Source: [Clostridium] saccharolyticum WM1
GTDB lineage: Bacteria > Bacillota > Clostridia > Lachnospirales > Lachnospiraceae
NCBI RefSeq assembly: GCF_000144625.1
Contig: NC_014376.1
Coordinates: forward strand, 1,736,001 to 1,800,000
Length of the DNA stretch: 64,000 nucleotides
Reading direction: 5' to 3'
Both the position numbers and the translations under genes were made by a program. Below the pieces are notes generated by a model. That model was not told where the DNA came from. It ran no database searches and saw nothing but the letters and a program-made list of their open reading frames with translations. This document shows positions 1 through 64,000 of this stretch, piece by piece. Position 1 is the stretch's first letter. Each line of letters opens with the position of its first letter.

Positions 1-83
1 GAATTGGGTGCCGGATCATTCCCGGCGGGAATGGTCCGAAGGCATCATGCTGCAGGGCAGGAAGGGCAGATCAATCAGAGGTC

Positions 84-112
84 TTGACAATTGGTTTTAT
101 TCATGTTAGTAT
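84..112 (+). promoter_or_regulatory. SigA-type promoter of ssrA
   Basis: TTGACA at 84-89 and TAGTAT at 107-112 are separated by 17 bp. Transcription would begin near 119, about 20 nt before the mature tmRNA 5' end, leaving a short leader for RNase P to remove. Confidence 0.75.
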
Positions 113-138
113 GAGAATGCTCTTTAGAGTACCAGTCA

Positions 139-478
139 GGGGCAGTACTGGTTTCGACAGGGGCTATGAAGCTGGTGAAGCTATCCGTATGCGATGCGTC
201 AAATGGCAAACCTAAATATAAACGCTAACAATAACGAATTAGCATTAGCTGCTTAATGCAGCTTGTCGGCCTTAAGGCACTCACACTTTAAGATCCCGGC
301 ATCGACGATGTGAGAAACGACGTGTGCAAAGCTTTGAGCATGCGGACGTAATATGAAGCTACTGAAGCTGTCAGGGTGTTAGTTCCCGGGCAGTGGAGGG
401 AATGTCAATAAACTGACTATGATAGTAGAAGAACAGGGGATTGGTTTTTGGACACGGGTTCAACTCCCGTCTGCTCCA
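139..478 (+). ncRNA. ssrA: transfer-messenger RNA (tmRNA)
   Basis: tmRNA rescues ribosomes stalled on broken mRNAs by acting first as alanyl-tRNA and then as a short mRNA for a degradation tag. The 5' end GGGGCAG (139-145) pairs with CTGCTCC (471-477) to make the acceptor stem, and the 3' T-arm sequence GGTTCAACTCCC is present at 458-469. The tag reading frame at 206-256 encodes ANLNINANNNELALAA followed by TAA, with the usual hydrophobic ALAA end recognised by ClpXP. The CCA end is not encoded. Its partner smpB is not in the window. A promoter lies at 84-112 and a terminator at 482-517. Confidence 0.95.
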
Positions 479-481
479 CTC

Positions 482-517
482 AAAAAGTCTGGCATTTGCT
501 GGGCTTTTTTATTTTTT
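482..517 (+). terminator. terminator after ssrA
   Basis: A 13-bp stem with a few G-U pairs (AAAAAGTCTGGCA with TGCTGGGCTTTTT) and a very small loop is followed by a T-rich run. It begins four bases after the tmRNA 3' end. Confidence 0.75.
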
Positions 518-609
518 GTGCTGCAGATCGTGTTGTTTAGTCCCAGAGTGTCTCGGAAGTTATTTCCTCCTTTTTGAAAATGCCTGTCGATGGGTGTCTT
601 CTTTGATCT

Positions 610-636
610 ACTTTTTAGCATATGTATCATATACTA
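610..636 (+). promoter_or_regulatory. sigma-K-like promoter
   Basis: AC at 610-611, a 16-bp spacer, then CATATACTA at 628-636 fits the sporulation sigma-K consensus AC-N16-CATANNNTA. It lies 28 bp before the ATG of the next gene, and no good sigma-A promoter is visible there. The motif is short and AT-rich, so a chance match is possible. Confidence 0.4.
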
Positions 637-664
637 AATCGTAGGATTTATTTTGGAGGTTATC

Positions 665-1090
665 ATGCCAAGCTTTGAAGTCAAGATATGGGGGTTTAAA
701 ATCAATGAGCCGTATCCCTCGAAATGTACAAGAAGAGTCTGTTATTTCGATCATTGCCAGGAGGTGGAAGTCCCCTGCGGGTCAAAAGGGACCAAACTAT
801 ATGAAGTGATTATTAATTTCACTATTCCAGATTTTGATCAGAAAAATGAATCCATTGTTATGCAGTGTGCCAATGAAGTTGCATACGTCGCAAGCGGCAT
901 GATAGGAGAAGCGGTTCACTATTGTGGAAGTATCAATGAATCTTGTATGGCAGATATTCAAAATGCTGTTGCCATGGCAGATGAAAAAGTGGTGGAAACG
1001 TTCCATAATTGCCTAAGCCAGTCTGGTATGGCTGAAGAAATGATTCAAATATGCGAAGTTAAAGTCTATATCAGAGAAATCAATATTTAA
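665..1090 (+). CDS. Cys-containing protein of unknown function
   Basis: The product has 141 residues and I do not recognise its family. It has no signal peptide or membrane segment and looks like a small soluble alpha/beta protein. Nine cysteines are spread along the chain, four of them within residues 17-34. The start at ATG 665 is chosen because GGAGG (655-659) lies 5 nt before it; the frame also has a TTG at 653 that lacks room for a ribosome site. The gene stands alone between the tmRNA terminator and a decayed region. A sigma-K-like promoter at 610-636 hints at late mother-cell expression and a spore-surface role, but that is inference. Confidence 0.7.
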   Translation: MPSFEVKIWGFKINEPYPSKCTRRVCYFDHCQEVEVPCGSKGTKLYEVIINFTIPDFDQKNESIVMQCANEVAYVASGMIGEAVHYCGSINESCMADIQNAVAMADEKVVETFHNCLSQSGMAEEMIQICEVKVYIREINI

Positions 1091-1160
1091 ACGCGTACAT
1101 TGCTGGTGAATAAACAGAGGCGGACAAAAAGCAAAGAAGGATCCGGAATTGGCGGCGTAT

Positions 1161-1200
1161 AAAAAAGAGCAAAGGCCGACAGGAGTTAGACCTTTGCTCT
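1161..1200 (-). terminator. hairpin with T-run on the minus strand
   Basis: AGAGCAAAGG (1166-1175) pairs with CCTTTGCTCT (1191-1200). The run of six A at 1161-1166 makes it a terminator when read on the minus strand. No minus-strand gene enters it now, so it may be a relic; on the plus strand it may still cap the mRNA of the 665-1090 gene. Confidence 0.4.
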
Positions 1201-1387
1201 ATCATGTAGGGTGCCTTTTCCTTGAAGTGCTATGTAGGCACATCTAATCATATGATATAAGTAATCATAATATGTATAAAGGAAGGCAGAAAGGATATCT
1301 GTAAACTTTTCGAACTGGTTTTTCCTGAAAATGTATCCGTTCGATGTGCAATGGGATTATCATGCTATTTCAAAGTCACGAAGTATA

Positions 1388-1785
1388 AGGATTCATGGAA
1401 AGAGAGGCAGACATATATGAGACGGCAAATGGACAAGCATGTGAAACAAATAAAAAAAGAAGAACATAAATTATATTGAGAAAACTTATGATAAAGATAG
1501 GATATTGTTGGAATATGATTTGCCATAGAAAAAAGAGCCGAAAAAAGATATTTGAAGCGTTTAGACCAGCATTCCAAGCAGTCCCGGTTGATAAATTCTT
1601 CCATTTCCGTTATAGAAGGGGGAGTTTTGGGAGCATTTGGAATTGGCCTGCCCGATATTCCGCTTTTTTTAGCTTTGGTTCTGAAATCTGTTTATGAAAT
1701 TGCTTTAAGCTATGGAAATCTTTTCAATCTGTTGAAAATTGTGATCCTGTTTGATAGAAGACAATTCCTTGTTAATTATTCGTAA
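1388..1785 (+). pseudogene. decayed EcsC-family protein gene
   Basis: Three pieces in different frames resemble an EcsC-family protein. The first (about 1388-1470) encodes a basic helix beginning SWKERQTYMRR and ends in TGA. The second (about 1470-1523) reads IEKTYDKDRILLEYDLP and then a TAG. The third (1552-1785) reads GGVLGAFGIGLPDIPLFLAL and then a SVYEIALSYG segment, which is the glycine-rich core and DIP motif I associate with EcsC proteins of clostridia. In-frame stops and frame changes between the pieces, and loss of the C-terminal half, indicate a pseudogene. Function of the family is poorly defined. The assignment is by remembered motif only. Confidence 0.5.
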
Positions 1786-1813
1786 ATATTAAGAATTGTT
1801 ATAATTTATTTGG

Positions 1814-1842
1814 TTGATATCATTCGGTTAAGCGAATACAAT
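1814..1842 (+). promoter_or_regulatory. promoter with spacer palindrome for the XRE gene
   Basis: TTGATA (1814-1819), a 17-bp spacer and TACAAT (1837-1842) form a good sigma-A promoter. The spacer carries ATTCG-N6-CGAAT (1822-1837), a probable operator. A repressor bound there would block RNA polymerase, which suits autoregulation by the XRE protein encoded downstream. Confidence 0.6.
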
Positions 1843-1871
1843 AGTCTTATACAATGAAAGGATGCAACTAT

Positions 1872-1988
1872 ATGAAATACATGTCTGTTCGGTTTCGCCG
1901 GGGATGGCTGATACCGGAAGAAATCGTATTACCTGTTGCTGGACATTCAGAAGTAAATAGGCAGCAGGAGGTATCCCGTGGAATTTAA
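1872..1988 (+). CDS. possible 38-residue ORF overlapping the XRE gene start
   Basis: An ATG at 1872, preceded by AAAGG, opens a 38-codon frame whose TAA (1986-1988) lies just inside the next gene, which starts at GTG 1978. The peptide begins MKYMSVRFRRGW and matches nothing I know. It could be a leader peptide that couples translation to the regulator gene, a gene remnant, or a chance frame. Confidence 0.25.
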   Translation: MKYMSVRFRRGWLIPEEIVLPVAGHSEVNRQQEVSRGI

Positions 1989-2592
1989 TGAGAAACTGCA
2001 GCAACTCAGAAAACAGAATAATTTAACTCAGGAACAGCTTGCAGAGCAGCTATATGTATCAAGAACGGCTGTCTCTAAATGGGAGAGCGGCAAAGGCTAC
2101 CCCAACATTGAATCTCTCAAATGCATATCCAAGGTTTTCGCAGTATCTATTGATGAATTATTGTCCGGTAATGAGCTTATTACTCTTGCCCAATCCGAAA
2201 ACCGTTCGAATATTAGTAAACTTTATAGTTTAATGTATGGAATTTTAGATGTGATGGCCTTTGCATTTATATTCCTGCCGTTTTATGGTCAGCAAGAGGG
2301 TGATTATATCCGTTCGGTGACATTGCTTGCTTATTCTGATACGATTCCGATAATCCGCGCGTCATACTTTGTAATATTAATTCTAATGGGAGTGATGGGA
2401 CTCGTAGAGCTGGCCATACAGCTTATAGTAAATGAAAAAGGATTAAGGGCCGCCAAAACCTGCTCCATCATACTGCAAACACTGGCAATATTGATTTTTA
2501 TAATGACCCGTCAGCCTTACTTAACTGCTTTTTTATTTATACTACTGATGATAAAGGTTATCCTTTTGCTGAAAGGGCATTCTAAGTGGTAA
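1978..2592 (+). CDS. membrane-anchored XRE-family transcriptional regulator
   Basis: The 204-residue protein has an N-terminal Cro/C1-type helix-turn-helix (residues about 4-62; LTQEQLAEQLYVSRTAVSKWESGKGYPNIESL), so it should bind an operator as a dimer. From residue about 80 on it has four hydrophobic segments (around 85-103, 128-152, 160-175 and 180-198), so DNA binding is tethered to the membrane, as in many Firmicute regulators with small membrane-domain tails. The GTG start at 1978 follows AGGAGGT (1966-1972) at 5 nt. The gene is monocistronic, closed by the terminator at 2617-2645. Its own promoter (1814-1842) contains an inverted repeat that it may bind. The signal sensed is unknown. 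Confidence 0.85.
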   Translation: MEFNEKLQQLRKQNNLTQEQLAEQLYVSRTAVSKWESGKGYPNIESLKCISKVFAVSIDELLSGNELITLAQSENRSNISKLYSLMYGILDVMAFAFIFLPFYGQQEGDYIRSVTLLAYSDTIPIIRASYFVILILMGVMGLVELAIQLIVNEKGLRAAKTCSIILQTLAILIFIMTRQPYLTAFLFILLMIKVILLLKGHSKW

Positions 2593-2616
2593 AAGCCCGG
2601 AGCACCGGAAAATAAG

Positions 2617-2645
2617 GCTCTGACACGAAAGGTGTCAGAGCTTTT
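2617..2645 (+). terminator. rho-independent terminator
   Basis: GCTCTGACAC (2617-2626) and GTGTCAGAGC (2632-2641) form a perfect 10-bp stem with a five-base loop, followed by TTTTC. It ends the XRE regulator transcript. Confidence 0.9.
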
Positions 2646-2760
2646 CTTCGCTGTGACAATCGGTTTCTTGTATCTTTTCTTATCCTAGAAGATAATGGAT
2701 GTGCACCCTGAAATCAAAGGGTTAATGGAAAATACTATTTTTAAAGGAGGATTTAAATTA

Positions 2761-3594
2761 ATGGGATTTGATTTTATGGAAATACTGAAAGCTGTGTTTC
2801 TTGGCATTGTGGAGGGCATTACTGAATGGCTGCCCATAAGCAGCACAGGACACATGTTGATAGTGGATGAGTTTTTACAATTAAACGCCAGTGCAGCTTT
2901 TAAGGAAATGTTTTTTGTTGTTATTCAGCTAGGAGCGATTCTGGCGGTTGTACTTTTATTTTGGGATAAGATGTTTCCCTTTCAATTCAACAACAGAAAC
3001 AAAGCAATGATAAAAAAGGAAACCTTTTCTATATGGTTTAAAGTAGTGATTGCCTGCATACCGGGAGCAGTGGTTACAATCCTGTTTGATGATTATATAG
3101 AAGAATATTTTCATACTCCGGCGATGATTGCAGCAGCTTTAATTTTTTATGGCATAGCTTTTCTTGTGGTTGAGCTTTGGAACAAAAAGCGAACCCCCAT
3201 TACCAATGACCTATCAGACATTACCTATCAAACGGCCCTTATGATTGGTTTATTTCAAGTACTTTCCATTATTCCGGGAACTTCGCGTTCAGGGGCTACC
3301 ATAATTGGTGCGCTTCTTATTGGAGTATCCCGTGTGGCGGCTGCCGAATTTACTTTTTTTCTAGCGGTGCCCGTTATGTTCGGATTAAGTGCAATTAAAA
3401 TACTGAAATTCGGACTTGCTTTTACAAGGGAAGAGCTGCTTATATTAGGGATTGGAACAGTAGTTGCATTTGCAGTATCGATTTTAGTAATAAAATTTTT
3501 AATGAGCTTTATTAAAAAGCATGACTTTGCCGTATTTGGTTGGTACCGGATTGTACTCGGCGCCATTTTATTATTGTACTTTAAGTTTCATTAG
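2761..3594 (+). CDS. uppP: undecaprenyl-diphosphatase UppP (BacA family)
   Basis: UppP is an integral membrane phosphatase that turns undecaprenyl diphosphate into the monophosphate lipid carrier used for peptidoglycan and other wall polymers; it also gives some bacitracin resistance. The 277-residue length is normal for the family. The two signature regions are visible: the N-terminal EGITEWLPISSTGH (catalytic Glu region and Ser/His) and PGTSRSG (residues about 170-176) with the catalytic Arg. About seven to eight hydrophobic segments are present. AAAGGAGG at 2743-2750 lies 10 nt before ATG 2761, so the longer frame opening at 2695 is not used. The gene stands alone. Confidence 0.93.
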   Translation: MGFDFMEILKAVFLGIVEGITEWLPISSTGHMLIVDEFLQLNASAAFKEMFFVVIQLGAILAVVLLFWDKMFPFQFNNRNKAMIKKETFSIWFKVVIACIPGAVVTILFDDYIEEYFHTPAMIAAALIFYGIAFLVVELWNKKRTPITNDLSDITYQTALMIGLFQVLSIIPGTSRSGATIIGALLIGVSRVAAAEFTFFLAVPVMFGLSAIKILKFGLAFTREELLILGIGTVVAFAVSILVIKFLMSFIKKHDFAVFGWYRIVLGAILLLYFKFH

Positions 3595-3829
3595 GAAAAT
3601 ATTGATTTGTCTATGGCCGTTTCATCCATAACCCAGCGGATGAAAGGTTCCCATAGCACCGACCTGCCCGTATCCCCATATTATATTTGGTAATAGTCCT
3701 GGATCCCAAGCCAGTGCTTATCACCAATGGACGGTCCAGCTTTAGGGTCTGGGATCGAAGGTATCCGATGTCCAGCATGAGATCGGTTTCCTTAATGATA
3801 ATGATCCATATCCTGTTTTCCCCTTTTTC
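3595..3829. other. gene-free stretch with a possible minus-strand relic frame
   Basis: No plus-strand gene or convincing terminator is seen here. On the minus strand about 70 codons are open from roughly 3820 down to 3612 (starting near IIIIKETDLMLDIGYL and ending in TAG after GLWMKRP), with no ribosome site. It may be a fragment of a lost gene or chance. Confidence 0.25.
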
Positions 3830-3857
3830 ACATCTTGTCTAGATGTCCCATATAATA
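3830..3857 (+). promoter_or_regulatory. sigma-K-like promoter before the Cys/Asn-rich gene
   Basis: AC at 3830-3831, a 17-bp gap and CATATAATA at 3849-3857 fit the AC-N16/17-CATANNNTA pattern of sigma-K. The embedded TATAAT (3851-3856) could also serve as a sigma-A -10, but the only -35-like hexamer nearby (TTGTCT, 3835-3840) is 10 bp away, which is too close. Confidence 0.4.
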
Positions 3858-3888
3858 TAGTACATTAATGAAAAGAGAGGTGTGAATT

Positions 3889-4086
3889 ATGAGTTGCTTT
3901 TTCGGATGCTGCAGAAATAACTGCAGATGCAATTGTAATTGTAATTGTAATTGCATCTGTAATAATAATTGCAACAATAATAATGATAATTGTGAAGAAG
4001 AAAGAAGAAAAGCATATTGGGCCGGCTTCAGAGATGGGTGTAATGATCCCCGCTGCCGTTGGCTCGATGATAATAATAATTGCTAG
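3889..4086 (+). CDS. Cys/Asn-rich small protein, possible spore-surface component
   Basis: This 65-residue protein begins MSCFFGCCRNNCRCNCNCNC and alternates Cys with Asn through residue 35, then has a charged, aromatic tail (EEERRKAYWAGFRDGCNDPRCRW) and ends NNNC. Such composition suits metal binding or disulfide/insoluble assembly, as in many spore coat or exosporium proteins; no specific family is recognised. GAGAGGTG precedes ATG 3889 and a clear terminator follows. The (AATTGT)n-like repetition in the DNA suggests growth by slippage. The sigma-K-like promoter upstream supports a sporulation role, by inference. Confidence 0.75.
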   Translation: MSCFFGCCRNNCRCNCNCNCNCICNNNCNNNNDNCEEERRKAYWAGFRDGCNDPRCRWLDDNNNC

Positions 4087-4098
4087 AGATAGGAAAGT

Positions 4099-4130
4099 GG
4101 AGGTCTGTATAAAATTCAGACCTCCTTTTT
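4099..4130 (+). terminator. rho-independent terminator
   Basis: GGAGGTCTG (4099-4107) and CAGACCTCC (4117-4125) form a 9-bp stem followed by five T. It closes the Cys/Asn-rich gene. Confidence 0.9.
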
Positions 4131-4253
4131 ACATAAATTGAACGGTACGGGATTCCCTTAGTCCGGTTATGAAATAAATAATACAGACACATTTTTAAAA
4201 GCCGGGGCATATGCTGAAGGATATGATAAAAATATCAAAGGAAATGCGGGATA

Positions 4254-4889
4254 ATGCGCGGGGAGAAAATGTGGCGGAATCGCTTTCTCAATGGAAAGCA
4301 ATATGATCATGGAGTTTTCAGGCTCCAGGTAAAGAGGATGTCCTGTTACAACAAGGCTGCGGTGTGCGAACCAAAGATTACAAGGCAGGTCAGGGCAATG
4401 GCAAAGAAGGCTGGAATGGAAATGGCAGGCATGGAGAACCGCATGAAATCCAGGGATTCGTATTTACAAAAAATTCAAAGAAAATACGGCCCCGGCTGCC
4501 AGGATTATGAGGTGAAGGATATATTAAGATATACTTATACAGCTTCCGCAGAAGAGCTTACCAAGAAAACCTTAAAGGCCATGGAGCTTTATTGGAAATC
4601 AGGATATGATACAGTTGAAATCAAGAATTACTGGCTTGACAGGCAGAGTCCTTACAAGGGAATCAATACCACCCTGCGCTCCCCTGACGGCCAGATTTTT
4701 GAGTTGCAGTACCATACGCCGGAGAGTTTTTCTATAAAAAACGGGAAAATGCATGAATTATACGAAATGCAAAGGCCGATCAAGGATTTAAGCAGCAAGG
4801 AATACCAGGAGTTGTGGAATCAGATGCTTCAGATTTCCAATTCCATCAAGCAGCCAAAAGATATAGAAAAGGTAAAACCCTGGGAATGA
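4254..4889 (+). CDS. orphan RelA/SpoT-fold nucleotidyltransferase-like protein
   Basis: Residues about 60-175 of this 211-residue ORF resemble the RelA/SpoT synthetase fold: a basic segment (ENRMKSRDSYLQKI), VKDILRYTY with an Asp (D89) where the synthetases bind Mg2+, SPYKGINTT with a Tyr (Y134) in the place of the guanine-stacking Tyr, and FELQYHT with Glu/Gln (E150, Q152) matching the EIQIRT motif. The closest remembered relatives are RelA-like domains at the C-termini of polymorphic toxins, which share the phrase FELQ-HTPESF. There is no HD hydrolase, TGS or ACT domain. The N-terminus is uncertain: no good ribosome site precedes ATG 4254, and a 29-codon open frame in another phase ends at 4308, so this may be the cut-off end of a larger gene. 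No immunity gene is evident. Confidence 0.55.
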   Translation: MRGEKMWRNRFLNGKQYDHGVFRLQVKRMSCYNKAAVCEPKITRQVRAMAKKAGMEMAGMENRMKSRDSYLQKIQRKYGPGCQDYEVKDILRYTYTASAEELTKKTLKAMELYWKSGYDTVEIKNYWLDRQSPYKGINTTLRSPDGQIFELQYHTPESFSIKNGKMHELYEMQRPIKDLSSKEYQELWNQMLQISNSIKQPKDIEKVKPWE

Positions 4890-5031
4890 TATCCGGCTTG
4901 TTTAAGGAACCGATATGAAAACCCAGTAATCCATAGGGGCAGCATAGCGGAAGGCTTTTAAGAGTTGAGAATGGAAGCTTAAAAATAGGTTATGATATTA
5001 AAAATTCACAAAATTTTCAAAAATTACCGGG

Positions 5032-5060
5032 TTGTCAGACAGGACATATGGTGCTATACT
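5032..5060 (+). promoter_or_regulatory. promoter of the marR-ABC exporter operon
   Basis: TTGTCA (5032-5037), 17 bp and TATACT (5055-5060) form a sigma-A promoter. Two palindromes lie just downstream, around and after the transcription start. Confidence 0.75.
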
Positions 5061-5072
5061 GCTATGTAGTTA

Positions 5073-5096
5073 ATTAGCTAATTATTAGCAAGCTAA
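5073..5096 (+). promoter_or_regulatory. tandem palindromes, likely MarR operators
   Basis: The perfect palindrome ATTAGCTAAT (5073-5082) is followed by TTAGC-AA-GCTAA (5085-5096). The shared TTAGC/GCTAA half-site and the position just after the -10 box suggest two operator copies for the MarR protein encoded next. Confidence 0.55.
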
Positions 5097-5117
5097 CAGA
5101 AAGGGGATTATTTGCAG

Positions 5118-5621
5118 ATGAAACCAATGTGCCCGTTCCGGGATAAAGGACTAAAGGGAAACCTCTCACCGACCCATGGCGTAATGATAAGATATATGAG
5201 GATTATGAAACTGCACCGCTGTATCCTGGATGAACGCTTAAGGCAAACCGGGGTATACCGCAGTCAGCACCAGATTCTCATGATGCTTTCCGATCATTCC
5301 AATGCTTCCCAAAAGGAGATCGCAGAACGCCTTTATGTGTCCACTGCCACCATTGCGGTATCGGTCAAGAAGCTGGAAAAAGGGGGATTCATCACCCGGG
5401 CCGTAGACCAGGAAGACAACCGAATGAATAAACTGTGTCTGACGGAAAAGGGAAGGCATATGGTGGAGCACAGCAGGGATTTTTTCCATCATGTGGAAGA
5501 ACGGATGTTTCAAGATTTTTCCAAGGAAGAATTGGCTGCTATGGGGCAGTATCTGGACCGCATTTATGACAATTTATCCCAAATCCCTTTAGAAACGGAC
5601 ATGACAGAAAGAGAGGATTGA
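5118..5621 (+). CDS. MarR-family transcriptional regulator
   Basis: The 167-residue protein has the MarR winged-helix arrangement: dimerisation helix, then SQKEIAERLYVSTATIAVSVKKLEKGGFITR as the recognition region (residues about 60-92) and the wing with QEDNRMNKLCLTEKG (D and R typical of the wing). MarR proteins usually repress their own operon until a small ligand binds. It is followed after 4 nt by a two-gene ABC exporter, so it probably controls drug or lipid export. ATG 5118 is taken as the start with AAGGGG at 5101-5106; TTG 5112 is a possible alternative. Operators are predicted at 5073-5096. Confidence 0.9.
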   Translation: MKPMCPFRDKGLKGNLSPTHGVMIRYMRIMKLHRCILDERLRQTGVYRSQHQILMMLSDHSNASQKEIAERLYVSTATIAVSVKKLEKGGFITRAVDQEDNRMNKLCLTEKGRHMVEHSRDFFHHVEERMFQDFSKEELAAMGQYLDRIYDNLSQIPLETDMTERED

Positions 5622-5625
5622 TAAC

Positions 5626-7365
5626 TTGAACCGATATTGGAAATATATCAGACCATACCTGGGAGCCTTTATCCTAGCCCCGCTTCTGATGCTGACAGAA
5701 GTATTGGGGGAAATTATGCTCCCAAAGCTGACCTCTATGATCATTAACAACGGAGTCGCCGGAAGAGACATGGGATACATTTTAAGCATGGGCGGGAGAA
5801 TGCTTGCCATCGCCGTATTCATGGCTGCAGGCGGAATCGGAGGTTCCTATTTTTCTTCCAAGGCTTCCATTTGTTTCAGCACGGATCTGCGAAAGGATGT
5901 TTTTCATAAAGTCCAGCAATTTTCATTTAACAACATTGACGACTTCAGCACAGGATCCCTTGTCACCAGACTGACAAACGATATCCAGCAGATTCAGAAT
6001 GTGGTTATGTTGAGCCTGCGCATGATGTTCCGTGCGCCGGGGATGCTCATCGGAGGCCTTATTATGGCTTATCTTATGAACCGCCAGCTGATGGTAGTAC
6101 TGCTGGCAGTGATCCCCGTACTCATACTGTCTATCTTCATTATTTTAAAGATGGCGTTTCCCCGATTTGAGGCTATGCAGAAGAAAATCGACCGCCTAAA
6201 CTCCGGAGTGCAGGAGGCTTTGACCAATGTGCGGGTGATTAAATCCTTTGTCAGGGAGGATTACGAGGAACAGAAATTTCAAGTCACAAACAAGGATCTG
6301 AAAGAAGGCAGTTTGGATGCCATGAAAATCGTCGTAGCCAGCATGCCGGTGATGATGCTTGCCATGAATGTCACAACCCTTGCTGTAGTATGGTATGGAG
6401 GAAATTTAATCATTGCAGGAAAGATGCCGGTAGGTGATTTAACCGCATTTACCACCTATATCGTCCAGATTCTCATGTCCCTGATGCTGCTGTCCATGGT
6501 GTTTTTACAGGCATCCCGGGCCATGGCTTCTTTAAGACGTGTCAGAGAGGTACTGGATACCGAAATTGATTTAACGGATGAACATGGGACGGCAAAATCC
6601 GCCCAGGTTATAAGGGGAAAGGTGGAATTTAAAAACGTTTCCTTCCAGTATACAAAGGGAACGGATGATATGATTTTAAAACACATTGATTTTGTTGCGG
6701 AGCCTGGAGAGACCATTGGAATTATCGGTTCCACGGGAAGCGGAAAGACATCACTTGTTCAGCTGATTCCCCGTTTATACGATGCGGATGAAGGACAAGT
6801 TCTGGTAGACGGCATTGACGTAAAGGATTACTCCATCAGGAATCTTAGAAAGGGAGTGGGGATGGTTTTGCAGAAGAATGTCCTATTTTCGGGAACCATT
6901 GAAGAGAATCTCCGGTGGGGCAGCCAGGATGCAACCATGGAAGAGGTGATTCTCATGGCGGAAAGCGCCCAGGCGGACGGCTTTGTTTCCAGCTTTACGG
7001 ATGGGTATGATACGGATCTGGGACAGGGGGGGGCCAATGTATCCGGCGGACAGAAGCAGAGACTTTGCATTGCCAGGGCCCTTCTAAAGAAACCGAAAAT
7101 ACTGATCTTGGATGACAGCACCTCTGCTGTGGACACGGCAACGGAAGCCCGTATCCGCCAATGCTTCCAGACCACTTTAAAGGATACCACCAAGTTCATC
7201 ATAGCCCAGCGGATCGGCTCCGTGGAAAATGCGGATAAGATCATTGTGCTTGATGACGGGCAGATCGCAGGCATAGGAACTCATGAAGAGCTGCTGGTGT
7301 CTTGCGAGGCTTATCAGGAAATCTATTATTCACAGAGAGAACGGGAAGAGGAGGCAGGTGCATGA
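5626..7365 (+). CDS. heterodimeric ABC exporter, subunit with degenerate ATP site
   Basis: A 579-residue half-transporter: six membrane helices in residues about 15-300 (ABC type-1 exporter fold) and a nucleotide-binding domain from about 330. Walker A is GSTGSGKTS and the signature is VSGGQ, but Walker B ends ILILDDSTSAVD with Asp in place of the catalytic Glu, and the switch reads AQR instead of AHR. This is the pattern of the non-catalytic partner in heterodimeric exporters such as TM287/288, BmrCD and LmrCD. The TTG start at 5626 follows GAGAGG at 9 nt. It overlaps the next gene by 4 bases. Substrate unknown; drugs, lipids or peptides are typical. Confidence 0.9.
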   Translation: MNRYWKYIRPYLGAFILAPLLMLTEVLGEIMLPKLTSMIINNGVAGRDMGYILSMGGRMLAIAVFMAAGGIGGSYFSSKASICFSTDLRKDVFHKVQQFSFNNIDDFSTGSLVTRLTNDIQQIQNVVMLSLRMMFRAPGMLIGGLIMAYLMNRQLMVVLLAVIPVLILSIFIILKMAFPRFEAMQKKIDRLNSGVQEALTNVRVIKSFVREDYEEQKFQVTNKDLKEGSLDAMKIVVASMPVMMLAMNVTTLAVVWYGGNLIIAGKMPVGDLTAFTTYIVQILMSLMLLSMVFLQASRAMASLRRVREVLDTEIDLTDEHGTAKSAQVIRGKVEFKNVSFQYTKGTDDMILKHIDFVAEPGETIGIIGSTGSGKTSLVQLIPRLYDADEGQVLVDGIDVKDYSIRNLRKGVGMVLQKNVLFSGTIEENLRWGSQDATMEEVILMAESAQADGFVSSFTDGYDTDLGQGGANVSGGQKQRLCIARALLKKPKILILDDSTSAVDTATEARIRQCFQTTLKDTTKFIIAQRIGSVENADKIIVLDDGQIAGIGTHEELLVSCEAYQEIYYSQREREEEAGA

Positions 7366-9236
7366 TGGATAAGCAGAAACAAATTGAAAGCTTAAAAAAG
7401 CGATACGGCCGCTCTTCCCAACCTGCCAGGAACCGGGGGCCAATGGGAGGCCATGGGGCAAACAGACCGATGAAAGGCGGTCTTCCGAAGAATGCCAAGG
7501 CAACCATTTCCCGTCTCATGTCCTATTTAAATGAATATAAGGTTTTTATGGGAGCGGCATTTTTCTGTGTGATTGTGGGCACCCTTGCCATGCTGGCCGG
7601 CTCTTACATGCTGCGTCCCATTATCAATCAGTACATCGCACCTTTAGGGGGCGGAAGGGGAAGCATTACAGGCCTTGCAAAAGGTCTTACGGCAATGGGA
7701 ATCGTTTATCTCATTGGGGTAATTGCCAATTATGTCCAATCCAGAATCATGCTGACGGTGGCACAAAATGCCCTGCAAAAAATCAGGGATGACTTATTTG
7801 GCAGGATCCAGACCCTGCCTGTGCGTTTTTATGATTCCAATAACACCGGAGACCTTATGAGCCGGTTCAGCAATGATGTGGATACCATAGGACAGATGCT
7901 GAGCAATACCTTAATCCAGCTTTTTACCGGAGCTTTAAGCATCATAGGGACCTTGGCACTCATGATCTATACGAATATATGGCTGACTCTGGTGACTATC
8001 ATCATGATACCGGTGATGATGAAGGTGGGCGGCTTTGTGGCATCAAGAAGCCAGAAGTTTTTCTCGGCCCAGCAAAGCTCCCTTGGAGCTGTAAACGGAT
8101 ATATAGAAGAAATCATCAGCGGTCAAAAGGTGGTAAAGGTATTCTGTCATGAAGACACGGCAGAAGAAGAATTTGAAATACTCAATGAGGATTTAAGGAA
8201 CAATATGATCCATGCACAGTTTTTCGGAGGCGTGATGATGCCGGTCATGGGAAACTTAAGCCAGCTAAACTACATCCTGACTGCATGCATCGGAGGTCTG
8301 CTTTGTGTGCTCCGGGGGTTTGATGTAGGCGGACTGACCGTATTTTTATCCTTTTCCAGGCAGTTCAGCCGTCCGATCAACGAGATATCCATGCAGGTGA
8401 GCAATGTCTTTTCTGCTCTTGCAGGAGCGGAACGGGTATTTGCCATTATGGATGAAGAACCGGAACCAGCGGATGAAGAAGATGCGGCAGAGCTTGAGCC
8501 TATGAACGGTTTTGTAGAGCTAAGGAATGTGACCTTTGGATATGATCCTGACAAGGTAATTTTAAAGGATTTAAGCCTTTACGCGAAGCCTGGTCAGAAG
8601 ATCGCTTTTGTAGGCTCCACAGGAGCAGGAAAAACCACCATCACAAATCTGATAAACCGTTTTTATGATATCCAGGGCGGAGCGATTACCATTGACGGAG
8701 TGGATATCCGTCATATCAGGCGTGAAAACCTTAGGCATAACATTGCCATGGTCCTGCAGGACACTCATCTGTTCACTGGTACCGTTATGGAGAACATCCG
8801 TTACGGAAGGCTTGACGCATCGGATGAAGAGGTAATCCAGGCGGCAAAAACAGCTTCCGCTTATTCCTTCATCATGAGACTCCCGGCCGGCTTTGAAACG
8901 GTGCTGGAAGGTGACGGGGCTAACTTAAGCCAGGGGCAAAGGCAGCTTTTAAACATTGCCAGGGCAGCCATTTCAAAAGCACCGATCCTGATCCTGGATG
9001 AAGCCACCAGCTCCGTGGATACCAGAACAGAGAAGCATATTGAACGGGGAATGGACCGTCTGATGGCGGACCGGACTACCTTTGTCATCGCCCACCGGCT
9101 GTCTACGGTACGCAATGCCAATGCCATTATGGTATTGGAAAACGGGGAGATCATAGAACGCGGGGATCATGAGGATCTTCTGAAACAGAAAGGCAGATAT
9201 TATCAGCTTTATACCGGGGCAGTGGAACTGGATTAA
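7362..9236 (+). CDS. heterodimeric ABC exporter, catalytic subunit
   Basis: The 624-residue partner of the preceding half-transporter. A basic N-terminal tail (about 45 residues, rich in Gly, Pro and Arg) precedes six membrane helices and an NBD with Walker A GSTGAGKTT, Walker B ILILDEATSSVD (catalytic Glu present) and switch AHR. The signature is LSQGQ rather than LSGGQ. Since each site pairs one Walker set with the other subunit's signature, the good site is this Walker set with the partner's VSGGQ, and the poor site is the partner's DD/AQR with this LSQGQ. ATG 7362 overlaps the upstream stop (ATGA), so translation is coupled. Terminator at 9266-9333. Confidence 0.92.
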   Translation: MMDKQKQIESLKKRYGRSSQPARNRGPMGGHGANRPMKGGLPKNAKATISRLMSYLNEYKVFMGAAFFCVIVGTLAMLAGSYMLRPIINQYIAPLGGGRGSITGLAKGLTAMGIVYLIGVIANYVQSRIMLTVAQNALQKIRDDLFGRIQTLPVRFYDSNNTGDLMSRFSNDVDTIGQMLSNTLIQLFTGALSIIGTLALMIYTNIWLTLVTIIMIPVMMKVGGFVASRSQKFFSAQQSSLGAVNGYIEEIISGQKVVKVFCHEDTAEEEFEILNEDLRNNMIHAQFFGGVMMPVMGNLSQLNYILTACIGGLLCVLRGFDVGGLTVFLSFSRQFSRPINEISMQVSNVFSALAGAERVFAIMDEEPEPADEEDAAELEPMNGFVELRNVTFGYDPDKVILKDLSLYAKPGQKIAFVGSTGAGKTTITNLINRFYDIQGGAITIDGVDIRHIRRENLRHNIAMVLQDTHLFTGTVMENIRYGRLDASDEEVIQAAKTASAYSFIMRLPAGFETVLEGDGANLSQGQRQLLNIARAAISKAPILILDEATSSVDTRTEKHIERGMDRLMADRTTFVIAHRLSTVRNANAIMVLENGEIIERGDHEDLLKQKGRYYQLYTGAVELD

Positions 9237-9265
9237 ACAAAGGCCAGGGCCTCTTTATTCCCTTA

Positions 9266-9333
9266 GGGGAGCATTTGAGAAAAAGGCAGTTATACAATCC
9301 TTCGTGATTCCTCTTTCTCCTATGCTCCCTTTT
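9266..9333 (+). terminator. long terminator hairpin
   Basis: GGGAGCAT (9267-9274) pairs with ATGCTCCC (9322-9329), continued inwards by GAGAAA with TTTCTC and AGG with CCT, and TTTT follows at 9330-9333. It ends the exporter operon. Confidence 0.7.
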
Positions 9334-9559
9334 GTTTATTAAAAATTCTAATAAGTAAAAGAGATAAGTGATAAAATAAATCGATTGTGGCGTGAAAAAA
9401 GTCGTTAAAAATAGTGATATTTTAACAAAAATTTCACAAAGGGCGGTGTATAAATTTGAAAACACTGTCAGAAAAAGTCAGGTTATGGGGATTTTAGAAA
9501 AATGGATTGGAATTAATTGTATTTATGAGAAAACAAGATAAGACCTCCTTTTATAAGGT

Positions 9560-9577
9560 TTGTTAATTGCTTAACAC
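9560..9577 (+). promoter_or_regulatory. Rex-like operator upstream of rnf
   Basis: TTGTTAATTGCTTAACAC matches the Rex consensus TTGTTAANNNNTTAACAA in 13 of the 14 defined positions. Rex is a repressor released by high NADH/NAD+. The site lies about 200 bp before rnfC, whose product delivers electrons to NAD+, so redox control of the operon is likely. Confidence 0.55.
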
Positions 9578-9623
9578 ATAAAAACGTCTTGAAGCAAGGT
9601 TTCTTTCCTGATAAATAGTAAGA

Positions 9624-9690
9624 ATTGTATATGAAACACAGTATACAATGTTTATTTTGCATTGTTTCGGCTTGGGAATTATGCTATACT
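9624..9690 (+). promoter_or_regulatory. probable rnf promoter with upstream inverted repeat
   Basis: TTGTTT (9662-9667), 17 bp and TATACT (9685-9690) form a plausible promoter about 70 bp before rnfC. Just upstream, ATTGTATA (9624-9631) and TATACAAT (9642-9649) form an 8-10-8 inverted repeat that could bind a regulator. The rest of the 400-base gap from 9334 shows only AT-rich sequence and the Rex-like box. Confidence 0.5.
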
Positions 9691-9759
9691 GTTTCAGGAG
9701 GCAAATGGTGAATTTTTGCCGGGAATGACAAAGAATTGTATAGAAAGAAGGTTAGTTTA

Positions 9760-11082
9760 ATGGGTCTGGCTACATTTAAAGGCGGCATTCATCCTTATGA
9801 AGGAAAAGAATTGTCGGAAAACAAACCTGTACAAGTGCTGCAGCCAAAAGGCGAGATGGTGTTCCCGCTGTCCCAGCATATCGGCGCACCGGCGAAGCCT
9901 TTGGTGGCAGCGGGTGATCAGGTGCTGGTTGGACAGAAGATCGGAGAGCCGGGGGGCTTTATTTCCGCCTGCGTGATCAGTTCCGTTTCAGGAACAGTAA
10001 AAACCATTGAGCCAAGGCTGGTGGCCAACGGTTCTATGGTCCAGTCCGTTATTATTGAAAACGACGGGAAGTATCAGACGGTAGAAGGTTTTGGCAAAGA
10101 GCGTGATCCAAAATCTCTGTCGAAGGAAGAGATCAGGAACCTTGTTAAAGAAGCTGGGGTCGTAGGACTTGGGGGTGCGGGATTTCCAAGCCATGTGAAG
10201 CTGACACCAAAAGACGAATCAAAAATTGATACGGTCATCGTCAATGGTGCGGAGTGCGAGCCGTACCTGACTTCCGATTACCGGATGATGTTGGAAGAGC
10301 CGGAAAGCATCATCAAAGGGCTTACGATAATCCTTCAATTATTTGATAACGCGAAGGGAGTGATTGCCATTGAGAGCAACAAGCCCGAAGCCATCAAGCA
10401 GATGACAGAGCTTGTAAAGGATGAGCCCAGGATCACCGTCTGTCCTTTACAGACCAAATATCCTCAGGGCGGAGAACGTACTCTGATTTATGCCGTAACA
10501 GGGCGGAAGATCAATTCCACCATGCTTCCGGCAGATGCAGGCTGTATGGTAGACAATGTAGATACGGTGATTTCTATTTATAATGCTGTTGCAAAGAGCA
10601 TTCCCCTGATCCGCCGGATCATTACAGTAACAGGGGATGCCATAGCAAATCCACAGAACTATAATGTGAGGATCGGAACCAGCTATACAGAGCTTTTAGA
10701 AGCATCCGGCGGCTTTCAGGCAGAGCCTGCAAAGGTAATTTCCGGAGGGCCCATGATGGGACAGGCCTTGTTTGACTATAATGTTCCCGTTACAAAAACC
10801 TCATCCGCCCTTACCTGCCTGACAAAGGACGAGGTGGCGGAACATGCGCCCAGTGCCTGTATCCGCTGCGGAAGATGCGTAAAGGTATGTCCGGGTAATA
10901 TCGTCCCCCAGATGATTATGGAAGCGGCGGAGCGGTCTGACATGGAGCGGTTTATCAAATTAAACGGCATGGAATGCTGCGAATGCGGATGCTGTGCCTA
11001 TATCTGCCCTGCCAGAAGGCCTCTTACCCAGGCATTTAAAGAGATGCGCAAAGAAGTTGCGGCAAGCAGAAAGAAAGCGTAG
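9760..11082 (+). CDS. rnfC: Rnf complex subunit RnfC
   Basis: RnfC is the peripheral subunit of the Rnf ion pump that contacts NAD+; it carries FMN/NAD binding regions and two [4Fe-4S] clusters. In this 440-residue protein the nucleotide-binding Gly-rich stretch GVVGLGGAGFPSHVK lies near residue 130, and two CxxCxxCxxxCP-type cluster motifs (CIRCGRCVKVCP and CCECGCCAYICP) lie at about 367-418. The start is ATG 9760 with AAGAAGG at 9745-9751; an in-frame TTG at 9736 has no ribosome site. It is the first gene of rnfCDGEAB, with 11 nt to rnfD, and is preceded by redox-type regulatory sequence. Confidence 0.95.
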   Translation: MGLATFKGGIHPYEGKELSENKPVQVLQPKGEMVFPLSQHIGAPAKPLVAAGDQVLVGQKIGEPGGFISACVISSVSGTVKTIEPRLVANGSMVQSVIIENDGKYQTVEGFGKERDPKSLSKEEIRNLVKEAGVVGLGGAGFPSHVKLTPKDESKIDTVIVNGAECEPYLTSDYRMMLEEPESIIKGLTIILQLFDNAKGVIAIESNKPEAIKQMTELVKDEPRITVCPLQTKYPQGGERTLIYAVTGRKINSTMLPADAGCMVDNVDTVISIYNAVAKSIPLIRRIITVTGDAIANPQNYNVRIGTSYTELLEASGGFQAEPAKVISGGPMMGQALFDYNVPVTKTSSALTCLTKDEVAEHAPSACIRCGRCVKVCPGNIVPQMIMEAAERSDMERFIKLNGMECCECGCCAYICPARRPLTQAFKEMRKEVAASRKKA

Positions 11083-11093
11083 GAGGAGGAAGC

Positions 11094-12017
11094 ATGAGTA
11101 AATTGTTAAATGTATCATCATCGCCTCATGCCAGGGATCAGGTTACAACACAGAATATTATGCTGGATGTTGCCATTGCCATGATTCCTGCATCTGCGTA
11201 TGGTGTATATCAGTTTGGAATAAAAGCGGCCTTAATCTTGTTTGTAAGCGTATTGTCCTGTGTACTCAGCGAATACGTATTTGAATCCCTTATGGGAAAA
11301 CCCGTTACCATACAAGACGGAAGTGCCCTGGTAACCGGGTTGATTCTGGGTCTTAACATGCCCCCGGCCATCCCTTTATGGATACCGTTTCTGGGCGGTG
11401 TATTTGCCATTATTGTAGTGAAGCAGCTTTATGGCGGCCTTGGTCAGAACTTCATGAACCCGGCTCTGGCTGCAAGATGCTTCCTGCTTATCTCTTTTGC
11501 AGGCAAGATGACCACGTTTACATACAATGATGCGGTTGCAGGCGCCACTCCTCTTGCGGCTTTAAAGGCAGGAGAAGCCGTTGACTTAACAGCTATGTTT
11601 ATTGGAAAGATTTCGGGTACCATTGGCGAGGTGTCAGTGATCGCACTGCTGCTGGGTGCAGCCTACCTTTTGTTCAGAAGGATAATTTCCATAAGGATCC
11701 CGGCAGCTTATCTCATTACCTTTGCAATATTTGTATTTATTTTCGGCCGTCATGATGTGACGTATGTTCTGACTCACTTATGCGGCGGCGGTCTTATATT
11801 CGGTGCATTCTTTATGGCAACCGATTATGTGACCAGTCCCATCACTCCAAAAGGACAGCTTCTTTTCGGCATTCTCCTGGGGGTACTTACCGGATTGTTC
11901 CGTCTTTTCGGCGGTTCTGCGGAAGGCGTTTCCTATGCCATCATCATCAGCAACATCCTGGTTCCCCTGATTGAGAAAATCTCTCTTCCTGTAGCATTTG
12001 GAAAGGAGGGCAAGTAA
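11094..12017 (+). CDS. rnfD: Rnf complex subunit RnfD
   Basis: RnfD is an integral membrane subunit that holds a covalent FMN and helps couple electron flow to Na+ or H+ transport. The 307-residue protein has about nine to ten hydrophobic helices. GATPLAALK (residues about 152-160) provides the Thr expected to carry FMN by a phosphoester bond. GLGQNFMNPALAARCFL is another conserved stretch. It starts with ATG after GGAGGAAGC and ends one base before rnfG, so the pair is translationally coupled. Confidence 0.95.
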   Translation: MSKLLNVSSSPHARDQVTTQNIMLDVAIAMIPASAYGVYQFGIKAALILFVSVLSCVLSEYVFESLMGKPVTIQDGSALVTGLILGLNMPPAIPLWIPFLGGVFAIIVVKQLYGGLGQNFMNPALAARCFLLISFAGKMTTFTYNDAVAGATPLAALKAGEAVDLTAMFIGKISGTIGEVSVIALLLGAAYLLFRRIISIRIPAAYLITFAIFVFIFGRHDVTYVLTHLCGGGLIFGAFFMATDYVTSPITPKGQLLFGILLGVLTGLFRLFGGSAEGVSYAIIISNILVPLIEKISLPVAFGKEGK

Positions 12018-12018
12018 G

Positions 12019-12633
12019 ATGAAAAATGGCGGATATATGAAAGATGCGGTAATTTTGTTCCTGATCACTTTGATTTCCGGCTTTTTGCTGGGCGGCGCTT
12101 ATCAGATTACGAAAGAGCCCATTGCAAAGGCTACGGAGGCTGCGAATCAGGCTGCGTATAAAAAGGTATTTCCGGAAGCAGCTGATTTTACAATGGATGA
12201 TGGAATGAAGGCAGCCGTGGAAACCTGTAACACAGAGCTGCTTTCCCAGAATTTCGGAAAAGTAAGCGTGGACAATGCCCTTCAGGCAGTGGATGGAAGC
12301 GGGACTGTCCTGGGATACGTGATTACTTCCCGTTCGGATGACAGCTACGGCGGGACTGTAAAGGTTTCCGTGGGTATTAAGGAAGACGGAACCATTAACG
12401 GCATTGAATTTCTGTTAATCAGTGATACTCCGGGTCTGGGCTTAAAGGCCAAGGAACCGGCATTTAAAGGCCAGTATGCAGGAAAGACCAAGGAATCCCT
12501 GACTGTAACCAAATCCGGCAATGCCGGTGACGGGGAGATCAATGCCATCAGCGGTGCAACTATTACATCAAGCGCGGTAACCAATGCAGTCAATGCCGCA
12601 TTGTATTACGTGCATCACAGCATAGAACGGTAG
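12019..12633 (+). CDS. rnfG: Rnf complex subunit RnfG
   Basis: RnfG is a membrane-anchored subunit whose FMN-binding domain faces outside. The 204-residue protein has one N-terminal helix (residues about 8-28) and an FMN_bind domain ending in ISGATITSSAVTNAVN (residues about 176-191), where the second Thr is the usual covalent FMN site. The start is ATG 12019, one base after the rnfD stop, with GGAGGG inside the end of rnfD; a longer in-frame TTG start at 11998 would include that ribosome site and is unlikely. Confidence 0.94.
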   Translation: MKNGGYMKDAVILFLITLISGFLLGGAYQITKEPIAKATEAANQAAYKKVFPEAADFTMDDGMKAAVETCNTELLSQNFGKVSVDNALQAVDGSGTVLGYVITSRSDDSYGGTVKVSVGIKEDGTINGIEFLLISDTPGLGLKAKEPAFKGQYAGKTKESLTVTKSGNAGDGEINAISGATITSSAVTNAVNAALYYVHHSIER

Positions 12634-12644
12634 GAGGTGGGAAG

Positions 12645-13439
12645 ATGAACAAGAAATGTATGGAACGTCTGTTTAACGGTATTGTAAAAGAAAACCCGAC
12701 CTTTATCCTGATGCTTGGTATGTGTCCGACACTGGCTGTTACCACATCAGCGGTGAACGGTGTAGGCATGGGGCTTTCCACGACCGTGGTGCTGTTGTTT
12801 TCCAATATGCTTATTTCTGCCCTTCGTAAGATCATTCCGGACCGGGTGAGGATCCCGGCATATATCGTTATCGTAGCGACCCTGGTTACGATCGTGCAGC
12901 TTCTGTTACAAGCCTATGTACCGAGCCTGTATTCTGCGCTGGGCATCTATATTCCCCTGATCGTGGTAAACTGTATCATTTTAGGCCGGGCAGAATCCTA
13001 TGCTTCCAAGAACGGAGTAATAGAATCCACCTTTGATGGAATCGGCATGGGACTTGGCTTTACCATTGCTCTTACCTGTATCGGCCTTGTGCGTGAGCTG
13101 TTAGGCTCCGGTGCCGTGTTCGGGCAAACCATTATTCCGGAAGATTTCCATGTTGCTATTTTTGTTCTTGCCCCTGGTGCATTCTTTGTATTGTCTATTT
13201 TGACAGCACTTCAGAATAAGTTTAAAGCGCCTTCGGCAACCAACGGTTCTGCCCCGAAATCTGAATTAGCCTGCGGCGGCAACTGTGCTTCCTGCACCGG
13301 TTCCTCCTGCATGTCCAACCACGAGGTTCTTCAGGCCAGGAAAAAACAGATGGAAGAGGAGGCTTCGGCAGCAAGGAAAGCGCAGGCAGCAAAGAAGGAA
13401 GCAGAAGCAAAAAATGCAGTTTCCGGAAAAGATGAATAG
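12645..13439 (+). CDS. rnfE: Rnf complex subunit RnfE with Cys-rich C-terminal extension
   Basis: RnfE is one of the two related polytopic subunits (with RnfA) that form the membrane core; the family binds an Fe-S centre between RnfA and RnfE/NqrD-E-like helices. Residues 1 to about 200 give six helices with the conserved GMCPTLAVTTSAVNGVGMG start. Unlike the roughly 200-residue proteobacterial form, this 264-residue protein adds a tail with CGGNCASCTGSSC (about 208-220) and then a charged, Lys/Glu/Ala-rich helix. The tail could bind metal or reach RnfB/RnfC; this is inference. RBS AGGAGGTG is 7 nt before ATG. Confidence 0.94.
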   Translation: MNKKCMERLFNGIVKENPTFILMLGMCPTLAVTTSAVNGVGMGLSTTVVLLFSNMLISALRKIIPDRVRIPAYIVIVATLVTIVQLLLQAYVPSLYSALGIYIPLIVVNCIILGRAESYASKNGVIESTFDGIGMGLGFTIALTCIGLVRELLGSGAVFGQTIIPEDFHVAIFVLAPGAFFVLSILTALQNKFKAPSATNGSAPKSELACGGNCASCTGSSCMSNHEVLQARKKQMEEEASAARKAQAAKKEAEAKNAVSGKDE

Positions 13440-13451
13440 GAGGATGGATAG

Positions 13452-14030
13452 ATGAAAGAATTGTTATTGATTGCCATTGGTTCCGCATTGGTCAACAACG
13501 TAGTGCTCAGTCAGTTTCTGGGACTTTGTCCATTCCTTGGAGTTTCCAAAAATGTGAAGACCTCTGCCGGCATGGGCGCAGCTGTAATTTTCGTAATTAC
13601 CATTGCGGCATTTGTGACCAGCGTCATATACAAGGGAGTCCTGGTAAATCTGCATCTGGAGTTTTTACAGACCATTGTGTTTATCCTGGTTATCGCGGCT
13701 CTGGTGCAGTTTGTAGAAATGTTTTTAAAGAAATCCATGCCGGCACTCTATGAAGCCCTGGGAGTGTATCTTCCTTTAATAACCACCAACTGTGCAGTGT
13801 TAGGCGTGGCCCTGACCAATGTACAGAAGGGATATAACATTCTGGAAAGTGTTGTCAACGGAGTGGGTATTTCCGTAGGCTTTACCATTGCCATTGTCAT
13901 GCTGGCAGGTATCCGTGAAAGGATCGAATACAATGACGTTCCCCATTCCTTTAAGGGTTCCCCCATTGTCCTGATTACCTCCGGCCTGATGGCAATCGCA
14001 TTTTTCGGATTTTCCGGATTAATTAAATAA
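13452..14030 (+). CDS. rnfA: Rnf complex subunit RnfA
   Basis: RnfA is the second homologous polytopic core subunit of the pump. The 192-residue protein has six hydrophobic helices and the conserved segments NNVVLSQFLGLCPFLGVS (residues about 15-32) and PLITTNCAVLGVAL (residues about 109-122); each holds one of the Cys residues thought to ligate a membrane Fe-S cluster shared with RnfE. Length matches the family. It lies 12 nt after rnfE and 15 nt before rnfB, each with its own GGAGG-type ribosome site. Confidence 0.95.
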   Translation: MKELLLIAIGSALVNNVVLSQFLGLCPFLGVSKNVKTSAGMGAAVIFVITIAAFVTSVIYKGVLVNLHLEFLQTIVFILVIAALVQFVEMFLKKSMPALYEALGVYLPLITTNCAVLGVALTNVQKGYNILESVVNGVGISVGFTIAIVMLAGIRERIEYNDVPHSFKGSPIVLITSGLMAIAFFGFSGLIK

Positions 14031-14045
14031 GGAGGAGACGAAAGC

Positions 14046-14834
14046 ATGGTAACAGGTATTCTGTTAGCGGCAGCCATTGTAGGTGTCATCGGTATATTAA
14101 TCGGTGTGTTCCTTGGGATTGCCAGCGAAAAGTTTAAAGTAGAAGTAGATGAGAAAGAGATTCTTGTCCGTAATGAGCTTCCGGGAAATAACTGCGGCGG
14201 CTGCGGATATGCAGGCTGTGATGCCCTGGCAAAGGCCATTGCCTTAGGCCAGGCAGATGTTGCTGCCTGTCCCGTTGGCGGCGCGGCAGTAGCGGAGAGG
14301 ATCAGCCAAATCATGGGCGTTTCGGCCGGTACCGCGGAAAAAAAGGTTGCTTTTGTAAAATGCAAAGGAACCTGTGATAAGACAAAGGTAAAGTACAATT
14401 ATTACGGAATTGATGACTGCCGGATGATATCTGCGGTTCCCGGTTCCGGGGAAAAGGCCTGTGTCTATGGCTGTATGGGGTATGGTTCCTGCGTGAAGGC
14501 CTGTGAATTTGATGCCATTCATGTGGTGGACGGAGTGGCAGTGGTGGATAAGGAGAAATGCGTAGCCTGCGGCAAATGTGTCTCTGCCTGTCCAAACAAG
14601 CTGATTGACCTGGTTCCCTATAAGTCAAAGCATCTGGTTCAGTGCAATTCACATGACAGAGGCAAGGATGTGAAGGCAAAATGTGATGTTGGCTGTATCG
14701 CTTGTATGCTGTGTACGAAACAGTGTGAGTTCGATGCCATTCACATGGATCATAATGTTGCGGTCATTGATTATGAAAAATGTACCAACTGCGGGAAATG
14801 CGCCGCTAAATGTCCTGTAAAGGTCATACAGTAA
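14046..14834 (+). CDS. rnfB: Rnf complex subunit RnfB, ferredoxin-oxidising
   Basis: RnfB takes electrons from reduced ferredoxin and passes them into the complex. The 262-residue protein has one N-terminal helix (residues about 3-27), then the Fe-S domain motif NNCGGCGYAGCDAL-x16-CP (about 43-75), and several ferredoxin-type clusters: CVYGCMGYGSCVKACEFDA, CVACGKCVSACP, CIACMLCTKQCE and CTNCGKCAAKCP, ending at the C-terminus. The multiple clusters form an electron wire. It is the last gene of the operon, and a strong terminator begins 5 bases after the stop codon. Confidence 0.95.
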   Translation: MVTGILLAAAIVGVIGILIGVFLGIASEKFKVEVDEKEILVRNELPGNNCGGCGYAGCDALAKAIALGQADVAACPVGGAAVAERISQIMGVSAGTAEKKVAFVKCKGTCDKTKVKYNYYGIDDCRMISAVPGSGEKACVYGCMGYGSCVKACEFDAIHVVDGVAVVDKEKCVACGKCVSACPNKLIDLVPYKSKHLVQCNSHDRGKDVKAKCDVGCIACMLCTKQCEFDAIHMDHNVAVIDYEKCTNCGKCAAKCPVKVIQ

Positions 14835-14839
14835 AAAAA

Positions 14840-14878
14840 GGAGTCCGGTCTTTTCGAAAAAGACCGGACTCCTTTTTT
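14840..14878 (+). terminator. strong bidirectional terminator
   Basis: A near-perfect stem joins GGAGTCCGGTCTTT (14840-14853) with AAAGACCGGACTCC (14859-14872), flanked by A-run and T-run. It ends rnf on the plus strand and also serves the converging uxaC transcript. Confidence 0.93.
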
Positions 14879-14910
14879 GAACGTCCTGACCAAAGCCCCA
14901 GCTTTAAATA

Positions 14911-16314
14911 TCAGATGTCAAAATTAAAATACTTGACCGTATTGTTATAGGAAATACCCTCAATGATTTCTTTCAGTGCCTCCTGGTCATCCGGATACTC
15001 TCCGTTATCCACCCATCCTCCGATAAGCTCACAAAGGATCCTGCGGAAGTACTCATGTCTTGTATATGATAAGAAGCTTCTGGAATCCGTGAGCATTCCG
15101 ATGAAATTACCAAGGGCTCCTAGGTTTGCCAGAGAAATCATCTGTTCCGTCATGCCTGCCTTATGATCGTTGAACCACCATGCAGAGCCTTGTTGGATCT
15201 TACCGGGGAACTTGCTCTGGAAGCAGCCCAGAATGGTGCCAATGGAAGCATTGTCATTGGGATTTAAGGAGTAAATGATGGTTTTTGGTATCTCGTCGTT
15301 TGCGCTTAATGCATTTAAGAAATCAGCCATTTGCGCGGAAGGAGCATAGTTGTTGATGCAGTCAAAACCAGTATCAGGACCAAGCTTTTCAAACATCAGG
15401 GCGTTGTTGTCACGCTTGCAGCCATAATGAAGCTGCATCACCCAGCCCTTGCGGTTGTATTCCTTTGCAACAAACAGCATGAAGGCGGTCTTGTATTTTA
15501 ACTCCTCTTCCTTTGTGATGGCTTTTCCCGCAAGGCCCTTTGCAAAGATTGCATCAAGTTCCTCTTCCCCGGCAGGTGCATACATGACATATTCAAGCGC
15601 ATGGTCGGATACGCTGCAGCCCTGGCTTGCGAAGAATTCCATACGGTTTTTTAACGCTGTTTTTAAGGAGGCAAAATCCTTGATTCCCACGCCGCTTACA
15701 GCAGATAGTTTTGCCATGTAGGAAGCAAAATCCGGTTTTTCAATGTTCATGGCCTTGTCAGGTCTCCAGGCGGGAAGGACTTTTATTTCAAAGGTGGGGT
15801 CAGCGGCTATTTTCTGATGCCATTCCAGGGAATCGGCAGGGTCATCGGTGGTGCAGATCAGCTTGACATTAGACTGTCTGATGAGATTGCGCACGCTCAT
15901 GGAATCCTCACCAAGCTTTTTATTGCATAAATTCCATACCTCCTCTGCGGTGCTTCCGTTTAAATGACCGGTATAGCCGAAATATCTCTGAAGCTCCAAG
16001 TGGCTCCAGTGATACAGAGGATTGCCGATGAGCTTTGGCAGGGTCTCCGCCCATTTCTGGAATTTTTCACGATCGGAAGCATTCCCGGTAATATACGTTT
16101 CATCAACGCCGCAGGAGCGCATCTGACGCCATTTGTAATGATCGCCCCCTAACCATACCTGGGTGATGGTATCGAACTTCCGGTCTTCGTAGATTTCCTG
16201 CGGATTGATATGGCAGTGATAATCTACGATGGGCATATTTTCTCCATAGGTGTGAAAAAGAGCTTTGGCTGAGTCGGTAGACAGTAAAAAGTCTTTGTCC
16301 ATAAACTGTTTCAT
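14911..16314 (-). CDS. uxaC: glucuronate (uronate) isomerase UxaC
   Basis: UxaC interconverts D-glucuronate with D-fructuronate and D-galacturonate with D-tagaturonate, the first step of hexuronate breakdown in the cytoplasm. The 467-residue length is typical. It belongs to the metal-dependent amidohydrolase superfamily, with DYHCHINP (residues about 31-38) giving the HxH metal ligands; QLHYGCKRDNNA and the WWFNDHKAGM stretch are family-like. TCCTCCTT on the plus strand (16324-16331) is its ribosome site. It is the second gene of a minus-strand operon, 28 nt after the LacI-type regulator. Its product feeds the kdgK-kdgA branch encoded on the other strand; the reductase and dehydratase steps are not in this window. 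Confidence 0.94.
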   Translation of the reverse strand: MKQFMDKDFLLSTDSAKALFHTYGENMPIVDYHCHINPQEIYEDRKFDTITQVWLGGDHYKWRQMRSCGVDETYITGNASDREKFQKWAETLPKLIGNPLYHWSHLELQRYFGYTGHLNGSTAEEVWNLCNKKLGEDSMSVRNLIRQSNVKLICTTDDPADSLEWHQKIAADPTFEIKVLPAWRPDKAMNIEKPDFASYMAKLSAVSGVGIKDFASLKTALKNRMEFFASQGCSVSDHALEYVMYAPAGEEELDAIFAKGLAGKAITKEEELKYKTAFMLFVAKEYNRKGWVMQLHYGCKRDNNALMFEKLGPDTGFDCINNYAPSAQMADFLNALSANDEIPKTIIYSLNPNDNASIGTILGCFQSKFPGKIQQGSAWWFNDHKAGMTEQMISLANLGALGNFIGMLTDSRSFLSYTRHEYFRRILCELIGGWVDNGEYPDDQEALKEIIEGISYNNTVKYFNFDI

Positions 16315-16342
16315 GTTAGAGAGTCCTCCTTGAATATGTGAA

Positions 16343-17344
16343 TTAAAAATCAGTAGTACCTCGTTTCATTAACTCCGGAGTGATGGTGGTTTTCGTTGGT
16401 ACGTTGCCCATCTCCAGTACCTTCATCAGAGTGTTTACCGTGGTGGTGCAAAGGGCTTCCACCTTATTGTCCACGGAAGTGATTTCCGGAGTTGTGCACC
16501 TGGACAGGATGGAGTTGTTGTATCCGATGATGCTTAAATCCTGGGGGATCTTAAGTCCCGCCTTGTCTGCATATTTTACGGCAGCAACGGCTAGAATATC
16601 TTCTGAAGCCAGCACCGCATCAAAATGGACGCCGGAGCGGGAGAGCGTGTCCAGCCGTTCCAAGGCAGCATCCAGGTCTTTGTGGCAGAGCACCATAAGC
16701 TCTTCCCGGATCGCATACCCCGCATCTTTTACGGCAGCCCGGTAGCCGGAAATCTTACGCAAATTGCTGAAGGAGCTTCCGGAATAGAGGTAAAGCACTG
16801 AAGTACGGCCGGAGCGGTAAAGCTGTAAAGCCGCATCATAAACTGCGGCATGGTCGTCACAAACCGTACTGTAGATCTGTTCTCCATTAAGGCTTCCGTT
16901 AACCAGCATAATGGGAAGATCCTTCGCAGCCTCTAAAAGGTAGGCATTGTCCTTTGGCTTTGCTTCTATATAATGGGATCCGGTCAGTATGATGGCGTCC
17001 ACCCGCTTAGAACGTAAAAGCTCTAAATATTTCTTTTTTGTTTCCGGAAGATAGCCGGTACAGCAGAGTATGGAATCATAACCGTTGCCCCTTAGCTCCT
17101 TTTCCAGATAGTAGATGGCTTCCGCCAGCCAGGGGTCGGAAGAATCCGCGCACATGATCCCTATGGTCTTCATGGAATTTAATCCCAGGCTTCTGGCAAA
17201 TACATTGGGGGTATAGCCAAGCTCTTCCATAACGGCAAGGACTCGCTTTCTGGTCTTCTCGCTGACATTGGGATTTCCGTTGATGACACGGGAGACGGTG
17301 GCAATCGATACGTGAGCATGTTTGGAAACATCATAGATATTCAA
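16343..17344 (-). CDS. LacI-family regulator of hexuronate genes
   Basis: The 333-residue protein has a LacI helix-turn-helix (NIYDVSKHAHVSIATVSRVINGNPNVSEKTRKRV, residues 2-35), a hinge helix (PNVFARSLGLN) and a periplasmic-binding-like effector domain, so it should bind a palindromic operator until a sugar acid appears. I choose TTG 17344 as start because GGAGGTGA (17357-17350) is 5 nt away; an ATG six bases earlier would overlap the ribosome site, and the family normally begins just before NIYDV. It is co-transcribed with uxaC. Two TGTAA-N4-TTACA operators, one over its own promoter start, imply autoregulation. Confidence 0.88.
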   Translation of the reverse strand: MNIYDVSKHAHVSIATVSRVINGNPNVSEKTRKRVLAVMEELGYTPNVFARSLGLNSMKTIGIMCADSSDPWLAEAIYYLEKELRGNGYDSILCCTGYLPETKKKYLELLRSKRVDAIILTGSHYIEAKPKDNAYLLEAAKDLPIMLVNGSLNGEQIYSTVCDDHAAVYDAALQLYRSGRTSVLYLYSGSSFSNLRKISGYRAAVKDAGYAIREELMVLCHKDLDAALERLDTLSRSGVHFDAVLASEDILAVAAVKYADKAGLKIPQDLSIIGYNNSILSRCTTPEITSVDNKVEALCTTTVNTLMKVLEMGNVPTKTTITPELMKRGTTDF

Positions 17345-17362
17345 AAGCATCACCTCCGTAAT

Positions 17363-17376
17363 TGTAAGTATTTACA
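17363..17376 (-). promoter_or_regulatory. LacI-type operator 1
   Basis: TGTAAGTATTTACA is a palindrome with TGTAA/TTACA arms placed about 10 bp downstream of the -10 box of the minus-strand promoter. On the opposite strand it differs by one base from operator 2 at 17463-17476. Confidence 0.65.
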
Positions 17377-17386
17377 TACCCAATTT

Positions 17387-17415
17387 ATTATACATAATTA
17401 TGATAAATATTACAA
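17387..17415 (-). promoter_or_regulatory. promoter of the lacI-type gene and uxaC
   Basis: On the minus strand TTGTAA (17415-17410), a 17-bp spacer and TATAAT (17392-17387) form a good sigma-A promoter. The start point falls at the edge of operator 1. Confidence 0.75.
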
Positions 17416-17462
17416 TCCCTGATTTACGGAAATCAAAGAATATGAAAAAACCCCATGTATTT

Positions 17463-17476
17463 TGTAAACACTTACA
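17463..17476 (+). promoter_or_regulatory. LacI-type operator 2
   Basis: TGTAAACACTTACA lies exactly 100 bp from operator 1, in inverted orientation and with one base difference. The spacing would allow a DNA loop between two repressor dimers. Confidence 0.6.
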
Positions 17477-17480
17477 AAAG

Positions 17481-17497
17481 TTTCGTATATGCGAAAA
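17481..17497 (+). promoter_or_regulatory. IclR/KdgR-type operator upstream of its own gene
   Basis: TTTCGTATATGCGAAAA is a near-perfect palindrome 5 bp upstream of the -35 box of the IclR gene. A matching TTCGTATATACGAA occurs before kdgA at 18391-18404. Confidence 0.65.
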
Positions 17498-17502
17498 TCA
17501 TC

Positions 17503-17532
17503 TTGCTTTTTCTCCGTTTCCAGGAGTATACT
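17503..17532 (+). promoter_or_regulatory. promoter of the IclR-family gene
   Basis: TTGCTT (17503-17508), an 18-bp spacer and TATACT (17527-17532) lie 25 bp before the ATG. Confidence 0.6.
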
Positions 17533-17557
17533 AGGACATAGAAATGGAGGCAAAACC

Positions 17558-18319
17558 ATGAAACTAAATAGAACCACACAAAGAACCGTGGAGATCTTAA
17601 AGCTGATCTCCAGAACGTCCGAAGGGGCTACTTTGGATGATCTCTGCGAAAAGCTGGGCTTACCTAAGACCAGTGCCTACGATATCGTAACAACCCTTGC
17701 CGAAATGGGCATGGTAAATGTGACAAGGGGGCAGAAGCAAAAATTTACCATAGGCCTGATGGCCTACCGCATCGGCGTTAATTATACCAACAATCTGGAT
17801 TTTATAGGAATTATTGAGCCGGTGCTTAAGGCTTTTTCAAAGGAAGTTGGAAAAACAGTGTTTTTTGGAATTCCCTCGGATCATCATGTGGTTTACATAT
17901 GTAAGTTCGAACCGGAGAATCCTATTATTACCACAGCCACCGTTGGTTCGAAAAATCCCATGTACTGCACCTCGCTTGGAAAGGTGATTCTTGCCTACAG
18001 CAGCGAGGAGGCAAGGGAACAGATGATTAACCGGCTGAAATTCATACAATTTACGGAACGGACCATCAAAAACAGGGGACAGCTGCTTGAAGAACTGAAA
18101 AAGGTCCGGGAGAGAGGATATGCTTTTGACGCCAGGGAAATGGAGGAGCATATGCAGTGCGTGGGCGCACCGGTTTTTGACCGTGATGGAAACGTGCTGG
18201 GGGCCATCAGCATCTCCAGCCTATATAAACCTTCCGATGATTATGAGGCTTTGGGACAGCTGGTTTCAAGGAAGGGGATGGAGGTTTCCCGTTTGTTAGG
18301 ATTTCTTGGAAAAATATAA
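17558..18319 (+). CDS. IclR-family regulator (KdgR-like)
   Basis: The 253-residue protein has an N-terminal winged helix-turn-helix (residues about 8-65; TLDDLCEKLGLPKTSAYDIVTTLAEMGMV) and the IclR effector domain (about 80-250). IclR members such as KdgR bind 2-keto-3-deoxygluconate (KDG) and control pectin and hexuronate genes; the position before kdgA and kdgK supports that role here. ATG 17558 follows TGGAGG (17545-17550) at 7 nt; a longer frame opening at 17489 starts inside the operator. Palindromes resembling TTTCGTATATACGAAA occur before this gene and before kdgA, and are its likely targets. Confidence 0.88.
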   Translation: MKLNRTTQRTVEILKLISRTSEGATLDDLCEKLGLPKTSAYDIVTTLAEMGMVNVTRGQKQKFTIGLMAYRIGVNYTNNLDFIGIIEPVLKAFSKEVGKTVFFGIPSDHHVVYICKFEPENPIITTATVGSKNPMYCTSLGKVILAYSSEEAREQMINRLKFIQFTERTIKNRGQLLEELKKVRERGYAFDAREMEEHMQCVGAPVFDRDGNVLGAISISSLYKPSDDYEALGQLVSRKGMEVSRLLGFLGKI

Positions 18320-18329
18320 GGAATACCTG

Positions 18330-18358
18330 TTGACAAAACCGCTGGAAACGATTAATAT
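18330..18358 (+). promoter_or_regulatory. promoter of the kdgA-kdgK operon
   Basis: TTGACA (18330-18335), a 17-bp spacer and TAATAT (18353-18358) form a sigma-A promoter just after the IclR gene stop. The operator at 18391-18404 lies some 25 bp downstream of the start point, suited to road-block repression. Confidence 0.7.
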
Positions 18359-18390
18359 TTCAGGTATAGGAATCGTAAATATGAAATTAA

Positions 18391-18404
18391 TTCGTATATA
18401 CGAA
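18391..18404 (+). promoter_or_regulatory. KdgR-type operator before kdgA
   Basis: TTCGTATATACGAA is a perfect 14-bp palindrome between the kdgA promoter and its ribosome site, and shares 13 of 14 bases with the site before the IclR gene. Confidence 0.7.
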
Positions 18405-18429
18405 AATAAAAAAGGAGAGAAGAAGGATA

Positions 18430-19080
18430 ATGAAAAAAGAACAGGTTTTATCAAAGATGAAAAAAGACTGTCTGGTTGCTGTTGTTCGCGCAAAAGACTT
18501 TGAGCAGGGCGAAAAGGTAGTTGATGCCATCATTGCTGGCGGCATCAATTTCATTGAAATCACTATGACTATGGATGAAGGAAATCCAATTGAATTCATC
18601 GCAAAAATGTCTGAAAAATATAGAAAAAATGCAGATGTGGTTATTGGAGCAGGTACGGTTCTTGACCCGGAGACAGCAAGAGCTGCTATCCTTGCAGGGG
18701 CAAACTACGTTGTAAGCCCCGGCTTAAACGTTGAGACGATTAAGCTGTGCAACCGTTACAGAGTGCCTATGCTTCCAGGTGTTATGACGCCAACCGAAGC
18801 AATTACAGCATTGGAGTGCGGCTGTGACGTGATCAAGATCTTCCCAGGCAACATCATGGGACCGGAAGCGATCAGCTCCTTTAAAGGCCCCCTTCCCCAG
18901 GGTGACTTCATGCCATCCGGCGGTGTTGACGTTGATAACGTGGATAAGTGGATCAAGGCAGGAGCTTATGCCGTTGGTACCGGAAGCAGCCTGACAAAGG
19001 GCGCCAAGACCGGTGATTTTGCCGCAGTTACAGCAAAGGCAAAGGAATTCGTTGAGGCAGTGGCCGCTGCACGTAAATAA
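18430..19080 (+). CDS. kdgA: KDPG / 4-hydroxy-2-oxoglutarate aldolase
   Basis: This class I aldolase splits 2-keto-3-deoxy-6-phosphogluconate into pyruvate and glyceraldehyde 3-phosphate, the last step of hexuronate breakdown before glycolysis. The 216-residue TIM barrel shows the catalytic Glu in FIEITMT (residues about 41-47) and the Schiff-base Lys in CDVIKIFPGN (about 134-143). ATG 18430 follows the AAAGGAGAGAAG region. It is the first gene of a kdgA-kdgK operon, 49 nt before kdgK, with its own promoter and a KdgR-like operator. In E. coli the same enzyme is Eda. Confidence 0.94.
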   Translation: MKKEQVLSKMKKDCLVAVVRAKDFEQGEKVVDAIIAGGINFIEITMTMDEGNPIEFIAKMSEKYRKNADVVIGAGTVLDPETARAAILAGANYVVSPGLNVETIKLCNRYRVPMLPGVMTPTEAITALECGCDVIKIFPGNIMGPEAISSFKGPLPQGDFMPSGGVDVDNVDKWIKAGAYAVGTGSSLTKGAKTGDFAAVTAKAKEFVEAVAAARK

Positions 19081-19129
19081 GAAAAGCTCATAATAAAACA
19101 ATAATAGAATCTTAGGGAGAAAATAGAAA

Positions 19130-20161
19130 ATGGCAAAACTTGTGACCATGGGCGAGATCATGTTAAGATTATCTACCCCAAATAATGAAAAATTGATCCA
19201 GGCAGATGAGTTTGATGTAAACTATGGAGGCGGCGAAGCTAACGTAGCTGTTTCTCTGGCTAACTATGGACATGACGTACAGTTTGTGACAGCAGTTCCC
19301 AAGAACCCAATCGGCGAGTGTGCAGTAGCAGCTTTAAGAAAATACAACGTAGGAACAAAGCACATTGCAAGATGCGGAGAAAGACTTGGTATTTACTTTT
19401 TAGAGACAGGCTCCGCCATGAGAGCATCTGCTGTTGTATATGACAGAGCGCATTCCTCCATTGCAACCGCAACTGCAGCAAATTTTGACTTTGATGAGAT
19501 CTTTAAAGATGCAGAATGGTTTCATTTCACAGGAATCACACCTGCTGTAAGCGATGAGGCGGCAGAGCTGACTGAGGCGGCTTTAAAGGCAGCCAAGGCT
19601 CACGGTGTAACCGTTTCAGTGGACTTAAACTTCCGTAAGAAATTATGGTCTTCTGAAAAGGCTCAGAAGGTTATGACGAACCTGATGCAGTACGTGGACG
19701 TATGTATCGGAAACGAAGAGGATGCAGAAAAGGTTCTTGGCTTTAAGCCAGGCAATACCGATGTAACTTCCGGCGAGCTGGAATTACAGGGTTATGTAGA
19801 TATCTTCAATCAGATGATTGATAAGTTTAACTTCAAATATGTGGTCAGCTCCTTACGTGAGAGCTTCTCAGCTTCTGACAATGGCTGGTCTGCATGCATC
19901 ATGGATGGTGCAACACGTGAATTCTATCATTCTAAAAAATACCGTGTCACTCCCATTGTAGACCGTGTAGGCGGCGGTGATTCCTTTGCAGCAGGCGTGA
20001 TCTGCGGACTGGTTGACGGTAAGGATTTTAAGGGTGCCTTGGAATATGCGGTTGCAGCTTCCGCATTAAAGCACACCATCCCGGGAGACTTCAATCTGGT
20101 AACCAGAGAAGATGTGGAAACCTTGGCAGGGGGCGACGGCTCAGGACGTGTTCAGAGATAA
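19130..20161 (+). CDS. kdgK: 2-keto-3-deoxygluconate kinase
   Basis: KdgK phosphorylates 2-keto-3-deoxygluconate with ATP to make KDPG, the substrate of the aldolase encoded just upstream. The 343-residue protein is a PfkB/ribokinase-fold sugar kinase: the GGGEANVAVSLANYG segment (residues about 30-44) binds sugar, and VDRVGGGDSFAAGVI (about 279-293) has the catalytic Asp and anion hole. The start is ATG 19130 after GGGAGAAAA. A second, more divergent kinase of the same family follows 113 nt later. Confidence 0.9.
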   Translation: MAKLVTMGEIMLRLSTPNNEKLIQADEFDVNYGGGEANVAVSLANYGHDVQFVTAVPKNPIGECAVAALRKYNVGTKHIARCGERLGIYFLETGSAMRASAVVYDRAHSSIATATAANFDFDEIFKDAEWFHFTGITPAVSDEAAELTEAALKAAKAHGVTVSVDLNFRKKLWSSEKAQKVMTNLMQYVDVCIGNEEDAEKVLGFKPGNTDVTSGELELQGYVDIFNQMIDKFNFKYVVSSLRESFSASDNGWSACIMDGATREFYHSKKYRVTPIVDRVGGGDSFAAGVICGLVDGKDFKGALEYAVAASALKHTIPGDFNLVTREDVETLAGGDGSGRVQR

Positions 20162-20222
20162 TTAATAAAAAGAAGTTCGATTTGCCTGGCGGCTCATCGA
20201 ACGGCTATGCGCCAAAGAGATG

Positions 20223-20245
20223 GGGAGTCATGAGAAATGACTCCC
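20223..20245 (+). repeat. intercistronic hairpin between the two kinases
   Basis: GGGAGTCAT (20223-20231) and ATGACTCCC (20237-20245) form a 9-bp stem with a five-base loop, followed by TATTT. The weak T-run suggests partial termination or mRNA stabilisation between the kinase genes rather than a full stop. Confidence 0.5.
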
Positions 20246-20274
20246 TATTTGAAAATAATGGAGGAAAGTTCAAG

Positions 20275-21300
20275 ATGAGTGACAGACCTTTTGATTTACT
20301 GAGCCTGGGGGAACTGCTGTTACGCTTATCCCCGGCAGGAGTGGAGCGGCTTGTCCGGGGAGATACCTTTCAAAAGCAGGTAGGCGGAGCGGAATTAAAC
20401 GTTGCCGTCGGCGCTGCGCTTTTAGGCCTTCATACCGGTGTGGTTACCCAGCTTCCGTTGAATGACATAGGAAATTTTGTGAAGAATAAAGTCCGTTCTT
20501 ACGGGATCAGTGATGACTATTTTGTTTACGACAACAGCTTAAGTGCCAGGCTGGGGCTTTATTATTATGAATATGGGGCTTATCCAAGAAAGCCAAAGGT
20601 TATTTATGACAGAAAGAACAGTTCCTTTGTTCAGATCAGCACTACTTCCTTTCCCGAGGAAATGTATCGGGCGACCACCTGTTTCCACACCACAGGCATT
20701 ACTCTGGCTTTGTGTGAGAATACCAGGAAAACAGCTGTCGATATGATTAAAAAGTTTAAGGAGTCAGGGACTATTATATCCTTTGATGTGAATTTCAGGG
20801 GAAATCTCTGGACGGGAGAGGAAGCCAGAGCGTGTATTGAACAGATTCTGCCCTATGTGGATATATTCTTCTGTTCCGAAGAAACCGCCAGGCTGACATT
20901 TAAGAAGGAAGGGACTGTAAAGGAAATGATGAAAAGCTTTACGGAAGAATACCCTGTTTCTGTTGTTGCCTCGACACAAAGGATTGTACACAGCCCCAAA
21001 AGCCATACCTTTGGCTCCGTAATCTACGATGCATCCAGAAAGGAATATTACGAGGAAGAACCGTACCGCAACATAGATGTTGTGGACCGGATCGGAAGCG
21101 GAGATGCTTATATTGCAGGAGCCCTTTACGGCCTTTTAAGCAGCGGTGGCGACTGCATGAAGGCCGTTCGGTACGGCAATGCGGCGGCTGCCTTAAAGAA
21201 TACCATACCGGGAGATCTTCCCACCTCTGATTTAAGTGAGGTCAATGCGGTTATAAAAGACCATAATGACAAAGGCCCTCAGAGCGAGATGAGCAGATAA
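20275..21300 (+). CDS. second PfkB-family sugar kinase, KdgK paralogue
   Basis: The 341-residue protein starts with MSDRPFDLLSLGELLLRLSP and keeps the PfkB elements: VGGAELNVAVGAALLGL for substrate and VDRIGSGDAYIAGALYGLL with the catalytic Asp (residues about 277-295). Several positions differ from the kdgK upstream (for example RIGSGDA versus RVGGGDS), so it may act on another keto-deoxy acid or on ketodeoxygalactonate, or be a second KDG kinase. The start is ATG 20275 with GGAGG (20260-20264); the longer frame from 20182 runs through a hairpin and has no ribosome site. It is likely co-transcribed with kdgA-kdgK and ends at a terminator. Confidence 0.82.
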   Translation: MSDRPFDLLSLGELLLRLSPAGVERLVRGDTFQKQVGGAELNVAVGAALLGLHTGVVTQLPLNDIGNFVKNKVRSYGISDDYFVYDNSLSARLGLYYYEYGAYPRKPKVIYDRKNSSFVQISTTSFPEEMYRATTCFHTTGITLALCENTRKTAVDMIKKFKESGTIISFDVNFRGNLWTGEEARACIEQILPYVDIFFCSEETARLTFKKEGTVKEMMKSFTEEYPVSVVASTQRIVHSPKSHTFGSVIYDASRKEYYEEEPYRNIDVVDRIGSGDAYIAGALYGLLSSGGDCMKAVRYGNAAAALKNTIPGDLPTSDLSEVNAVIKDHNDKGPQSEMSR

Positions 21301-21318
21301 GTCATAAAATAAGGGAAA

Positions 21319-21352
21319 AAGGCAGGATTTTAAAGATTCTGCCTTGTTTTTA
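21319..21352 (+). terminator. rho-independent terminator
   Basis: AAGGCAG (21319-21325) pairs with CTGCCTT (21339-21345), with further A-T pairing inside, and TTTTT follows. It closes the kdg operon. Confidence 0.8.
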
Positions 21353-21506
21353 ATATAAGCAGGAAAGTGTCACCCGAGCCGAAAAAGGTGATCAAGGGGC
21401 GCAAAACGAAAAAAGAAAAATGAAATAACAGCAAGTAAAATCAAGCAGTAATCTCTCTATTGCTTTATAATAAATGCAGGGTGATTGAAAAGAGGTGAAC
21501 GAATGT

Positions 21507-22493
21507 ATGTACGAGTGGCAGAGACAAATTCAAATAATCGTTGATGAAATTGACAAATGTATAAAAAGTTATAATGATGAAGCCTTGACACTACGTGTTC
21601 TTTCTCGCAGGCTGGGTTATTCCGAATTTTATACAACGAGAAAATTCAAAGAAATTTCGGGTATGCAATTTAGGGATTATCTGCGGCTTAGAAAATTAGC
21701 CTTTGCACTAAAAGAGGTTCGTGACAGTGAAAAAAGCATTTTGGATATTGCCTTTGATTATGGCTTTTCATCCCATGAAGCTTTTACCAGAGCTTTCAAG
21801 GGAGCATATGGCGTAACTCCAAGGGAATATCGAAAAAAGCCTAATCCTGTCGTACTTCGTACAAAAATAAACCCTTTCGACCGCTACTTTTTAGGACTGG
21901 GAGAGATTGGAATGATGAAATCTACAGATGATGTTAAAATTTATTTTGTAACCATTCCCGCACACAAATTTTTACACATTAAAAACTATGAGAGTAATGG
22001 GTATTGGGATTTCTGGCAAAAGCAAAGTCTTATACCGGGACAGGACTGCGATACAATCTGCGGCTTACTCGATAGTATCAAGGGAAAATTGGATGACGAT
22101 GGTGGGAGCGAAACTAACGGCGGCGGCGGTCAGGTTATGGCGTACATGAATGACCCGGACGGCAGACTTTGTGATTGGGGGATCCCCCGTACGGAGTGTT
22201 ATGGTGTACGTCTTCCTTTTGATTATCAAGGCGAAGTACCGACGCAAATGCTTATGATTGATGTTCCCGAGGCCGAGTATATTGTTTTTGAACACGGGCC
22301 GTTTGATTACGAGCAGGAAAATCGCAGTGTGGAGGAAACGATAGAAAAGGCTATGGCAACTTTTGATTTTGCAGGCACCGGTTACTGCTTTGATACTTCC
22401 CCAGGTAGATTAATTTACTTATATTTTAATCCCGAACAGTATTTCAAGTATATCAGACCAGTGCGGCTAAATAATATTGTCAAGTCAATGTAA
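21507..22493 (+). CDS. AraC-family regulator with C-terminal effector domain
   Basis: The 328-residue protein has the AraC double helix-turn-helix at the N-terminus (residues about 5-108; LTLRVLSRRLGYSEFYTTRKFKE and then DIAFDYGFSSHEAFTRAFKGAYGVTPREYRK), unlike most family members where it is C-terminal. The remaining 200 residues look like a GyrI/effector-binding type ligand domain. GAGGTGA (21492-21498) lies 8 nt before ATG 21507; GTG 21495 sits inside that ribosome site and is rejected. It is a single gene between two terminators and is not obviously tied to the hexuronate or tryptophan loci beside it. Ligand and targets are unknown. Confidence 0.85.
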   Translation: MYEWQRQIQIIVDEIDKCIKSYNDEALTLRVLSRRLGYSEFYTTRKFKEISGMQFRDYLRLRKLAFALKEVRDSEKSILDIAFDYGFSSHEAFTRAFKGAYGVTPREYRKKPNPVVLRTKINPFDRYFLGLGEIGMMKSTDDVKIYFVTIPAHKFLHIKNYESNGYWDFWQKQSLIPGQDCDTICGLLDSIKGKLDDDGGSETNGGGGQVMAYMNDPDGRLCDWGIPRTECYGVRLPFDYQGEVPTQMLMIDVPEAEYIVFEHGPFDYEQENRSVEETIEKAMATFDFAGTGYCFDTSPGRLIYLYFNPEQYFKYIRPVRLNNIVKSM

Positions 22494-22517
22494 ACAGCGA
22501 AAAACCACCTTAAAGAA

Positions 22518-22556
22518 AAGCCCTGTTCAATTTTAGATTGAACAGGGCTTAAGTTT
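22518..22556 (+). terminator. convergent terminator
   Basis: AAGCCCTGTTCAAT (22518-22531) and ATTGAACAGGGCTT (22537-22550) form a perfect 14-bp stem with a five-base loop. It lies between convergent genes and can serve both strands; T-rich sequence follows on either side. Confidence 0.85.
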
Positions 22557-22596
22557 CTTAAAGAATATGCAGGGTGGTCTTAACTGGATCAATCCT

Positions 22597-23370
22597 TTAG
22601 TTTCCGCATTCAATGCTGATTTCATTGAATTTCTCTAAAATATGTTCCACATCAATACTGGACTTTTCTTCCCCTGCCTGATCAATAATGGCATTTCCCT
22701 GATGCATCATCAGCAGGCGGTTACCATATTCTACTGCATAGCGCAGATTATGAGTGACCATGATGGTGGTCAACTTCTTTTCTTTTACAATCCTATCGGT
22801 CAGCTCCATAATGATCTCAGCCGTTTTTGGATCAAGTGCTGCGGTGTGCTCATCCAAAATCAGGAACTCAATGGGAGTCATGGTTGACATGAGGAGTGCC
22901 ATGGCCTGCCTTTGGCCGCCGGAAAGAACACCAACCTTCACATGGAGTTTATCCTCTAATCCAAGACCCAGGAAACGCAGCTGCTCCCTGTAATAGGAGA
23001 TCCGCTGCTTGTTGGTTCCGGGAAGCAGATTAAAGGGCTTTCCCTTGGTATCAGCCAGAGCCATATTTTCAAGAATGGTCATATTGGGACATGTCCCCAT
23101 GGCCGGGTTCTGGTAGACTCTTCCAATGCGGCGCTGACGCTTATACTCCGGCATACCGGTGATATCTGCACCGCTGATCCGGATGGAACCGCTGTCTAAA
23201 GGAATGCTTCCGCAGATGATGTTTAACAGGGAAGTCTTGCCGGAGCCGTTGCTCCCTACCACAGATACGAACTGCCGGTCTTTTATGGTGAGATTAAAGT
23301 TCTGGAACAGACACATCTCATTGACCGTTCCCTGATTATAATATTTATTGATGTTTTGAAGTTCAAGCAT
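22597..23370 (-). CDS. trpZ: tryptophan-type ABC transporter, ATPase subunit
   Basis: A 257-residue ATPase with Walker A GSNGSGKTS (residues 39-47), signature LSGGQRQAMALLMS, Walker B FLILDEHTAALD and the switch His in VTHNLRYAVEYG. It powers uptake by the permease encoded 8 bases upstream in overlap and the lipoprotein further upstream. The Trp T-box ahead of the operon (25532-25805) is the basis for calling the substrate tryptophan, as in the streptococcal TrpXYZ importers of the same DUF534-type family. Last gene of the operon. The specificity is inference; the ATPase call is firm. Confidence 0.85.
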   Translation of the reverse strand: MLELQNINKYYNQGTVNEMCLFQNFNLTIKDRQFVSVVGSNGSGKTSLLNIICGSIPLDSGSIRISGADITGMPEYKRQRRIGRVYQNPAMGTCPNMTILENMALADTKGKPFNLLPGTNKQRISYYREQLRFLGLGLEDKLHVKVGVLSGGQRQAMALLMSTMTPIEFLILDEHTAALDPKTAEIIMELTDRIVKEKKLTTIMVTHNLRYAVEYGNRLLMMHQGNAIIDQAGEEKSSIDVEHILEKFNEISIECGN

Positions 23371-24247
23371 AATGTTTCACCTTCTTTTCCCTGCCGTTGC
23401 TGAGCACCAGTATGGCCAGGAACAGCACTGACGTTATCATCTTAAGATCTGATGCCTCCATACCAAGATAAATGGCTAGTGACACGCAGGCTTTGTAGAT
23501 GATAGAGCCGATAATCACCGCGGTCGTGGATTTTACGAATCCTATCCGTTTAAACAGCTTTGTGCCGATGATGACATTGGCAAGGCCGATCACAATCGTA
23601 CCGGTTCCCATACTGATTTCAAAAAACCCTTTTTGCTGGCAGTATACGGAACCGGCCAGAGCAGCCAGGCCGTTTGCGATGGCAAGGCCGATGATCTTAA
23701 CCATGCCTTTGTCCTTTGCAAGAGAGGTAACAAGAGTTTCATTGTCACCTACCGCTCTTAACAAATAGCCGGAGCGGGTCTTTAGATAATGATCAAGCAA
23801 AAGCTTAACGATTACCACGATGACCGCTAATATAATCACAACGCTGATATCTGCAAGCTTCCCGGGAAACAGGCGGTTTATAAAACTGTTTTCAAAGATG
23901 GAATCATTATTAAAAAATGGGACATTGGATTTTCCGGCTACCCTTAGATTCACAGAATAGAGGGCAGTCATGACAATGATACCTGACAGAAGATCACGTA
24001 CCTTTAATTTAACATGGATGAAGCCGGTGATGCATCCGGCCAGGGCACCGACGGCAAAAGCAATAAAAAGCGTTGCCAACGGATTAATACCGGCCAGAAT
24101 CAGGGTAACGGTGATTGCACCTCCCAAAGGGAAGGTTCCATCCACGGAAAGATCCGGAAAGTCCAGAATCTTATAGGTGATATAAACGCCCAGCGCCATA
24201 ATGGCATAGACCAGGCCTTCTTCCAAAACGCCAAGTATAATTGACAT
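23363..24247 (-). CDS. trpY: tryptophan-type ABC transporter, permease
   Basis: A 294-residue membrane protein of the branched-chain-amino-acid permease (LivH/M-like) superfamily, as used by DUF534-type importers. It has about eight hydrophobic segments and the family-like stretches DFPDLSVDGTFPLGGA (residues about 29-44) and ANGLAALAGSVYCQQKGF (about 191-208), and KGMVKIIGLA before the latter is the probable coupling loop. The start ATG at 24247 is preceded by GGAGG on the minus strand. It overlaps trpZ by 8 bases and lies 123 nt after the lipoprotein gene. Control is by the Trp T-box upstream. Confidence 0.85.
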   Translation of the reverse strand: MSIILGVLEEGLVYAIMALGVYITYKILDFPDLSVDGTFPLGGAITVTLILAGINPLATLFIAFAVGALAGCITGFIHVKLKVRDLLSGIIVMTALYSVNLRVAGKSNVPFFNNDSIFENSFINRLFPGKLADISVVIILAVIVVIVKLLLDHYLKTRSGYLLRAVGDNETLVTSLAKDKGMVKIIGLAIANGLAALAGSVYCQQKGFFEISMGTGTIVIGLANVIIGTKLFKRIGFVKSTTAVIIGSIIYKACVSLAIYLGMEASDLKMITSVLFLAILVLSNGREKKVKHYA

Positions 24248-24370
24248 GGTTTAACTTCCTCCAAGTATATTTCTTTGGCTTAATTTTCTAATGAAAGCTA
24301 AGCATAATTCAGCGGAGCTTGGAAAATCAGCCGTTTGATGAGCCTGCAGGCCAATCCAGCTTCCTTTAAT

Positions 24371-25465
24371 TTATCGGGTGATATCTGTAAAAATTTCAGC
24401 AGCGGAGCCGGTAAGCTCTGACGGCAGCGTAATTCCCAGAGAATCAGCAACCTTTGAGTTACCGTAAAATGCCGCTTCTTTGATGACTTCAAAGTTTATC
24501 CCGCTTGCTTTTGCTTCACCCTTTAATACCTTTGCGGCCATTTTGCCGGTCTGCTTGCCTAAATCCACATAATCAAGACCCATGGAAGCCAGACAGCCGA
24601 TTTTAACCTGCTCAACCTCGCTGCCGAATACCGGAATGTTTTTCTTTCCTGCTTTATCAAGAATCAGCGGAAGAGAGCTTACTACGGTATTGTCCGTTAA
24701 ATTGTTTAAGCAGTCAACCTTCTCTAAAATGCTGTCAGTTGCCAGTGGAATGTCGGCAGTTGCAGTAACTGGACCTTCCACGATTTCAAAGCCGTAGGAG
24801 GCTGCAGCGGCCTTGTATTCCTTGATTGCTGTTTCCGAGTTCACTTCACTGGTGCTGTAAAGGATGCCGATGGTCTTGGCATCAGGAAGGATCTTACGGA
24901 TCATTTCCAACTGTTTTTCCACCGGAAGTTTATCGCTGGTACCGGTAATTTCTCCTGCAGGAGTCCCGTCTTCCTTTGCAAGGGCTGCGGCCACAGGATC
25001 CGTTACTGCGGTAAAGATAACGGGAACATCGGCTTTTTTTGCTCCGCTGTAGGCGGACTGAGCCATTGGGGTTGCAATGGCGCAGATTAAGTTTACTTTT
25101 TTGGAAAGAAAGTTGTTTACGATCTGGCTTGCGGTACCTCCGTCAGCCTGGGCATTTTCATACATAACCGTTAAGTTTTTTCCTTCCTCGATTCCTTCTT
25201 CTGCAAGGCCCAGTAAAAAGCCTTCCCGGCAGTTGTCAAGGGAACCATGTTCTGCAAACTGTCCGATGCCGATGGTATAGGAGACACCGTCTTTGGAAGC
25301 ATCACTTTTTGACTGATTGGCAGAACTTTCTGCTTCCCCACTGGAAGAGGCCTGGGAGCCGGAAGTGTGATCCGCTGGTTTCTCAGGGGCTGCCTTGGAA
25401 GAACAGCCGGTAAGTGCGGCAGCCGCCAGGGCTGCAAGGAACAGAGTCTTGATTGATTTTTTCAT
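24371..25465 (-). CDS. trpX: tryptophan-type ABC transporter, substrate-binding lipoprotein
   Basis: A 364-residue exported lipoprotein: signal peptide with lipobox LTGC (Cys about residue 21), a Ser/Ala/Glu-rich linker to about residue 60, then an ABC_sub_bind (DUF534) domain with two lobes (QFAEHGSLDNCREGF, VIFTAVTDPVAAALA, LASMGLDYVDLGKQTGKMAAKVLKG). It would catch the amino acid outside the membrane and hand it to TrpY. AAGGAGG stands before ATG 25465. It is the first gene behind a T-box leader with a UGG specifier, so expression should rise when tRNA-Trp is uncharged. Confidence 0.88.
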   Translation of the reverse strand: MKKSIKTLFLAALAAAALTGCSSKAAPEKPADHTSGSQASSSGEAESSANQSKSDASKDGVSYTIGIGQFAEHGSLDNCREGFLLGLAEEGIEEGKNLTVMYENAQADGGTASQIVNNFLSKKVNLICAIATPMAQSAYSGAKKADVPVIFTAVTDPVAAALAKEDGTPAGEITGTSDKLPVEKQLEMIRKILPDAKTIGILYSTSEVNSETAIKEYKAAAASYGFEIVEGPVTATADIPLATDSILEKVDCLNNLTDNTVVSSLPLILDKAGKKNIPVFGSEVEQVKIGCLASMGLDYVDLGKQTGKMAAKVLKGEAKASGINFEVIKEAAFYGNSKVADSLGITLPSELTGSAAEIFTDITR

Positions 25466-25531
25466 AATATTTCCTCCTTAAAATGGTTTTTCGCTGACGG
25501 AACGAGTAAGTGACCGATTATCTGATGAAAT

Positions 25532-25805
25532 AAAAAAAGTCCCAAGTACGCTAAAAAACGTACTTGAGACGAATCAAACAATCCGCGGTGCCACTCAAAT
25601 TGACTTTATAAAAGCCCACTTTTCATATACCAACATATATGCCACGTTACATAACGGTTGTGGTCTCCGTCAGCCCCTACTGAAACAATGGTTCGGGGCC
25701 GCCCTCAAAAGTCCATTCAGCGATCAGCTTTATACCGCACTCCCACCAACGGCGGCTCTCTGAAATATTGCATGGAACGCTTACTCTTCTTTTTCAACGG
25801 TTTAT
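25532..25805 (-). promoter_or_regulatory. T-box riboswitch, Trp specifier, with terminator
   Basis: Read on the minus strand the leader has AGAGAGCC in stem I, the specifier context GAA-UGG-ACUUUUGAG with UGG at 25715-25713, the T-box sequence AGUGGCACCGCGG (25595-25583) and a terminator (stem 25570-25559 with 25550-25539, then seven U at 25538-25532). Uncharged tRNA-Trp should bind and favour the antiterminator, switching on the ABC importer downstream. Stem I limits are approximate. Confidence 0.9.
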
Positions 25806-25825
25806 TTTTATTTCATTTAAACAGT

Positions 25826-25854
25826 ATCTTAATACGTCTGTTGGGATTTGTCAA
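25826..25854 (-). promoter_or_regulatory. promoter of the Trp T-box operon
   Basis: On the minus strand TTGACA (25854-25849), 17 bp and TAAGAT (25831-25826) form a strong promoter about 20 bp before the T-box leader. Confidence 0.8.
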
Positions 25855-25974
25855 CTGTTATTTGAAAAAGTCTCAGAATAAGTCAATGTGGAGGAATTGT
25901 ACCATAAAAATAGTGTGCGAAAAAGTGTAAATTATGATAAAATATTTGTAATGCTTATAAACGGAGGTTTGTCC

Positions 25975-26487
25975 ATGAGAAGATTATTGATTGTAGTTGA
26001 CATGCAAAAGGATTTTATAAATGGCTCCCTGGGAACCCCGGAGGCGGTGTCCATTGTTTCCAAGGTAAAAAGAAAAATAGAGGAGTATCAGGAAGCAGGA
26101 GATGAGGTGATTTTCACCCTGGATACCCACAAAGAGGATTATCTGGATTCTCAGGAGGGGAAAATGCTTCCGGTGGTACATTGCATTAAGGGAACTGCCG
26201 GCTGGGAGCTTGAGGAGTCTCTAAAGGAGTTTCCGGGAAAGTACTTTGAGAAAAACACCTTTGGAAGTGCAGCTCTTGGAGCGTATGTGAAAGAAAGAGA
26301 GTATAAATCCATTGAATTGGTGGGATTATGTACAGATATCTGTGTCATTTCCAATGCCCTGTTAGTCAAAGCCTTTCTTCCGGAAACTCCGGTGCTGGTG
26401 GATTCCTCCTGTTGTGCAGGTGTGACTTTAAGGAGCCATGAGAATGCGTTAGAAGCCATGAAGATGTGCCAGATCCAAGTGCTGTAA
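25975..26487 (+). CDS. isochorismatase-family cysteine hydrolase (nicotinamidase-like)
   Basis: The 170-residue protein has the isochorismatase-like fold with the catalytic triad of the cysteine hydrolase branch: Asp in LIVVDMQKDF (D9), Lys in a following loop, and Cys in LVGLCTDICVISNALL (the second Cys, residue about 122, before VISN). TLDTH (residues about 45-49) carries metal ligands like those of nicotinamidase PncA. Likely reactions are hydrolysis of nicotinamide or another small amide; the exact substrate cannot be told. GGAGG lies 8 nt before ATG 25975, so the longer frame from 25888 is rejected. It is a single gene diverging from the Trp operon and converging on aroA. Confidence 0.85.
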   Translation: MRRLLIVVDMQKDFINGSLGTPEAVSIVSKVKRKIEEYQEAGDEVIFTLDTHKEDYLDSQEGKMLPVVHCIKGTAGWELEESLKEFPGKYFEKNTFGSAALGAYVKEREYKSIELVGLCTDICVISNALLVKAFLPETPVLVDSSCCAGVTLRSHENALEAMKMCQIQVL

Positions 26488-26514
26488 AAGCCTTTTCCTT
26501 ATACTGCCATCATC

Positions 26515-26550
26515 AAAAATGCCGGAATGAACTTATGTTCTCCCGGCATT
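26515..26550 (-). terminator. terminator of the aroF-tyrA-aroA operon
   Basis: AATGCCGG (26518-26525) and CCGGCATT (26543-26550) form the stem; five A at 26515-26519 give the U-run on the minus strand, downstream of aroA. Confidence 0.75.
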
Positions 26551-26624
26551 ATGCTTTCTTGACGAAAGGTGGAACGTTATTTTTTTACCATTATCCCAAG
26601 ACTTGATTTACAGGAAGGAACTGT

Positions 26625-27902
26625 TTATTTCATCAGCATTTCCAGATCCTGATAAAACCCTGGATAAGAGATATTTACGCATTCTGCGCCCAAGATCTCT
26701 GTTTCTCCCTCTGCGCAAAGCCCGGTCACGGCAAAGGTCATGGCGATCCGGTGATCCAGTTTGCTGTCTATGACAGCGCCGTGGAGAGGTCTTCCGCCTC
26801 TGATGATCATGCCATCGTCAGTTTCTCGAACATCGGCTCCCATGGCGGACAAATTCTTTACCATGACATCAATGCGGTTGGATTCCTTTACCTTTAATTC
26901 CGCCGCATCCCTAATAATGGTTTCTCCTTCTGCAAAGCACGCCATGGCGGCGATTATGGGAAGTTCGTCGATGAGGGTAGGAATGATGGCTCCGCCGATG
27001 GGAACGCCGTGGAGAGAACCGGATTTCACCAGAATATCTGCGGTTGGTTCTCCGGAATCCATATTCCCATCCAAAAGAGTAATATCAGCCCCCATTTCCT
27101 GGCATACGCGGATGATCCCATCCCGTGTGGGGTTGATGCCTACTTGCTTTATCAGTATTTCTGAGCCTGGGACTATCAGGCCTGCCGCTATAAAGTAAGC
27201 TGCTGAAGAGATATCTCCGGGAACAATGATTTGATTGCCGTATAATTCTGCAGCAGGAGCAATGCAGGCGGTGGTTCCTTCTGTTTTTACATTGGCTCCA
27301 AAGTGTTTCAGCATGATTTCAGAATGGTTTCTGGATACATAGGGTTCTGTTACCCTTGTTTCCCCTTCTGCGTACAGGCCGGCTAAAAGGATGGAGGATT
27401 TTATCTGGGCAGAGGCTACCGGGCTGGTATAATGGATGCCCCGGAGTCTTTTGCCGGTGATGGAAAGAGGAGCGCAGCCATTATCCAATATGCTCTTTAT
27501 ATCAGCTCCCATGAAGGACAATGGTTCCATAATACGTTTCATGGGACGTTTTTGGATAGACTCGTCCCCGGTTACGGTTACATTAAAATCCTGGGCAGCC
27601 AGAAGGCCGGAGATCAGGCGGGTGGTGGTTCCGCTGTTTCCGCAGTCTAAAATGGTTTCCGGTCTTTTTAATCCCCGGAGTCCTTTTCCATGGACAATGA
27701 CGGTATTCTGGTTATTTTCAATCTGAATTCCCATTTTTCGGAAACAGTCGATGGTGGATAGACAATCGGCCCCTTGGAGAAAGTGGCTGATTTCTGTGGT
27801 TCCCTTTGCAATGGAGCCAAACATTACGCTGCGGTGAGAGATGGATTTGTCACCGGGTATGGTTATTTCACCCTTTAAAGGGGAGGTTTTTGCAAATTTC
27901 AT
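26625..27902 (-). CDS. aroA: 3-phosphoshikimate 1-carboxyvinyltransferase (EPSP synthase)
   Basis: AroA joins shikimate 3-phosphate and phosphoenolpyruvate to give EPSP, the sixth shikimate-pathway step. The 425-residue length fits. Seen motifs: GDKSISHRS near the N-terminus (residues about 17-25), LDCGNSGTTTRLISGLLA (about 84-101, substrate and PEP binding), and LKVKESNRI (about 337-345). The start is ATG 27902 with GAGAGGG before it; a longer in-frame start overlapping tyrA is unlikely. It is the last gene of aroF-tyrA-aroA and lies 14 nt after tyrA. Confidence 0.95.
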   Translation of the reverse strand: MKFAKTSPLKGEITIPGDKSISHRSVMFGSIAKGTTEISHFLQGADCLSTIDCFRKMGIQIENNQNTVIVHGKGLRGLKRPETILDCGNSGTTTRLISGLLAAQDFNVTVTGDESIQKRPMKRIMEPLSFMGADIKSILDNGCAPLSITGKRLRGIHYTSPVASAQIKSSILLAGLYAEGETRVTEPYVSRNHSEIMLKHFGANVKTEGTTACIAPAAELYGNQIIVPGDISSAAYFIAAGLIVPGSEILIKQVGINPTRDGIIRVCQEMGADITLLDGNMDSGEPTADILVKSGSLHGVPIGGAIIPTLIDELPIIAAMACFAEGETIIRDAAELKVKESNRIDVMVKNLSAMGADVRETDDGMIIRGGRPLHGAVIDSKLDHRIAMTFAVTGLCAEGETEILGAECVNISYPGFYQDLEMLMK

Positions 27903-27916
27903 AAGGACCCTCTCTT

Positions 27917-29014
27917 TTAATTTGAAATTAAGTCGTAGTGGTACCGTTCCAGCTGCTTCCATGCGCTGTCCATAGTCTCCTTGTCATAGAAAGCAATCCT
28001 CAAGGTTCCCTCTCCATGTTCCCGGTTATGGTTGATGCCGATGTTTTTGATGCTGATGCCTTTTGCGGCCAGGATAACGGATAAGGTGGAGATGGCACCT
28101 ACTTCGTCCGCCATGTCAACCGTAAAGGAATAATCCGGGGCAATGGATCCCGGGACCTTTTCTGAAAAGGAATTGCGGTAATCCCTGGAGGTTTCAAAGA
28201 GCCGGTAAATATATTGATTGTCATTGCCCTTCAGTTCATGGAGGATCTGGCTTAAGGAGGAAATATACCGTTCCAGAATCACAGATAAATTCCCGCTGTT
28301 TGTCATACAGATCTGCTCCCACATTTCCGGTGAGGAGGAGGCAATTCTTGTTATATCTTTAAAACCTCCTGCAGCAAGCCGTTTCATAATTCCTTCTTCA
28401 TTGTCAGAAGCCTTCACAAGGTTAACCAGACTGGACGCTATGATATGGGGCAGATGGCTGATTGTGGCGGTGATAAAATCATGTTCGTGATAATCAAGAA
28501 CAAGGGGAATGGAGCCGATCATGTTTGCAATCCGTACCAGACGGTTTACCTGTTCCTCTGTGGAAGCAGCGGTGGGAGTGATAATATAATAGGCATTTTC
28601 AAGGAGATGGTCAGTGGAATTCTCGTACCCGGTTTTTTCCGAGCCAGCCATAGGGTGTCCTCCAACAAACTGGCCTTCCAGACGAAGGCGTCGGACTTCT
28701 TCGTGAATATCCGCCTTGGTGCTGCCTACATCGGTGATGATGGCTCCTGGTTTTAGGAAGGGCTGGATTTCTGACAGATACCTTGCATTGTACTCCACAG
28801 GGGTACAGAGAAAAATCAGATCACATTCCCGAAGCGCTTCCCCGATTCCATCCAGGATGACATCTACGATTCCTTCTTCTTTTGCCTGCAAAAGCCTGGA
28901 ATGGGTACGCATATAGGCCATGATTTTAGTATTGGGTTTTTCGCGCTTGATCCCTCTGGCAATGGAGCCGCCGATGAGACCAAGCCCGATAAAGGCAATG
29001 GAGGCATCACTCAT
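27917..29014 (-). CDS. tyrA: prephenate dehydrogenase with ACT domain
   Basis: TyrA oxidises and decarboxylates prephenate with NAD+ to 4-hydroxyphenylpyruvate, the tyrosine precursor. The 365-residue protein opens with the Rossmann motif FIGLGLIGGSIARGI (residues about 9-23), has GGHPMAGSEKTGYENS (about 119-134) with the catalytic His region, and ends in an ACT domain (about 294-365; FTVDMADEVGAISTLSVILAAKGISIKNIGI) that probably senses tyrosine. It overlaps the aroF stop by four bases, so the two are translationally coupled. Confidence 0.93.
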   Translation of the reverse strand: MSDASIAFIGLGLIGGSIARGIKREKPNTKIMAYMRTHSRLLQAKEEGIVDVILDGIGEALRECDLIFLCTPVEYNARYLSEIQPFLKPGAIITDVGSTKADIHEEVRRLRLEGQFVGGHPMAGSEKTGYENSTDHLLENAYYIITPTAASTEEQVNRLVRIANMIGSIPLVLDYHEHDFITATISHLPHIIASSLVNLVKASDNEEGIMKRLAAGGFKDITRIASSSPEMWEQICMTNSGNLSVILERYISSLSQILHELKGNDNQYIYRLFETSRDYRNSFSEKVPGSIAPDYSFTVDMADEVGAISTLSVILAAKGISIKNIGINHNREHGEGTLRIAFYDKETMDSAWKQLERYHYDLISN

Positions 29015-30027
29015 GAAAGGTTCCTCCCTGCCAGCCTGGCATAAGGCTGTAATTCTTCTGCCAGCTTTTGGTATTGCTCAAAGGTAAGTGACTGCGGACC
29101 ATCGGACAGGGCACAGGATGGGCATGGATGGACTTCCACGATCAGACCGTCGGCGCCGACTGCTATGGCAGCCTTGGAGATAGGCTCAATATATGCCCTT
29201 ACTCCGGTGGCGTGGCTAGGATCAATGATAATGGGAAGGTGGCTCTTTGAACGGATAACCGGTACGGCGCTGATATCCAGGGTATTTCTGGTAGCAGTCT
29301 CGTATGTACGGATGCCGCGTTCACAAAGCACAATATTGGGGTTTCCTTCAGAAGCAATGTATTCCGCCGCATTCAGCCATTCATCAATGGTGGCGGAAAG
29401 ACCTCTCTTTAGCAGGACGGGAATGCCTGCTTTTCCAGCTTCTTTTAAAAGCTCAAAATTCTGCATATTCCTTGCGCCGATCTGGATCATGTCCACGTAT
29501 TTTATGGATGTTTCAAGGGCACGCAGGCTAGTGACTTCGCAGACAATATTAAGTCCGGTAGCTTCTCTTGCTTCCTTCATGTATTTAAGCCCTTCTTCTT
29601 CCAGACCCTGGAATGCGTACGGTGAAGTTCTTGGCTTATAGGCTCCGCCGCGAAGGAACTGGGCGCCTGCTTTTTTTACGGCAAAAGCAGTTTCCAGGAC
29701 CATATGGTGATTTTCAATGGCACAGGGTCCGGCCATCATGGTAAGATGTCCTGGGCCGATTTTTGCATTTCCGATAGTAATGACAGAATCTTCCGGATGA
29801 AATTTTTTATTCACCAGCTTGTAGGTTTCGGTAACAGCAACGATTTTATCAACGCCTTCCAGCATTTCTATGTTTGCGCCCTGAAGCTTTGTCTTGTCGC
29901 CGACAACGCCTACTATGGTCACTTCCGTCCCTTTTGATAAATGGGCCTGAAGTCCGTTTGATTCGATTAAGTCTTTTATTTTACCGACCGCTTCCTCGGA
30001 AGCGTTTGGCTTCATAATGATGATCAT
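29011..30027 (-). CDS. aroF: 3-deoxy-7-phosphoheptulonate synthase (DAHP synthase, type I-beta)
   Basis: This enzyme condenses PEP and erythrose 4-phosphate to DAHP, the entry to the shikimate pathway. The 338-residue protein has an N-terminal ferredoxin-like regulatory domain (residues about 1-70), as in the Thermotoga-type enzyme, then a TIM barrel with AGPCAIEN (about 95-102), FLRGGAYKPRTSPYAFQG (about 119-136, PEP site) and DPSHATG (about 271-277), and EVHPCPSCALSDGPQSL (metal site). The N-terminal domain suggests feedback by an aromatic amino acid. It is first in the operon, behind a clean promoter and a long palindrome. Confidence 0.94.
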   Translation of the reverse strand: MIIIMKPNASEEAVGKIKDLIESNGLQAHLSKGTEVTIVGVVGDKTKLQGANIEMLEGVDKIVAVTETYKLVNKKFHPEDSVITIGNAKIGPGHLTMMAGPCAIENHHMVLETAFAVKKAGAQFLRGGAYKPRTSPYAFQGLEEEGLKYMKEAREATGLNIVCEVTSLRALETSIKYVDMIQIGARNMQNFELLKEAGKAGIPVLLKRGLSATIDEWLNAAEYIASEGNPNIVLCERGIRTYETATRNTLDISAVPVIRSKSHLPIIIDPSHATGVRAYIEPISKAAIAVGADGLIVEVHPCPSCALSDGPQSLTFEQYQKLAEELQPYARLAGRNLS

Positions 30028-30065
30028 ATGTTTCTTTCCCTTTCTTTTGCAAATATTTAATCCCC

Positions 30066-30094
30066 ATTGTAATCCATGGAAGGAGACTTGTCAA
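30066..30094 (-). promoter_or_regulatory. promoter of aroF-tyrA-aroA
   Basis: On the minus strand TTGACA (30094-30089), 17 bp and TACAAT (30071-30066) form a near-consensus promoter with the start point about 30 bp before aroF. Confidence 0.82.
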
Positions 30095-30103
30095 CGCTTT
30101 TAC

Positions 30104-30128
30104 ACGTTAAACTTTGACGCTTTAACGT
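30104..30128 (-). promoter_or_regulatory. inverted repeat upstream of the aroF promoter
   Basis: ACGTTAAA (30104-30111) and TTTAACGT (30121-30128) form an 8-9-8 inverted repeat 10 bp upstream of the -35 box. The regulator is unknown. The remaining divergent gap up to 30385 shows no other clear element. Confidence 0.5.
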
Positions 30129-30385
30129 AAATTACTGCAAAAAGGATTTTCAAATACGTTGCAAAGCTAAACAGTGGAATATTTCAAATCGTTGTGATAG
30201 AATATTTAGCATATAAGCAATCGTATTTTTCGTGAGTCCGGGGAGTGATCCCCAGGTTCAGGAAAATCAATATGTTCTTTCTATTAGGGAAGAATACGGT
30301 ATGTCCTTTAGGTGAATCCTGAGGACCAGTGGTTTCAGGAAGCGGAAGAGAAGGTTTTGGCGGTCCTTGGGAGGAAGAAACAGGC

Positions 30386-31975
30386 ATGGATGCTAATAAA
30401 AATATAACGTTATTGATTGCGGACGATGAGGCAGCCATCCGCAACGGGCTGTCTACGGTTGTCCCCTGGGAGCAGTTTGGCATTACCATTGTAGGTACCG
30501 CAGAGGACGGCAGGGAGGCTTATGATATTATAAAGTCCTGCAATCCGGACATTGTAATTACCGATATCCGGATGCCTGGAATGGATGGACTGCAGCTTAT
30601 GGAACGGGTAAAAAATGAAAAGCTGCAAACCAATTTCATTATTTTAAGCGGATACGGAGATTTTAAATACGCGCAAAAGGCGATCCAGCTTGGTGCTAAA
30701 AATTATTTTTTAAAACCGATTAAGATTGATGAGCTGGTGACGGAGATCAGGCAGCAAAAGGAAGTGATCCTGCAAACCAACCATATCCATTCTTATTCCG
30801 CTTATTTAAATGTTAAGTCGGAGCCGAAGGAAAAGTTTTTAAAGAGGCTTCTGAAGAACGAATTTTACTCCTATGAGGAGATACGGGATGAAATCAGAAG
30901 GCTGGAGCTTAAGTTAAATGACAGTCCCTTCCGGGTTATGGTTTTTTCCATTCAGAAGAACGAGGAAAGAGAGCAGGAGGATGAGTTTCAGCAGATAAAC
31001 TATCTTCTGGATATCGTGAGTGAGGAGCTGCAGGAGACCAGATATGAATTTCTGGTCTCGGGGTCCGGCGAGCTTTTAGCGATCATTCATACCCTGCAGC
31101 AGGGAGATCTGCCGGTGAATTACCGCTTTCTGGCAGCCAGATGTTTAAAAAGAGTGAAACGGGATTCTACCATGGACTTAGCGGTAGGAATCGGTAAGGA
31201 AGGAGCTTCTCTAACAGACTGCTCCAATTCCTATAAGACTGCACTTATGTGCCTGTCCTACCGTTTTTATGAGACTGAGCAGAGGATCTTTGACGAAAGC
31301 ATCCTGTGTACCACGCCGCCCCCTGCAGCAGCCAATCAAATGGATTATAATCATCTGATATATTTGATTACCATGAACCAGACGGAGAAGGTACGGGAAT
31401 CCTGCCGGGAATACTTTTCCCAGCTTTTTTATGTGCCTATGCCTCCGCCTAATTATATCCGTGGAATGTGTATCTATCTGATCACGGACATTCAGAAGGA
31501 GCTGGGAAGCGGTAAGGAATTTTCCCAGGCGGAAGTCATCCTTCCCATTAATATCATACGGACCATGGAAGAACTGAAAGCATATATGGAGGACTTTCTG
31601 GTAGAGTGTGCCAATAAGCAGGGAGCCGGAGAGAACGGATCCAGGAACCAGATCATTCAGGCTGCGGAGTATTATATCAAATCCCATATGGGAGATAAGA
31701 TCCTTGCCAAAGACGTGGCAAGGCACGTAAACTTAAGTGATGTTTATTTTACCAGCTACTTTAAATTAAAGACGGGAATCAATTTCAGGGATTATGTGAT
31801 CCGGATCAAAATGGAGCATGCCAAGGGCCTGATGGAGCGGATGCCGGATTTGCCTGTAGCGGAAGTGGCTGCTGCCATCGGCTACGACGATTACCGGTCC
31901 TTTTATCGGGTGTTCAAACAGAATACAGGTGTCGCTCCATCGGATTACAACAGAAACAGCGGTAGGATACCGTAA
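30386..31975 (+). CDS. YesN-type response regulator with AraC output domain
   Basis: The 529-residue protein has a receiver domain (residues about 7-125; acidic pair ADDEA, phospho-acceptor Asp in DIVITDIRMPGMDG near residue 58, conserved Lys in NYFLKPIK), a middle region of about 280 residues, and a C-terminal AraC double helix-turn-helix (about 430-525; LAKDVARHVNLSDVYFTSYFKLKTG then AEVAAAIGYDDYRSFYRVFKQ). It is encoded 14 nt before its kinase. Such YesMN pairs control adjacent carbohydrate ABC importer genes, which here begin at 33998. ATG 30386 with GGAGGAAG is the start; the frame opening at 30329 is rejected. Confidence 0.92.
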   Translation: MDANKNITLLIADDEAAIRNGLSTVVPWEQFGITIVGTAEDGREAYDIIKSCNPDIVITDIRMPGMDGLQLMERVKNEKLQTNFIILSGYGDFKYAQKAIQLGAKNYFLKPIKIDELVTEIRQQKEVILQTNHIHSYSAYLNVKSEPKEKFLKRLLKNEFYSYEEIRDEIRRLELKLNDSPFRVMVFSIQKNEEREQEDEFQQINYLLDIVSEELQETRYEFLVSGSGELLAIIHTLQQGDLPVNYRFLAARCLKRVKRDSTMDLAVGIGKEGASLTDCSNSYKTALMCLSYRFYETEQRIFDESILCTTPPPAAANQMDYNHLIYLITMNQTEKVRESCREYFSQLFYVPMPPPNYIRGMCIYLITDIQKELGSGKEFSQAEVILPINIIRTMEELKAYMEDFLVECANKQGAGENGSRNQIIQAAEYYIKSHMGDKILAKDVARHVNLSDVYFTSYFKLKTGINFRDYVIRIKMEHAKGLMERMPDLPVAEVAAAIGYDDYRSFYRVFKQNTGVAPSDYNRNSGRIP

Positions 31976-31989
31976 TCGGAAAGGCAGAT

Positions 31990-33804
31990 ATGATAAAACG
32001 GTTGAAAGAAACGGTTTTTAAATTCATAGGGGACAGGAAAATTGCGTCTAAAATCCGGCTTTGCATGTTCAGCATCGACATTATGCTTACTATTTTTATA
32101 TGCATTTTTGCCAGAAGTTATTTTAACAAGCTTTATTATGAAGAGGTAGAAATGCAGATGCAGGACACCATGAACGTGATCTCGGAATCTTTAAATAACA
32201 TGTATGATACCCTGCTTACCAATGTAATCAGCTTTGCTTCCACCCCTGCAATACAACGGGTGGTTATAAGCGGCCGGGATGAGAGCAATTATATAAACCA
32301 GGAAGGGGTCCAGGTCCAGCTCATCAATCTTGTAAGCAGCAACAGCATGATTGAGTCGGTGTTTATGGTCAATAAGGATGGAACCTGCAATACGGTTTAC
32401 GCTTACGGGGTAAGACCGGAGAAAAACCTTTCCGATTTTCTGACAGCTTATGGAGCCATAGATGAGATTACCTGGCTTCCCAACTGCCAAAGCCCCTTTT
32501 TACAGCAGCAGGATGTAATTCCCATTGTCATCCCCCTGTCAACCCTGACTCCCGGTGACAATGTGGTGATCACCACAAAGGGAGAGGAAGTAGCCACCAG
32601 GCTGGTGGTTCTGTTAAATCTGCAGAAGTTTCAAAGCAGGCTGTCCCTGTCCAATGCCAATTACTTTGAACGCTCTTATTTTGTGGTGGATTCCATGGGA
32701 AATAATATCAGCCTTAAAAATCCCCAGTCTATGAAAATGGTGCTGGAAAACCAGAATTTTATTCAGGGAGTACAGGCAAACAACAGGGATACCCTGATCC
32801 GTCAGATTGCAGACCTGACAGACAATGTGGTCTATTCCCAAATGCTTCCGTTTTCAGAACTTCAGCTGATCAGCGTTCTTTCAAAGGAATCCTTAAACAG
32901 AAAGATCTCAGCCATGAATCAATTCATTGTTCTGATGGGCGGAGCCGGCCTCATATTCTCGGTGGCATTTTCGGCTCTTTTGTCAAAGTTTATTACTTCG
33001 CCCCTGGAACGGCTTATGGTGAGTATCCGGCAGATCCAGGAAAATCATTATGACGAGCCTTATGAGACAAAATACGATGATGAGATCGGCCAGCTGAATG
33101 CAGCGGTCAATTCCATGTACAGAACCATTCAGTCCCAAATCAGCCAGATTAAGGAGGATGAGCATGAGAAGTACCAGCTGGAGATACAGCTTCTGGCAGA
33201 ACAGATCAATCCTCATCTGCTTTATAATACACTGGAGGGCATCAATCTTGAAGTGCTGAACAACCACACTCTTGTGGCATCTTCCATGATCAATAATCTT
33301 GGGACCTTTATGAGGATTGGTTTGAATTATGGAGATGAGCTGATCATGATCAGGAATGAGATCGCCCATGTGGAAGCTTACATCAATATCATGAACCACA
33401 GGACCAATCAGTCCATTTCCTTCCAGCCCTTTGTGGAAGAGGGGCTTAAGGAATACCGGATTTTAAAACTGATTTTGCAGCCGCTGGTGGAAAATTCCAT
33501 TAAACATGGCTTTCGGGAAGATCAGTGGGGGGAGGCGGTATGCATTCCTTCCATTGAGGTGAGATTTTACCGGAAGGAAGGCAGGATTTTCATTGAAGTC
33601 GTTGACAATGGCAGCGGCATTGATATTGATAAGGCCCGTGAGGCAATTTACCGGGCGGAACCGGCAGGCGGCCAGCATATTGGGCTTCATAATATTTATA
33701 CAAGATTAAAGATCTATTACGGGGAGGCGGAGATGGATTTTCAGACCATTCCGTATTACAGAAACAGTGTAGTGATCCGCATTCCCGAAAAACAGGAACC
33801 ATAA
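31990..33804 (+). CDS. YesM-type sensor histidine kinase
   Basis: The 604-residue kinase has a first membrane helix (residues about 20-42), an extracellular sensing domain of about 260 residues, a second helix (about 310-332), a HAMP domain (about 333-385), the His_kinase domain with phospho-acceptor His in QINPHLLYNTLEG (about residue 411) and a HATPase region with the N-box VENSIKHGF and G-box DNGSGID. It would sense a sugar, possibly through the binding lipoprotein, and phosphorylate the regulator encoded just before it. A weak terminator follows. Confidence 0.92.
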   Translation: MIKRLKETVFKFIGDRKIASKIRLCMFSIDIMLTIFICIFARSYFNKLYYEEVEMQMQDTMNVISESLNNMYDTLLTNVISFASTPAIQRVVISGRDESNYINQEGVQVQLINLVSSNSMIESVFMVNKDGTCNTVYAYGVRPEKNLSDFLTAYGAIDEITWLPNCQSPFLQQQDVIPIVIPLSTLTPGDNVVITTKGEEVATRLVVLLNLQKFQSRLSLSNANYFERSYFVVDSMGNNISLKNPQSMKMVLENQNFIQGVQANNRDTLIRQIADLTDNVVYSQMLPFSELQLISVLSKESLNRKISAMNQFIVLMGGAGLIFSVAFSALLSKFITSPLERLMVSIRQIQENHYDEPYETKYDDEIGQLNAAVNSMYRTIQSQISQIKEDEHEKYQLEIQLLAEQINPHLLYNTLEGINLEVLNNHTLVASSMINNLGTFMRIGLNYGDELIMIRNEIAHVEAYINIMNHRTNQSISFQPFVEEGLKEYRILKLILQPLVENSIKHGFREDQWGEAVCIPSIEVRFYRKEGRIFIEVVDNGSGIDIDKAREAIYRAEPAGGQHIGLHNIYTRLKIYYGEAEMDFQTIPYYRNSVVIRIPEKQEP

Positions 33805-33805
33805 A

Positions 33806-33856
33806 TGAGGTGTCCCAAGTGCCGTATAATGGCATACGGGATGCCTCCTTCTTTTT
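33806..33856 (+). terminator. probable terminator after the sensor kinase
   Basis: GGTGTCCC and GGGATGCC flank an inner TGCCGTAT/ATGGCA-type pairing, and a CTTCTTTTTT tract follows. The stem is imperfect. Confidence 0.5.
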
Positions 33857-33904
33857 TATGCTCTGCGGTCAGCATGGGCACAATGTTTAAAAGTGTTACA
33901 TGAA

Positions 33905-33922
33905 ACATGAAAAATGTCATGT
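33905..33922 (+). promoter_or_regulatory. inverted repeat before the sugar-importer genes
   Basis: ACATGA-AAAATG-TCATGT is a perfect 6-6-6 inverted repeat, and further CATGA/TCATA half-sites flank it. It lies upstream of a possible -10 (TAAAAT, about 33945-33950) and is a candidate binding site for the YesN-type regulator. Confidence 0.45.
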
Positions 33923-33997
33923 CATATGAAAACTGAAATGGTTAAAATAGTATCATCAAGGCAAATACATTATGAAACGTTTAGAAAGGAGTAGGTT

Positions 33998-35440
33998 ATG
34001 AAAAAAAGAGCTTTGAGTTTCATGATAGCAGGAGTTCTGGCTGCTGCATCACTGACCGGCTGTTCCAGCGGTGGAGGTACGGCTGATACAACGGCACCCC
34101 AGAATCAGGCAGGAGGGACTTCAGAATCAAAGGAGGGCACAAAAGCCGGTTCTGCAGGTGAAACCGTAATTAAGGTCTGGACCAATGACCGTCATGACTC
34201 CGAGTACGTGGATCAGAAGATCAGCGAGTTTAATGAGACCAATGATAAGGGCATTAAGATTGAGATAACAGTGGTAACGGATGATTACTCAAATATGCTT
34301 TCCATGGCATATTCTTCCGGAACGGCACCTGATATTGCAGGCATCAGTGCAGGTCAGAGCGGTTTTGACCTAAAGACTTTTGCAGATGCAAAAATCCTGG
34401 AGCCGTTAAATGAAAGAATTACAGATCCGGATTATGAGAAGGTGACCGAGGCCAGCAAGCTTCAGTATGAAGGAATTGACATGATTGACGGCAAAGTTTA
34501 CTGGATTCCCACCGGCATGAGAAGCGGTGTAAGAATGGAGTACAACAAGGCCTTGGTGGAAGCGGCAGGCGTTACTGAGTTTCCGGAAACCCTGGACGGT
34601 GTCATTGACCTTGCCAAGAAGGTAACAGATAACGGAGGCGGGAAAAATTACGGAATCGCCTTTACCTCAAGCGTTCCCTTCATCAGATGGATTGAAGGAA
34701 CCTGTGAGACAAGTGGAATTTACCGTTATGATTATAAGAATGGCAAATTCAATTTTGACGGTTATAAACCGGTGATTGAAAAAAGCAACCAATTCTTCAA
34801 GGATAACAGTGTTCTTCCGGGATCCGTATCTCAGGGCGTAGACGCCATGAGAGCACAGTTTGCAGAGGGGGCATTTGCGCTTTGGGGAAATGCGTCTCAG
34901 GAAGCAGGTGTGTTTACCGATCAGTTTCCGGTAACAAAATTTGACTGGGGAGTAGCCACCGTTCCCACTCTTGACGGAGAAGTAAAGGGTGCTTTGACCA
35001 TTCAGCCTCAGAAGGGGTATATGATGCTTTCTTCATCCAAGAACAAAGACGCCGCATGGGAAGTCATTAAATTCTTCTCCAGCGAAGATTTCTTAAAGGG
35101 CTACTTGGAGGGCGGCTATTGTCTTCCCATCTCCGGCTATATGAGCGGAGTCATTGATTCTTCTAAGACCGGCAGACTGGCGGATTTCAAATTACAGGAT
35201 TACGAAAGCGTATATCCGGCAGTACCGGCCGTTGCGATCCAGGGTGATGATTATGTGGCAACTCTCTGGAATGGGATCTTGGGCAATGTCAGTGCTGACG
35301 ATGCCATTGCAGATTTAAACAAGAGATACAATGAAGCGCTTGACAATGATGTAAGCATGGGCAAAATTAAGAGACTTGTGATCAAAGACTTTGACCCGAT
35401 GCATCCAAATGCAGGAACCATTGAGTACTTAGACAAATAA
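33998..35440 (+). CDS. carbohydrate ABC transporter substrate-binding lipoprotein
   Basis: A 480-residue family-1 (MalE-like) extracellular binding protein: signal peptide with lipobox LTGC (Cys about residue 22), a Gly/Thr/Ser/Lys linker, then the two-lobe sugar-binding domain (VIKVWTNDRHDSEYVDQKI start, GKVYWIPTGMRSGVRMEYNKALVEAAGV, and FAEGAFALWGNASQE). It would deliver an oligosaccharide to the two permeases encoded next. No ATPase gene is present; such importers usually share a common MsmX-type ATPase encoded elsewhere. RBS AAAGGAG is 8 nt before ATG. Substrate unknown. Confidence 0.9.
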   Translation: MKKRALSFMIAGVLAAASLTGCSSGGGTADTTAPQNQAGGTSESKEGTKAGSAGETVIKVWTNDRHDSEYVDQKISEFNETNDKGIKIEITVVTDDYSNMLSMAYSSGTAPDIAGISAGQSGFDLKTFADAKILEPLNERITDPDYEKVTEASKLQYEGIDMIDGKVYWIPTGMRSGVRMEYNKALVEAAGVTEFPETLDGVIDLAKKVTDNGGGKNYGIAFTSSVPFIRWIEGTCETSGIYRYDYKNGKFNFDGYKPVIEKSNQFFKDNSVLPGSVSQGVDAMRAQFAEGAFALWGNASQEAGVFTDQFPVTKFDWGVATVPTLDGEVKGALTIQPQKGYMMLSSSKNKDAAWEVIKFFSSEDFLKGYLEGGYCLPISGYMSGVIDSSKTGRLADFKLQDYESVYPAVPAVAIQGDDYVATLWNGILGNVSADDAIADLNKRYNEALDNDVSMGKIKRLVIKDFDPMHPNAGTIEYLDK

Positions 35441-35513
35441 GTGCAGATTGCGGAGGGGCTGTTTTTAGAAAAACTAAAAGCAGCCCCTGTTTTAAAGAAA
35501 GGTGATACGGCTC

Positions 35514-36434
35514 ATGAAAGAAAAATTAAGCTTTGCGGAACGATTGAAGCGGGCAGGCAGCAGAGGAGATTTTGCTTCCGTTTTGATGCTGCTTCCGGCA
35601 GTATTCTTGCTGGTGGTGATATCCATCTACCCTTTCTGCTGGCTTTTCCGATATATTTTCTATGATTACAACGGGTTTACGGCTTACTATATTGGTTTTA
35701 AAAACTTTACCAGAATGTTTCAGGATGCTGTATTCTGGCGCAGCGTCCTCCATACCTTTGAATATGCCGTTATGAAGCTGGTGATCATTATCCCTTTATC
35801 CCTGCTTCTGGCTGTTTTGCTGAACCAAAAGATCAAGGGGAGCGGAATCTTCCGTGGCATTTACTTCATGCCTACGGTTATTAGTTCTGCGGTTTACAGC
35901 CTGATATTCGGCTTTATCTTTGCGGTTTACAACGGTGTATTAAATGCTTATCTCCAGAAGCTTGGAATGATCCATGCACCCATTGACTGGCTGGGAAGTG
36001 CGTCCATTGTTATGATCTCCATAATCATCGTGGCGGTATGGGGAGGTTTCGGTAACTATATGATTCTGTTCATGTCCGGCCTGTCCAGCATTTCGGAAGA
36101 AGTTTACGAAAGCTGCAAAATGGATGGGGCAAATGGGGTCCAGTCCTTCTTTTATATCACTCTGCCCATGCTTAGCCCTGTTTTAAAGGTGATTTTAATG
36201 CTGGCCATCACTACGGCATTGAAGGATTACGAATCGATTCTGGTACTTACCAATGGAGGTCCAAACAGCAGGTCAGAGGTAATGTTTACCTATATATACA
36301 AGCTGATTTTCGGTTCTCAGACAACACCTCAGATTGGCTATGCAACCGTGCTCAGCATTGTGGCGGCTCTTATCATCGGCGTGATTACAGCTATTTACAT
36401 GAACTTTGCAAGAAAACTGGATGATGTGGTTTAA
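35514..36434 (+). CDS. carbohydrate ABC transporter permease 1 (UgpA/LplB-like)
   Basis: A 306-residue MalF-type permease with six hydrophobic helices and the cytoplasmic coupling motif EEVYESCKMDGANGVQSFFYITLPML (residues about 200-225; the EAA loop), which docks the ATPase. ATG 35514 follows AAAGGTG; the frame extends 12 bases upstream to an ATA-region start without a ribosome site. It lies 73 nt after the binding-protein gene and 10 nt before the second permease. Confidence 0.9.
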   Translation: MKEKLSFAERLKRAGSRGDFASVLMLLPAVFLLVVISIYPFCWLFRYIFYDYNGFTAYYIGFKNFTRMFQDAVFWRSVLHTFEYAVMKLVIIIPLSLLLAVLLNQKIKGSGIFRGIYFMPTVISSAVYSLIFGFIFAVYNGVLNAYLQKLGMIHAPIDWLGSASIVMISIIIVAVWGGFGNYMILFMSGLSSISEEVYESCKMDGANGVQSFFYITLPMLSPVLKVILMLAITTALKDYESILVLTNGGPNSRSEVMFTYIYKLIFGSQTTPQIGYATVLSIVAALIIGVITAIYMNFARKLDDVV

Positions 36435-36444
36435 GGAGGCAGAT

Positions 36445-37311
36445 ATGGAAAAGACACATACCGTATATTCAAAAAAGACAAAAGCAATGCGAGGCCTTCT
36501 GTTCCTGCTTCTTCTGGTTGTTTCGTTCATCACCCTTTACCCGGTCATTTACATTGTTCTGGGATCGTTTAAGGCAAATAATGAACTGCTTTTGGGAGGA
36601 ACCAGCATTCTGCCCAAAACATTTATCTTTGACAACTACAAACAGGCCTGGGAAAAAGCCAATTTCGCAGTCTATACTGTGAACAGCCTTATCATAAGCC
36701 TTGGAGTCATGATATTGACCATTCTGACAACTACCATGGCAGGCTATGTGTTTGCAAGAAAAAAATTTAAAGGAAAAGAATTCTTATACAGCATTTTTGT
36801 AGCTTTCATGTTTGTCAACGTAGGAAGTGTGAGCTTAAGACCACTGTTTGAGCTTGCCGTAAAAGTGAAAATGAACACTTCCCTTCTAAGCATTATCCTG
36901 ATTTCCACGGGTATGGGACAGGCGACCTATATTTTCCTGGTGCGGGGATTTATGAATACCATTTCCAGGGAACTTGATGAAGCGGCGAAACTGGATGGCT
37001 GTACTTTTTTCCAGATTTATTATAAAATAATACTGCCTCTTTTAAAACCGGTTATCGCAACCATCGGACTTCTTTCCTTCCGCACGGGCTGGAATGAATA
37101 CATTATGCCGCTGGTATTCACCATGTCCAACGACAGGCTCCGCCCTCTGACTGTGGGGGTTGTCATGTTAAAAAACAGCGGGGATGGAACGGCTGCATGG
37201 AACCTGATGTTTGCAGGTTCAACGATTTCAATCATACCGATCATAGTTATTTACATGTGCACCAGCCGCTACTTCATGAGCGGATTGACTGCCGGTGCAG
37301 TGAAGGGATAA
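36445..37311 (+). CDS. carbohydrate ABC transporter permease 2 (UgpE/YtcP-like)
   Basis: A 288-residue MalG-type permease with six helices and the EAA loop ISRELDEAAKLDGCTFFQIYYKIILPLLKP (residues about 184-213). It pairs with permease 1 to form the channel. ATG 36445 is chosen with AAGGAGG just after the upstream stop codon; the longer frame opening at 36406 overlaps permease 1. The next gene starts 4 nt after its stop, showing tight coupling of import and processing. Confidence 0.9.
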   Translation: MEKTHTVYSKKTKAMRGLLFLLLLVVSFITLYPVIYIVLGSFKANNELLLGGTSILPKTFIFDNYKQAWEKANFAVYTVNSLIISLGVMILTILTTTMAGYVFARKKFKGKEFLYSIFVAFMFVNVGSVSLRPLFELAVKVKMNTSLLSIILISTGMGQATYIFLVRGFMNTISRELDEAAKLDGCTFFQIYYKIILPLLKPVIATIGLLSFRTGWNEYIMPLVFTMSNDRLRPLTVGVVMLKNSGDGTAAWNLMFAGSTISIIPIIVIYMCTSRYFMSGLTAGAVKG

Positions 37312-37315
37312 GAAG

Positions 37316-39754
37316 ATGGAAAAATTACATTTGAACAGAATGGGCTTTCTTACCAATTACCTGGTATCCGGCCCAAGAGAGACTGGTTTTATCAATCATG
37401 AATCAGATGACAATCAGCTGCGTTATGAAACATACTTAAGGTCCATAGTGGCGGACAAAAGCGGAACTCTTCCGGAAGGGCCTGTGGCTTTGGGAGAAAC
37501 CAGCCGGCTTGGTATGCCATGGAGGTATTATTATCACTATGGCAACTGGTTTGTAGATGAGAGCACCTTTTATTCCACCCTTCAAAAGGTGGAGCTTGAT
37601 GCTGTTACCGGAATCCTGGTGGAGAAGGACTTAACGGTAAATGCAGTTGTTTGGTCCTATGCCGCAGTGGATGTCTGGTGTAACGGGGAGCCGGTGTGCC
37701 ATATGGACCCGCCTGTTTACAAACCCATACGGAAAAAGACCATGAAGCTTCCCTTAAAGAAAGGGATCAATCAGATTTACATCCGTCTGCAGACCCTGGG
37801 CGTACGGGATACCAGAACCCTGTTCGGAATTCAGATTAAGGATCATGGGGCAGAGATTGCCGTTGTTTTGCCGGATGAGGAAAAGACTGATGAATTGGTA
37901 TGTGTGGAGAAATGGCTTGGTTCCCTCTGTATACGGAATTCTGTCATGACTTATGAGGGGAATGCCCCCCGTGGGACCTGGCTTGCTTATGACAGCCAGA
38001 GTCCTGATTTTGCCCAGGTGGAGAGCCGGAAGGAGTGGCAGGAGATCAGCGGCAGGGATAAAGTGATCCTGAATGAAGAAAAGCCAGGGGTAATTTTAGT
38101 AAGGGTCAGAAGGGAACACGCAGTTCTCACCAGAAAGGTGGAAAATATCCTGGCCCAGAAGCCAGTGTATTCAGAAGATAAGGACTTTTTAGAAAACAGG
38201 GATGCCATTTACCGCAGGATAGGAACAGCGGAAAGCTTATCCAGAGGAGACAAATTCGGCTTTTCCATTTCCAACATCCTTGCCAGGAAAGCGCTTGGCT
38301 TGGAATACGGAAAGGATATGGATCTGCTTTATGAGACACTTGACCAGATTGAAAGTCGTTACGATTGTTCTGATTTTCTGGTGTGCGGCTTCATCCGGTA
38401 TTTAAAAAACTATCCTGTGGATGACGCCATGGCAAAACGGGCGAAGGAGGTGCTGCTTAACTGGAGGTACTGGATGGACCAGAAAGGCTCCGACGCCATG
38501 TGCTTTTGGAGCGAGAATCACTCCCTGATGTTCTATACCTGCGCCATGAATGCAGGGGAAATGTATCCGGATGAATACTTTCCCCGTGCAGATATGACCG
38601 GCAGGGAGCTTTTTAAGGCAGGCAGGGCTAAGGTGGAACGCTGGCTGACGGATGTGGAAGAACACGGCTTCGAAGAATTTTTAAGCACCGTTTATATGTG
38701 CGTCACCTTTGCCGCTCTTTTAAACGTCATTGATTATTCGGAGCAGGAGATATCAGCCCGTGCTGTAAAAATCACGGACTGCCTTCTGGAAATGCTTTGC
38801 CGGCATACCTACGATGGAGTTATTATCGCTCCCATGGGACGAGTGTACCGGGAAGTGGTCCATCCCTTTGAACAGGGTGCTCAGGCATTGATGAATCTCA
38901 TTAATCCGGAAGTTCCTTATTCCTTTGGCGAAGGCTGGCTGGGCTTTTACGCCAGCAGCAGATACCGGCTGCCGGATGGTTTGATAAAGCTCATGGAAGA
39001 ACCGGCAGAGAGTAGCTATTCAACGGGAAATGCCCTGATTCATCTGAAAAAAACCCCGGAATACTGTATGACCTCCGTTCAGTCACCAAGACTGGATCCG
39101 GGATTTAGCCGCTGGAAGAATCTAACTCTGGATCCGGATGCAGATCCCTCATCCTGTGAATACACCAAGTCCCTTAATGAAAGGTTTCATGGAACCACCT
39201 GCTTTGAACCGGGAGTATATGGATATCAGCAGCACATGTGGTATGCCGCTTTGGATAAAGAGACGGACTTATTCACCAACCACCCGGGAGGAACTTGTGA
39301 TTCCAGTTCTATGAGACCAGGCTTCTGGTATGGAAACGGAGTGATGCCTGCTCTGGCTCAGGCAGGGAATCTTCTGGGAGCGGTTTACCACATTCCCCAG
39401 GAGCATCCCATTCATTTTACTCACGCTTATTTCCCGGCTCCTAAATTCCAGGAATCCAGAATCAGGGATCATTGGCTGTTAGGAAGACAGAAAAACGGAT
39501 ATGCGGCTCTATGGTGCAGCGGTGTCATGGAACCAGTTGATGACCAGTTGTTTGATTGTGAATACAGGACCTATGGAGATGATATCGCATACGTCTGCAT
39601 ATGCGGCAGTAAGCATGACTTTCCGTCTTTGGATGAGTTTGCAATGTATGCGGAAAGCCTTCGGCCGGAATTTAATCAGGAGGACCGCACGCTGACAGCT
39701 GGCGGGTTCAAAGTGAGGTTTATGGAAAATCATGATAAGACACAGTATATTTAG
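37316..39754 (+). CDS. large probable carbohydrate-active protein with alpha/alpha-toroid core
   Basis: An 812-residue cytoplasmic protein (no signal peptide). Residues about 30-270 look like beta-sandwich domains, with VDVWCNGEPVCHMDPPVYKP and KKGINQIYIRLQ resembling the carbohydrate-binding jelly-roll of family-2-like glycosidases. Residues about 330-620 are helix-rich and carry CFWSENHSLMFYTCAMNAGEMYPD, which I associate with a large uncharacterised group having an (alpha/alpha)n toroid as in heparinase-like lyases and some glycosidases; the rest is beta-rich. The intracellular site and its place right after the permeases imply action on an imported oligosaccharide. Lyase or hydrolase cannot be decided, and the catalytic residues are not known. 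Confidence 0.6.
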   Translation: MEKLHLNRMGFLTNYLVSGPRETGFINHESDDNQLRYETYLRSIVADKSGTLPEGPVALGETSRLGMPWRYYYHYGNWFVDESTFYSTLQKVELDAVTGILVEKDLTVNAVVWSYAAVDVWCNGEPVCHMDPPVYKPIRKKTMKLPLKKGINQIYIRLQTLGVRDTRTLFGIQIKDHGAEIAVVLPDEEKTDELVCVEKWLGSLCIRNSVMTYEGNAPRGTWLAYDSQSPDFAQVESRKEWQEISGRDKVILNEEKPGVILVRVRREHAVLTRKVENILAQKPVYSEDKDFLENRDAIYRRIGTAESLSRGDKFGFSISNILARKALGLEYGKDMDLLYETLDQIESRYDCSDFLVCGFIRYLKNYPVDDAMAKRAKEVLLNWRYWMDQKGSDAMCFWSENHSLMFYTCAMNAGEMYPDEYFPRADMTGRELFKAGRAKVERWLTDVEEHGFEEFLSTVYMCVTFAALLNVIDYSEQEISARAVKITDCLLEMLCRHTYDGVIIAPMGRVYREVVHPFEQGAQALMNLINPEVPYSFGEGWLGFYASSRYRLPDGLIKLMEEPAESSYSTGNALIHLKKTPEYCMTSVQSPRLDPGFSRWKNLTLDPDADPSSCEYTKSLNERFHGTTCFEPGVYGYQQHMWYAALDKETDLFTNHPGGTCDSSSMRPGFWYGNGVMPALAQAGNLLGAVYHIPQEHPIHFTHAYFPAPKFQESRIRDHWLLGRQKNGYAALWCSGVMEPVDDQLFDCEYRTYGDDIAYVCICGSKHDFPSLDEFAMYAESLRPEFNQEDRTLTAGGFKVRFMENHDKTQYI

Positions 39755-40796
39755 TGAAGATACACAAAAGGCGGTTGCTTTGGCATCCGCCGTTTTCCGC
39801 AGTCATCCCTTTTTTCTGAGCAACTACACATGGTGCAGGGAGCTTCTGCTGAAAAGGAAGGACCCGAAAAATGCCTCAGAAGCGATGAGACTGGGGATAC
39901 AGCATGCAGAAATGCTGAATCTGGATGCCTATATGCTTCCGGTGGTTTATATTGACTGGATGCTGCCGGAGGTGTTTGAGGATTTCCGGAATCAGGGACT
40001 TCCGGAATGGGTTTTTCTGGAATCCATGAAGGATATTGAAATCTGGATTAAGGTCTACCGAGAATACCATAAGGGCAAGATAGGCCTTGATCAGATTGAG
40101 TGGGTGTTCCGGTCCGTTTGCGGAAAAGTTCTCCGGTTCGGCAGCCTGCAGTTTGAGGAGATAACTTATGAATTTCCCTTCCTGATTTTTAATAACAGAC
40201 AGACCGGTGAATACAGGGCATTGGCATGTCCTGGCCTTAAGGTGGATCAGGATGGATATTTTTCCGGGACCAATGGAAGAAGCCTTAACAGGGAATCAGA
40301 AACTTGTGTAAGCTTTCCGGATGAAAGAGTGACCGGTTTTTTTGCGGATCTTAAGCAGGGAGTACTTAACATGGATCAGGAGGAGACCCTGCTTCTGGCT
40401 GACTGGAGGCTGCAGCTGGCTCCGGGGGAAAAAGCGGTAGCAGTCCACATCCCGGAAGGGGCGGATCTTTCGCCTGATAAGATTGATTCTGCTTTAGAGG
40501 CGGCAAAAGAATATTACGGAGGAGGCCTTCTTGTTTGCGACAGCTGGCTTCTGGATCCTCATCTGGCGTTTATCCTGCCGGGGAATAGCCGGATCATTAA
40601 ATTTATGGAACGTTTTAACAAAATGCCCATAAAGGCGGAACACCCTCAGATCCTGGAACGGGTCATGGGGTTTGACTGTTCCATGGAAAAGCTGGAAAAA
40701 TGTCCATGCAGCACCTCGCTGCAAATCTCATTAAAGAAATATCTTCTGGAAAGGAAGGAGATGTTTACAACGGCAGGTTTCCTGCCATGGATATAA
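39732..40796 (+). CDS. GNAT-like acyltransferase-domain protein (NAT_N/GNAT_C type)
   Basis: A 354-residue soluble protein overlapping the preceding gene by 23 bases. The middle LRFGSLQFEEITYEF (residues about 134-148) and the C-terminal VAVHIPEGADLSPDKIDSAL, YYGGGLLVCDSWLLDPHLAFILP and the following helix match my memory of proteins annotated as acyltransferase domain with a split GNAT fold (NAT_N and GNAT_C). These are often found beside carbohydrate genes and have no proven reaction. In this locus it might acylate or deacylate sugar groups, or move an acyl group from the imported glycan. Assignment by remembered motif only. Confidence 0.6.
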   Translation: MIRHSIFSEDTQKAVALASAVFRSHPFFLSNYTWCRELLLKRKDPKNASEAMRLGIQHAEMLNLDAYMLPVVYIDWMLPEVFEDFRNQGLPEWVFLESMKDIEIWIKVYREYHKGKIGLDQIEWVFRSVCGKVLRFGSLQFEEITYEFPFLIFNNRQTGEYRALACPGLKVDQDGYFSGTNGRSLNRESETCVSFPDERVTGFFADLKQGVLNMDQEETLLLADWRLQLAPGEKAVAVHIPEGADLSPDKIDSALEAAKEYYGGGLLVCDSWLLDPHLAFILPGNSRIIKFMERFNKMPIKAEHPQILERVMGFDCSMEKLEKCPCSTSLQISLKKYLLERKEMFTTAGFLPWI

Positions 40797-40816
40797 AACC
40801 ATAAGGAGGAGGGTAC

Positions 40817-41740
40817 ATGAAAGAATATTTTGCAGGATTGGATATTGGAGGAACCAACGGACGGCTTAAAATCTGCGATCCCCATGGGGCGGTACTTGGA
40901 GAATTTACGGCACCTGGCTGCAGCCTCAATACAGATGGAGCGGAGAAAAGCCGGCTTCGATACCGGGATCTGGTGCTCCCGGCTCTTCGTGATATGAACC
41001 TGGCTCCCGGCTGCTGTGCGGGGATCTGTGTGGCCGCCAGCGGAATTGATTCTCCGTCTGATGAGCATGATTGCAGGTCCATCTTTGAAGAAATGGGGTT
41101 TCCAAATAAAAAGCTTCTGGTGCTAAATGACTGTGAGGTATTTCTTCACATGACGGAGGAACCGGCTCTGGTCGTTATATCAGGGACCGGCTCGGTATGC
41201 TTTGGGAGAGATAAGGACGGGACCATATACCGGACCGGCGGCTGGAACCACATCATAAGTGATGAAGGAAGCGGGTTTGATATGGGGTTAAAAGTCTTAA
41301 AAGCCGTAGGAGATGAGCTGTCCGGACGAATCAAATGTCCTGTTCTCACACCACTTATTATTAAGGAGACAGGGCTTGATACGCTGGAAAAAATAGATGA
41401 TTTTATCAATGCCAATCTTATGGAAAAGTCTGAGATCGCCAGATTATCCTTGTTTGCATATCAGGCGGCAGCCCTTGGTGATCATGAAGCCGTTCGCATT
41501 CACCGGGAATGCGGAGAGGCTTTGTGGGGCCTTATTCGGGATACCGCAGCCAAGATGGCAGGAAAGAGTCCGGAAGACAGGCGGAACCTCTGGCTCTGGG
41601 GCAGTGTCCTGGTTAAAAATCAAATCATCCGGAAGATGGTTGAAGAAAAAGTCCGGGAAGGGATGCCGGGCACTGAGGTGGGGATACCGGCGTTGAGTGC
41701 TCTTGATACGGCTTTGAAAGCGGCCAGATCCCTGCAATAA
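40817..41740 (+). CDS. BadF/BadG-type sugar kinase (N-acetylglucosamine kinase-like)
   Basis: A 307-residue actin-like ATPase-fold kinase: phosphate-1 motif FAGLDIGGTNGRLKI (residues about 5-19), phosphate-2 region VVISGTGSVCFGRD (about 117-130) and WNHIISDEGSGFDMG (about 141-155) are typical of the GlcNAc-kinase branch of the BadF/BadG/BcrA/BcrD family. It would phosphorylate the monosaccharide released by the upstream enzymes, an amino sugar being a reasonable guess. AAGGAGGAGGG stands before ATG 40817. Last gene of the sugar operon; a terminator begins 84 nt later. Confidence 0.82.
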   Translation: MKEYFAGLDIGGTNGRLKICDPHGAVLGEFTAPGCSLNTDGAEKSRLRYRDLVLPALRDMNLAPGCCAGICVAASGIDSPSDEHDCRSIFEEMGFPNKKLLVLNDCEVFLHMTEEPALVVISGTGSVCFGRDKDGTIYRTGGWNHIISDEGSGFDMGLKVLKAVGDELSGRIKCPVLTPLIIKETGLDTLEKIDDFINANLMEKSEIARLSLFAYQAAALGDHEAVRIHRECGEALWGLIRDTAAKMAGKSPEDRRNLWLWGSVLVKNQIIRKMVEEKVREGMPGTEVGIPALSALDTALKAARSLQ

Positions 41741-41823
41741 AGCATGATTCTGCAGGCCAGGTATTCGGATTCAGAATCCTGGGAAAACGGATAGAAGAAA
41801 CCTATAAAACGGAATAAAAGAGA

Positions 41824-41851
41824 AAAGAGGGGCTGACCCTCTTTCTTTTTT
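41824..41851 (+). terminator. terminator of the sugar-utilisation operon
   Basis: AAAGAGGG (41824-41831) pairs with CCCTCTTT (41837-41844) across a five-base loop, and TTTTTT follows. Confidence 0.8.
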
Positions 41852-41880
41852 ATAATTAGAAAAATGACGAAAAAATATTT

Positions 41881-41929
41881 GTGCAAATTGCACCTTTTGC
41901 TTGCAATTATACGACATTTTTAGTAAAAT
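41881..41929 (+). promoter_or_regulatory. promoter of the EF-G-like gene with upstream palindrome
   Basis: TTGCAA (41901-41906), 17 bp and TAAAAT (41924-41929) form the promoter. Eight bases upstream of the -35 lies the palindrome GTGCAA-A-TTGCAC (41881-41893), a possible operator. Confidence 0.6.
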
Positions 41930-41967
41930 ATCCTTATAGACTTAAATACCGAACAGGAGGAATGTTT

Positions 41968-44070
41968 ATGAACGTGTATGGAACCAAACAGATCCGTAAC
42001 GTCGCCTTACTTGGGCACGGGGGCGCCGGTAAAACCACCCTGGCAGAAGCTATGGCGTTGATTACCGGAGCCATCAGCAGAATGGGAAAAATTACCGATG
42101 GCAATACCATCAGCGATTATGACAAAGAAGAGATCAAGAGACAGTTCTCCATCTCTACGACCCTGATTCCTTTAGAGTATAAAGGAGAGGATGGACCGAT
42201 CAAGATTAACCTGATTGATACTCCCGGATATTTTGATTTTGTTGGCGAAGTGGAAGAGGCCATCAGCGTTGCGGACGCAGCAGTTATTGTTGTGAATTGT
42301 AAGGCAGGTATTGAAGTTGGAACATTAAAGGCATGGGAACTTTGCGAAAAGTACAAGCTTCCCAGACTTTTCTTTGTGACAAATATGGATGACGATCATG
42401 CAAGTTTCCGTGAATTATTATTAAAGCTTGATAAAGAATTCGGAAGAAAGATAGCACCGTTCCACCTCCCCATTCGTGAGAACGAAAAGTTCGTAGGTTT
42501 TGTTAATGTTGTTAAGATGGCAGGCCGCCGTTTTACTGTCAACAGTGATTATGAAGAATGTGAGATTCCTGAATATAGCCAGAAGAATCTGGGAATTGCC
42601 CGTGAAGCTCTTATGGAGGCTGTGGCAGAAACCAGTGAGGAATATATGGAGCGTTACTTCTCTGGTGATGAATTTACCATTGATGAGATTTCTTCTGCTC
42701 TTCGGGAACATGTGATAAAAGGAAATATCGTTCCGGTCATGCTGGGATCCGGAATCAACGCTCAGGGCGCCAAGATGGTGCTTCAGGCCATAGATAAGTA
42801 TTTTCCATCCCCCGATTACTTTGAGTGCATCGGCGTGGATGTTTCCACAGGTGAGCGCTTTACAGCCAAGTATAACGATCATGTGTCCCTGTCTGCCCGT
42901 GTGTTTAAGACCATTGTGGACCCGTTTATCGGAAAATACTCCCTGCTTAAGATTTGTACCGGTACCCTAAAGCCTGATTCTGCCATCTATAATGTGAATA
43001 AGGACACAGAGGAAAAGATCGGAAAGCTTTATGTGTTAAGAGGAAAGGAAGCGATTGAGGTTTCGGAATTAAAAGCAGGAGATATCGGGGCGGTGTCCAA
43101 ACTGAACGTGACCCAGACCGGCGATACCATTGCCCTTCGTTCCGCCCCTATCGTCTACCATAAGCCTGAAATATCCACTCCATATACTTATATGCGGTAT
43201 AAGACCAAGACAAAGGGCGACGATGATAAGGTTTCCAGTGCTCTTGCAAAGCTGACGGAAGAAGATTGGACCTTAAAGGTAGTGAATGACACGGAAAACC
43301 GCCAATCCCTCCTTTATGCCATCGGAGACCAGCAGCTGGAAGTGGTAGTAAGCAAGCTTTTAAACCGTTACAAGGTTGATGTGGAACTGAGCAAGCCTAA
43401 ATTTGCTTTCCGTGAGACCATCCGCAAGAAAGTGGAAGTCCAGGGCAAATATAAGAAGCAGTCCGGAGGACACGGACAATACGGCGATGTGAAGATGACC
43501 TTTGAGCCTTCCGGAGACTTAGAGACTCCTTACGTATTTGATGAATGCGTATTTGGCGGGGCAGTACCGAGAAACTATTTCCCGGCAGTTGAAAAGGGAA
43601 TTGCCGAGTGCGTCTTAAAAGGACCTCTTGCCGCTTATCCTGTTGTGGGATTAAAGGCCACGCTGACCGACGGCTCCTACCATCCTGTGGATTCCTCAGA
43701 GCTTGCCTTTAAGATGGCTGCAACCATGGCCTTTAAAAAGGGATTCATGGATGCAAATCCGGTCCTCTTAGAACCAATTGCTTCTCTTAAGGTTACAGTT
43801 CCGGATAAATTTACCGGAGATGTTATGGGAGATTTAAACCGCAGAAGAGGCCGTGTTCTTGGTATGAACTCCAACCACAGTGGAAAGCAGGTTATTGAGG
43901 CAGATGTTCCCATGTCCGAACTGTACGGCTATAATACGGACCTGCGTTCCATGACAGGAGGAATCGGAACCTTTGAATATGAATTCAGCCGTTATGAGCT
44001 GGCTCCGGGAGATGTGCAGAAGAGAGAAGTCGAAGAGCGGGCTTCCAAGATTGACCGGATAGAAGTATAA
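41968..44070 (+). CDS. elongation factor G-like GTPase (EF-G paralogue)
   Basis: A 700-residue protein with the five-domain EF-G layout: GTPase domain (residues about 8-270; P-loop GHGGAGKTT), EF-Tu domain II, and domains III-V in the C-terminal half with GQYGDVKMTFEP and the final domain V. Two G motifs differ from translocating EF-G. The switch-II sequence is DTPGYFDF, with Tyr instead of the catalytic His of PGH, and G4 reads TNMD rather than NKMD. This marks it as an EF-G-like (FusA2-type) protein, not the main translocase. Its function is uncertain; ribosome recycling or stress roles are possible. ATG 41968 has AGGAGG 7 nt before it. Confidence 0.85.
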   Translation: MNVYGTKQIRNVALLGHGGAGKTTLAEAMALITGAISRMGKITDGNTISDYDKEEIKRQFSISTTLIPLEYKGEDGPIKINLIDTPGYFDFVGEVEEAISVADAAVIVVNCKAGIEVGTLKAWELCEKYKLPRLFFVTNMDDDHASFRELLLKLDKEFGRKIAPFHLPIRENEKFVGFVNVVKMAGRRFTVNSDYEECEIPEYSQKNLGIAREALMEAVAETSEEYMERYFSGDEFTIDEISSALREHVIKGNIVPVMLGSGINAQGAKMVLQAIDKYFPSPDYFECIGVDVSTGERFTAKYNDHVSLSARVFKTIVDPFIGKYSLLKICTGTLKPDSAIYNVNKDTEEKIGKLYVLRGKEAIEVSELKAGDIGAVSKLNVTQTGDTIALRSAPIVYHKPEISTPYTYMRYKTKTKGDDDKVSSALAKLTEEDWTLKVVNDTENRQSLLYAIGDQQLEVVVSKLLNRYKVDVELSKPKFAFRETIRKKVEVQGKYKKQSGGHGQYGDVKMTFEPSGDLETPYVFDECVFGGAVPRNYFPAVEKGIAECVLKGPLAAYPVVGLKATLTDGSYHPVDSSELAFKMAATMAFKKGFMDANPVLLEPIASLKVTVPDKFTGDVMGDLNRRRGRVLGMNSNHSGKQVIEADVPMSELYGYNTDLRSMTGGIGTFEYEFSRYELAPGDVQKREVEERASKIDRIEV

Positions 44071-44094
44071 AAACCGATGCAGAAATAACTGGAA

Positions 44095-44142
44095 AGATTC
44101 GGGTGCAGGCATATTGATAATGTCTCTCCCGGGTCTTTTTTT
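44095..44142 (+). terminator. terminator after the EF-G-like gene
   Basis: GATTCGGG and CCCGGGTC pair (with two G-U) around a long loop, followed by TTTTTTT at 44136-44142. Confidence 0.65.
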
Positions 44143-44476
44143 GATGGCATCCTGCCGTTGCCGCTAAAATCATGGATGAATTTCAATAAAAAAGGAAAGA
44201 ACAATCAGTGCCATGCAAAAACCAAAGGGATTGTAAACAGGCCTCCGTAAATTTTTGTCTGAGATCTGCAATGATTATGGAAGGAGTTATAAAATATTAC
44301 CAAAAAGGCACCGGTAGAAATGTAACTATTGCACAAATCGAATAATAATTACGCCAATAAGGACATGAGTCCTTTTGATAATGAAAAATTATTGCTACAA
44401 TGTGGATATTTCAAGAGCATAAGAGATATAAGTCCTTTTACCATGGGCAGGGCTTGAAATGAAAGAGGTAGAATGC
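44143..44476. other. non-coding gap before yjjI
   Basis: No gene is seen. The useful elements are a small hairpin AAGGAC-ATGA-GTCCTTTT around 44361-44376, a near repeat of its second arm (AAGTCCTTTT) around 44430, an imperfect inverted repeat ATAAT-GAAAA-ATTAT around 44379-44394, and TACAAT at about 44396-44401 as a likely -10 box. The promoter of the nucleoside operon is probably here. Confidence 0.4.
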
Positions 44477-45973
44477 ATGAATAAAATATTAAACATTGTA
44501 ACATCAAAAGGGCTGACTTATGAGCAGAAGGTGGTAGCTCTGGCGCATGCAGCGGAAAATAGTTTAGAGGTTCTTTCCATACCGGAGAAGACACGCCGCT
44601 ACATGGATATAGGAGCGATCTGTGATTTGGATGAGGGACACGCCCCTTATCGTCCGAGATACGTCATGCCGGATTATGAAAAAGCGGTAAAAACCGGCTG
44701 TGAATTTTTACAGCTGGAAGCGCCAAAAGATCTTGATGAAGTGCTGCAGTTTTTGACGATTCTGTACCGTCATGTCCCATCCATTACCAGCTATCCTGTT
44801 TATCTGGGCAACATTGATAAGCTCATTGAGCCGTTTCTTGATGGGGTGACAGATGAGGAGGCGGAAAAGAAGCTTAAGCTGTTTCTTGTTTATCTGGACC
44901 GGACCATAACCGACGGCTTCTGCCATGCCAATCTGGGTCCGGAGGAGACAAGGGCAGGAACATTGATTTTAAAGCTTGAAAAGGAGCTTCAGAATGCGGT
45001 TCCCAATTTAACGCTGAAGTATGACAGGGATATTACACCGGACTCCTATGCAGAGCTTGCCCTTTACACCTCTTTGTACTGTGCCAATCCGGCTGTCTGT
45101 AACCACAGGATGCACAAGGATACCTATGGAGATTACGGCATATCCAGCTGCTATAATATCCTTCCAGTGGGCGGCGGTTCCTACACGCTGGTAAGGATTG
45201 TACTTCCAAAGCTGGCATCGGAAGCTGAGAATAAGGAACAGTTTTTATCAAAGCTTTTACCTGACTGCCTTGATTCCATGGGAAATTATATGAATGAAAG
45301 AATTCGTTTTCTGGTGGAAGAATCCAACTTCTTTGAAACATCGTTTCTTGCCAGGGAGGGCTTTATTTCCAGAGATAAATTCCTTGCCATGTTCGGAGTC
45401 GTAGGGTTGGCGGAATGCACAAATATGCTGATGGAAGATGGGGAAAAGACCTATGGCCGCAGGGAAGAAGCCGATGATTTGGCAGAGCAGATCATGGAGG
45501 TTATTGCAGATTATGCAAAAACGGCCAAGGCACTTTATTCGGAGGTTTTTGACTTTCATTTCGCACTTCATGCCCAGGTGGGAATTGATTCGGACCACGG
45601 AATAACCTCAGGAGTACGGATTCCTGTAGGAATGGAACCGGATTGCATGTATGACCACCTTCGCCACAGCGCCAGGTTCCACAAGTTTTTTCCCACGGGC
45701 TGCGCGGATATCTTTTCCTTTGATCCCACGGCAAGAAATAATCCGGCTGCCATGCTGGATATCGTAAAAGGAGCATTTTCTCTGGGGGACAAATACATAA
45801 GCTTTTACGCTTCCGACAGTGATCTGGTCCGGATTACAGGTTATCTGGTGAAACGGAGTGAGATGGAAAAATATTATGAGGGGGAAGCAGTCCTTCAGAA
45901 TACGGTACATCTGGGTGGAGATAATTACCGCAATGCTCATCTGGAAAACCGGAAAGTCAGGGCGCTGACGTGA
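44477..45973 (+). CDS. yjjI: YjjI-family glycyl radical enzyme
   Basis: A 498-residue member of the YjjI glycyl-radical family, which has no assigned reaction. The barrel Cys is expected in ISSCYNILPVGGGSYT (Cys about residue 225), and the radical-bearing Gly in VRITGYLVKRSEME near the C-terminus (Gly about residue 455), with an unusual 43-residue tail after it. Oxygen-sensitive, it needs the activase encoded with a four-base overlap downstream. ATG 44477 with AAAGAGGT at 44462-44469 is the start rather than ATG 44459. It opens a long co-directional run of nucleoside uptake and cleavage genes, so a nucleoside- or (deoxy)ribose-derived substrate is a reasonable inference. Confidence 0.88.
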   Translation: MNKILNIVTSKGLTYEQKVVALAHAAENSLEVLSIPEKTRRYMDIGAICDLDEGHAPYRPRYVMPDYEKAVKTGCEFLQLEAPKDLDEVLQFLTILYRHVPSITSYPVYLGNIDKLIEPFLDGVTDEEAEKKLKLFLVYLDRTITDGFCHANLGPEETRAGTLILKLEKELQNAVPNLTLKYDRDITPDSYAELALYTSLYCANPAVCNHRMHKDTYGDYGISSCYNILPVGGGSYTLVRIVLPKLASEAENKEQFLSKLLPDCLDSMGNYMNERIRFLVEESNFFETSFLAREGFISRDKFLAMFGVVGLAECTNMLMEDGEKTYGRREEADDLAEQIMEVIADYAKTAKALYSEVFDFHFALHAQVGIDSDHGITSGVRIPVGMEPDCMYDHLRHSARFHKFFPTGCADIFSFDPTARNNPAAMLDIVKGAFSLGDKYISFYASDSDLVRITGYLVKRSEMEKYYEGEAVLQNTVHLGGDNYRNAHLENRKVRALT

Positions 45974-46839
45974 GAGCCCCGGTTAACAAAATGATTCCCT
46001 TAAGTGTTGTGGATGGACCAGGCTGCCGGACAGCAGTGTTTGTTCAGGGCTGCAATATCGCCTGCGCTTACTGCCATAACCCGGAAACGCAGAGGCTGTG
46101 CAGCGGCTGCGGCCTTTGCATCGGTCAGTGTCCTTCGTCCGCATTGTCTCTTTCTGGTAAATCTGTACTATGGAATGAGGCAGTCTGTATCCAGTGCGAT
46201 CATTGCATCCGGATCTGTCCCCATCATTCGTCGCCAAAGGTCCGGTGGCTGGAGGCGTCGGAGGTCTGGGCACAGATAGAAAAAAACATGCCGTTTATCC
46301 AGGGAATCACGGTATCCGGCGGAGAATGCAGCCTGTATCCTGAGTTCCTCACAGAATTATTTACGCTTGCAGGAAAAGCCGGGCTTTCCTGTTTTCTGGA
46401 CAGCAACGGCTGCGTGGATTTTTCCGTATTTCCCGGACTCATGGCTGTGACGGACAACGTGATGCTGGATGTAAAAGCGTGGGATTTCCAAGTGTTTCAT
46501 CGGCTGACCGGAGGTGATAACAGTGATGTTAAGAAAAATCTGAAATATCTGGCACAGATGGGAAAATTGTATGAGGTGAGGCTTGTCTGTCTGGATGAGG
46601 AAACTGCTCCCGGCACCGGTCCGTCAGAAAGAAGAGAAGTGGATATGGAGGAGGTCATTGCCGGAGTGGCAGATGAGGTCAGACCTTATCTGGAAAAATT
46701 CAGGCTGAAGCTTATTGCATTCCGAAATTTTGGAGTAAGAGGAAGACTGGAAACAAGAAAAAGTCCGCCGCCGGAACAAATGGAGAGGCTGAAGGAGCTG
46801 GCTGTTACGTGCGGATTTAAAAATATACAAATTGTATAA
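45970..46839 (+). CDS. yjjW: YjjW-family glycyl radical enzyme activase (radical SAM)
   Basis: The 289-residue protein would abstract H from the Gly of YjjI using S-adenosylmethionine. The radical-SAM cluster motif is CNIACAYC (residues about 29-36, CxxxCxxC), followed by two ferredoxin-type clusters, CSGCGLCIGQCP (about 44-55) and CIQCDHCIRICP (about 74-85), as in other GRE activases, and VSGGE binds SAM. GTG 45970 overlaps the yjjI stop codon, giving translational coupling. In E. coli the homologous pair lies next to deoCABD. Confidence 0.9.
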   Translation: MRAPVNKMIPLSVVDGPGCRTAVFVQGCNIACAYCHNPETQRLCSGCGLCIGQCPSSALSLSGKSVLWNEAVCIQCDHCIRICPHHSSPKVRWLEASEVWAQIEKNMPFIQGITVSGGECSLYPEFLTELFTLAGKAGLSCFLDSNGCVDFSVFPGLMAVTDNVMLDVKAWDFQVFHRLTGGDNSDVKKNLKYLAQMGKLYEVRLVCLDEETAPGTGPSERREVDMEEVIAGVADEVRPYLEKFRLKLIAFRNFGVRGRLETRKSPPPEQMERLKELAVTCGFKNIQIV

Positions 46840-46863
46840 ATAAAAAGTGGAGGAATTATATTT

Positions 46864-47922
46864 ATGAAAGCAAAAAAAGGGATTGTGTTTGGTTTAGCAG
46901 CTGTAATGGCATTGTCACTTACGGCGTGTGGTAGCGGAAAAACAGAAGTTGCAAATACCCAGGAGGAGACTTCCGGAGGAAAGAGCAGCTTTTCTGTGGC
47001 AATGATTACGGATACAGGCGGAATCAATGACCAGTCCTTTAACCAGTCTGCATGGGAAGGTTTAACTGAGTTAAAGAAAAGGACCGGTGCTGAGGTAAAT
47101 TACATCGAGTCAAAACAGGCCTCAGACTTTGTAACAAATCTGGAAAGACTGGGAGACAGCGGTGCCGATTTATTATGGGGAGTCGGATACGCCTGTGCGG
47201 ATGCAGTGCTGGAGGCAGCCGGAGGCAATCCGGATATCCAGTATGCAATTATCGACAATGCTTATGAGGAAACACCTTCCAACGTTACCGGCGTTATGTT
47301 CCGGGCCCAGGAACCCTCTTTTCTTGTAGGCTATGTGGCCGGACGGACGACACAGACCGGAAAAGTGGGATTTGTAGGCGGTATTTCCTCAGGTCTGATT
47401 GACCAGTTCCAGTATGGCTTTGAGGCCGGCGTGAAATATGCGGCCAAAGAGCTTGGAAAAGAGATTGATGTTTCCGTGCAGTATGCGGAGAGCTTCAGCG
47501 ATGCGGCAAAAGGAAAGGCCATTGCCACAAGGATGTATTCTGATGGCTGCGATGTTATCTATCATGCCGCAGGCGGAACAGGAACCGGCGTCATTGAGGC
47601 TGCAAAGGAAGCGGATCAGTGGGTGATCGGTGTTGACCGGGACCAGGCATATCTGGCTCCGGAAAACGTACTGACATCAGCTCTTAAGTTAGTAGGTAAA
47701 GCGGTACAGGAAGTGTCTGAGCAGGCAATAAACGGGCAGAAAATCGGCGGTCAGACGCTTACCTTCGGCTTAAAGGAAGAATGTGTAGGAATCCCTGTGG
47801 AACACGGCAACATGCCGGAAGGGGTTTATGAAGATACGTTAAAGGTAGAGGACAAAATAAGAAACGGGGAACTGACACCGCCTACCACCAATGAGGAATA
47901 CCAGGCATTTATCGCGAAATAG
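46864..47922 (+). CDS. BmpA/PnrA-type nucleoside-binding lipoprotein
   Basis: A 352-residue exported lipoprotein with lipobox LTAC (Cys about residue 20) and a BMP/PnrA domain: VAMITDTGGINDQSFNQSAWEGL (residues about 42-64) is the hallmark start, with WGVGYACADAV, GFVGGISSGLIDQFQYGFEAGVKYA and VIYHAAGGTGTGVIEAA following. Members bind purine or pyrimidine nucleosides and pass them to Nup-type ABC permeases, which are encoded next. GGAGG lies before ATG. An intercistronic hairpin follows, which may raise its level over the membrane subunits. Confidence 0.9.
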   Translation: MKAKKGIVFGLAAVMALSLTACGSGKTEVANTQEETSGGKSSFSVAMITDTGGINDQSFNQSAWEGLTELKKRTGAEVNYIESKQASDFVTNLERLGDSGADLLWGVGYACADAVLEAAGGNPDIQYAIIDNAYEETPSNVTGVMFRAQEPSFLVGYVAGRTTQTGKVGFVGGISSGLIDQFQYGFEAGVKYAAKELGKEIDVSVQYAESFSDAAKGKAIATRMYSDGCDVIYHAAGGTGTGVIEAAKEADQWVIGVDRDQAYLAPENVLTSALKLVGKAVQEVSEQAINGQKIGGQTLTFGLKEECVGIPVEHGNMPEGVYEDTLKVEDKIRNGELTPPTTNEEYQAFIAK

Positions 47923-47935
47923 GAGAGAAAAATTG

Positions 47936-47963
47936 CACCGCAGGGCCATAAAGACCTGCGGTG
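47936..47963 (+). repeat. intercistronic hairpin after the binding-protein gene
   Basis: CACCGCAGG (47936-47944) and CCTGCGGTG (47955-47963) make a 9-bp perfect stem with no T-run. It probably protects the upstream binding-protein mRNA from 3' decay. Confidence 0.55.
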
Positions 47964-47989
47964 TAAAAACGAAAGGAGAACGTATTGAG

Positions 47990-49525
47990 ATGTCCACGGG
48001 AAACAGCGATTATGCGGTCCAGATGCACGGAATCACAAAACGGTTCGGGGCATTTTACGCTTTGAAGGATATGAGTCTGGATGTTAAGAAGGGCAGCATT
48101 CATTCTCTTTTGGGTGAAAACGGTGCGGGAAAATCGACACTGATGAATGTACTGTATGGATTGTATCAGGCCGATGAAGGAGAAATTTTTATCAATGGAA
48201 AAAAAGTGGAGATAAAAAACCCTAATACGGCCATAGCAAACGGCATTGGTATGGTTCATCAGCATTTTATGCTGGTGGAGGATTTCACAGTCACGCAGAA
48301 TATTATTTTGGGTAATGAGACTACCTCCCGCGCAGGTGTTATAGATATGAAAAAAGCCAGAAAAAAGATTCTGGAAATTGTGGAAAAATATGGTCTGGAG
48401 GTGGACCCCGATGCCAGGATCTCTGATATTTCTGTGGGAATGCAGCAGAGGGTGGAGATATTAAAAGCATTGTACCGGGGAGCGGAATTATTGATCCTTG
48501 ATGAGCCAACCGCAGTATTGACTCCACAGGAAATAGAAGATCTCTTATCCATCATGCGCAATCTTGTAAAGGATGGGAAAGCCATCATCATCATTACTCA
48601 TAAGTTAAAGGAAATCAAAGCATCCTCTGATACCTGTACGGTCATCCGCCGGGGCGAATACATTGATACGGTTTCCGTAGAAAAGGTTTCAGGCCAGGAA
48701 CTGGCGACCCTCATGGTAGGCCATGAAGTGAAGCTGGTGGTAGATAAGACACCGGCAAAGCCGGGAGAAACGGTATTGGAAATCAAAGGCCTTGTTGTGA
48801 AAAATGAGAAGAAGCTGGACGCAGTTAAGGGTCTGGATTTAACGGTCCGCAAGGGTGAAATCGTGGGGATCGCCGGAATTGACGGCAATGGACAAAAGGA
48901 ACTGGTGGAAGCCATCAACAGTCTGGTGCCGGCGGAAAAGGGCAGCATTATTGTCTGCGGAAAAAATATTACCAATACAGATCCAAGAACGGTGATAGAC
49001 AGCGGGGTCAGCATCATTCCTGAGGACAGGCAGAAGAGAGGCCTTGTACTGGACTTTACTGTGAATGAGAACGCCATACTGGAACGGTGCCGCAAAGAGC
49101 CGTTTTCCAGAAAAGGAATCTTAAACAGAAAGAGCATGGAAGAGTTTACGAAAGCCATCATTGAGGAATATGACGTACGTCCGGAGGACTGCGGCTCCAG
49201 AAGGGTGGGGGAGCTTTCAGGAGGAAACCAGCAAAAGGTCATCATCGGGCGGGAAGTATCCATGAATCCGGAGATACTGATTGCCGTGCAGCCAACGAGA
49301 GGACTTGATGTGGGAGCGATCGAAACGGTTCATAAGACTTTGATCAACGAAAGAGATAAAGGAAAAGCGGTGCTTTTGATTTCTTTTGAACTGGATGAGG
49401 TAATGAATGTTTCCGATACCATTGCGGTGATTTACGACGGGAAGATTCAGGACACGTTTCATCAGGGAACCGTAGATGAAAATACAATCGGTCTGTTAAT
49501 GGCAGGAGGAAAGAATCATGGATAA
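47990..49525 (+). CDS. nucleoside ABC transporter, dual ATPase (NupO/YufO-like)
   Basis: A 511-residue tandem ATPase. Domain 1 has Walker A GENGAGKST, signature ISVGMQQR and Walker B LLILDEPTAVLTPQE. Domain 2 has a degenerate Walker A (GIAGIDGNGQKE), signature ELSGGNQQK and Walker B ILIAVQPTRGLDVGA. This asymmetric pattern is normal for the rbsA/nupO group. It drives the two permeases encoded with 8-base overlaps downstream. ATG 47990 with GAAAGGAGA is chosen; the longer frame from 47891 overlaps the binding-protein gene and hairpin. Confidence 0.92.
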   Translation: MSTGNSDYAVQMHGITKRFGAFYALKDMSLDVKKGSIHSLLGENGAGKSTLMNVLYGLYQADEGEIFINGKKVEIKNPNTAIANGIGMVHQHFMLVEDFTVTQNIILGNETTSRAGVIDMKKARKKILEIVEKYGLEVDPDARISDISVGMQQRVEILKALYRGAELLILDEPTAVLTPQEIEDLLSIMRNLVKDGKAIIIITHKLKEIKASSDTCTVIRRGEYIDTVSVEKVSGQELATLMVGHEVKLVVDKTPAKPGETVLEIKGLVVKNEKKLDAVKGLDLTVRKGEIVGIAGIDGNGQKELVEAINSLVPAEKGSIIVCGKNITNTDPRTVIDSGVSIIPEDRQKRGLVLDFTVNENAILERCRKEPFSRKGILNRKSMEEFTKAIIEEYDVRPEDCGSRRVGELSGGNQQKVIIGREVSMNPEILIAVQPTRGLDVGAIETVHKTLINERDKGKAVLLISFELDEVMNVSDTIAVIYDGKIQDTFHQGTVDENTIGLLMAGGKNHG

Positions 49526-50642
49526 AACGGTTAAGCTTATAAAAAAGCCATTGACAATGACTTTGATCGCTGTTTTCTTTGGTTTCATTGTGGCGGGAAT
49601 CATACTCGCAGCGGCAGGATATCCGCCGGTCCATTCACTGACCGTCTTATTTGACGGAGTCTTTTCCAGTCCGAAACACATTTCCAATGTAATGATTAAA
49701 AGCACGCCTTTGATTCTTACGGGGATCGGAGTTGCATTTGCGTTTAAGACCGGACTATTCAACATCGGAGCCGAAGGCCAGTTTATTATGGGCTGTGTGG
49801 CTTCTACTGTGGTTGGCATTCTTTTCGATTTTCCGCCGGTGATCCAGATTCCCCTGGTCCTTTTCGCTGGCGTGGCTGCAGGAGCAGTCTATGGAGGAAT
49901 CGCCGGTTTCTTAAAGGCGAAATTCGGCATTCACGAAGTTCTTACCAGCATAATGTTAAACTGGATCGCTCTTTATTTCTCCAATTATATATGCACGTTA
50001 AAACGGTTTCATAAGCCGGATACCATCGGAACTTACCCGATCAACCGTTCCGGCTATACCATGATTTTGGGAAACTACAAGATAACGGAGGCGGGAAAGA
50101 CAGCACTTGCACAAAATGAATTTTTGCGCCAAACGGTTCTGAAAACTGATGTAAACGTGGGGATTTTTATTGCAGTCATTCTGGCCGTTTTTATCTGGTT
50201 TCTTCTCTATAAAACGGCAAAAGGATTTGAACTGAGAGCAGTGGGCTTTAACAAGAGTGCGGCAGAATTTTCGGGAATTTATGTCAATAAAAACATCCTT
50301 CACTCCATGCTCATTTCCGGAGCTATCTGCGGATTGGCGGCAGCTCTTTATATTACAGGAAATTCTCCTCACGGGATCGCGACTTTGGCAGCCTTTGAAA
50401 ATACAGGCTTTAACGGATTGTCGGTCTGTCTGATCGCAGCCAGCTCTCCCGTGGGATGTATTTTTGCAGGACTGCTGTTCGGCGGTCTGATTTATGGAGG
50501 TCAGTCCCTGCAGTATGAAGTGGGAGCTCCTTCAGAAATTATCAATATCGTCATTGGTGTTATTGTATTTTTTGTTGCGCTTACCCGCATAATCCCGCCG
50601 CTGGTGGACCGTTTTTCGAAGGGAGGAAAAAAACATGCTTAA
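49518..50642 (+). CDS. nucleoside ABC transporter permease (NupP/YufP-like)
   Basis: A 374-residue membrane protein of the branched-chain amino-acid/ribose permease superfamily, with about ten hydrophobic segments. FNIGAEGQFIMGCVAS (residues about 79-94) is a strongly conserved segment in this subfamily, as are KAKFGIHEVLTSIMLNWIALYFSNY and GFNGLSVCLIAASSPVGCIFAGLLFGGL near the end. ATG overlaps the ATPase gene by eight bases with AGGAGGAAAG as ribosome site. Together with the next gene it forms the channel. Confidence 0.91.
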   Translation: MDKTVKLIKKPLTMTLIAVFFGFIVAGIILAAAGYPPVHSLTVLFDGVFSSPKHISNVMIKSTPLILTGIGVAFAFKTGLFNIGAEGQFIMGCVASTVVGILFDFPPVIQIPLVLFAGVAAGAVYGGIAGFLKAKFGIHEVLTSIMLNWIALYFSNYICTLKRFHKPDTIGTYPINRSGYTMILGNYKITEAGKTALAQNEFLRQTVLKTDVNVGIFIAVILAVFIWFLLYKTAKGFELRAVGFNKSAAEFSGIYVNKNILHSMLISGAICGLAAALYITGNSPHGIATLAAFENTGFNGLSVCLIAASSPVGCIFAGLLFGGLIYGGQSLQYEVGAPSEIINIVIGVIVFFVALTRIIPPLVDRFSKGGKKHA

Positions 50643-51552
50643 CAGTCTGATGCTGTTTGCAGGTATTACACTTATGTATTCCACGCCTTTGGTATTTGCT
50701 GCGCTGGGAGGAGTAGTGTCGGAGCGGTCCGGCGTTACCAATATTGGAATTGAAGGAATGATGACCATTGGAGCGGTTACAGGAGCCACAGTTGGCTATT
50801 ATTCAGGAAGTGCCTGGGCAGGATTTTTTGCGGCCGGTCTGGCAGGAGGTATCATTGCCCTTCTTCATGCCGTTGCATGCATTACATGTAAGGCGGACCA
50901 GACGATTTCCGGCATTGCCATTAATTTAATCGGACCCGGTGTTGCTCTGTTTGCCTGCCGGCTTCTTTTTGACGGCGCAACCATGTCATTGCCTGTACCC
51001 AATAAGATTCCGAAGCTGTTTGGAAATTTAATCACAGGGCCGGTTCAGAATTTAAATGTGGATGTTACCGTTGTCATTGCTCTTATATTAGCGGTTTTCC
51101 TGTGGTTTTTACTTTATAAAACAAAATGGGGCCTTCATATCCGGGCCGTGGGAGAGCATCCGGCAGCAGCAGATACCATGGGGCTTCATGTATATAAAAT
51201 CAGGTATGTATGCGTTTTGGTATCCGGAGTTTTGGCCGGTCTTGGAGGAGCGTCCATGACCCTTGCCATTATCCCTCAGTTTACCCCCACAGCCATCAGC
51301 GGACAGGGATTTATCGCATTGGCGGCAGTGATTTTTGGAAAGTGGACACCCCACGGGGCGTATGGTGCCTGTCTGTTATTTGGAGCAGCCCAGGCCCTGA
51401 CCGTTACCCTGGGAGGAGGAAGATTTGCGGTTCCTTCATCTGTTCTGGCCATGCTGCCATATCTCATTACCATTGTTATCCTGATTCTGTTTGTGGGAAA
51501 ATCCTCTGCGCCAAAAGCCAGCGGGCAGCCATACGAAAAGGATGCCAGATAA
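50635..51552 (+). CDS. nucleoside ABC transporter permease (NupQ/YufQ-like)
   Basis: The 305-residue second permease, with about eight to nine hydrophobic segments and family stretches TNIGIEGMMTIGAVTGA (residues about 40-56), WGLHIRAVGEHPAAADTMGL (about 163-182) and GQGFIALAAVIFGKWTPHGA. ATG 50635 overlaps the preceding stop by eight bases, with GGGAGGAAA upstream. It closes the transporter set; 81 nt later the Crp/Fnr regulator begins. Confidence 0.91.
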   Translation: MLNSLMLFAGITLMYSTPLVFAALGGVVSERSGVTNIGIEGMMTIGAVTGATVGYYSGSAWAGFFAAGLAGGIIALLHAVACITCKADQTISGIAINLIGPGVALFACRLLFDGATMSLPVPNKIPKLFGNLITGPVQNLNVDVTVVIALILAVFLWFLLYKTKWGLHIRAVGEHPAAADTMGLHVYKIRYVCVLVSGVLAGLGGASMTLAIIPQFTPTAISGQGFIALAAVIFGKWTPHGAYGACLLFGAAQALTVTLGGGRFAVPSSVLAMLPYLITIVILILFVGKSSAPKASGQPYEKDAR

Positions 51553-51633
51553 GAAAGGATTCCCGGTGTATCAATTACGTAAAATAAAAAATAATAGGAA
51601 GATGAAAAAGAAGGAATCGGAAGGAGGAAGAAC

Positions 51634-52353
51634 GTGAACGATGCGATGTCTTTAATCAATGAGCTTCGCAGTGAGTCCCGGGATTATTTAAATAATTATC
51701 TGGCCAATGCACCGAAATGGCTCCTGGAGGCGTTTAAAATCGTAAAATTAAAAAAAGGCACCACCTTTATTCATGAAAATGAAACCGTGGATACCATTTA
51801 CATTCTGGTGGAGGGCATCGTAAAGGCAACAGATTACCGGGTTCAGGAGATTACCTACGATTATACAAGGTTTTATCCGGTGGAGGTGTTCGGGGCCATG
51901 GAATTTCTCATGGGATTTGATAAGTACCGGACCACTTTGATGACCGAGACGGAATGCCGGTTTCTATGTGTGTCCAAGGACCAGTTCAGCCGCTGGATGC
52001 TGTCTGATATTCATGCGGTTTTAGAACAGGTGAAGGCGATGGGGATCTATCTACTGGAGCAGGTAAGGAAGGAACGGTTGTTTTTATTTTTACAGGGCAG
52101 TGACAGGCTGTTTCTGCTCTTCCTGCAGATTTACCGCAAATCTTCCCGCCGGGGAATCTGCCGCATACAGCTGACAAGAAAAGATTTGTCCAACAGCACA
52201 GGGCTTTGCGTAAAGACCGTGAACCGGTGCATCGGACATATGGAGGAGGAGGGGTATATCTCCCGGGAGGGAAGGACGATTCTCATTGACGAGGAACAAT
52301 ACCAGCGGATCAAGTCAGTCGTAGCAGAAAAAATTGATGAGAATGAAATTTAG
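51634..52353 (+). CDS. Crp/Fnr-family transcriptional regulator
   Basis: The 239-residue protein has a cyclic-nucleotide-binding-like beta-barrel (residues about 20-130; [26 protein letters not shown]) and a C-terminal winged helix (about 165-225; [37 protein letters not shown]). No N-terminal Cys cluster for Fe-S as in FNR is present, so a small ligand, perhaps a nucleoside or its phosphate, may be the signal. GTG 51634 follows AGGAGGAAG. Its place between transporter and phosphorylase genes suggests it controls this operon. Confidence 0.88.
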
Positions 52354-52370
52354 GGGAAGGTGGATTGGAA

Positions 52371-53147
52371 ATGACAAATTATTCTGAAACAGAAGGAAAA
52401 CAGTATCACCTCCAGGTGGGAAACGGAGATGTGGGGAAGTATGTTATCCTGCCCGGAGATCCCAAACGGTGTGCTCTGATTGCAAGATATTTTGACAATC
52501 CCAGGCTGATAGCAGACAGCAGGGAGTTCGTAACCTATACCGGTACCTTAGACGGTGAACTGGTCAGTGTGACTTCCACGGGAATCGGGGGACCGTCGGC
52601 TGCAATTGCCATGGAAGAACTGGTGATGTCCGGTGCGGACACCTTTGTCCGTGTCGGTACCTGCGGCGGAATGGATACAGAGGTAAAAAGCGGAGAACTG
52701 GTAATTGCAAACGGTGCCATCCGCATGGAGGGAACCAGCCGGGAGTACGCTCCAATCGAGTTTCCGGCGGTCGCGGATTTTCAGGTGACAAGTGCTTTGG
52801 TATCGGCGGCAAAATCGCTGGAAAAACCCCATCATGTGGGGGTTGTCCAGTGTAAGGATTCATTTTATGGGCAGCATTCACCGGAGACAAAACCAGTATC
52901 CTATGAACTCTTAAATAAATGGAAGGCCTGGGTGGAACTTGGCTGCAAGGCTTCGGAGATGGAGTCGGCGGCACTCTTTGTTGTTGCCAGTGCCCTAAAG
53001 GTGCGGGCAGGTTCCGTATTCCTGGTGATAGCCAATCAGGAACGGGCCAGACTCGGCCTTGATAATCCCGTTATCCATGATACGGATGGAGCCATCCGCA
53101 CGGCTATAGAGGCGATACGCCTGATGATCCGTATGGATAAAAAATAA
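52371..53147 (+). CDS. udp: uridine phosphorylase
   Basis: Uridine phosphorylase splits uridine (often also deoxyuridine) with phosphate to uracil and (deoxy)ribose 1-phosphate. The 258-residue NP-I family protein has [11 protein letters not shown] (phosphate site, residues about 26-36), [15 protein letters not shown] (about 69-83), RVGTCGGM (about 92-99) and [11 protein letters not shown], and ends with the ESAALF motif (MESAALFV) that binds the ribose. ATG 52371 with AAGGTGG is preferred over TTG 52365. It lies 17 nt after the regulator and 16 nt before deoD. Confidence 0.92.
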
Positions 53148-53163
53148 AAAAGGAGGCCATCAA

Positions 53164-53871
53164 ATGGAGATGACACCAACCGCCCACAATGGGGCAAATA
53201 AAGGAGAAATAGCAAAAACAGTATTAATGCCTGGAGATCCGTTACGGGCAAAGTATATTGCGGAGACGTATCTGGAAAATCCGGTTAAAGTAACCTCGGT
53301 CCGTAACATGCTTGGATTTACAGGGACTTATAAGGGAAAAGAACTTTCTGTCATGGGAGGAGGAATGGGGATGCCGTCCATGGGCATCTATTCCTATGAG
53401 CTGTATCACTTTTATGATGTGGACCAGATTATCCGCATTGGTTCCGCCGGTGCGTTGCAGGACCATGTGAAGCTTATGGATGTGGTTATTGCTATGGGAG
53501 CCTGTACGGATTCCAATTACGCTTATCAGTATGGCCTTCCTGGTACATTTGCTCCCACTGCTGATTATGAGCTTCTGGTGAAAGCGGTAAAAGCAGCGGA
53601 AAAGCAGGGAACAAAAGTGGTTGTGGGCAATGTCCTTTCCAGTGATATTTTCTATCATCACGATTCCGGGGTCAATGACAAATGGCGCAGCATGGGGGTT
53701 CTTGCTGTGGAAATGGAAACAGCAGCCCTTTACATGAATGCAGCGGCGGCGGGAAAAAAAGCTCTTTGTTTGCTTACGATTTCTGATTTGATTTATGGGG
53801 AAGAAAAGCTAAGTGCCTTGGAGCGGCAGCTGGGATTTGGAAAAATGATGGAAATTGCCCTGGAATTGTAG
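53164..53871 (+). CDS. deoD: purine-nucleoside phosphorylase DeoD-type
   Basis: DeoD cleaves purine (deoxy)nucleosides with phosphate to the base and (deoxy)ribose 1-phosphate. The 235-residue length and the NP-I motifs fit the hexameric type: TVLMPGDPLRAKYIAE (residues about 20-35), GGGMGMPSMGIYSYEL (about 64-79), RIGSAGAL (about 87-94) and VEMETAALY (about 179-187), with SDLIYGEE holding the catalytic Asp near residue 202. AAAAGGAGG precedes ATG. Confidence 0.94.
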   Translation: MEMTPTAHNGANKGEIAKTVLMPGDPLRAKYIAETYLENPVKVTSVRNMLGFTGTYKGKELSVMGGGMGMPSMGIYSYELYHFYDVDQIIRIGSAGALQDHVKLMDVVIAMGACTDSNYAYQYGLPGTFAPTADYELLVKAVKAAEKQGTKVVVGNVLSSDIFYHHDSGVNDKWRSMGVLAVEMETAALYMNAAAAGKKALCLLTISDLIYGEEKLSALERQLGFGKMMEIALEL

Positions 53872-53928
53872 ATCTCAGAGAATGCTGGACAGGGTTTACA
53901 GGAGAAGGCAGCAGAAAGGAATCAGGAT

Positions 53929-54396
53929 ATGAAAGAAAAATCTGAGGAACATGTAAAAACGGGTGAAGAGGAAGCCGGGGCTGAGCTTCCTGTTAAAGAA
54001 ATGATCCGTCAGGCGTATGAGGCTATGGCCAGGGCTTATACACCATATTCCGGGTTTAAAGTCGGGGCGGCGCTTTTGGCAGCCGACGGTACTTTCTATC
54101 AGGGGTGCAATATTGAAAATGCAGCCTATACTCCCAGTAATTGCGCAGAACGTACGGCATTTTTTAAGGCGGTCAGCCAGGGAGTGAGAGAATTCAAAGC
54201 TATTTGCATCGTTGGGGGAAAAGAGGGGATTCCCATGGGAATTACCCCCCCCTGCGGTGTCTGCCGCCAGGTGATGATGGAATTTTGTGATCCGGAGACA
54301 TTCCGGATCATATTGGCGGCGGGAAAGGAAGAATATAAAATGTTTTCTTTAAAAGAACTGCTTCCTCTGGGGTTTGGACCGGAGGATCTTGGCTAA
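53929..54396 (+). CDS. cdd: cytidine deaminase
   Basis: Cytidine deaminase turns (deoxy)cytidine into (deoxy)uridine, which the uridine phosphorylase of the same operon can split. In this 155-residue protein the zinc site is seen as CNIENAAYTPSNCAERTA (with CAE: Cys ligand and catalytic Glu) and PPCGVCRQV (two Cys ligands), as in the short tetrameric enzymes. An acidic N-terminal extension of about 23 residues before the usual start is unusual. It lies 57 nt after deoD with AAAGGAA near ATG. Confidence 0.93.
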   Translation: MKEKSEEHVKTGEEEAGAELPVKEMIRQAYEAMARAYTPYSGFKVGAALLAADGTFYQGCNIENAAYTPSNCAERTAFFKAVSQGVREFKAICIVGGKEGIPMGITPPCGVCRQVMMEFCDPETFRIILAAGKEEYKMFSLKELLPLGFGPEDLG

Positions 54397-54462
54397 GAGA
54401 CAAATTGCGCTTTTTTCTGATCTGTGATAAACTGATACCAACTGGCAGGAGGTATGAGAATA

Positions 54463-55374
54463 GTGGAAGACAGAAGAAATGCAAGGAAGGCGTTTTCAAG
54501 AGTGGGATTTGGATATGGAGCATTCCTTCTTGTAACGATTGTAATACAGCTTGAGGTAGGAGTCATTGCTCTTTTACTGTCCCGGATTGGAATGGAAATA
54601 ACCTTTGGGAACTGGTACATGGTATTTGTTTCCCTGGCGAATTACCTTGCAGGAGGCGTAATTGCCTGTCTGATTGTAAAGGATATGCCGGTTTTATTCA
54701 GACCAAAAGCAAGAAAAGCAGGAGCAGGAATGCTGGTTTCCGGATTCCTGGTCTGTATGAGCGCCCTGTTTTTTGGAAATCTTATGGGGCAGGGCTTAAT
54801 GAGCCTTGTCTGTACTCTGTTGGGAAAGCCTATGGTTAATCCGGTAGAGGAAGTAATGAAGGGATTAAGTACCTGGTCGATTTTTGTTACCATGGTGGTA
54901 ATGGCCCCTGTCTGTGAAGAAATTCTGTTTCGTAAGGTCCTGATCGACAGGATCCGACTTTATGGGGATAAAGCGGCGATCCTGGCATCCAGCGTTGTCT
55001 TTGGATTAAGCCATGGAAATTTCTACCAGTTCTTTTATGCCTTTTTGATTGGTCTGGTGTTGGCCTATATTTATATTCAGACGGGAAAGCTCCGCTATAC
55101 CATAATTTTTCACATGATCATAAATTTTCTCGGCTCCATCGCAGCCCTCCATATTGAAGACCATCCGCTGCTTACCACAGGCTATTCAATTTTAATGCTT
55201 GGAGCGGTGATTGCCGGAACCATTTTGTTTTTTATCAATCATAAAAAGCTGTTGTTTTACCAGGGGTTTATGGAAAACTGGGGCAAAGGAGCATGGAAAG
55301 TTCTTTTTTTCAACCTTGGGATGACCTTGTTTTTTCTTCTTTCAGCCGTGACCTTTGTGGTTTCTTTGGTTTAA
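54463..55374 (+). CDS. CPBP-family intramembrane metalloprotease
   Basis: A 303-residue membrane protein with about eight hydrophobic segments and the CPBP (CAAX-protease/bacteriocin-processing, Abi) motifs: EEILFR (residues about 151-156), FGLSHGNFYQF (His about 187) and HMIINFLG (His about 223). Members cleave membrane-bound prenyl- or signal-type peptides; several confer bacteriocin self-immunity. GTG 54463 is chosen, since AGGAGG at 54447-54452 is only one base from ATG 54454. It lies 66 nt after cdd and has no obvious tie to nucleosides. Confidence 0.85.
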   Translation: MEDRRNARKAFSRVGFGYGAFLLVTIVIQLEVGVIALLLSRIGMEITFGNWYMVFVSLANYLAGGVIACLIVKDMPVLFRPKARKAGAGMLVSGFLVCMSALFFGNLMGQGLMSLVCTLLGKPMVNPVEEVMKGLSTWSIFVTMVVMAPVCEEILFRKVLIDRIRLYGDKAAILASSVVFGLSHGNFYQFFYAFLIGLVLAYIYIQTGKLRYTIIFHMIINFLGSIAALHIEDHPLLTTGYSILMLGAVIAGTILFFINHKKLLFYQGFMENWGKGAWKVLFFNLGMTLFFLLSAVTFVVSLV

Positions 55375-55398
55375 TGCCAGGGATTTCTTTAATTACGG

Positions 55399-55427
55399 TT
55401 GACACGATTCGTCAATTATGTTACATT
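55399..55427 (+). promoter_or_regulatory. promoter of leuS
   Basis: TTGACA (55399-55404), 17 bp and TACATT (55422-55427) stand about 25 bp before the T-box leader. Confidence 0.7.
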
Positions 55428-55452
55428 TGTAGTTAGCAAAAATACTGTGATT

Positions 55453-55717
55453 AGGAGTAGTAAGCTGTCTGAAACATGCAGAGAGCCGGCGAGTGGTGAA
55501 AGCCGGTTGGGGATGTCAGCTGAACTGGCCTTTGAGTAGCGTGCTGAAGGAAGCTCTGTTTCTGAGTAGGCATTGCCGGTGTCCCGACCGTTACAGCGGG
55601 GGGATATGTTTTTCTATATCCAGTGAGAGCATACGAAACTTGTATGAAATAGAGTGGTACCACGCGGTAGATTCTGCGTCTCTATGGCCGTATAAACGGT
55701 TAGAGGCGCATTTTTTT
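55453..55717 (+). promoter_or_regulatory. T-box riboswitch, Leu specifier, with terminator
   Basis: The leader has AGAGAGCCGG in stem I, the specifier context GAA-CUG-GCCUUUGAG with CUG (Leu) at 55525-55527, the T-box AGAGUGGUACCACGCGG (55651-55667) and a terminator pairing TGCGTCTCTA (55675-55684) with TAGAGGCGCA (55701-55710) before seven T. Uncharged tRNA-Leu should allow read-through into leuS. Confidence 0.92.
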
Positions 55718-55797
55718 ATGTTCTCTTACGGGTATCTCTCAAACTGCGGGCATTTGATACAGGGAAAAACCCTGTTGTAAAAGGAGGAAAATTTGTT

Positions 55798-58212
55798 ATG
55801 GCAGCATCATACAACCACAGCGCCATTGAGAAAAAATGGCGGGAAAACTGGGCAAAGAGCCCCATCAATGTTGATGATGGAAAGAAAAAGAAATATTACT
55901 GTCTGGATATGTTCCCATATCCCTCAGGAAGCGGCCTTCATGTGGGCCATTGGAGAGGCTATGTAATATCCGATGTTTGGAGCCGGTATCAGATTTTAAA
56001 GGGACATTATGTGATCCACCCCATGGGCTGGGATGCTTTTGGCCTGCCGGCAGAGAACTACGCCATCAAAATGGGAGTCCATCCGGCAAAATCCACGGCT
56101 GAGAACGTAAGTAATATCAAACGCCAGATCAATGAGATCGCAGCCGTTTATGACTGGGATATGGAGGTCAACACCACGGATCCGGAATTTTATAAATGGA
56201 CCCAATGGATTTTTGTCCAGATGTTTAAAAAGGGCCTGGCCTATGAAAAGGAATTCCCCATCAACTGGTGTCCATCCTGTAAAACGGGACTTGCAAATGA
56301 AGAAGTGGTCAACGGCTGCTGCGAACGGTGCGGAACCGGAGTTACAAAGAAGAATTTAAGACAGTGGATGTTAAAAATCACCGCTTATGCAGACCGTCTG
56401 CTGGATGACTTGGATAAGCTTGACTGGCCGGAAAAGGTCAAAAAGATGCAGACGGAATGGATTGGAAAATCTTATGGAGCCGAGGTTGACTTTAAGGTAG
56501 ACGGAAGAGAGGAGGCCGTCACGGTTTATACCACCAGACCGGATACCTTATACGGAGCCACCTTTATGGTGCTTGCGCCGGAGCACGCTCTTGCCTCAGG
56601 CCTTGCCACTCCGGAAAATAAAGAGGCAGTTGAGAAGTATATCTACGATGCTTCCATGAAGTCAAATGTGGACCGTCTTCAGGATAAGGAAAAGACCGGC
56701 GTATTTACCGGTAGCTATGCGGTTAACCCTTTAAGCGGTGCCAAGGTACCCATCTGGCTTTCCGATTACGTCCTTGCCGACTACGGTACCGGTGCCATCA
56801 TGTGCGTGCCGGCTCATGATGACAGGGACTTTGAGTTTGCGAAGAAGTTCAACATTCCCATTATTCAGGTTATTGCAAAGGACGGCAGGGAAATTGAAAA
56901 TATGACCGAGGCATATACCGAGGCAAGCGGAACCATGATCAATTCCGGTGAGTGGAATGGAATGGAGTCCTCTGTCCTTAAAAAAGATGCTCCGGCAATG
57001 ATTGAGGAACGTGGTCTTGGAAAGAAGACCGTAAACTTTAAGCTTCGTGACTGGGTATTTTCCAGGCAGCGTTACTGGGGAGAGCCTATTCCCATTATCC
57101 ATTGCCCCCACTGCGGCAATGTGCCGGTACCGGAAGACCAGCTTCCCCTTACCCTTCCTGAAGTGGAAAGCTACCAGCCTACCGGCACGGGAGAATCACC
57201 TCTGGCGGACATTGACGAATGGGTGAACACCACCTGCCCGGTGTGCGGCGCTCCGGCAAAAAGAGAGACGAACACCATGCCCCAATGGGCTGGTTCCTCC
57301 TGGTACTTCCTGCGCTATGTAGACAGTCACAATGACCAGGAACTGGTATCCAAAGAAAAAGCGAAAAAATATCTTCCGGTGGATATGTACATCGGCGGCG
57401 TGGAGCATGCCGTGCTTCATCTTCTGTATTCCCGTTTCTATACCAAATTTTTAAACGACATCGGTGTGGTTGACTTTGACGAACCATTTACCAAGCTGTT
57501 TAACCAGGGGATGATCAACGGAAAAAATGGTATCAAAATGAGCAAGTCCAAGGGAAATGTTGTATCTCCTGATGACCTGGTTCGTGACTATGGCTGTGAC
57601 GCTCTCCGTATGTATGAGCTTTTTGTAGGACCGCCGGAGCTTGATGCAGAGTGGGATGACAGGGGAATTGAAGGCGTCGGCCGTTTCCTGAACCGTTTCT
57701 GGAAACTGGTGACGGAAAGCAGTAATAAGGATGTGGAGCCCACCAGGGAAATGCTTCGTCTGCGCAGCAAGCTGATTTTTGATATTGAGCAGCGTTTCAG
57801 CCAGTTTAACTTAAATACGGTAATTTCCGGATTTATGGAATATAACAATAAATTTATTGAAATGGCTCAGAAGACCGGTGGCATTGACAAAGAGACCTTA
57901 AAGGCCTTTGTGGTTCTGGTTGCTCCTTTTGCACCTCATATTGGTGAAGAACTGTGGCAAAGGCTTGGCGGCATGACTTCTGTATTCCACGCACAGTGGC
58001 CGGTATGTGATGAAGAAGCCATGAAGGAAGACGAAATTGAAGTTGCGGTCCAGGTAAACGGAAAGACAAGGGCAGTGGTAAAGCTTCCTGTAAACGTATC
58101 TAAGGAAGAGGCTATTGAGGCAGGAAAGGCTTTGATCCCGGATAAGATAACCGGAACCATTGTTAAGGAAATCTATGTTCCTGGAAGAATTGTAAATATT
58201 GTGTGCAAGTAA
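55798..58212 (+). CDS. leuS: leucyl-tRNA synthetase
   Basis: The 804-residue class I synthetase charges tRNA-Leu. The ATP-binding HIGH motif reads HVGH in PYPSGSGLHVGHWRGY (residues about 40-55) and the KMSKS motif is intact in GIKMSKSKGN (about 580-589). The zinc-binding segment CPSCKTGLANEEVVNGCCERCG (broken here for length at residues about 159-180) and the CP1 editing domain with TTRPDTLYGATFMVLAP are present, as is a second Cys pair, CPHCGN. AAAGGAGG lies before ATG. It is monocistronic under a Leu-specific T-box. Confidence 0.97.
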   Translation: MAASYNHSAIEKKWRENWAKSPINVDDGKKKKYYCLDMFPYPSGSGLHVGHWRGYVISDVWSRYQILKGHYVIHPMGWDAFGLPAENYAIKMGVHPAKSTAENVSNIKRQINEIAAVYDWDMEVNTTDPEFYKWTQWIFVQMFKKGLAYEKEFPINWCPSCKTGLANEEVVNGCCERCGTGVTKKNLRQWMLKITAYADRLLDDLDKLDWPEKVKKMQTEWIGKSYGAEVDFKVDGREEAVTVYTTRPDTLYGATFMVLAPEHALASGLATPENKEAVEKYIYDASMKSNVDRLQDKEKTGVFTGSYAVNPLSGAKVPIWLSDYVLADYGTGAIMCVPAHDDRDFEFAKKFNIPIIQVIAKDGREIENMTEAYTEASGTMINSGEWNGMESSVLKKDAPAMIEERGLGKKTVNFKLRDWVFSRQRYWGEPIPIIHCPHCGNVPVPEDQLPLTLPEVESYQPTGTGESPLADIDEWVNTTCPVCGAPAKRETNTMPQWAGSSWYFLRYVDSHNDQELVSKEKAKKYLPVDMYIGGVEHAVLHLLYSRFYTKFLNDIGVVDFDEPFTKLFNQGMINGKNGIKMSKSKGNVVSPDDLVRDYGCDALRMYELFVGPPELDAEWDDRGIEGVGRFLNRFWKLVTESSNKDVEPTREMLRLRSKLIFDIEQRFSQFNLNTVISGFMEYNNKFIEMAQKTGGIDKETLKAFVVLVAPFAPHIGEELWQRLGGMTSVFHAQWPVCDEEAMKEDEIEVAVQVNGKTRAVVKLPVNVSKEEAIEAGKALIPDKITGTIVKEIYVPGRIVNIVCK

Positions 58213-58226
58213 TTGCAGGATAAAAT

Positions 58227-58277
58227 AAGGACATTACAGCAGATCCTAAGGGGTCCGCCCATAATGTCCTTGTTTTT
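58227..58277 (+). terminator. terminator after leuS
   Basis: AAGGACATTA (58227-58236) and TAATGTCCTT (58262-58271) pair; an inner GATCC/GGGTC pairing is possible, and TTTTT follows. It abuts the end of the converging minus-strand gene. Confidence 0.8.
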
Positions 58278-58563
58278 ATTTTGTATTACGCTTCATAAAA
58301 TTTTTTGATAGCATCCGCAGGGTTTCGATTCGTTTTTTCTCGTTTTGGTCCATGTTGGTGCTCATGATGGAGATGAGAAGATCTGTTTCCTGATCGTTAA
58401 ATTGAATACCTTTCCGGCTGGCTTCCGCATTTAAGCTTAATAGGGTTGGGAAAAGCTGGTCCTTTGGGGTGGTTTCCACCCGTTTTGCAAATTCAGTAAG
58501 CATGGAGAGCTTTTGCGGATTCATATTTTTTAGTCTGGGGTCTTGTTTCCAGTTAGCGTTCAT
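58276..58563 (-). CDS. small conserved helical protein of unknown function
   Basis: A 95-residue soluble protein, highly charged and helix-rich (MNANWKQDPRLKNMNPQKLS start), with no signal or membrane segment. I recall similar proteins only as hypothetical in Lachnospiraceae. Its C-terminal EKKRIETLRMLSKNFMKR looks amphipathic. GAAAGGAAG stands before ATG 58563. It is encoded 58 nt after the following minus-strand gene and probably shares its transcript, so the two may work together. Confidence 0.7.
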   Translation of the reverse strand: MNANWKQDPRLKNMNPQKLSMLTEFAKRVETTPKDQLFPTLLSLNAEASRKGIQFNDQETDLLISIMSTNMDQNEKKRIETLRMLSKNFMKRNTK

Positions 58564-58621
58564 GGACGTTATTCTTCCTTTCTATGGAGATATGTAAAGG
58601 GAATCAGGGGAGAAACAAGGA

Positions 58622-59191
58622 TTAATTCATCTGCTGCATGGCGGACATCATTAACTGCATGGTTTCAAACCGGGACTGCTGCTCCGGAGGCATGAAATTT
58701 TTCAGCTGGTCAAAAGACATCCGTCCAAAGGGATTATTTTGCCGGTGGTTATTTGCCTGATTATTCTGATTATTCTGATTATTCTGATTTGTCTGCCTGC
58801 CCTGCCCTTCGGATTGAGCCTGGACCGGAATGGTGGAGCTGGGAACAGGATCAGAGAATGATCCGGCCAGCTTAAAGCCCTGGAAGAAGTTGATAATAAG
58901 ATCAATGAAGTCCTGTTCTGCCGGATCGGCATAGGGCTTTATGGTGTTCAGCATTTCAATGGGGGTGTCGGACCTGTTCCTTTCTCCTGCGGAGCAGATT
59001 CCCATGGCGGCCACTTCTCCGTCTTCAAACAGATTAACGGTGCGCTGCAGCTCGTTTATTTTGACGAAGTAGGAGATAAAGCGTTGTTGGGATACATTCA
59101 TATAAGGCAGGGCAGCCTTCATCATCTGAAGATGATTGTCGCCGATAAGGGAGTCCAGATCATTTGCGCGGACATTTTGTTCATTGTTCAT
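58622..59191 (-). CDS. conserved protein of unknown function with QNN-repeat linker
   Basis: A 189-residue soluble protein in two parts. Residues 1 to about 105 form a helical domain (LIGDNHLQMMKAALPYMNVS, QQRFISYFVKINELQRTVNLF). A low-complexity linker rich in Gln and Asn follows (about 122-150, encoded by a 9-bp repeat), and then a short C-terminal helix, FGRMSFDQLKNFMPPEQQ-SRFETMQLMMSAMQQMN. This PPEQQ-type segment is shared by several small Lachnospiraceae proteins of unknown role as far as I recall. ATG 59191 follows AAGGAA. It is first of a two-gene minus-strand unit. Confidence 0.72.
   Translation of the reverse strand: MNNEQNVRANDLDSLIGDNHLQMMKAALPYMNVSQQRFISYFVKINELQRTVNLFEDGEVAAMGICSAGERNRSDTPIEMLNTIKPYADPAEQDFIDLIINFFQGFKLAGSFSDPVPSSTIPVQAQSEGQGRQTNQNNQNNQNNQANNHRQNNPFGRMSFDQLKNFMPPEQQSRFETMQLMMSAMQQMN
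58758..58789 (-). repeat. 9-bp tandem repeat inside the QNN linker
   Basis: TGATTATTC is repeated three times in a row with a partial fourth copy, encoding (NQN)n on the minus strand. It keeps the frame and is likely to vary by slippage. Confidence 0.75.
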
Positions 59192-59216
59192 GGCATGAGA
59201 TTCCTTACTTTTCTTG

Positions 59217-59245
59217 TTGACAATATATGCGTCTGCATATATTAG
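59217..59245 (+). promoter_or_regulatory. promoter with perfect palindrome in its spacer
   Basis: TTGACA (59217-59222), 17 bp and TATTAG (59240-59245) drive the 51-codon gene. The spacer holds ATATATGC-GTCT-GCATATAT (59223-59242), a perfect 8-4-8 inverted repeat, so a repressor could sit between the two boxes. Confidence 0.6.
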
Positions 59246-59268
59246 TATTACAGGAGAGTGATTTAGAT

Positions 59269-59424
59269 ATGAAAAGCCGATTAATCATAGATGGTAATGC
59301 AGTGTATGAAATTGATGAAGAGTGTATGAAGATAAAACAGAACAGGAACTCTTTAAAAGGAGGAAGCAACCAGGACCCTTTTCCAAGGCCTGGAAAAGAA
59401 AACGGCCAGAGCCGTTATAAATGA
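59269..59424 (+). CDS. small conserved protein of unknown function (51 residues)
   Basis: The product starts MKSRLIIDGNAVYEIDEEC and ends in a polar tail with PRPGKENGQ. It has no membrane segment. AGGAGAG lies 9 nt before ATG 59269, and a strong terminator starts right at the stop codon, which together with the promoter shows that this short gene is real. I recall similar sequences only as hypothetical in related clostridia. The N-terminal in-frame ATG at 59227 lies within the promoter region and is rejected. Confidence 0.7.
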   Translation: MKSRLIIDGNAVYEIDEECMKIKQNRNSLKGGSNQDPFPRPGKENGQSRYK

Positions 59425-59462
59425 AAACAGGGCCCGATCTGTAAAAGATCGGGCCCTGTTTT
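59424..59462 (+). terminator. strong bidirectional terminator
   Basis: AAAACAGGGCCCGATC (59424-59439) and GATCGGGCCCTGTTTT (59447-59462) form a perfect 16-bp stem with a seven-base loop. It serves the 51-codon gene and the converging Cys-rich gene. Confidence 0.93.
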
Positions 59463-59471
59463 ATGTTTCGC

Positions 59472-59729
59472 TTAGCAGCAGAAGTTATTTCCGCCACCAA
59501 AGCCGCCGCAGCAGCACAGAAGAATGATGATCCAAATCCAACTGCATCCATCATTTCCGCAACCGCCTCCGCAACCGCCGCCGCAACTGCCGCCGCAACC
59601 GCCGCTGCCGCCACCACAGAAGCACAGGATAAGGATCAGCCAAATCAGATTGAAGCCACATCCACTATTGCACCCTCCGTTGTTGCAATCGCATCCGCAT
59701 CCACAGTTAGTTGCTGCCAGATCACTCAT
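59472..59729 (-). CDS. Gly/Cys-rich chorion-class HCB-like protein
   Basis: An 85-residue protein beginning MSDLAATNCGCGCDCNNGGC. It alternates Cys/Gly-rich blocks with two short hydrophobic segments (FNLIWLILILCFC and WIWIIILLCCC, residues about 28-40 and 67-78) and ends NNFCC. In clostridial genomes such proteins are annotated as chorion class high-cysteine HCB protein 13; their role is unknown, with a spore coat or membrane-attached structural part as likely options. ATG 59729 follows GGAGG. A CATACACT sequence about 45 bp upstream resembles a sigma-E -10, but no matching -35 is clear. Confidence 0.8.
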   Translation of the reverse strand: MSDLAATNCGCGCDCNNGGCNSGCGFNLIWLILILCFCGGGSGGCGGSCGGGCGGGCGNDGCSWIWIIILLCCCGGFGGGNNFCC

Positions 59730-59825
59730 ATTGGTTCCTCCAAATAATTTGTTTACACTGTAAGTGTATGAAGGCCAGCTTGCCACTGTTTCCACATTTT
59801 TCTCGAAATTTTAGATTTGATGTGA

Positions 59826-59853
59826 TTGAACTTATCCTATTGTTGTGTATAAT
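59826..59853 (+). promoter_or_regulatory. promoter of the AlaX-like gene
   Basis: TTGAAC (59826-59831), 16 bp and TATAAT (59848-59853) lie 29 bp before the ATG at 59883. Confidence 0.7.
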
Positions 59854-59882
59854 TAGAACAACAGAGAAATGAGGAGCAATCA

Positions 59883-61037
59883 ATGGATCAATTATATTAT
59901 AACAAGCCATATGTAAAAACATTTGAATCGGAAGTACTGGATTGCCGCCAGGGAAAGGACGGTTTTTTTCAGGTGCTTTTAGACCGGACAGCCTTTTATC
60001 CTGTAGGCGGGGGTCAGCCGGCTGATAGGGGAACTTTAGGAGAAGCTGCAGTCCTGGACGTCAGGGAAATGGCGGAAGGTATTATTCATTTCACAGATAA
60101 GCCGCTGAAACCCGGCAGCAGGGTGATTGGGACGATAGATTGGGAGAGAAGATTCTGCCTTATGCAGAATCATTCCGGAGAACATTTGCTGTCCGGAATC
60201 GTACATAAGCATTATGGCCTTGATAACGTAGGGTTTCACATGGGAAAGGATGAGGTGACTGTGGACTTTAACGGCCCCCTGACCCTGGAACAGATAGAGG
60301 CGGCAGAAGCAGAAGTCAATGATATCATCTGGCGGAATATTCCGGTTGTGGAATTTTATCCGTCAAAGGAGGAACTGTCCCGCATGGATTACCGGAGCAA
60401 AAAGGAACTGACCGGACAGGTCCGCCTGATTGAGTTTCCGGGAGGGGATGTGTGCGCATGCTGCGGAACCCACGTCATGTCTTCCGGGGAGATCGGCATT
60501 CTGAAGGTGACGGGGATGATCCATTATAAAGGCGGTGTCAGGGTATCCATGGTATGCGGACGGCTGGCCCTTCAGGATTACGGTAATAAGCAGAAGGCGG
60601 TATCCGGCATTTCTATTCTCTTATCTGCAAAGCCGGATCAGGTTCTGGAGGCAGTGGACCGGTTAAAAGAAGAAGGATTTAAAAAGGATGGAAGGATCAG
60701 CCGGCTTTCCAAGGAGCTTCTTGAACGTAAGACCAGAGACTATCCGGAGTGGGATGGGCCTCTTCTGGTTTTTGACCGTGACTTATCGCCGGTGGAGTTA
60801 AGGCAGTATTGCACCATGCTGTATGAAGGAAAGAAGGGAAGGGTGGTTCTGGCATGTTCCGGAGGGGAAGGCAGCTATCCGTATGCCCTTGGAAGCGGCT
60901 CACAGGACATGAGAGCATTGAGTAACGCATTAAATAGAAGATTAAACGGCCGCGGAGGCGGAAACGCCCTGATGGCCCAGGGAACCTTCCAGGCCGTTCC
61001 GGAAGATATCAGAAAAGCGTTTGAGGAAGAAGCATAA
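59883..61037 (+). CDS. alanyl-tRNA editing protein (AlaX-like)
   Basis: A 384-residue free-standing editing protein that hydrolyses mis-charged Ser- or Gly-tRNA-Ala. Residues about 15-110 are a beta-barrel-like AlaRS-II domain (FYPVGGGQPADRG), the zinc-binding HxxxH appears in QNHSGEHLLSG (about 98-108) and the CxxxH in CACCGTH (about 195-201), and the rest (about 230-380) resembles the DHHA1 domain that follows editing domains in AlaRS. No synthetase core is present. GAGGAG precedes ATG. It lies 12 nt before an AI-2E family gene, probably in one operon. Confidence 0.9.
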   Translation: MDQLYYNKPYVKTFESEVLDCRQGKDGFFQVLLDRTAFYPVGGGQPADRGTLGEAAVLDVREMAEGIIHFTDKPLKPGSRVIGTIDWERRFCLMQNHSGEHLLSGIVHKHYGLDNVGFHMGKDEVTVDFNGPLTLEQIEAAEAEVNDIIWRNIPVVEFYPSKEELSRMDYRSKKELTGQVRLIEFPGGDVCACCGTHVMSSGEIGILKVTGMIHYKGGVRVSMVCGRLALQDYGNKQKAVSGISILLSAKPDQVLEAVDRLKEEGFKKDGRISRLSKELLERKTRDYPEWDGPLLVFDRDLSPVELRQYCTMLYEGKKGRVVLACSGGEGSYPYALGSGSQDMRALSNALNRRLNGRGGGNALMAQGTFQAVPEDIRKAFEEEA

Positions 61038-61049
61038 AAGGAGAGAATG

Positions 61050-62189
61050 ATGGAATTCAATGACAGTACCATAAAAAAAATAAGGGGATTGATCCTATTT
61101 GCTGTAATTGTAGTAGTGGCAGGCTGGAATTACAGGAGCCTGATTGCCATGGTCATGAAAGTGATCGGATTTATATCCCCTTTTCTTGCAGGAGGCGTCA
61201 TGGCCTTTATCCTGAATGTACCTATGCGCAGGATCGAAAAAATGCTGCCGGTAAAGGAAGGAAGCAGGATCCGCAGGCCATTAAGCCTATGCCTTACCCT
61301 GGTGTTTGTAATAGGAGTCCTTCTGCTTGTGATTTTTGTTGTGATGCCGCAGTTATTTGAAACGCTTATAAGTCTGCAAAACAGCATTCCGGCTTTTCTT
61401 GCAGGGGTTAAGGAGGAAGCGGAGAGACTGTTCGCCCAGAATCCTGAGATCGCAGATTCTATCAGTGGAATCCAGATCGACTGGAAGGCCTTTCTGGAAA
61501 GCGTGGTTGGATTTTTATCAACCGGAGCGGGATCGGTGCTTTCATCCACGGTTTCAGCTGCCATGTCCATTATAAATGGAGTGACCACCTTTGTCATTGC
61601 TTTGGTCTTTGCAGTTTATATCCTTCTTCAGAAGGAGACGCTCTCGCGCCAGTTTCAAAAGCTGATGAAAGCATTCCTTCCGGAAGGGGTAATGGCACGA
61701 ACCCTTGAGATCTTAACCCTGGCTTCTGAAACCTTTTCCAATTTCCTGACGGGACAGTGTCTGGAAGCGGTCATCCTTGGGAGCATGTTCTTTTTTACTC
61801 TGTCGGTTTTCCGGCTTCCTTATGGGCTTCTCATCGGCGTACTGATTGCCTTTACAGCCCTTATACCTATGTTTGGAGCATTTATCGGATGTGCCATCGG
61901 AGCATTTTTGATGCTGATGGTAAAACCTCTTGATGCGGTTGTTTTTTTGATCATATTCTTTGTCCTTCAGCAGCTGGAAGGAAACTTTATTTATCCTCAT
62001 GTGGTGGGAGGTTCCGTGGGGCTTCCTTCTATTTGGGTTCTGGTGGCAGTCACCATCGGAGGCAGTGCCATGGGAATTGTGGGTATGCTGATATTTATCC
62101 CTCTTAGTTCTGTGCTGTACGCCATTCTCAGGGAGACCGTAAACGGAAGGCTGGAGAGAAATAAGAGGCTGAAAAACAGAAAGGCATAG
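61050..62189 (+). CDS. AI-2E family transporter / YdgG-PerM-type membrane protein
   Basis: A 379-residue membrane protein with about seven to eight hydrophobic segments in the typical order: two helices near the N-terminus, an extracellular-like helical region (residues about 90-150), a central pair, and a C-terminal group containing LIGVLIAFTALIPMFGAFIGCAIGAFLML. The family includes TqsA and Na+/H+ antiporter-like members; the substrate here is unknown. AAGGAG (61038-61043) is 6 nt from ATG 61050 and 3 nt from ATG 61047, so 61050 is preferred. A terminator at 62225-62256 ends the unit. Confidence 0.85.
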   Translation: MEFNDSTIKKIRGLILFAVIVVVAGWNYRSLIAMVMKVIGFISPFLAGGVMAFILNVPMRRIEKMLPVKEGSRIRRPLSLCLTLVFVIGVLLLVIFVVMPQLFETLISLQNSIPAFLAGVKEEAERLFAQNPEIADSISGIQIDWKAFLESVVGFLSTGAGSVLSSTVSAAMSIINGVTTFVIALVFAVYILLQKETLSRQFQKLMKAFLPEGVMARTLEILTLASETFSNFLTGQCLEAVILGSMFFFTLSVFRLPYGLLIGVLIAFTALIPMFGAFIGCAIGAFLMLMVKPLDAVVFLIIFFVLQQLEGNFIYPHVVGGSVGLPSIWVLVAVTIGGSAMGIVGMLIFIPLSSVLYAILRETVNGRLERNKRLKNRKA

Positions 62190-62224
62190 TAGCAGATTCG
62201 ATGGGCTCAAAATAAGAGCATATA

Positions 62225-62256
62225 AAAAAAGAGGGATACGGAATCCCTCTTTTTTA
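62225..62256 (+). terminator. terminator after the AI-2E family gene
   Basis: GAGGGAT and ATCCCTC with flanking A- and T-runs form a perfect stem of about 13 bp with a five-base loop. Confidence 0.9.
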
Positions 62257-62315
62257 TTATGGGCTTTAGCCTGTTGAACATGGGTGAGTTTCTCTTTAAG
62301 AGAAATGAATCCATG

Positions 62316-63037
62316 TGAAATAATAAACCACCCGCTATGCGGGTGCGAGTCAGTAAGTTATACAAAAAATCACCTTTCCGATTATAATAGAGGTGTCCAA
62401 GCCACTATTAGAGAAAGGAAAGGTGATTTCAATGGCGAAGAAAGCCAATGAACTGGCACACACGAAATGGATGTGCAAATATCATATCGTCTTCACACCT
62501 AAGTATAGACGAAAAGTAATTTATAATCAATACAAGGAAGATTTGAGAGAAGTCTTGAAGCAACTATGTAATTATAAGGGGGTCCAAATCTTAGAAGGCC
62601 ATATTATGCCGGATCATGTACATATGCTGGTAAGTATTCCGCCTAAAATTAGCATATCCAGTTTTATGGGTTATCTAAAAGGCAAATCCGCCCTTATGAT
62701 GTTTGATCGCCACGCAAACCTAAAGTATAAATTCGGAAACCGACATTTTTGGTCGGAAGGATACTATGTAAGCACAGTAGGACTAAATGAGGACACCATC
62801 CGAAAATATATACAGGAGCAGGAAAAAGCGGATATTATGCAAGATAAACTAAGTGTAAAAGAATACGAGGACCCTTTTAAGGGTTAGTCGGTATTACAAA
62901 GGCCCCTTCAGGGGCGGCGACGAGTCAAAAGCATAGTGGCTTGAACGAAGTGAAAGCCAGCGCCTTGAGACGCTGGCCTAGTATCAAAGGGTTATACCCT
63001 TTTCACAAGCCACCCGTTTTACGGGTGGTCTTGACTC
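62316..63037 (+). mobile_element. IS200/IS605-family insertion sequence (IS200 type)
   Basis: The element holds only tnpA and is bounded by related sub-terminal hairpins: CCACCCGC-TAT-GCGGGTG at the left (62328-62345) and CCACCCGT-TTT-ACGGGTGG at the right (63010-63028). Two further hairpins lie near its right end (62901-62916 and 62956-62977). No inverted terminal repeats or target duplication are expected in this family. Limits are soft by some 20 bases; a larger hairpin at 62279-62315 (CATGG to CCATG) may also belong to it. It has inserted in the 3' end of a small minus-strand gene. Confidence 0.8.
62432..62887 (+). CDS. tnpA: IS200-type transposase TnpA
   Basis: A 151-residue Y1 HUH transposase that cuts and rejoins single-stranded DNA. 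The HUH motif is seen in HIMPDHVHMLVSIPP (residues about 64-78, HVH), and the catalytic Tyr in DTIRKYIQEQEKAD (about residue 128). YHIVFTPKYRRKV near the N-terminus is typical. ATG 62432 follows AAAGGTG; a GTG at 62393 in frame is less likely. The ORF looks complete, so the element may be active. No TnpB/IscB partner is present. Confidence 0.95.
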   Translation: MAKKANELAHTKWMCKYHIVFTPKYRRKVIYNQYKEDLREVLKQLCNYKGVQILEGHIMPDHVHMLVSIPPKISISSFMGYLKGKSALMMFDRHANLKYKFGNRHFWSEGYYVSTVGLNEDTIRKYIQEQEKADIMQDKLSVKEYEDPFKG

Positions 63038-63271
63038 GCCCTGATACATATATTTGATGAGCCTTTCCACGTCTTCCGGGTCATGGGCAACCAGCTCCAG
63101 TTCGCTGATGATGCTGCCGTTGGAAAAAATCGTGGCCATGGAAAGGTACTGGCTCAATTTGGATTTTAAGTTGATCCGGTCGCCTTCCATGGAAACCAGC
63201 TCAACCGTCCCCTTGCACTGCTCAATTACCTTAAAGAATTTCTCTACATCTGTGATATTCTGAATTTTCAT
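62984..63271 (-). pseudogene. small conserved gene with 3' end replaced by IS200
   Basis: The native part covers about 78 residues (MKIQNITDVEKFFKVIEQCK to RLIKYMYQG) and looks like a small soluble alpha/beta protein, known to me only as a hypothetical in related genomes. From about codon 79 on, the frame runs into the right end of the IS200 copy (the residues RPPVKRV come from its hairpin), stopping at 62984. The last native residues are thus lost or changed. GGAGG before ATG 63271 and a clean promoter at 63325-63353 remain, so it may still be expressed. Confidence 0.65.
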
Positions 63272-63324
63272 ATGAATTCCTCCTTTGGAGTATCCGAGAA
63301 ATAATTGTCAATTCCTACTCTTTT

Positions 63325-63353
63325 ATTATAACAGTGTTTTTTCACTGGTACAA
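63325..63353 (-). promoter_or_regulatory. promoter with inverted repeat in its spacer
   Basis: On the minus strand TTGTAC (63353-63348), 17 bp and TATAAT (63330-63325). The spacer carries CAGTG-N6-CACTG (63332-63347), a possible operator. Confidence 0.65.
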
Positions 63354-63361
63354 TATGGAAA

Positions 63362-63392
63362 AAACCAGAAAATATAATTTTTTTTCTGGTTT
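63362..63392 (+). repeat. AT-rich hairpin before the P1-peptidase gene
   Basis: AAACCAGAAAA (63362-63372) and TTTTCTGGTTT (63382-63392) form an 11-bp inverted repeat between the divergent genes; TATAAT at 63398-63403 is the likely -10 for the peptidase gene. Confidence 0.45.
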
Positions 63393-63436
63393 ATATGTAT
63401 AATAAGAACATAAAAAGGAAAAAGGAGGAAAGGATC

Positions 63437-64000
63437 GTGAAAAGGATTCGGGAATATGGCATCATCATTGGGAATCTGGCTCCGGGACCCCTTAATAAAA
63501 TTACTGATGTGGAGGGAGTTCTGGTGGGACATGCTACCAAGAATACCAGGGACCATAAAACAGGAGTCACTGTTATTATGCCCTGTCAGGATAATCCCTT
63601 CCTGCGAAAGCTGGTGGCAGCGGCCTATGTTCATAACGGATTTGGAAAAAGCCAGGGTCTCATACAGGTGGAAGAGCTTGGAACCCTGGAAACACCCATT
63701 GCCCTTACCAACACGTTAAATATAGGAAAGGTCCACGATGCCCTGGTGGATCTTATGCTGGAGCGGTGCAGAAAGGAAGGGGCGGAGATCACTTCCATAA
63801 ATCCTGTGGTGGGTGAATGCAATGATTCGGTTCTAAATAAAATCTGTGACAGGGTAGTCGGCCTGGAAGAAGTAAGAGCGGCTCTGGAAGACGCAACCTC
63901 TGATTTTGAAGAAGGGGCAGCAGGGGCTGGCTGCGGTACCGTATGCTATGGTTTAAAGGGTGGGATCGGTTCCTCATCCAGGCGGTTTCAAATCGGAGAG
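63437..64000 (+). CDS. DmpA/P1-family aminopeptidase (S58), 3' end outside the window
   Basis: The 188 codons present show a DmpA-type N-terminal-nucleophile hydrolase: IGNLAPGPLNKITDVEGVLVGHAT (residues about 10-33, the family start), VMPCQDNPFLRKLVAAAYVHNGFGKSQGL (about 55-84, read in part), LTNTLNIGKVHDAL, NPVVGECNDS (about 130-139) and GCGTVCYGLKGGIGSSSR (about 165-182), where autocleavage before the Ser would free the nucleophile. Members remove N-terminal residues from peptides or D-Ala esters/amides. GTG 63437 follows AAAGGAGG. Related proteins are about 320-370 residues, so roughly half is missing here. Confidence 0.88.
   Translation, partial: MKRIREYGIIIGNLAPGPLNKITDVEGVLVGHATKNTRDHKTGVTVIMPCQDNPFLRKLVAAAYVHNGFGKSQGLIQVEELGTLETPIALTNTLNIGKVHDALVDLMLERCRKEGAEITSINPVVGECNDSVLNKICDRVVGLEEVRAALEDATSDFEEGAAGAGCGTVCYGLKGGIGSSSRRFQIGE

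Follow-up and report, generated by a model that had tools for sequence, protein, structure and literature searches.

The window analysed here, a 64,000-nucleotide stretch of the [Clostridium] saccharolyticum WM1 contig NC_014376.1, contains a gene cluster headed by yjjI and yjjW (Table 1). To our knowledge, no reaction has been assigned to YjjI, a named family of oxygen-sensitive glycyl radical enzymes. The likely start of yjjI is the second ATG of its frame, which by eye has the better ribosome-binding site (AAAGAGG). From yjjI to cdd, the intergenic spacing ranges from overlaps to gaps of about 80 nt. Profile searches recovered a Bmp-type importer together with udp, deoD and cdd, the content of a nucleoside uptake and phosphorolysis operon; BmpA is presumably specific for nucleosides, being of the Bmp/PnrA type. 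The first-pass annotation had described yjjI and yjjW as overlapping by four bases at the head of a one-strand cluster with these genes and a Crp/Fnr-type regulator, and the profile scores confirm this layout.

Table 1. Features of the yjjI-cdd cluster (44459-54396) and of the region preceding it, in window positions.
Feature	Position	Strand	Evidence or remark
Proposed operator palindrome AAGGACATGAGTCCTT	44359..44374	+	Exact match; putative target of the operon's own Crp/Fnr-type regulator
Proposed -10 box TACAAT	44396..44401	+	21 nt past the palindrome; -10-like spacing recurs
yjjI, glycyl radical enzyme	44459..45973, likely start 44477	+	TIGR04040 679.9 bits, cut-off 498.3; PF11230 710.1 bits, cut-off 23
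yjjW, radical-SAM activase of YjjI	45970..46839	+	TIGR04041 354.4 bits, cut-off 250.2
bmpA, nucleoside-type (Bmp/PnrA) binding protein	46864..47922	+	PF02608 290.3 bits
ABC transporter ATPase of the importer	47990..49525	+	PF00005, two stretches
Importer permease 1 (BPD_transp_2)	49518..50642	+	PF02653 122.3 bits
Importer permease 2 (BPD_transp_2)	50635..51552	+	PF02653 134.9 bits
Crp/Fnr-family regulator	51634..52353	+	PF00027 and PF13545; recognition helix KTVNR
udp, uridine phosphorylase	52365..53147	+	TIGR01718 325.3 bits, cut-off 280.3
deoD, purine-nucleoside phosphorylase	53164..53871	+	TIGR00107 300.3 bits, cut-off 232.25
cdd, cytidine deaminase	53929..54396	+	TIGR01354 139.7 bits, cut-off 113.65

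The palindrome AAGGAC-N4-GTCCTT is located about 100 bp 5' of yjjI. Transcription would start near 44408, which would place the centre of the palindrome at about -41.5. Similar sites (at most two mismatches, no more than 1.5 kb 5' of yjjI) are present before yjjI, or before a crp gene preceding yjjI, at 21 of the 26 loci with a crp-type match, compared with 4/93 loci without such a match. Control DNA (557,228 bases) has no copy at up to one mismatch and 16 at up to two. Moreover, a -10-like hexamer lies 20-22 nt from the palindrome in 19 of the 21 sites, against 121 of 4200 random positions. The recognition helix [KR]TV[NS]R is found in 14 of 27 crp-type matches, and a motif search of the remaining 13 found no recognition helix. 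The motif as such is not enriched across the window or the genome: at up to two mismatches, the window holds four matches (2.66 expected), the sole exact one being at yjjI, and RAGGACNNNNGTCCTY occurs at two places in the whole genome, at yjjI and inside an open frame, with a reversed control pattern at four. In a regulon search of eight genomes, most other RAGGACNNNNGTCCTY places inspected fall within coding sequence. A general scan for a palindrome with a -10 box returned 12 of 119 loci (seven with the AAGGAC-type motif) against 18 of 1232 control tiles; therefore, by that test, the other loci show no common operator.

Because the palindrome is found at yjjI and similar sites are found in crp-bearing loci, the genes probably form a single unit that is controlled by the regulator encoded within it. 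The palindrome, the -10 box, the position of crp inside the unit and the lack of terminator-like stems suggest a single transcript that includes yjjIW; no such stem was listed on the + strand in any gap between yjjI and cdd, in a scan of weak discrimination (15 found, 12.2 expected in shuffles). In genomes of the same genus, orthologues (at least 90% identity) of both crp and bmpA are present in 7/7 with yjjI and in 0/12 without it, the latter covering 12 of the 18 yjjI-negative genomes. Since the two genes track yjjI in this way, the grouping of the operon is more than chance.

YjjI exceeds the curated cut-offs of both family profiles and possesses the thiyl Cys231 and the radical Gly461 (motif RITG461Y, in the numbering of the 504-residue protein). 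Both residues are retained in 64/64 YjjI clusters, as is Asn233, part of a CYN motif, and yjjW lies within 3 kb of yjjI in 63 of them. The predicted fold is the glycyl radical barrel; this barrel is common to all glycyl radical enzymes and tells nothing of the substrate. By profile and by predicted fold, the closest relative is the class III ribonucleotide reductase (RNR, NrdD), in a ranking where the PFL profile, built on two sequences only, is a weak comparator. PF11230 and NRDD are the only domains at E ≤ 0.001. Against solved structures, the single YjjI sequence gave no match, and a profile gave a best E of 0.018. The weak second match in the genome of the window, L002, appears PFL-like by eye from its CC motif.

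YjjI scores 40.6 bits with the looser Pfam NRDD (cut-off 26.2) and 20.1 bits with the NrdD equivalog TIGR02487, far under the cut-off of 326.35. It is also smaller, with about 500 residues against 677-712. Six cysteines (C178, C365, C624, C627, C638, C641) are invariant in five NrdD, whereas C231 is the single invariant one across the 64 YjjI clusters; for this reason YjjI, judged by its sequence, is not a class III RNR. The second active-site cysteine and the four zinc cysteines of NrdD have no invariant counterparts in these clusters. C178 and Asn384 have mechanistic roles in NrdD; in the alignment, no conserved YjjI cysteine lies near C178, and the Asn384 column is a variable position. Conservation is partial at Cys55 (50/64) and Cys155 (44/64), so some members of the family may have a second cysteine. 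An ATP cone was not found in YjjI at E ≤ 0.001, and some NrdD also lack it. E. coli K-12 also carries yjjI, and as it has nrdD as well, YjjI is rejected there as the anaerobic RNR of the cell. The PFL-type enzymes (YbiW/PflD, glycerol and propanediol dehydratase, CutC) differ too: YjjI is shorter than these eliminases and dehydratases, their domain PF02901 was not found in it at E ≤ 0.001, and it has CYN instead of C-x-E, the active-site motif of PFL-type glycyl radical eliminases (CIE in YbiW).

For the survey of neighborhoods, at least 571 YjjI-encoding stretches were confirmed and 80 kept; the taxon draw covered groups other than the Gammaproteobacteria, and the short-contig clusters L074, L092, L151, L153 and L157 are unscored on the tree. 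By tblastn, a nucleoside gene lies within 10 kb of yjjI in 31/64 clusters, compared with 0/28 control stretches, set by hand at round coordinates in nine yjjI-positive genomes. An HMM check, in which ATPase, kinase and crp matches did not count, gave linkage in 34/64, with L106 (bmpA, 102 bits), L159 and L160 (permeases) as additions, and weak matches in 4/28 controls (deoD 58, cdd 41, permease 38 and 27 bits). The linked loci come in unlike arrangements from Lachnospiraceae, Tissierellia, Bacilli, Coriobacteriia, an Elusimicrobiota MAG, a Spirochaetaceae MAG and E. coli. Their neighbors span purine and pyrimidine routes, with rih-rbsK or deoB-deoC for the sugar; psuG is also seen. Enzymes of the deo and psu operons (deoCABD, psuGKT) recur among them, and we know of no glycyl radical enzyme in the described deo and psu pathways. 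The yjjI-yjjW pair of E. coli, of the same family above the curated cut-offs, also adjoins nucleoside breakdown genes (deoCABD). There, it diverges from deo and is catalogued as activated by FNR, whereas here it leads an operon for import and phosphorolysis that encodes a Crp/Fnr-type regulator of its own.

Hence, the nucleoside link, which had been put forward as kept across phyla, extends well beyond this genome in differing arrangements but does not hold as a rule: in an even draw of the phylum of the window, a nucleoside gene lies within 10 kb in 4/24 yjjI loci, six of the 20 unlinked being on shortened stretches, with contig ends among the causes. In the HMM check, linkage was 25/36 in clusters represented by named loci picked by likeness and 9/28 in the others. 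Among the stretches read, no nucleoside genes were seen in Bacteroidales, Proteus, Vibrio, Aeromonas, Haliovirga, Chloroflexota and many Clostridium loci, save for the deoC of L053, 8 kb off on the opposite strand. Other recurrent partners of the unlinked yjjIW were limited to ABC ATPase matches and a few genes common to two or three related loci. In the open-licence literature, none of the matches listed ties YjjI to nucleosides.

Genome-wide, deoC is present in 42/43 yjjI-positive and 29/32 yjjI-negative genomes, and deoB is below cut-off or absent in 8/43 and 7/32, respectively; G241, G111 (fragmentary) and G456 (in-frame stop) were left out. The presence of these genes does not track yjjI and is uninformative as a pathway test.

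A nucleoside- or ribose-derived substrate is the best idea for YjjI, strengthened by the predicted RNR-like fold. A role in nucleoside or pentose breakdown is rather likely. There is a moderate preference for reading the cluster as one anaerobic nucleoside-use unit, with YjjI as a radical lyase or dehydratase that resembles RNR and acts on a nucleoside or the ribose moiety of one, and the chemistry is, with similar assurance, considered non-reductive. The chances are about even that YjjI targets the sugar part of the nucleoside or its immediate product. The fact that about half of the YjjI clusters have no nearby nucleoside gene counts against this explanation.

The same isolated yjjIW pairs favor a general anaerobic task, with the nucleoside neighbors incidental or tied only by Crp/Fnr-type control. 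FNR governs yjjI in E. coli, where it also falls into the same expression cluster as narG, and one report puts forward a role in nitrogen metabolism (PMC3228777). The several unlike nucleoside arrangements with empty tblastn controls, the placement of yjjIW within importer operons and the module-wise presence across the genus make this reading unlikely. More doubtful still is a reductase of free nucleosides, which in the manner of class III RNR would turn imported ribonucleosides into 2'-deoxynucleosides and feed DeoC. Class III RNR is indeed the nearest relative and fold, deoC is almost always present and adjoins yjjI in several loci, and Cys55 leaves a small opening; however, deoC is almost equally common without yjjI, the YjjI clusters share a single invariant cysteine against six in NrdD, no conserved cysteine aligns close to C178, and the Asn384 column is variable. 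A reaction at the freed base (uracil, thymine or purine) rather than at the sugar is similarly improbable: uracil is the common end of cdd, udp and psuG, and by eye a xanthine phosphoribosyltransferase-like gene follows yjjW in L147 and L150, yet the partners include both purine and pyrimidine routes with separate handling of the sugar, and of the two base-degradation genes sought among yjjI loci, preT matched once (L036) and preA never. Finally, the suggestion of the first-pass annotation that YjjI replaces DeoC/DeoB, neither of which is encoded in the cluster, is rejected as extremely improbable, because the genome encodes deoC three times and deoB once, all outside the window, yjjI occurs together with both in L035, L070, L097, L109 and L110, and deoB is missing about as often from yjjI-negative genomes.

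In the preferred reading of YjjI as a radical lyase or dehydratase, the Crp/Fnr-type protein would bind the palindrome and activate transcription from about 44408, and the transcript would span yjjIW, the importer, the regulator, udp, deoD and cdd. Nucleosides would enter via the importer, Cdd, Udp and DeoD would convert them to base and (deoxy)ribose 1-phosphate, and the pentose would be finished by DeoB and DeoC encoded elsewhere in the genome. YjjW would install the Gly461 radical on YjjI; Cys231 would become a thiyl radical and abstract a hydrogen from the imported nucleoside or its ribose or ribose phosphate; if RNR is a guide, this hydrogen would come from one of the ribose carbons, for example C3'. 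The radical would most likely end in elimination or bond cleavage rather than reduction, because the second active-site and zinc cysteines of NrdD are without invariant counterparts. YjjI would thus be a catabolic RNR relative opening an anaerobic branch of nucleoside or ribose breakdown. A more specific version is only tentatively proposed: as a catabolic RNR sibling, this glycyl radical lyase or dehydratase might abstract a hydrogen from the ribosyl group of a free nucleoside (perhaps modified, e.g., 2'-O-methyl) or from a ribose phosphate, without reduction, in an anaerobic breakdown of RNA sugar under a dedicated Crp/Fnr-type regulator binding GGAC-N4-GTCC.

The nucleoside linkage, the dedicated regulator and the RNR-like, cysteine-poor active site lead to a short list of substrates open to assay. 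A radical enzyme that dismantles nucleosides or ribose would, if confirmed, give the ribonucleotide reductase fold a new use and add a step to the breakdown of RNA without oxygen.

The first-pass annotation had placed yjjI and yjjW in one cluster with nucleoside genes; this was confirmed, and the identities of all ten genes that it named were borne out. The surrounding genome is a single contig of 4.66 Mb, and its YjjI is 93% identical to that of Lacrimispora brassicae and 91% to that of Lacrimispora celerecrescens, on which basis it was assigned to Lacrimispora. The end of yjjI and the start of yjjW share 4 nt, 24 nt separate yjjW from bmpA and 67 nt bmpA from the ATPase gene (start picked by eye). 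The ATPase and first permease genes overlap by 8 nt, as do the two permease genes, and gaps of 81, 11, 16 and 57 nt precede crp, udp, deoD and cdd, respectively. A weak scan of the gaps on the coding strand listed no terminator-like stem. The transcript may end with a membrane protein gene past cdd.

Positions of features in the window, in its genome (C1) and in two survey loci (L147, L150).
Feature	Position	Remark
Palindrome AAGGAC-N4-GTCCTT	44359-44374	exact match
Second operator copy, GAGATATAAGTCCTTT	44423-44438	half-matching; just past the inferred start
CPBP-protease-like membrane protein (name by eye)	54454-55374	57 nt past cdd, same strand
T-box leader	55438-55686	Rfam RF00230, 125.4 bits; upstream of leucyl-tRNA synthetase-like gene at 55798 (name by eye)
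Short reading frame	59472-59795 (-)	very high Gly and Cys; hydrophobic stretches
deoC	C1:1169892, 2048158, 4366997	
deoB	C1:1941616	
Xanthine phosphoribosyltransferase-like genes (name by eye)	L147:11491-12060; L150:7781-8353	12-24 nt past yjjW, same strand

The palindrome upstream of yjjI emerged from an alignment of upstream DNA from six relatives, among which it is nearly unchanged. Within 1.5 kb upstream of yjjI and at up to two mismatches, it occurs in 21 of the 26 loci with a crp-type hit versus 4 of the 93 without, among 119 yjjI loci (Fisher 6e-15, kinship of the loci uncorrected). Control DNA totalling 557,228 bases contains 0 sites at up to one mismatch and 16 at two. Where crp lies ahead of yjjI, the site sits before crp. 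A -10-like hexamer follows 20-22 nt past the site in 19/21 loci (L070 and L071 fail) vs. 121/4200 random positions, counts that give no independent probability, as the loci are related. This spacing centres the palindrome near position -41.5 relative to the inferred start, as in Crp/Fnr class II activation. The recognition helix [KR]TV[NS]R is present in 14 of 27 crp-type hits, those in which the motif search found a helix. Given this co-occurrence, geometry and helix, the operator probably belongs to the Crp/Fnr regulator encoded within the cluster, and a transcript begun there would pass through yjjIW into crp. The pattern RAGGACNNNNGTCCTY occurs at only two places in the genome, upstream of yjjI and within an open frame; hence, the regulator looks local and dedicated. 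The second operator copy, unchanged in loci L033, L161 and L162, may be another regulator site.

The 119 surveyed loci comprise 80 loci from named genomes, chosen by likeness, E. coli K-12, five plasmid-collection records, 32 other genome loci and the window, and form 64 clusters at 75% YjjI identity. Nucleoside genes (bmpA, cdd, udp, deoD, deoA, deoB, deoC, add, psuG, rih and nupC/G/X) were counted by tblastn. They lie within 10 kb of yjjI in 31/64 clusters (60/119 loci) and within 5 kb in 24/64, vs. 0/28 control stretches of 20 kb from yjjI-positive genomes (Fisher p = 6.6e-7, 31/64 vs. 0/28). An HMM check added L106, L159 and L160 (34/64) and gave weak matches in 4/28 controls (deoD 58, cdd 41, permease 38 and 27 bits; p = 5e-4). 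Linkage was found in 25 of the 36 clusters represented by likeness-picked named loci vs. 9 of the 28 others. On a quick tree (34 linked, 25 unlinked and 5 unscored clusters), it switches at least 11 times; in the window's clade of 21 clusters, 19 of 20 scored are linked, L053 only via a deoC 8 kb off on the other strand. Nine loci from Bacteroidales MAGs (L040, L046, L048-L053 and L062) encode a YjjI 63-68% identical to the window's; save for this deoC, no nucleoside gene was found near them, and horizontal spread or mis-binning may be involved.

The even draw is sobering. A strong YjjI match (at least 566 bits) occurred in 25 of 398 genomes of the phylum, the window's included, with a fragment in one; tblastn found nucleoside genes at 4 of the 24 loci read besides the window's (L134, L135, L137 and L145; p = 0.04 by Fisher's test vs. 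the controls). Both newly drawn Coriobacteriia loci (L155 and L156) have several. Three spirochaete loci were drawn: L158, of full size, has no nucleoside gene, and the other two are on short contigs, where L159 shows importer permeases only. The link recurs in several unlike arrangements outside this genome; as a rule kept across phyla, as first proposed, it is not supported.

Gene arrangements around yjjIW.
Source	Arrangement
Window type	yjjIW-bmpA-nup-crp-udp-cdd
Tissierella and an Erysipelothrix MAG	crp-yjjIW-bmpA-nup-cdd
Tissierellia MAG	crp-yjjIW-bmpA-nup-cdd plus deoA
Lachnospiraceae	bmpA-yjjIW-ATPase; radical pair within importer genes
Elusimicrobiota MAG	psuG-yjjIW-bmpA-nup
Texcoconibacillus	crp-yjjIW-hydrolase-ribokinase-hydrolase
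Neobacillus	crp-yjjIW-nupG
Coriobacteriia	nup-bmpA-deoD-deoB facing psuK-(psuG)-(crp)-yjjIW; deoC next in several
Several Clostridium	psuK-psuG within a few kb of yjjIW
E. coli	yjjIW divergent from deoCABD

The common thread of these arrangements is a nucleoside or the ribose in it, and no single base. The hydrolase-ribokinase, PsuG and DeoB routes would have ribose 5-phosphate as common end product. One MAG, E07__bin214, has two yjjI loci on different contigs (L060 and L080), one past a udp/bmpA/importer cluster and the other between bmpA and the ATPase gene. Loci L147 and L150 carry xanthine phosphoribosyltransferase-like genes just past yjjW.

The idea that YjjI replaces deoC and deoB presumed their absence and falls, as the genome holds three deoC and one deoB. 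Among yjjI-positive genomes, deoC is present in 42/43 and deoB over the cut-off in 35/43; among yjjI-negative ones, in 29/32 and 25/32. Within the genus, yjjI is present in 6 of 24 other genomes. All seven positives, the window's included, carry both crp and bmpA with at least 90% identity. In the 12 of 18 negatives that were tested, homologues are distant or missing (at most 35% identity for bmpA and 26% for crp): the cluster is gained or lost as one unit. Its importer is not the genome's only one, given that Bmp matches occur at six more places, one of which is weak.

In the literature, E. coli yjjI and yjjW are tabulated as FNR-activated in PMC2634741. In PMC3688515, yjjI stands in the FNR ChIP table block directly preceding 'directly repressed', and is therefore taken as directly activated. 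Other reports include a CRP ChIP peak between yjjI and deoC (PMC4287617), both genes in a Yersinia intermedia anaerobic transcriptome table (PMC3792023), a proposed nitrogen-metabolism role and RNR-like domain (PMC3228777), and tabulated entries for yjjI (PMC6561319 and PMC9068703). YjjI is not named in the gut metalloenzyme review PMC11574389, and no paper with all of the words YjjI, nucleoside, deoC and ribose was found in the open-licence literature searched.

The first interpretation holds in part: the deoC/deoB replacement is lost and the nucleoside link stands, which for part of the YjjI family is both real and under regulation. YjjI is an RNR-like radical enzyme without the marks of a known RNR and is predicted, most likely, to act on a nucleoside or on its ribose moiety, an idea that is directly testable.
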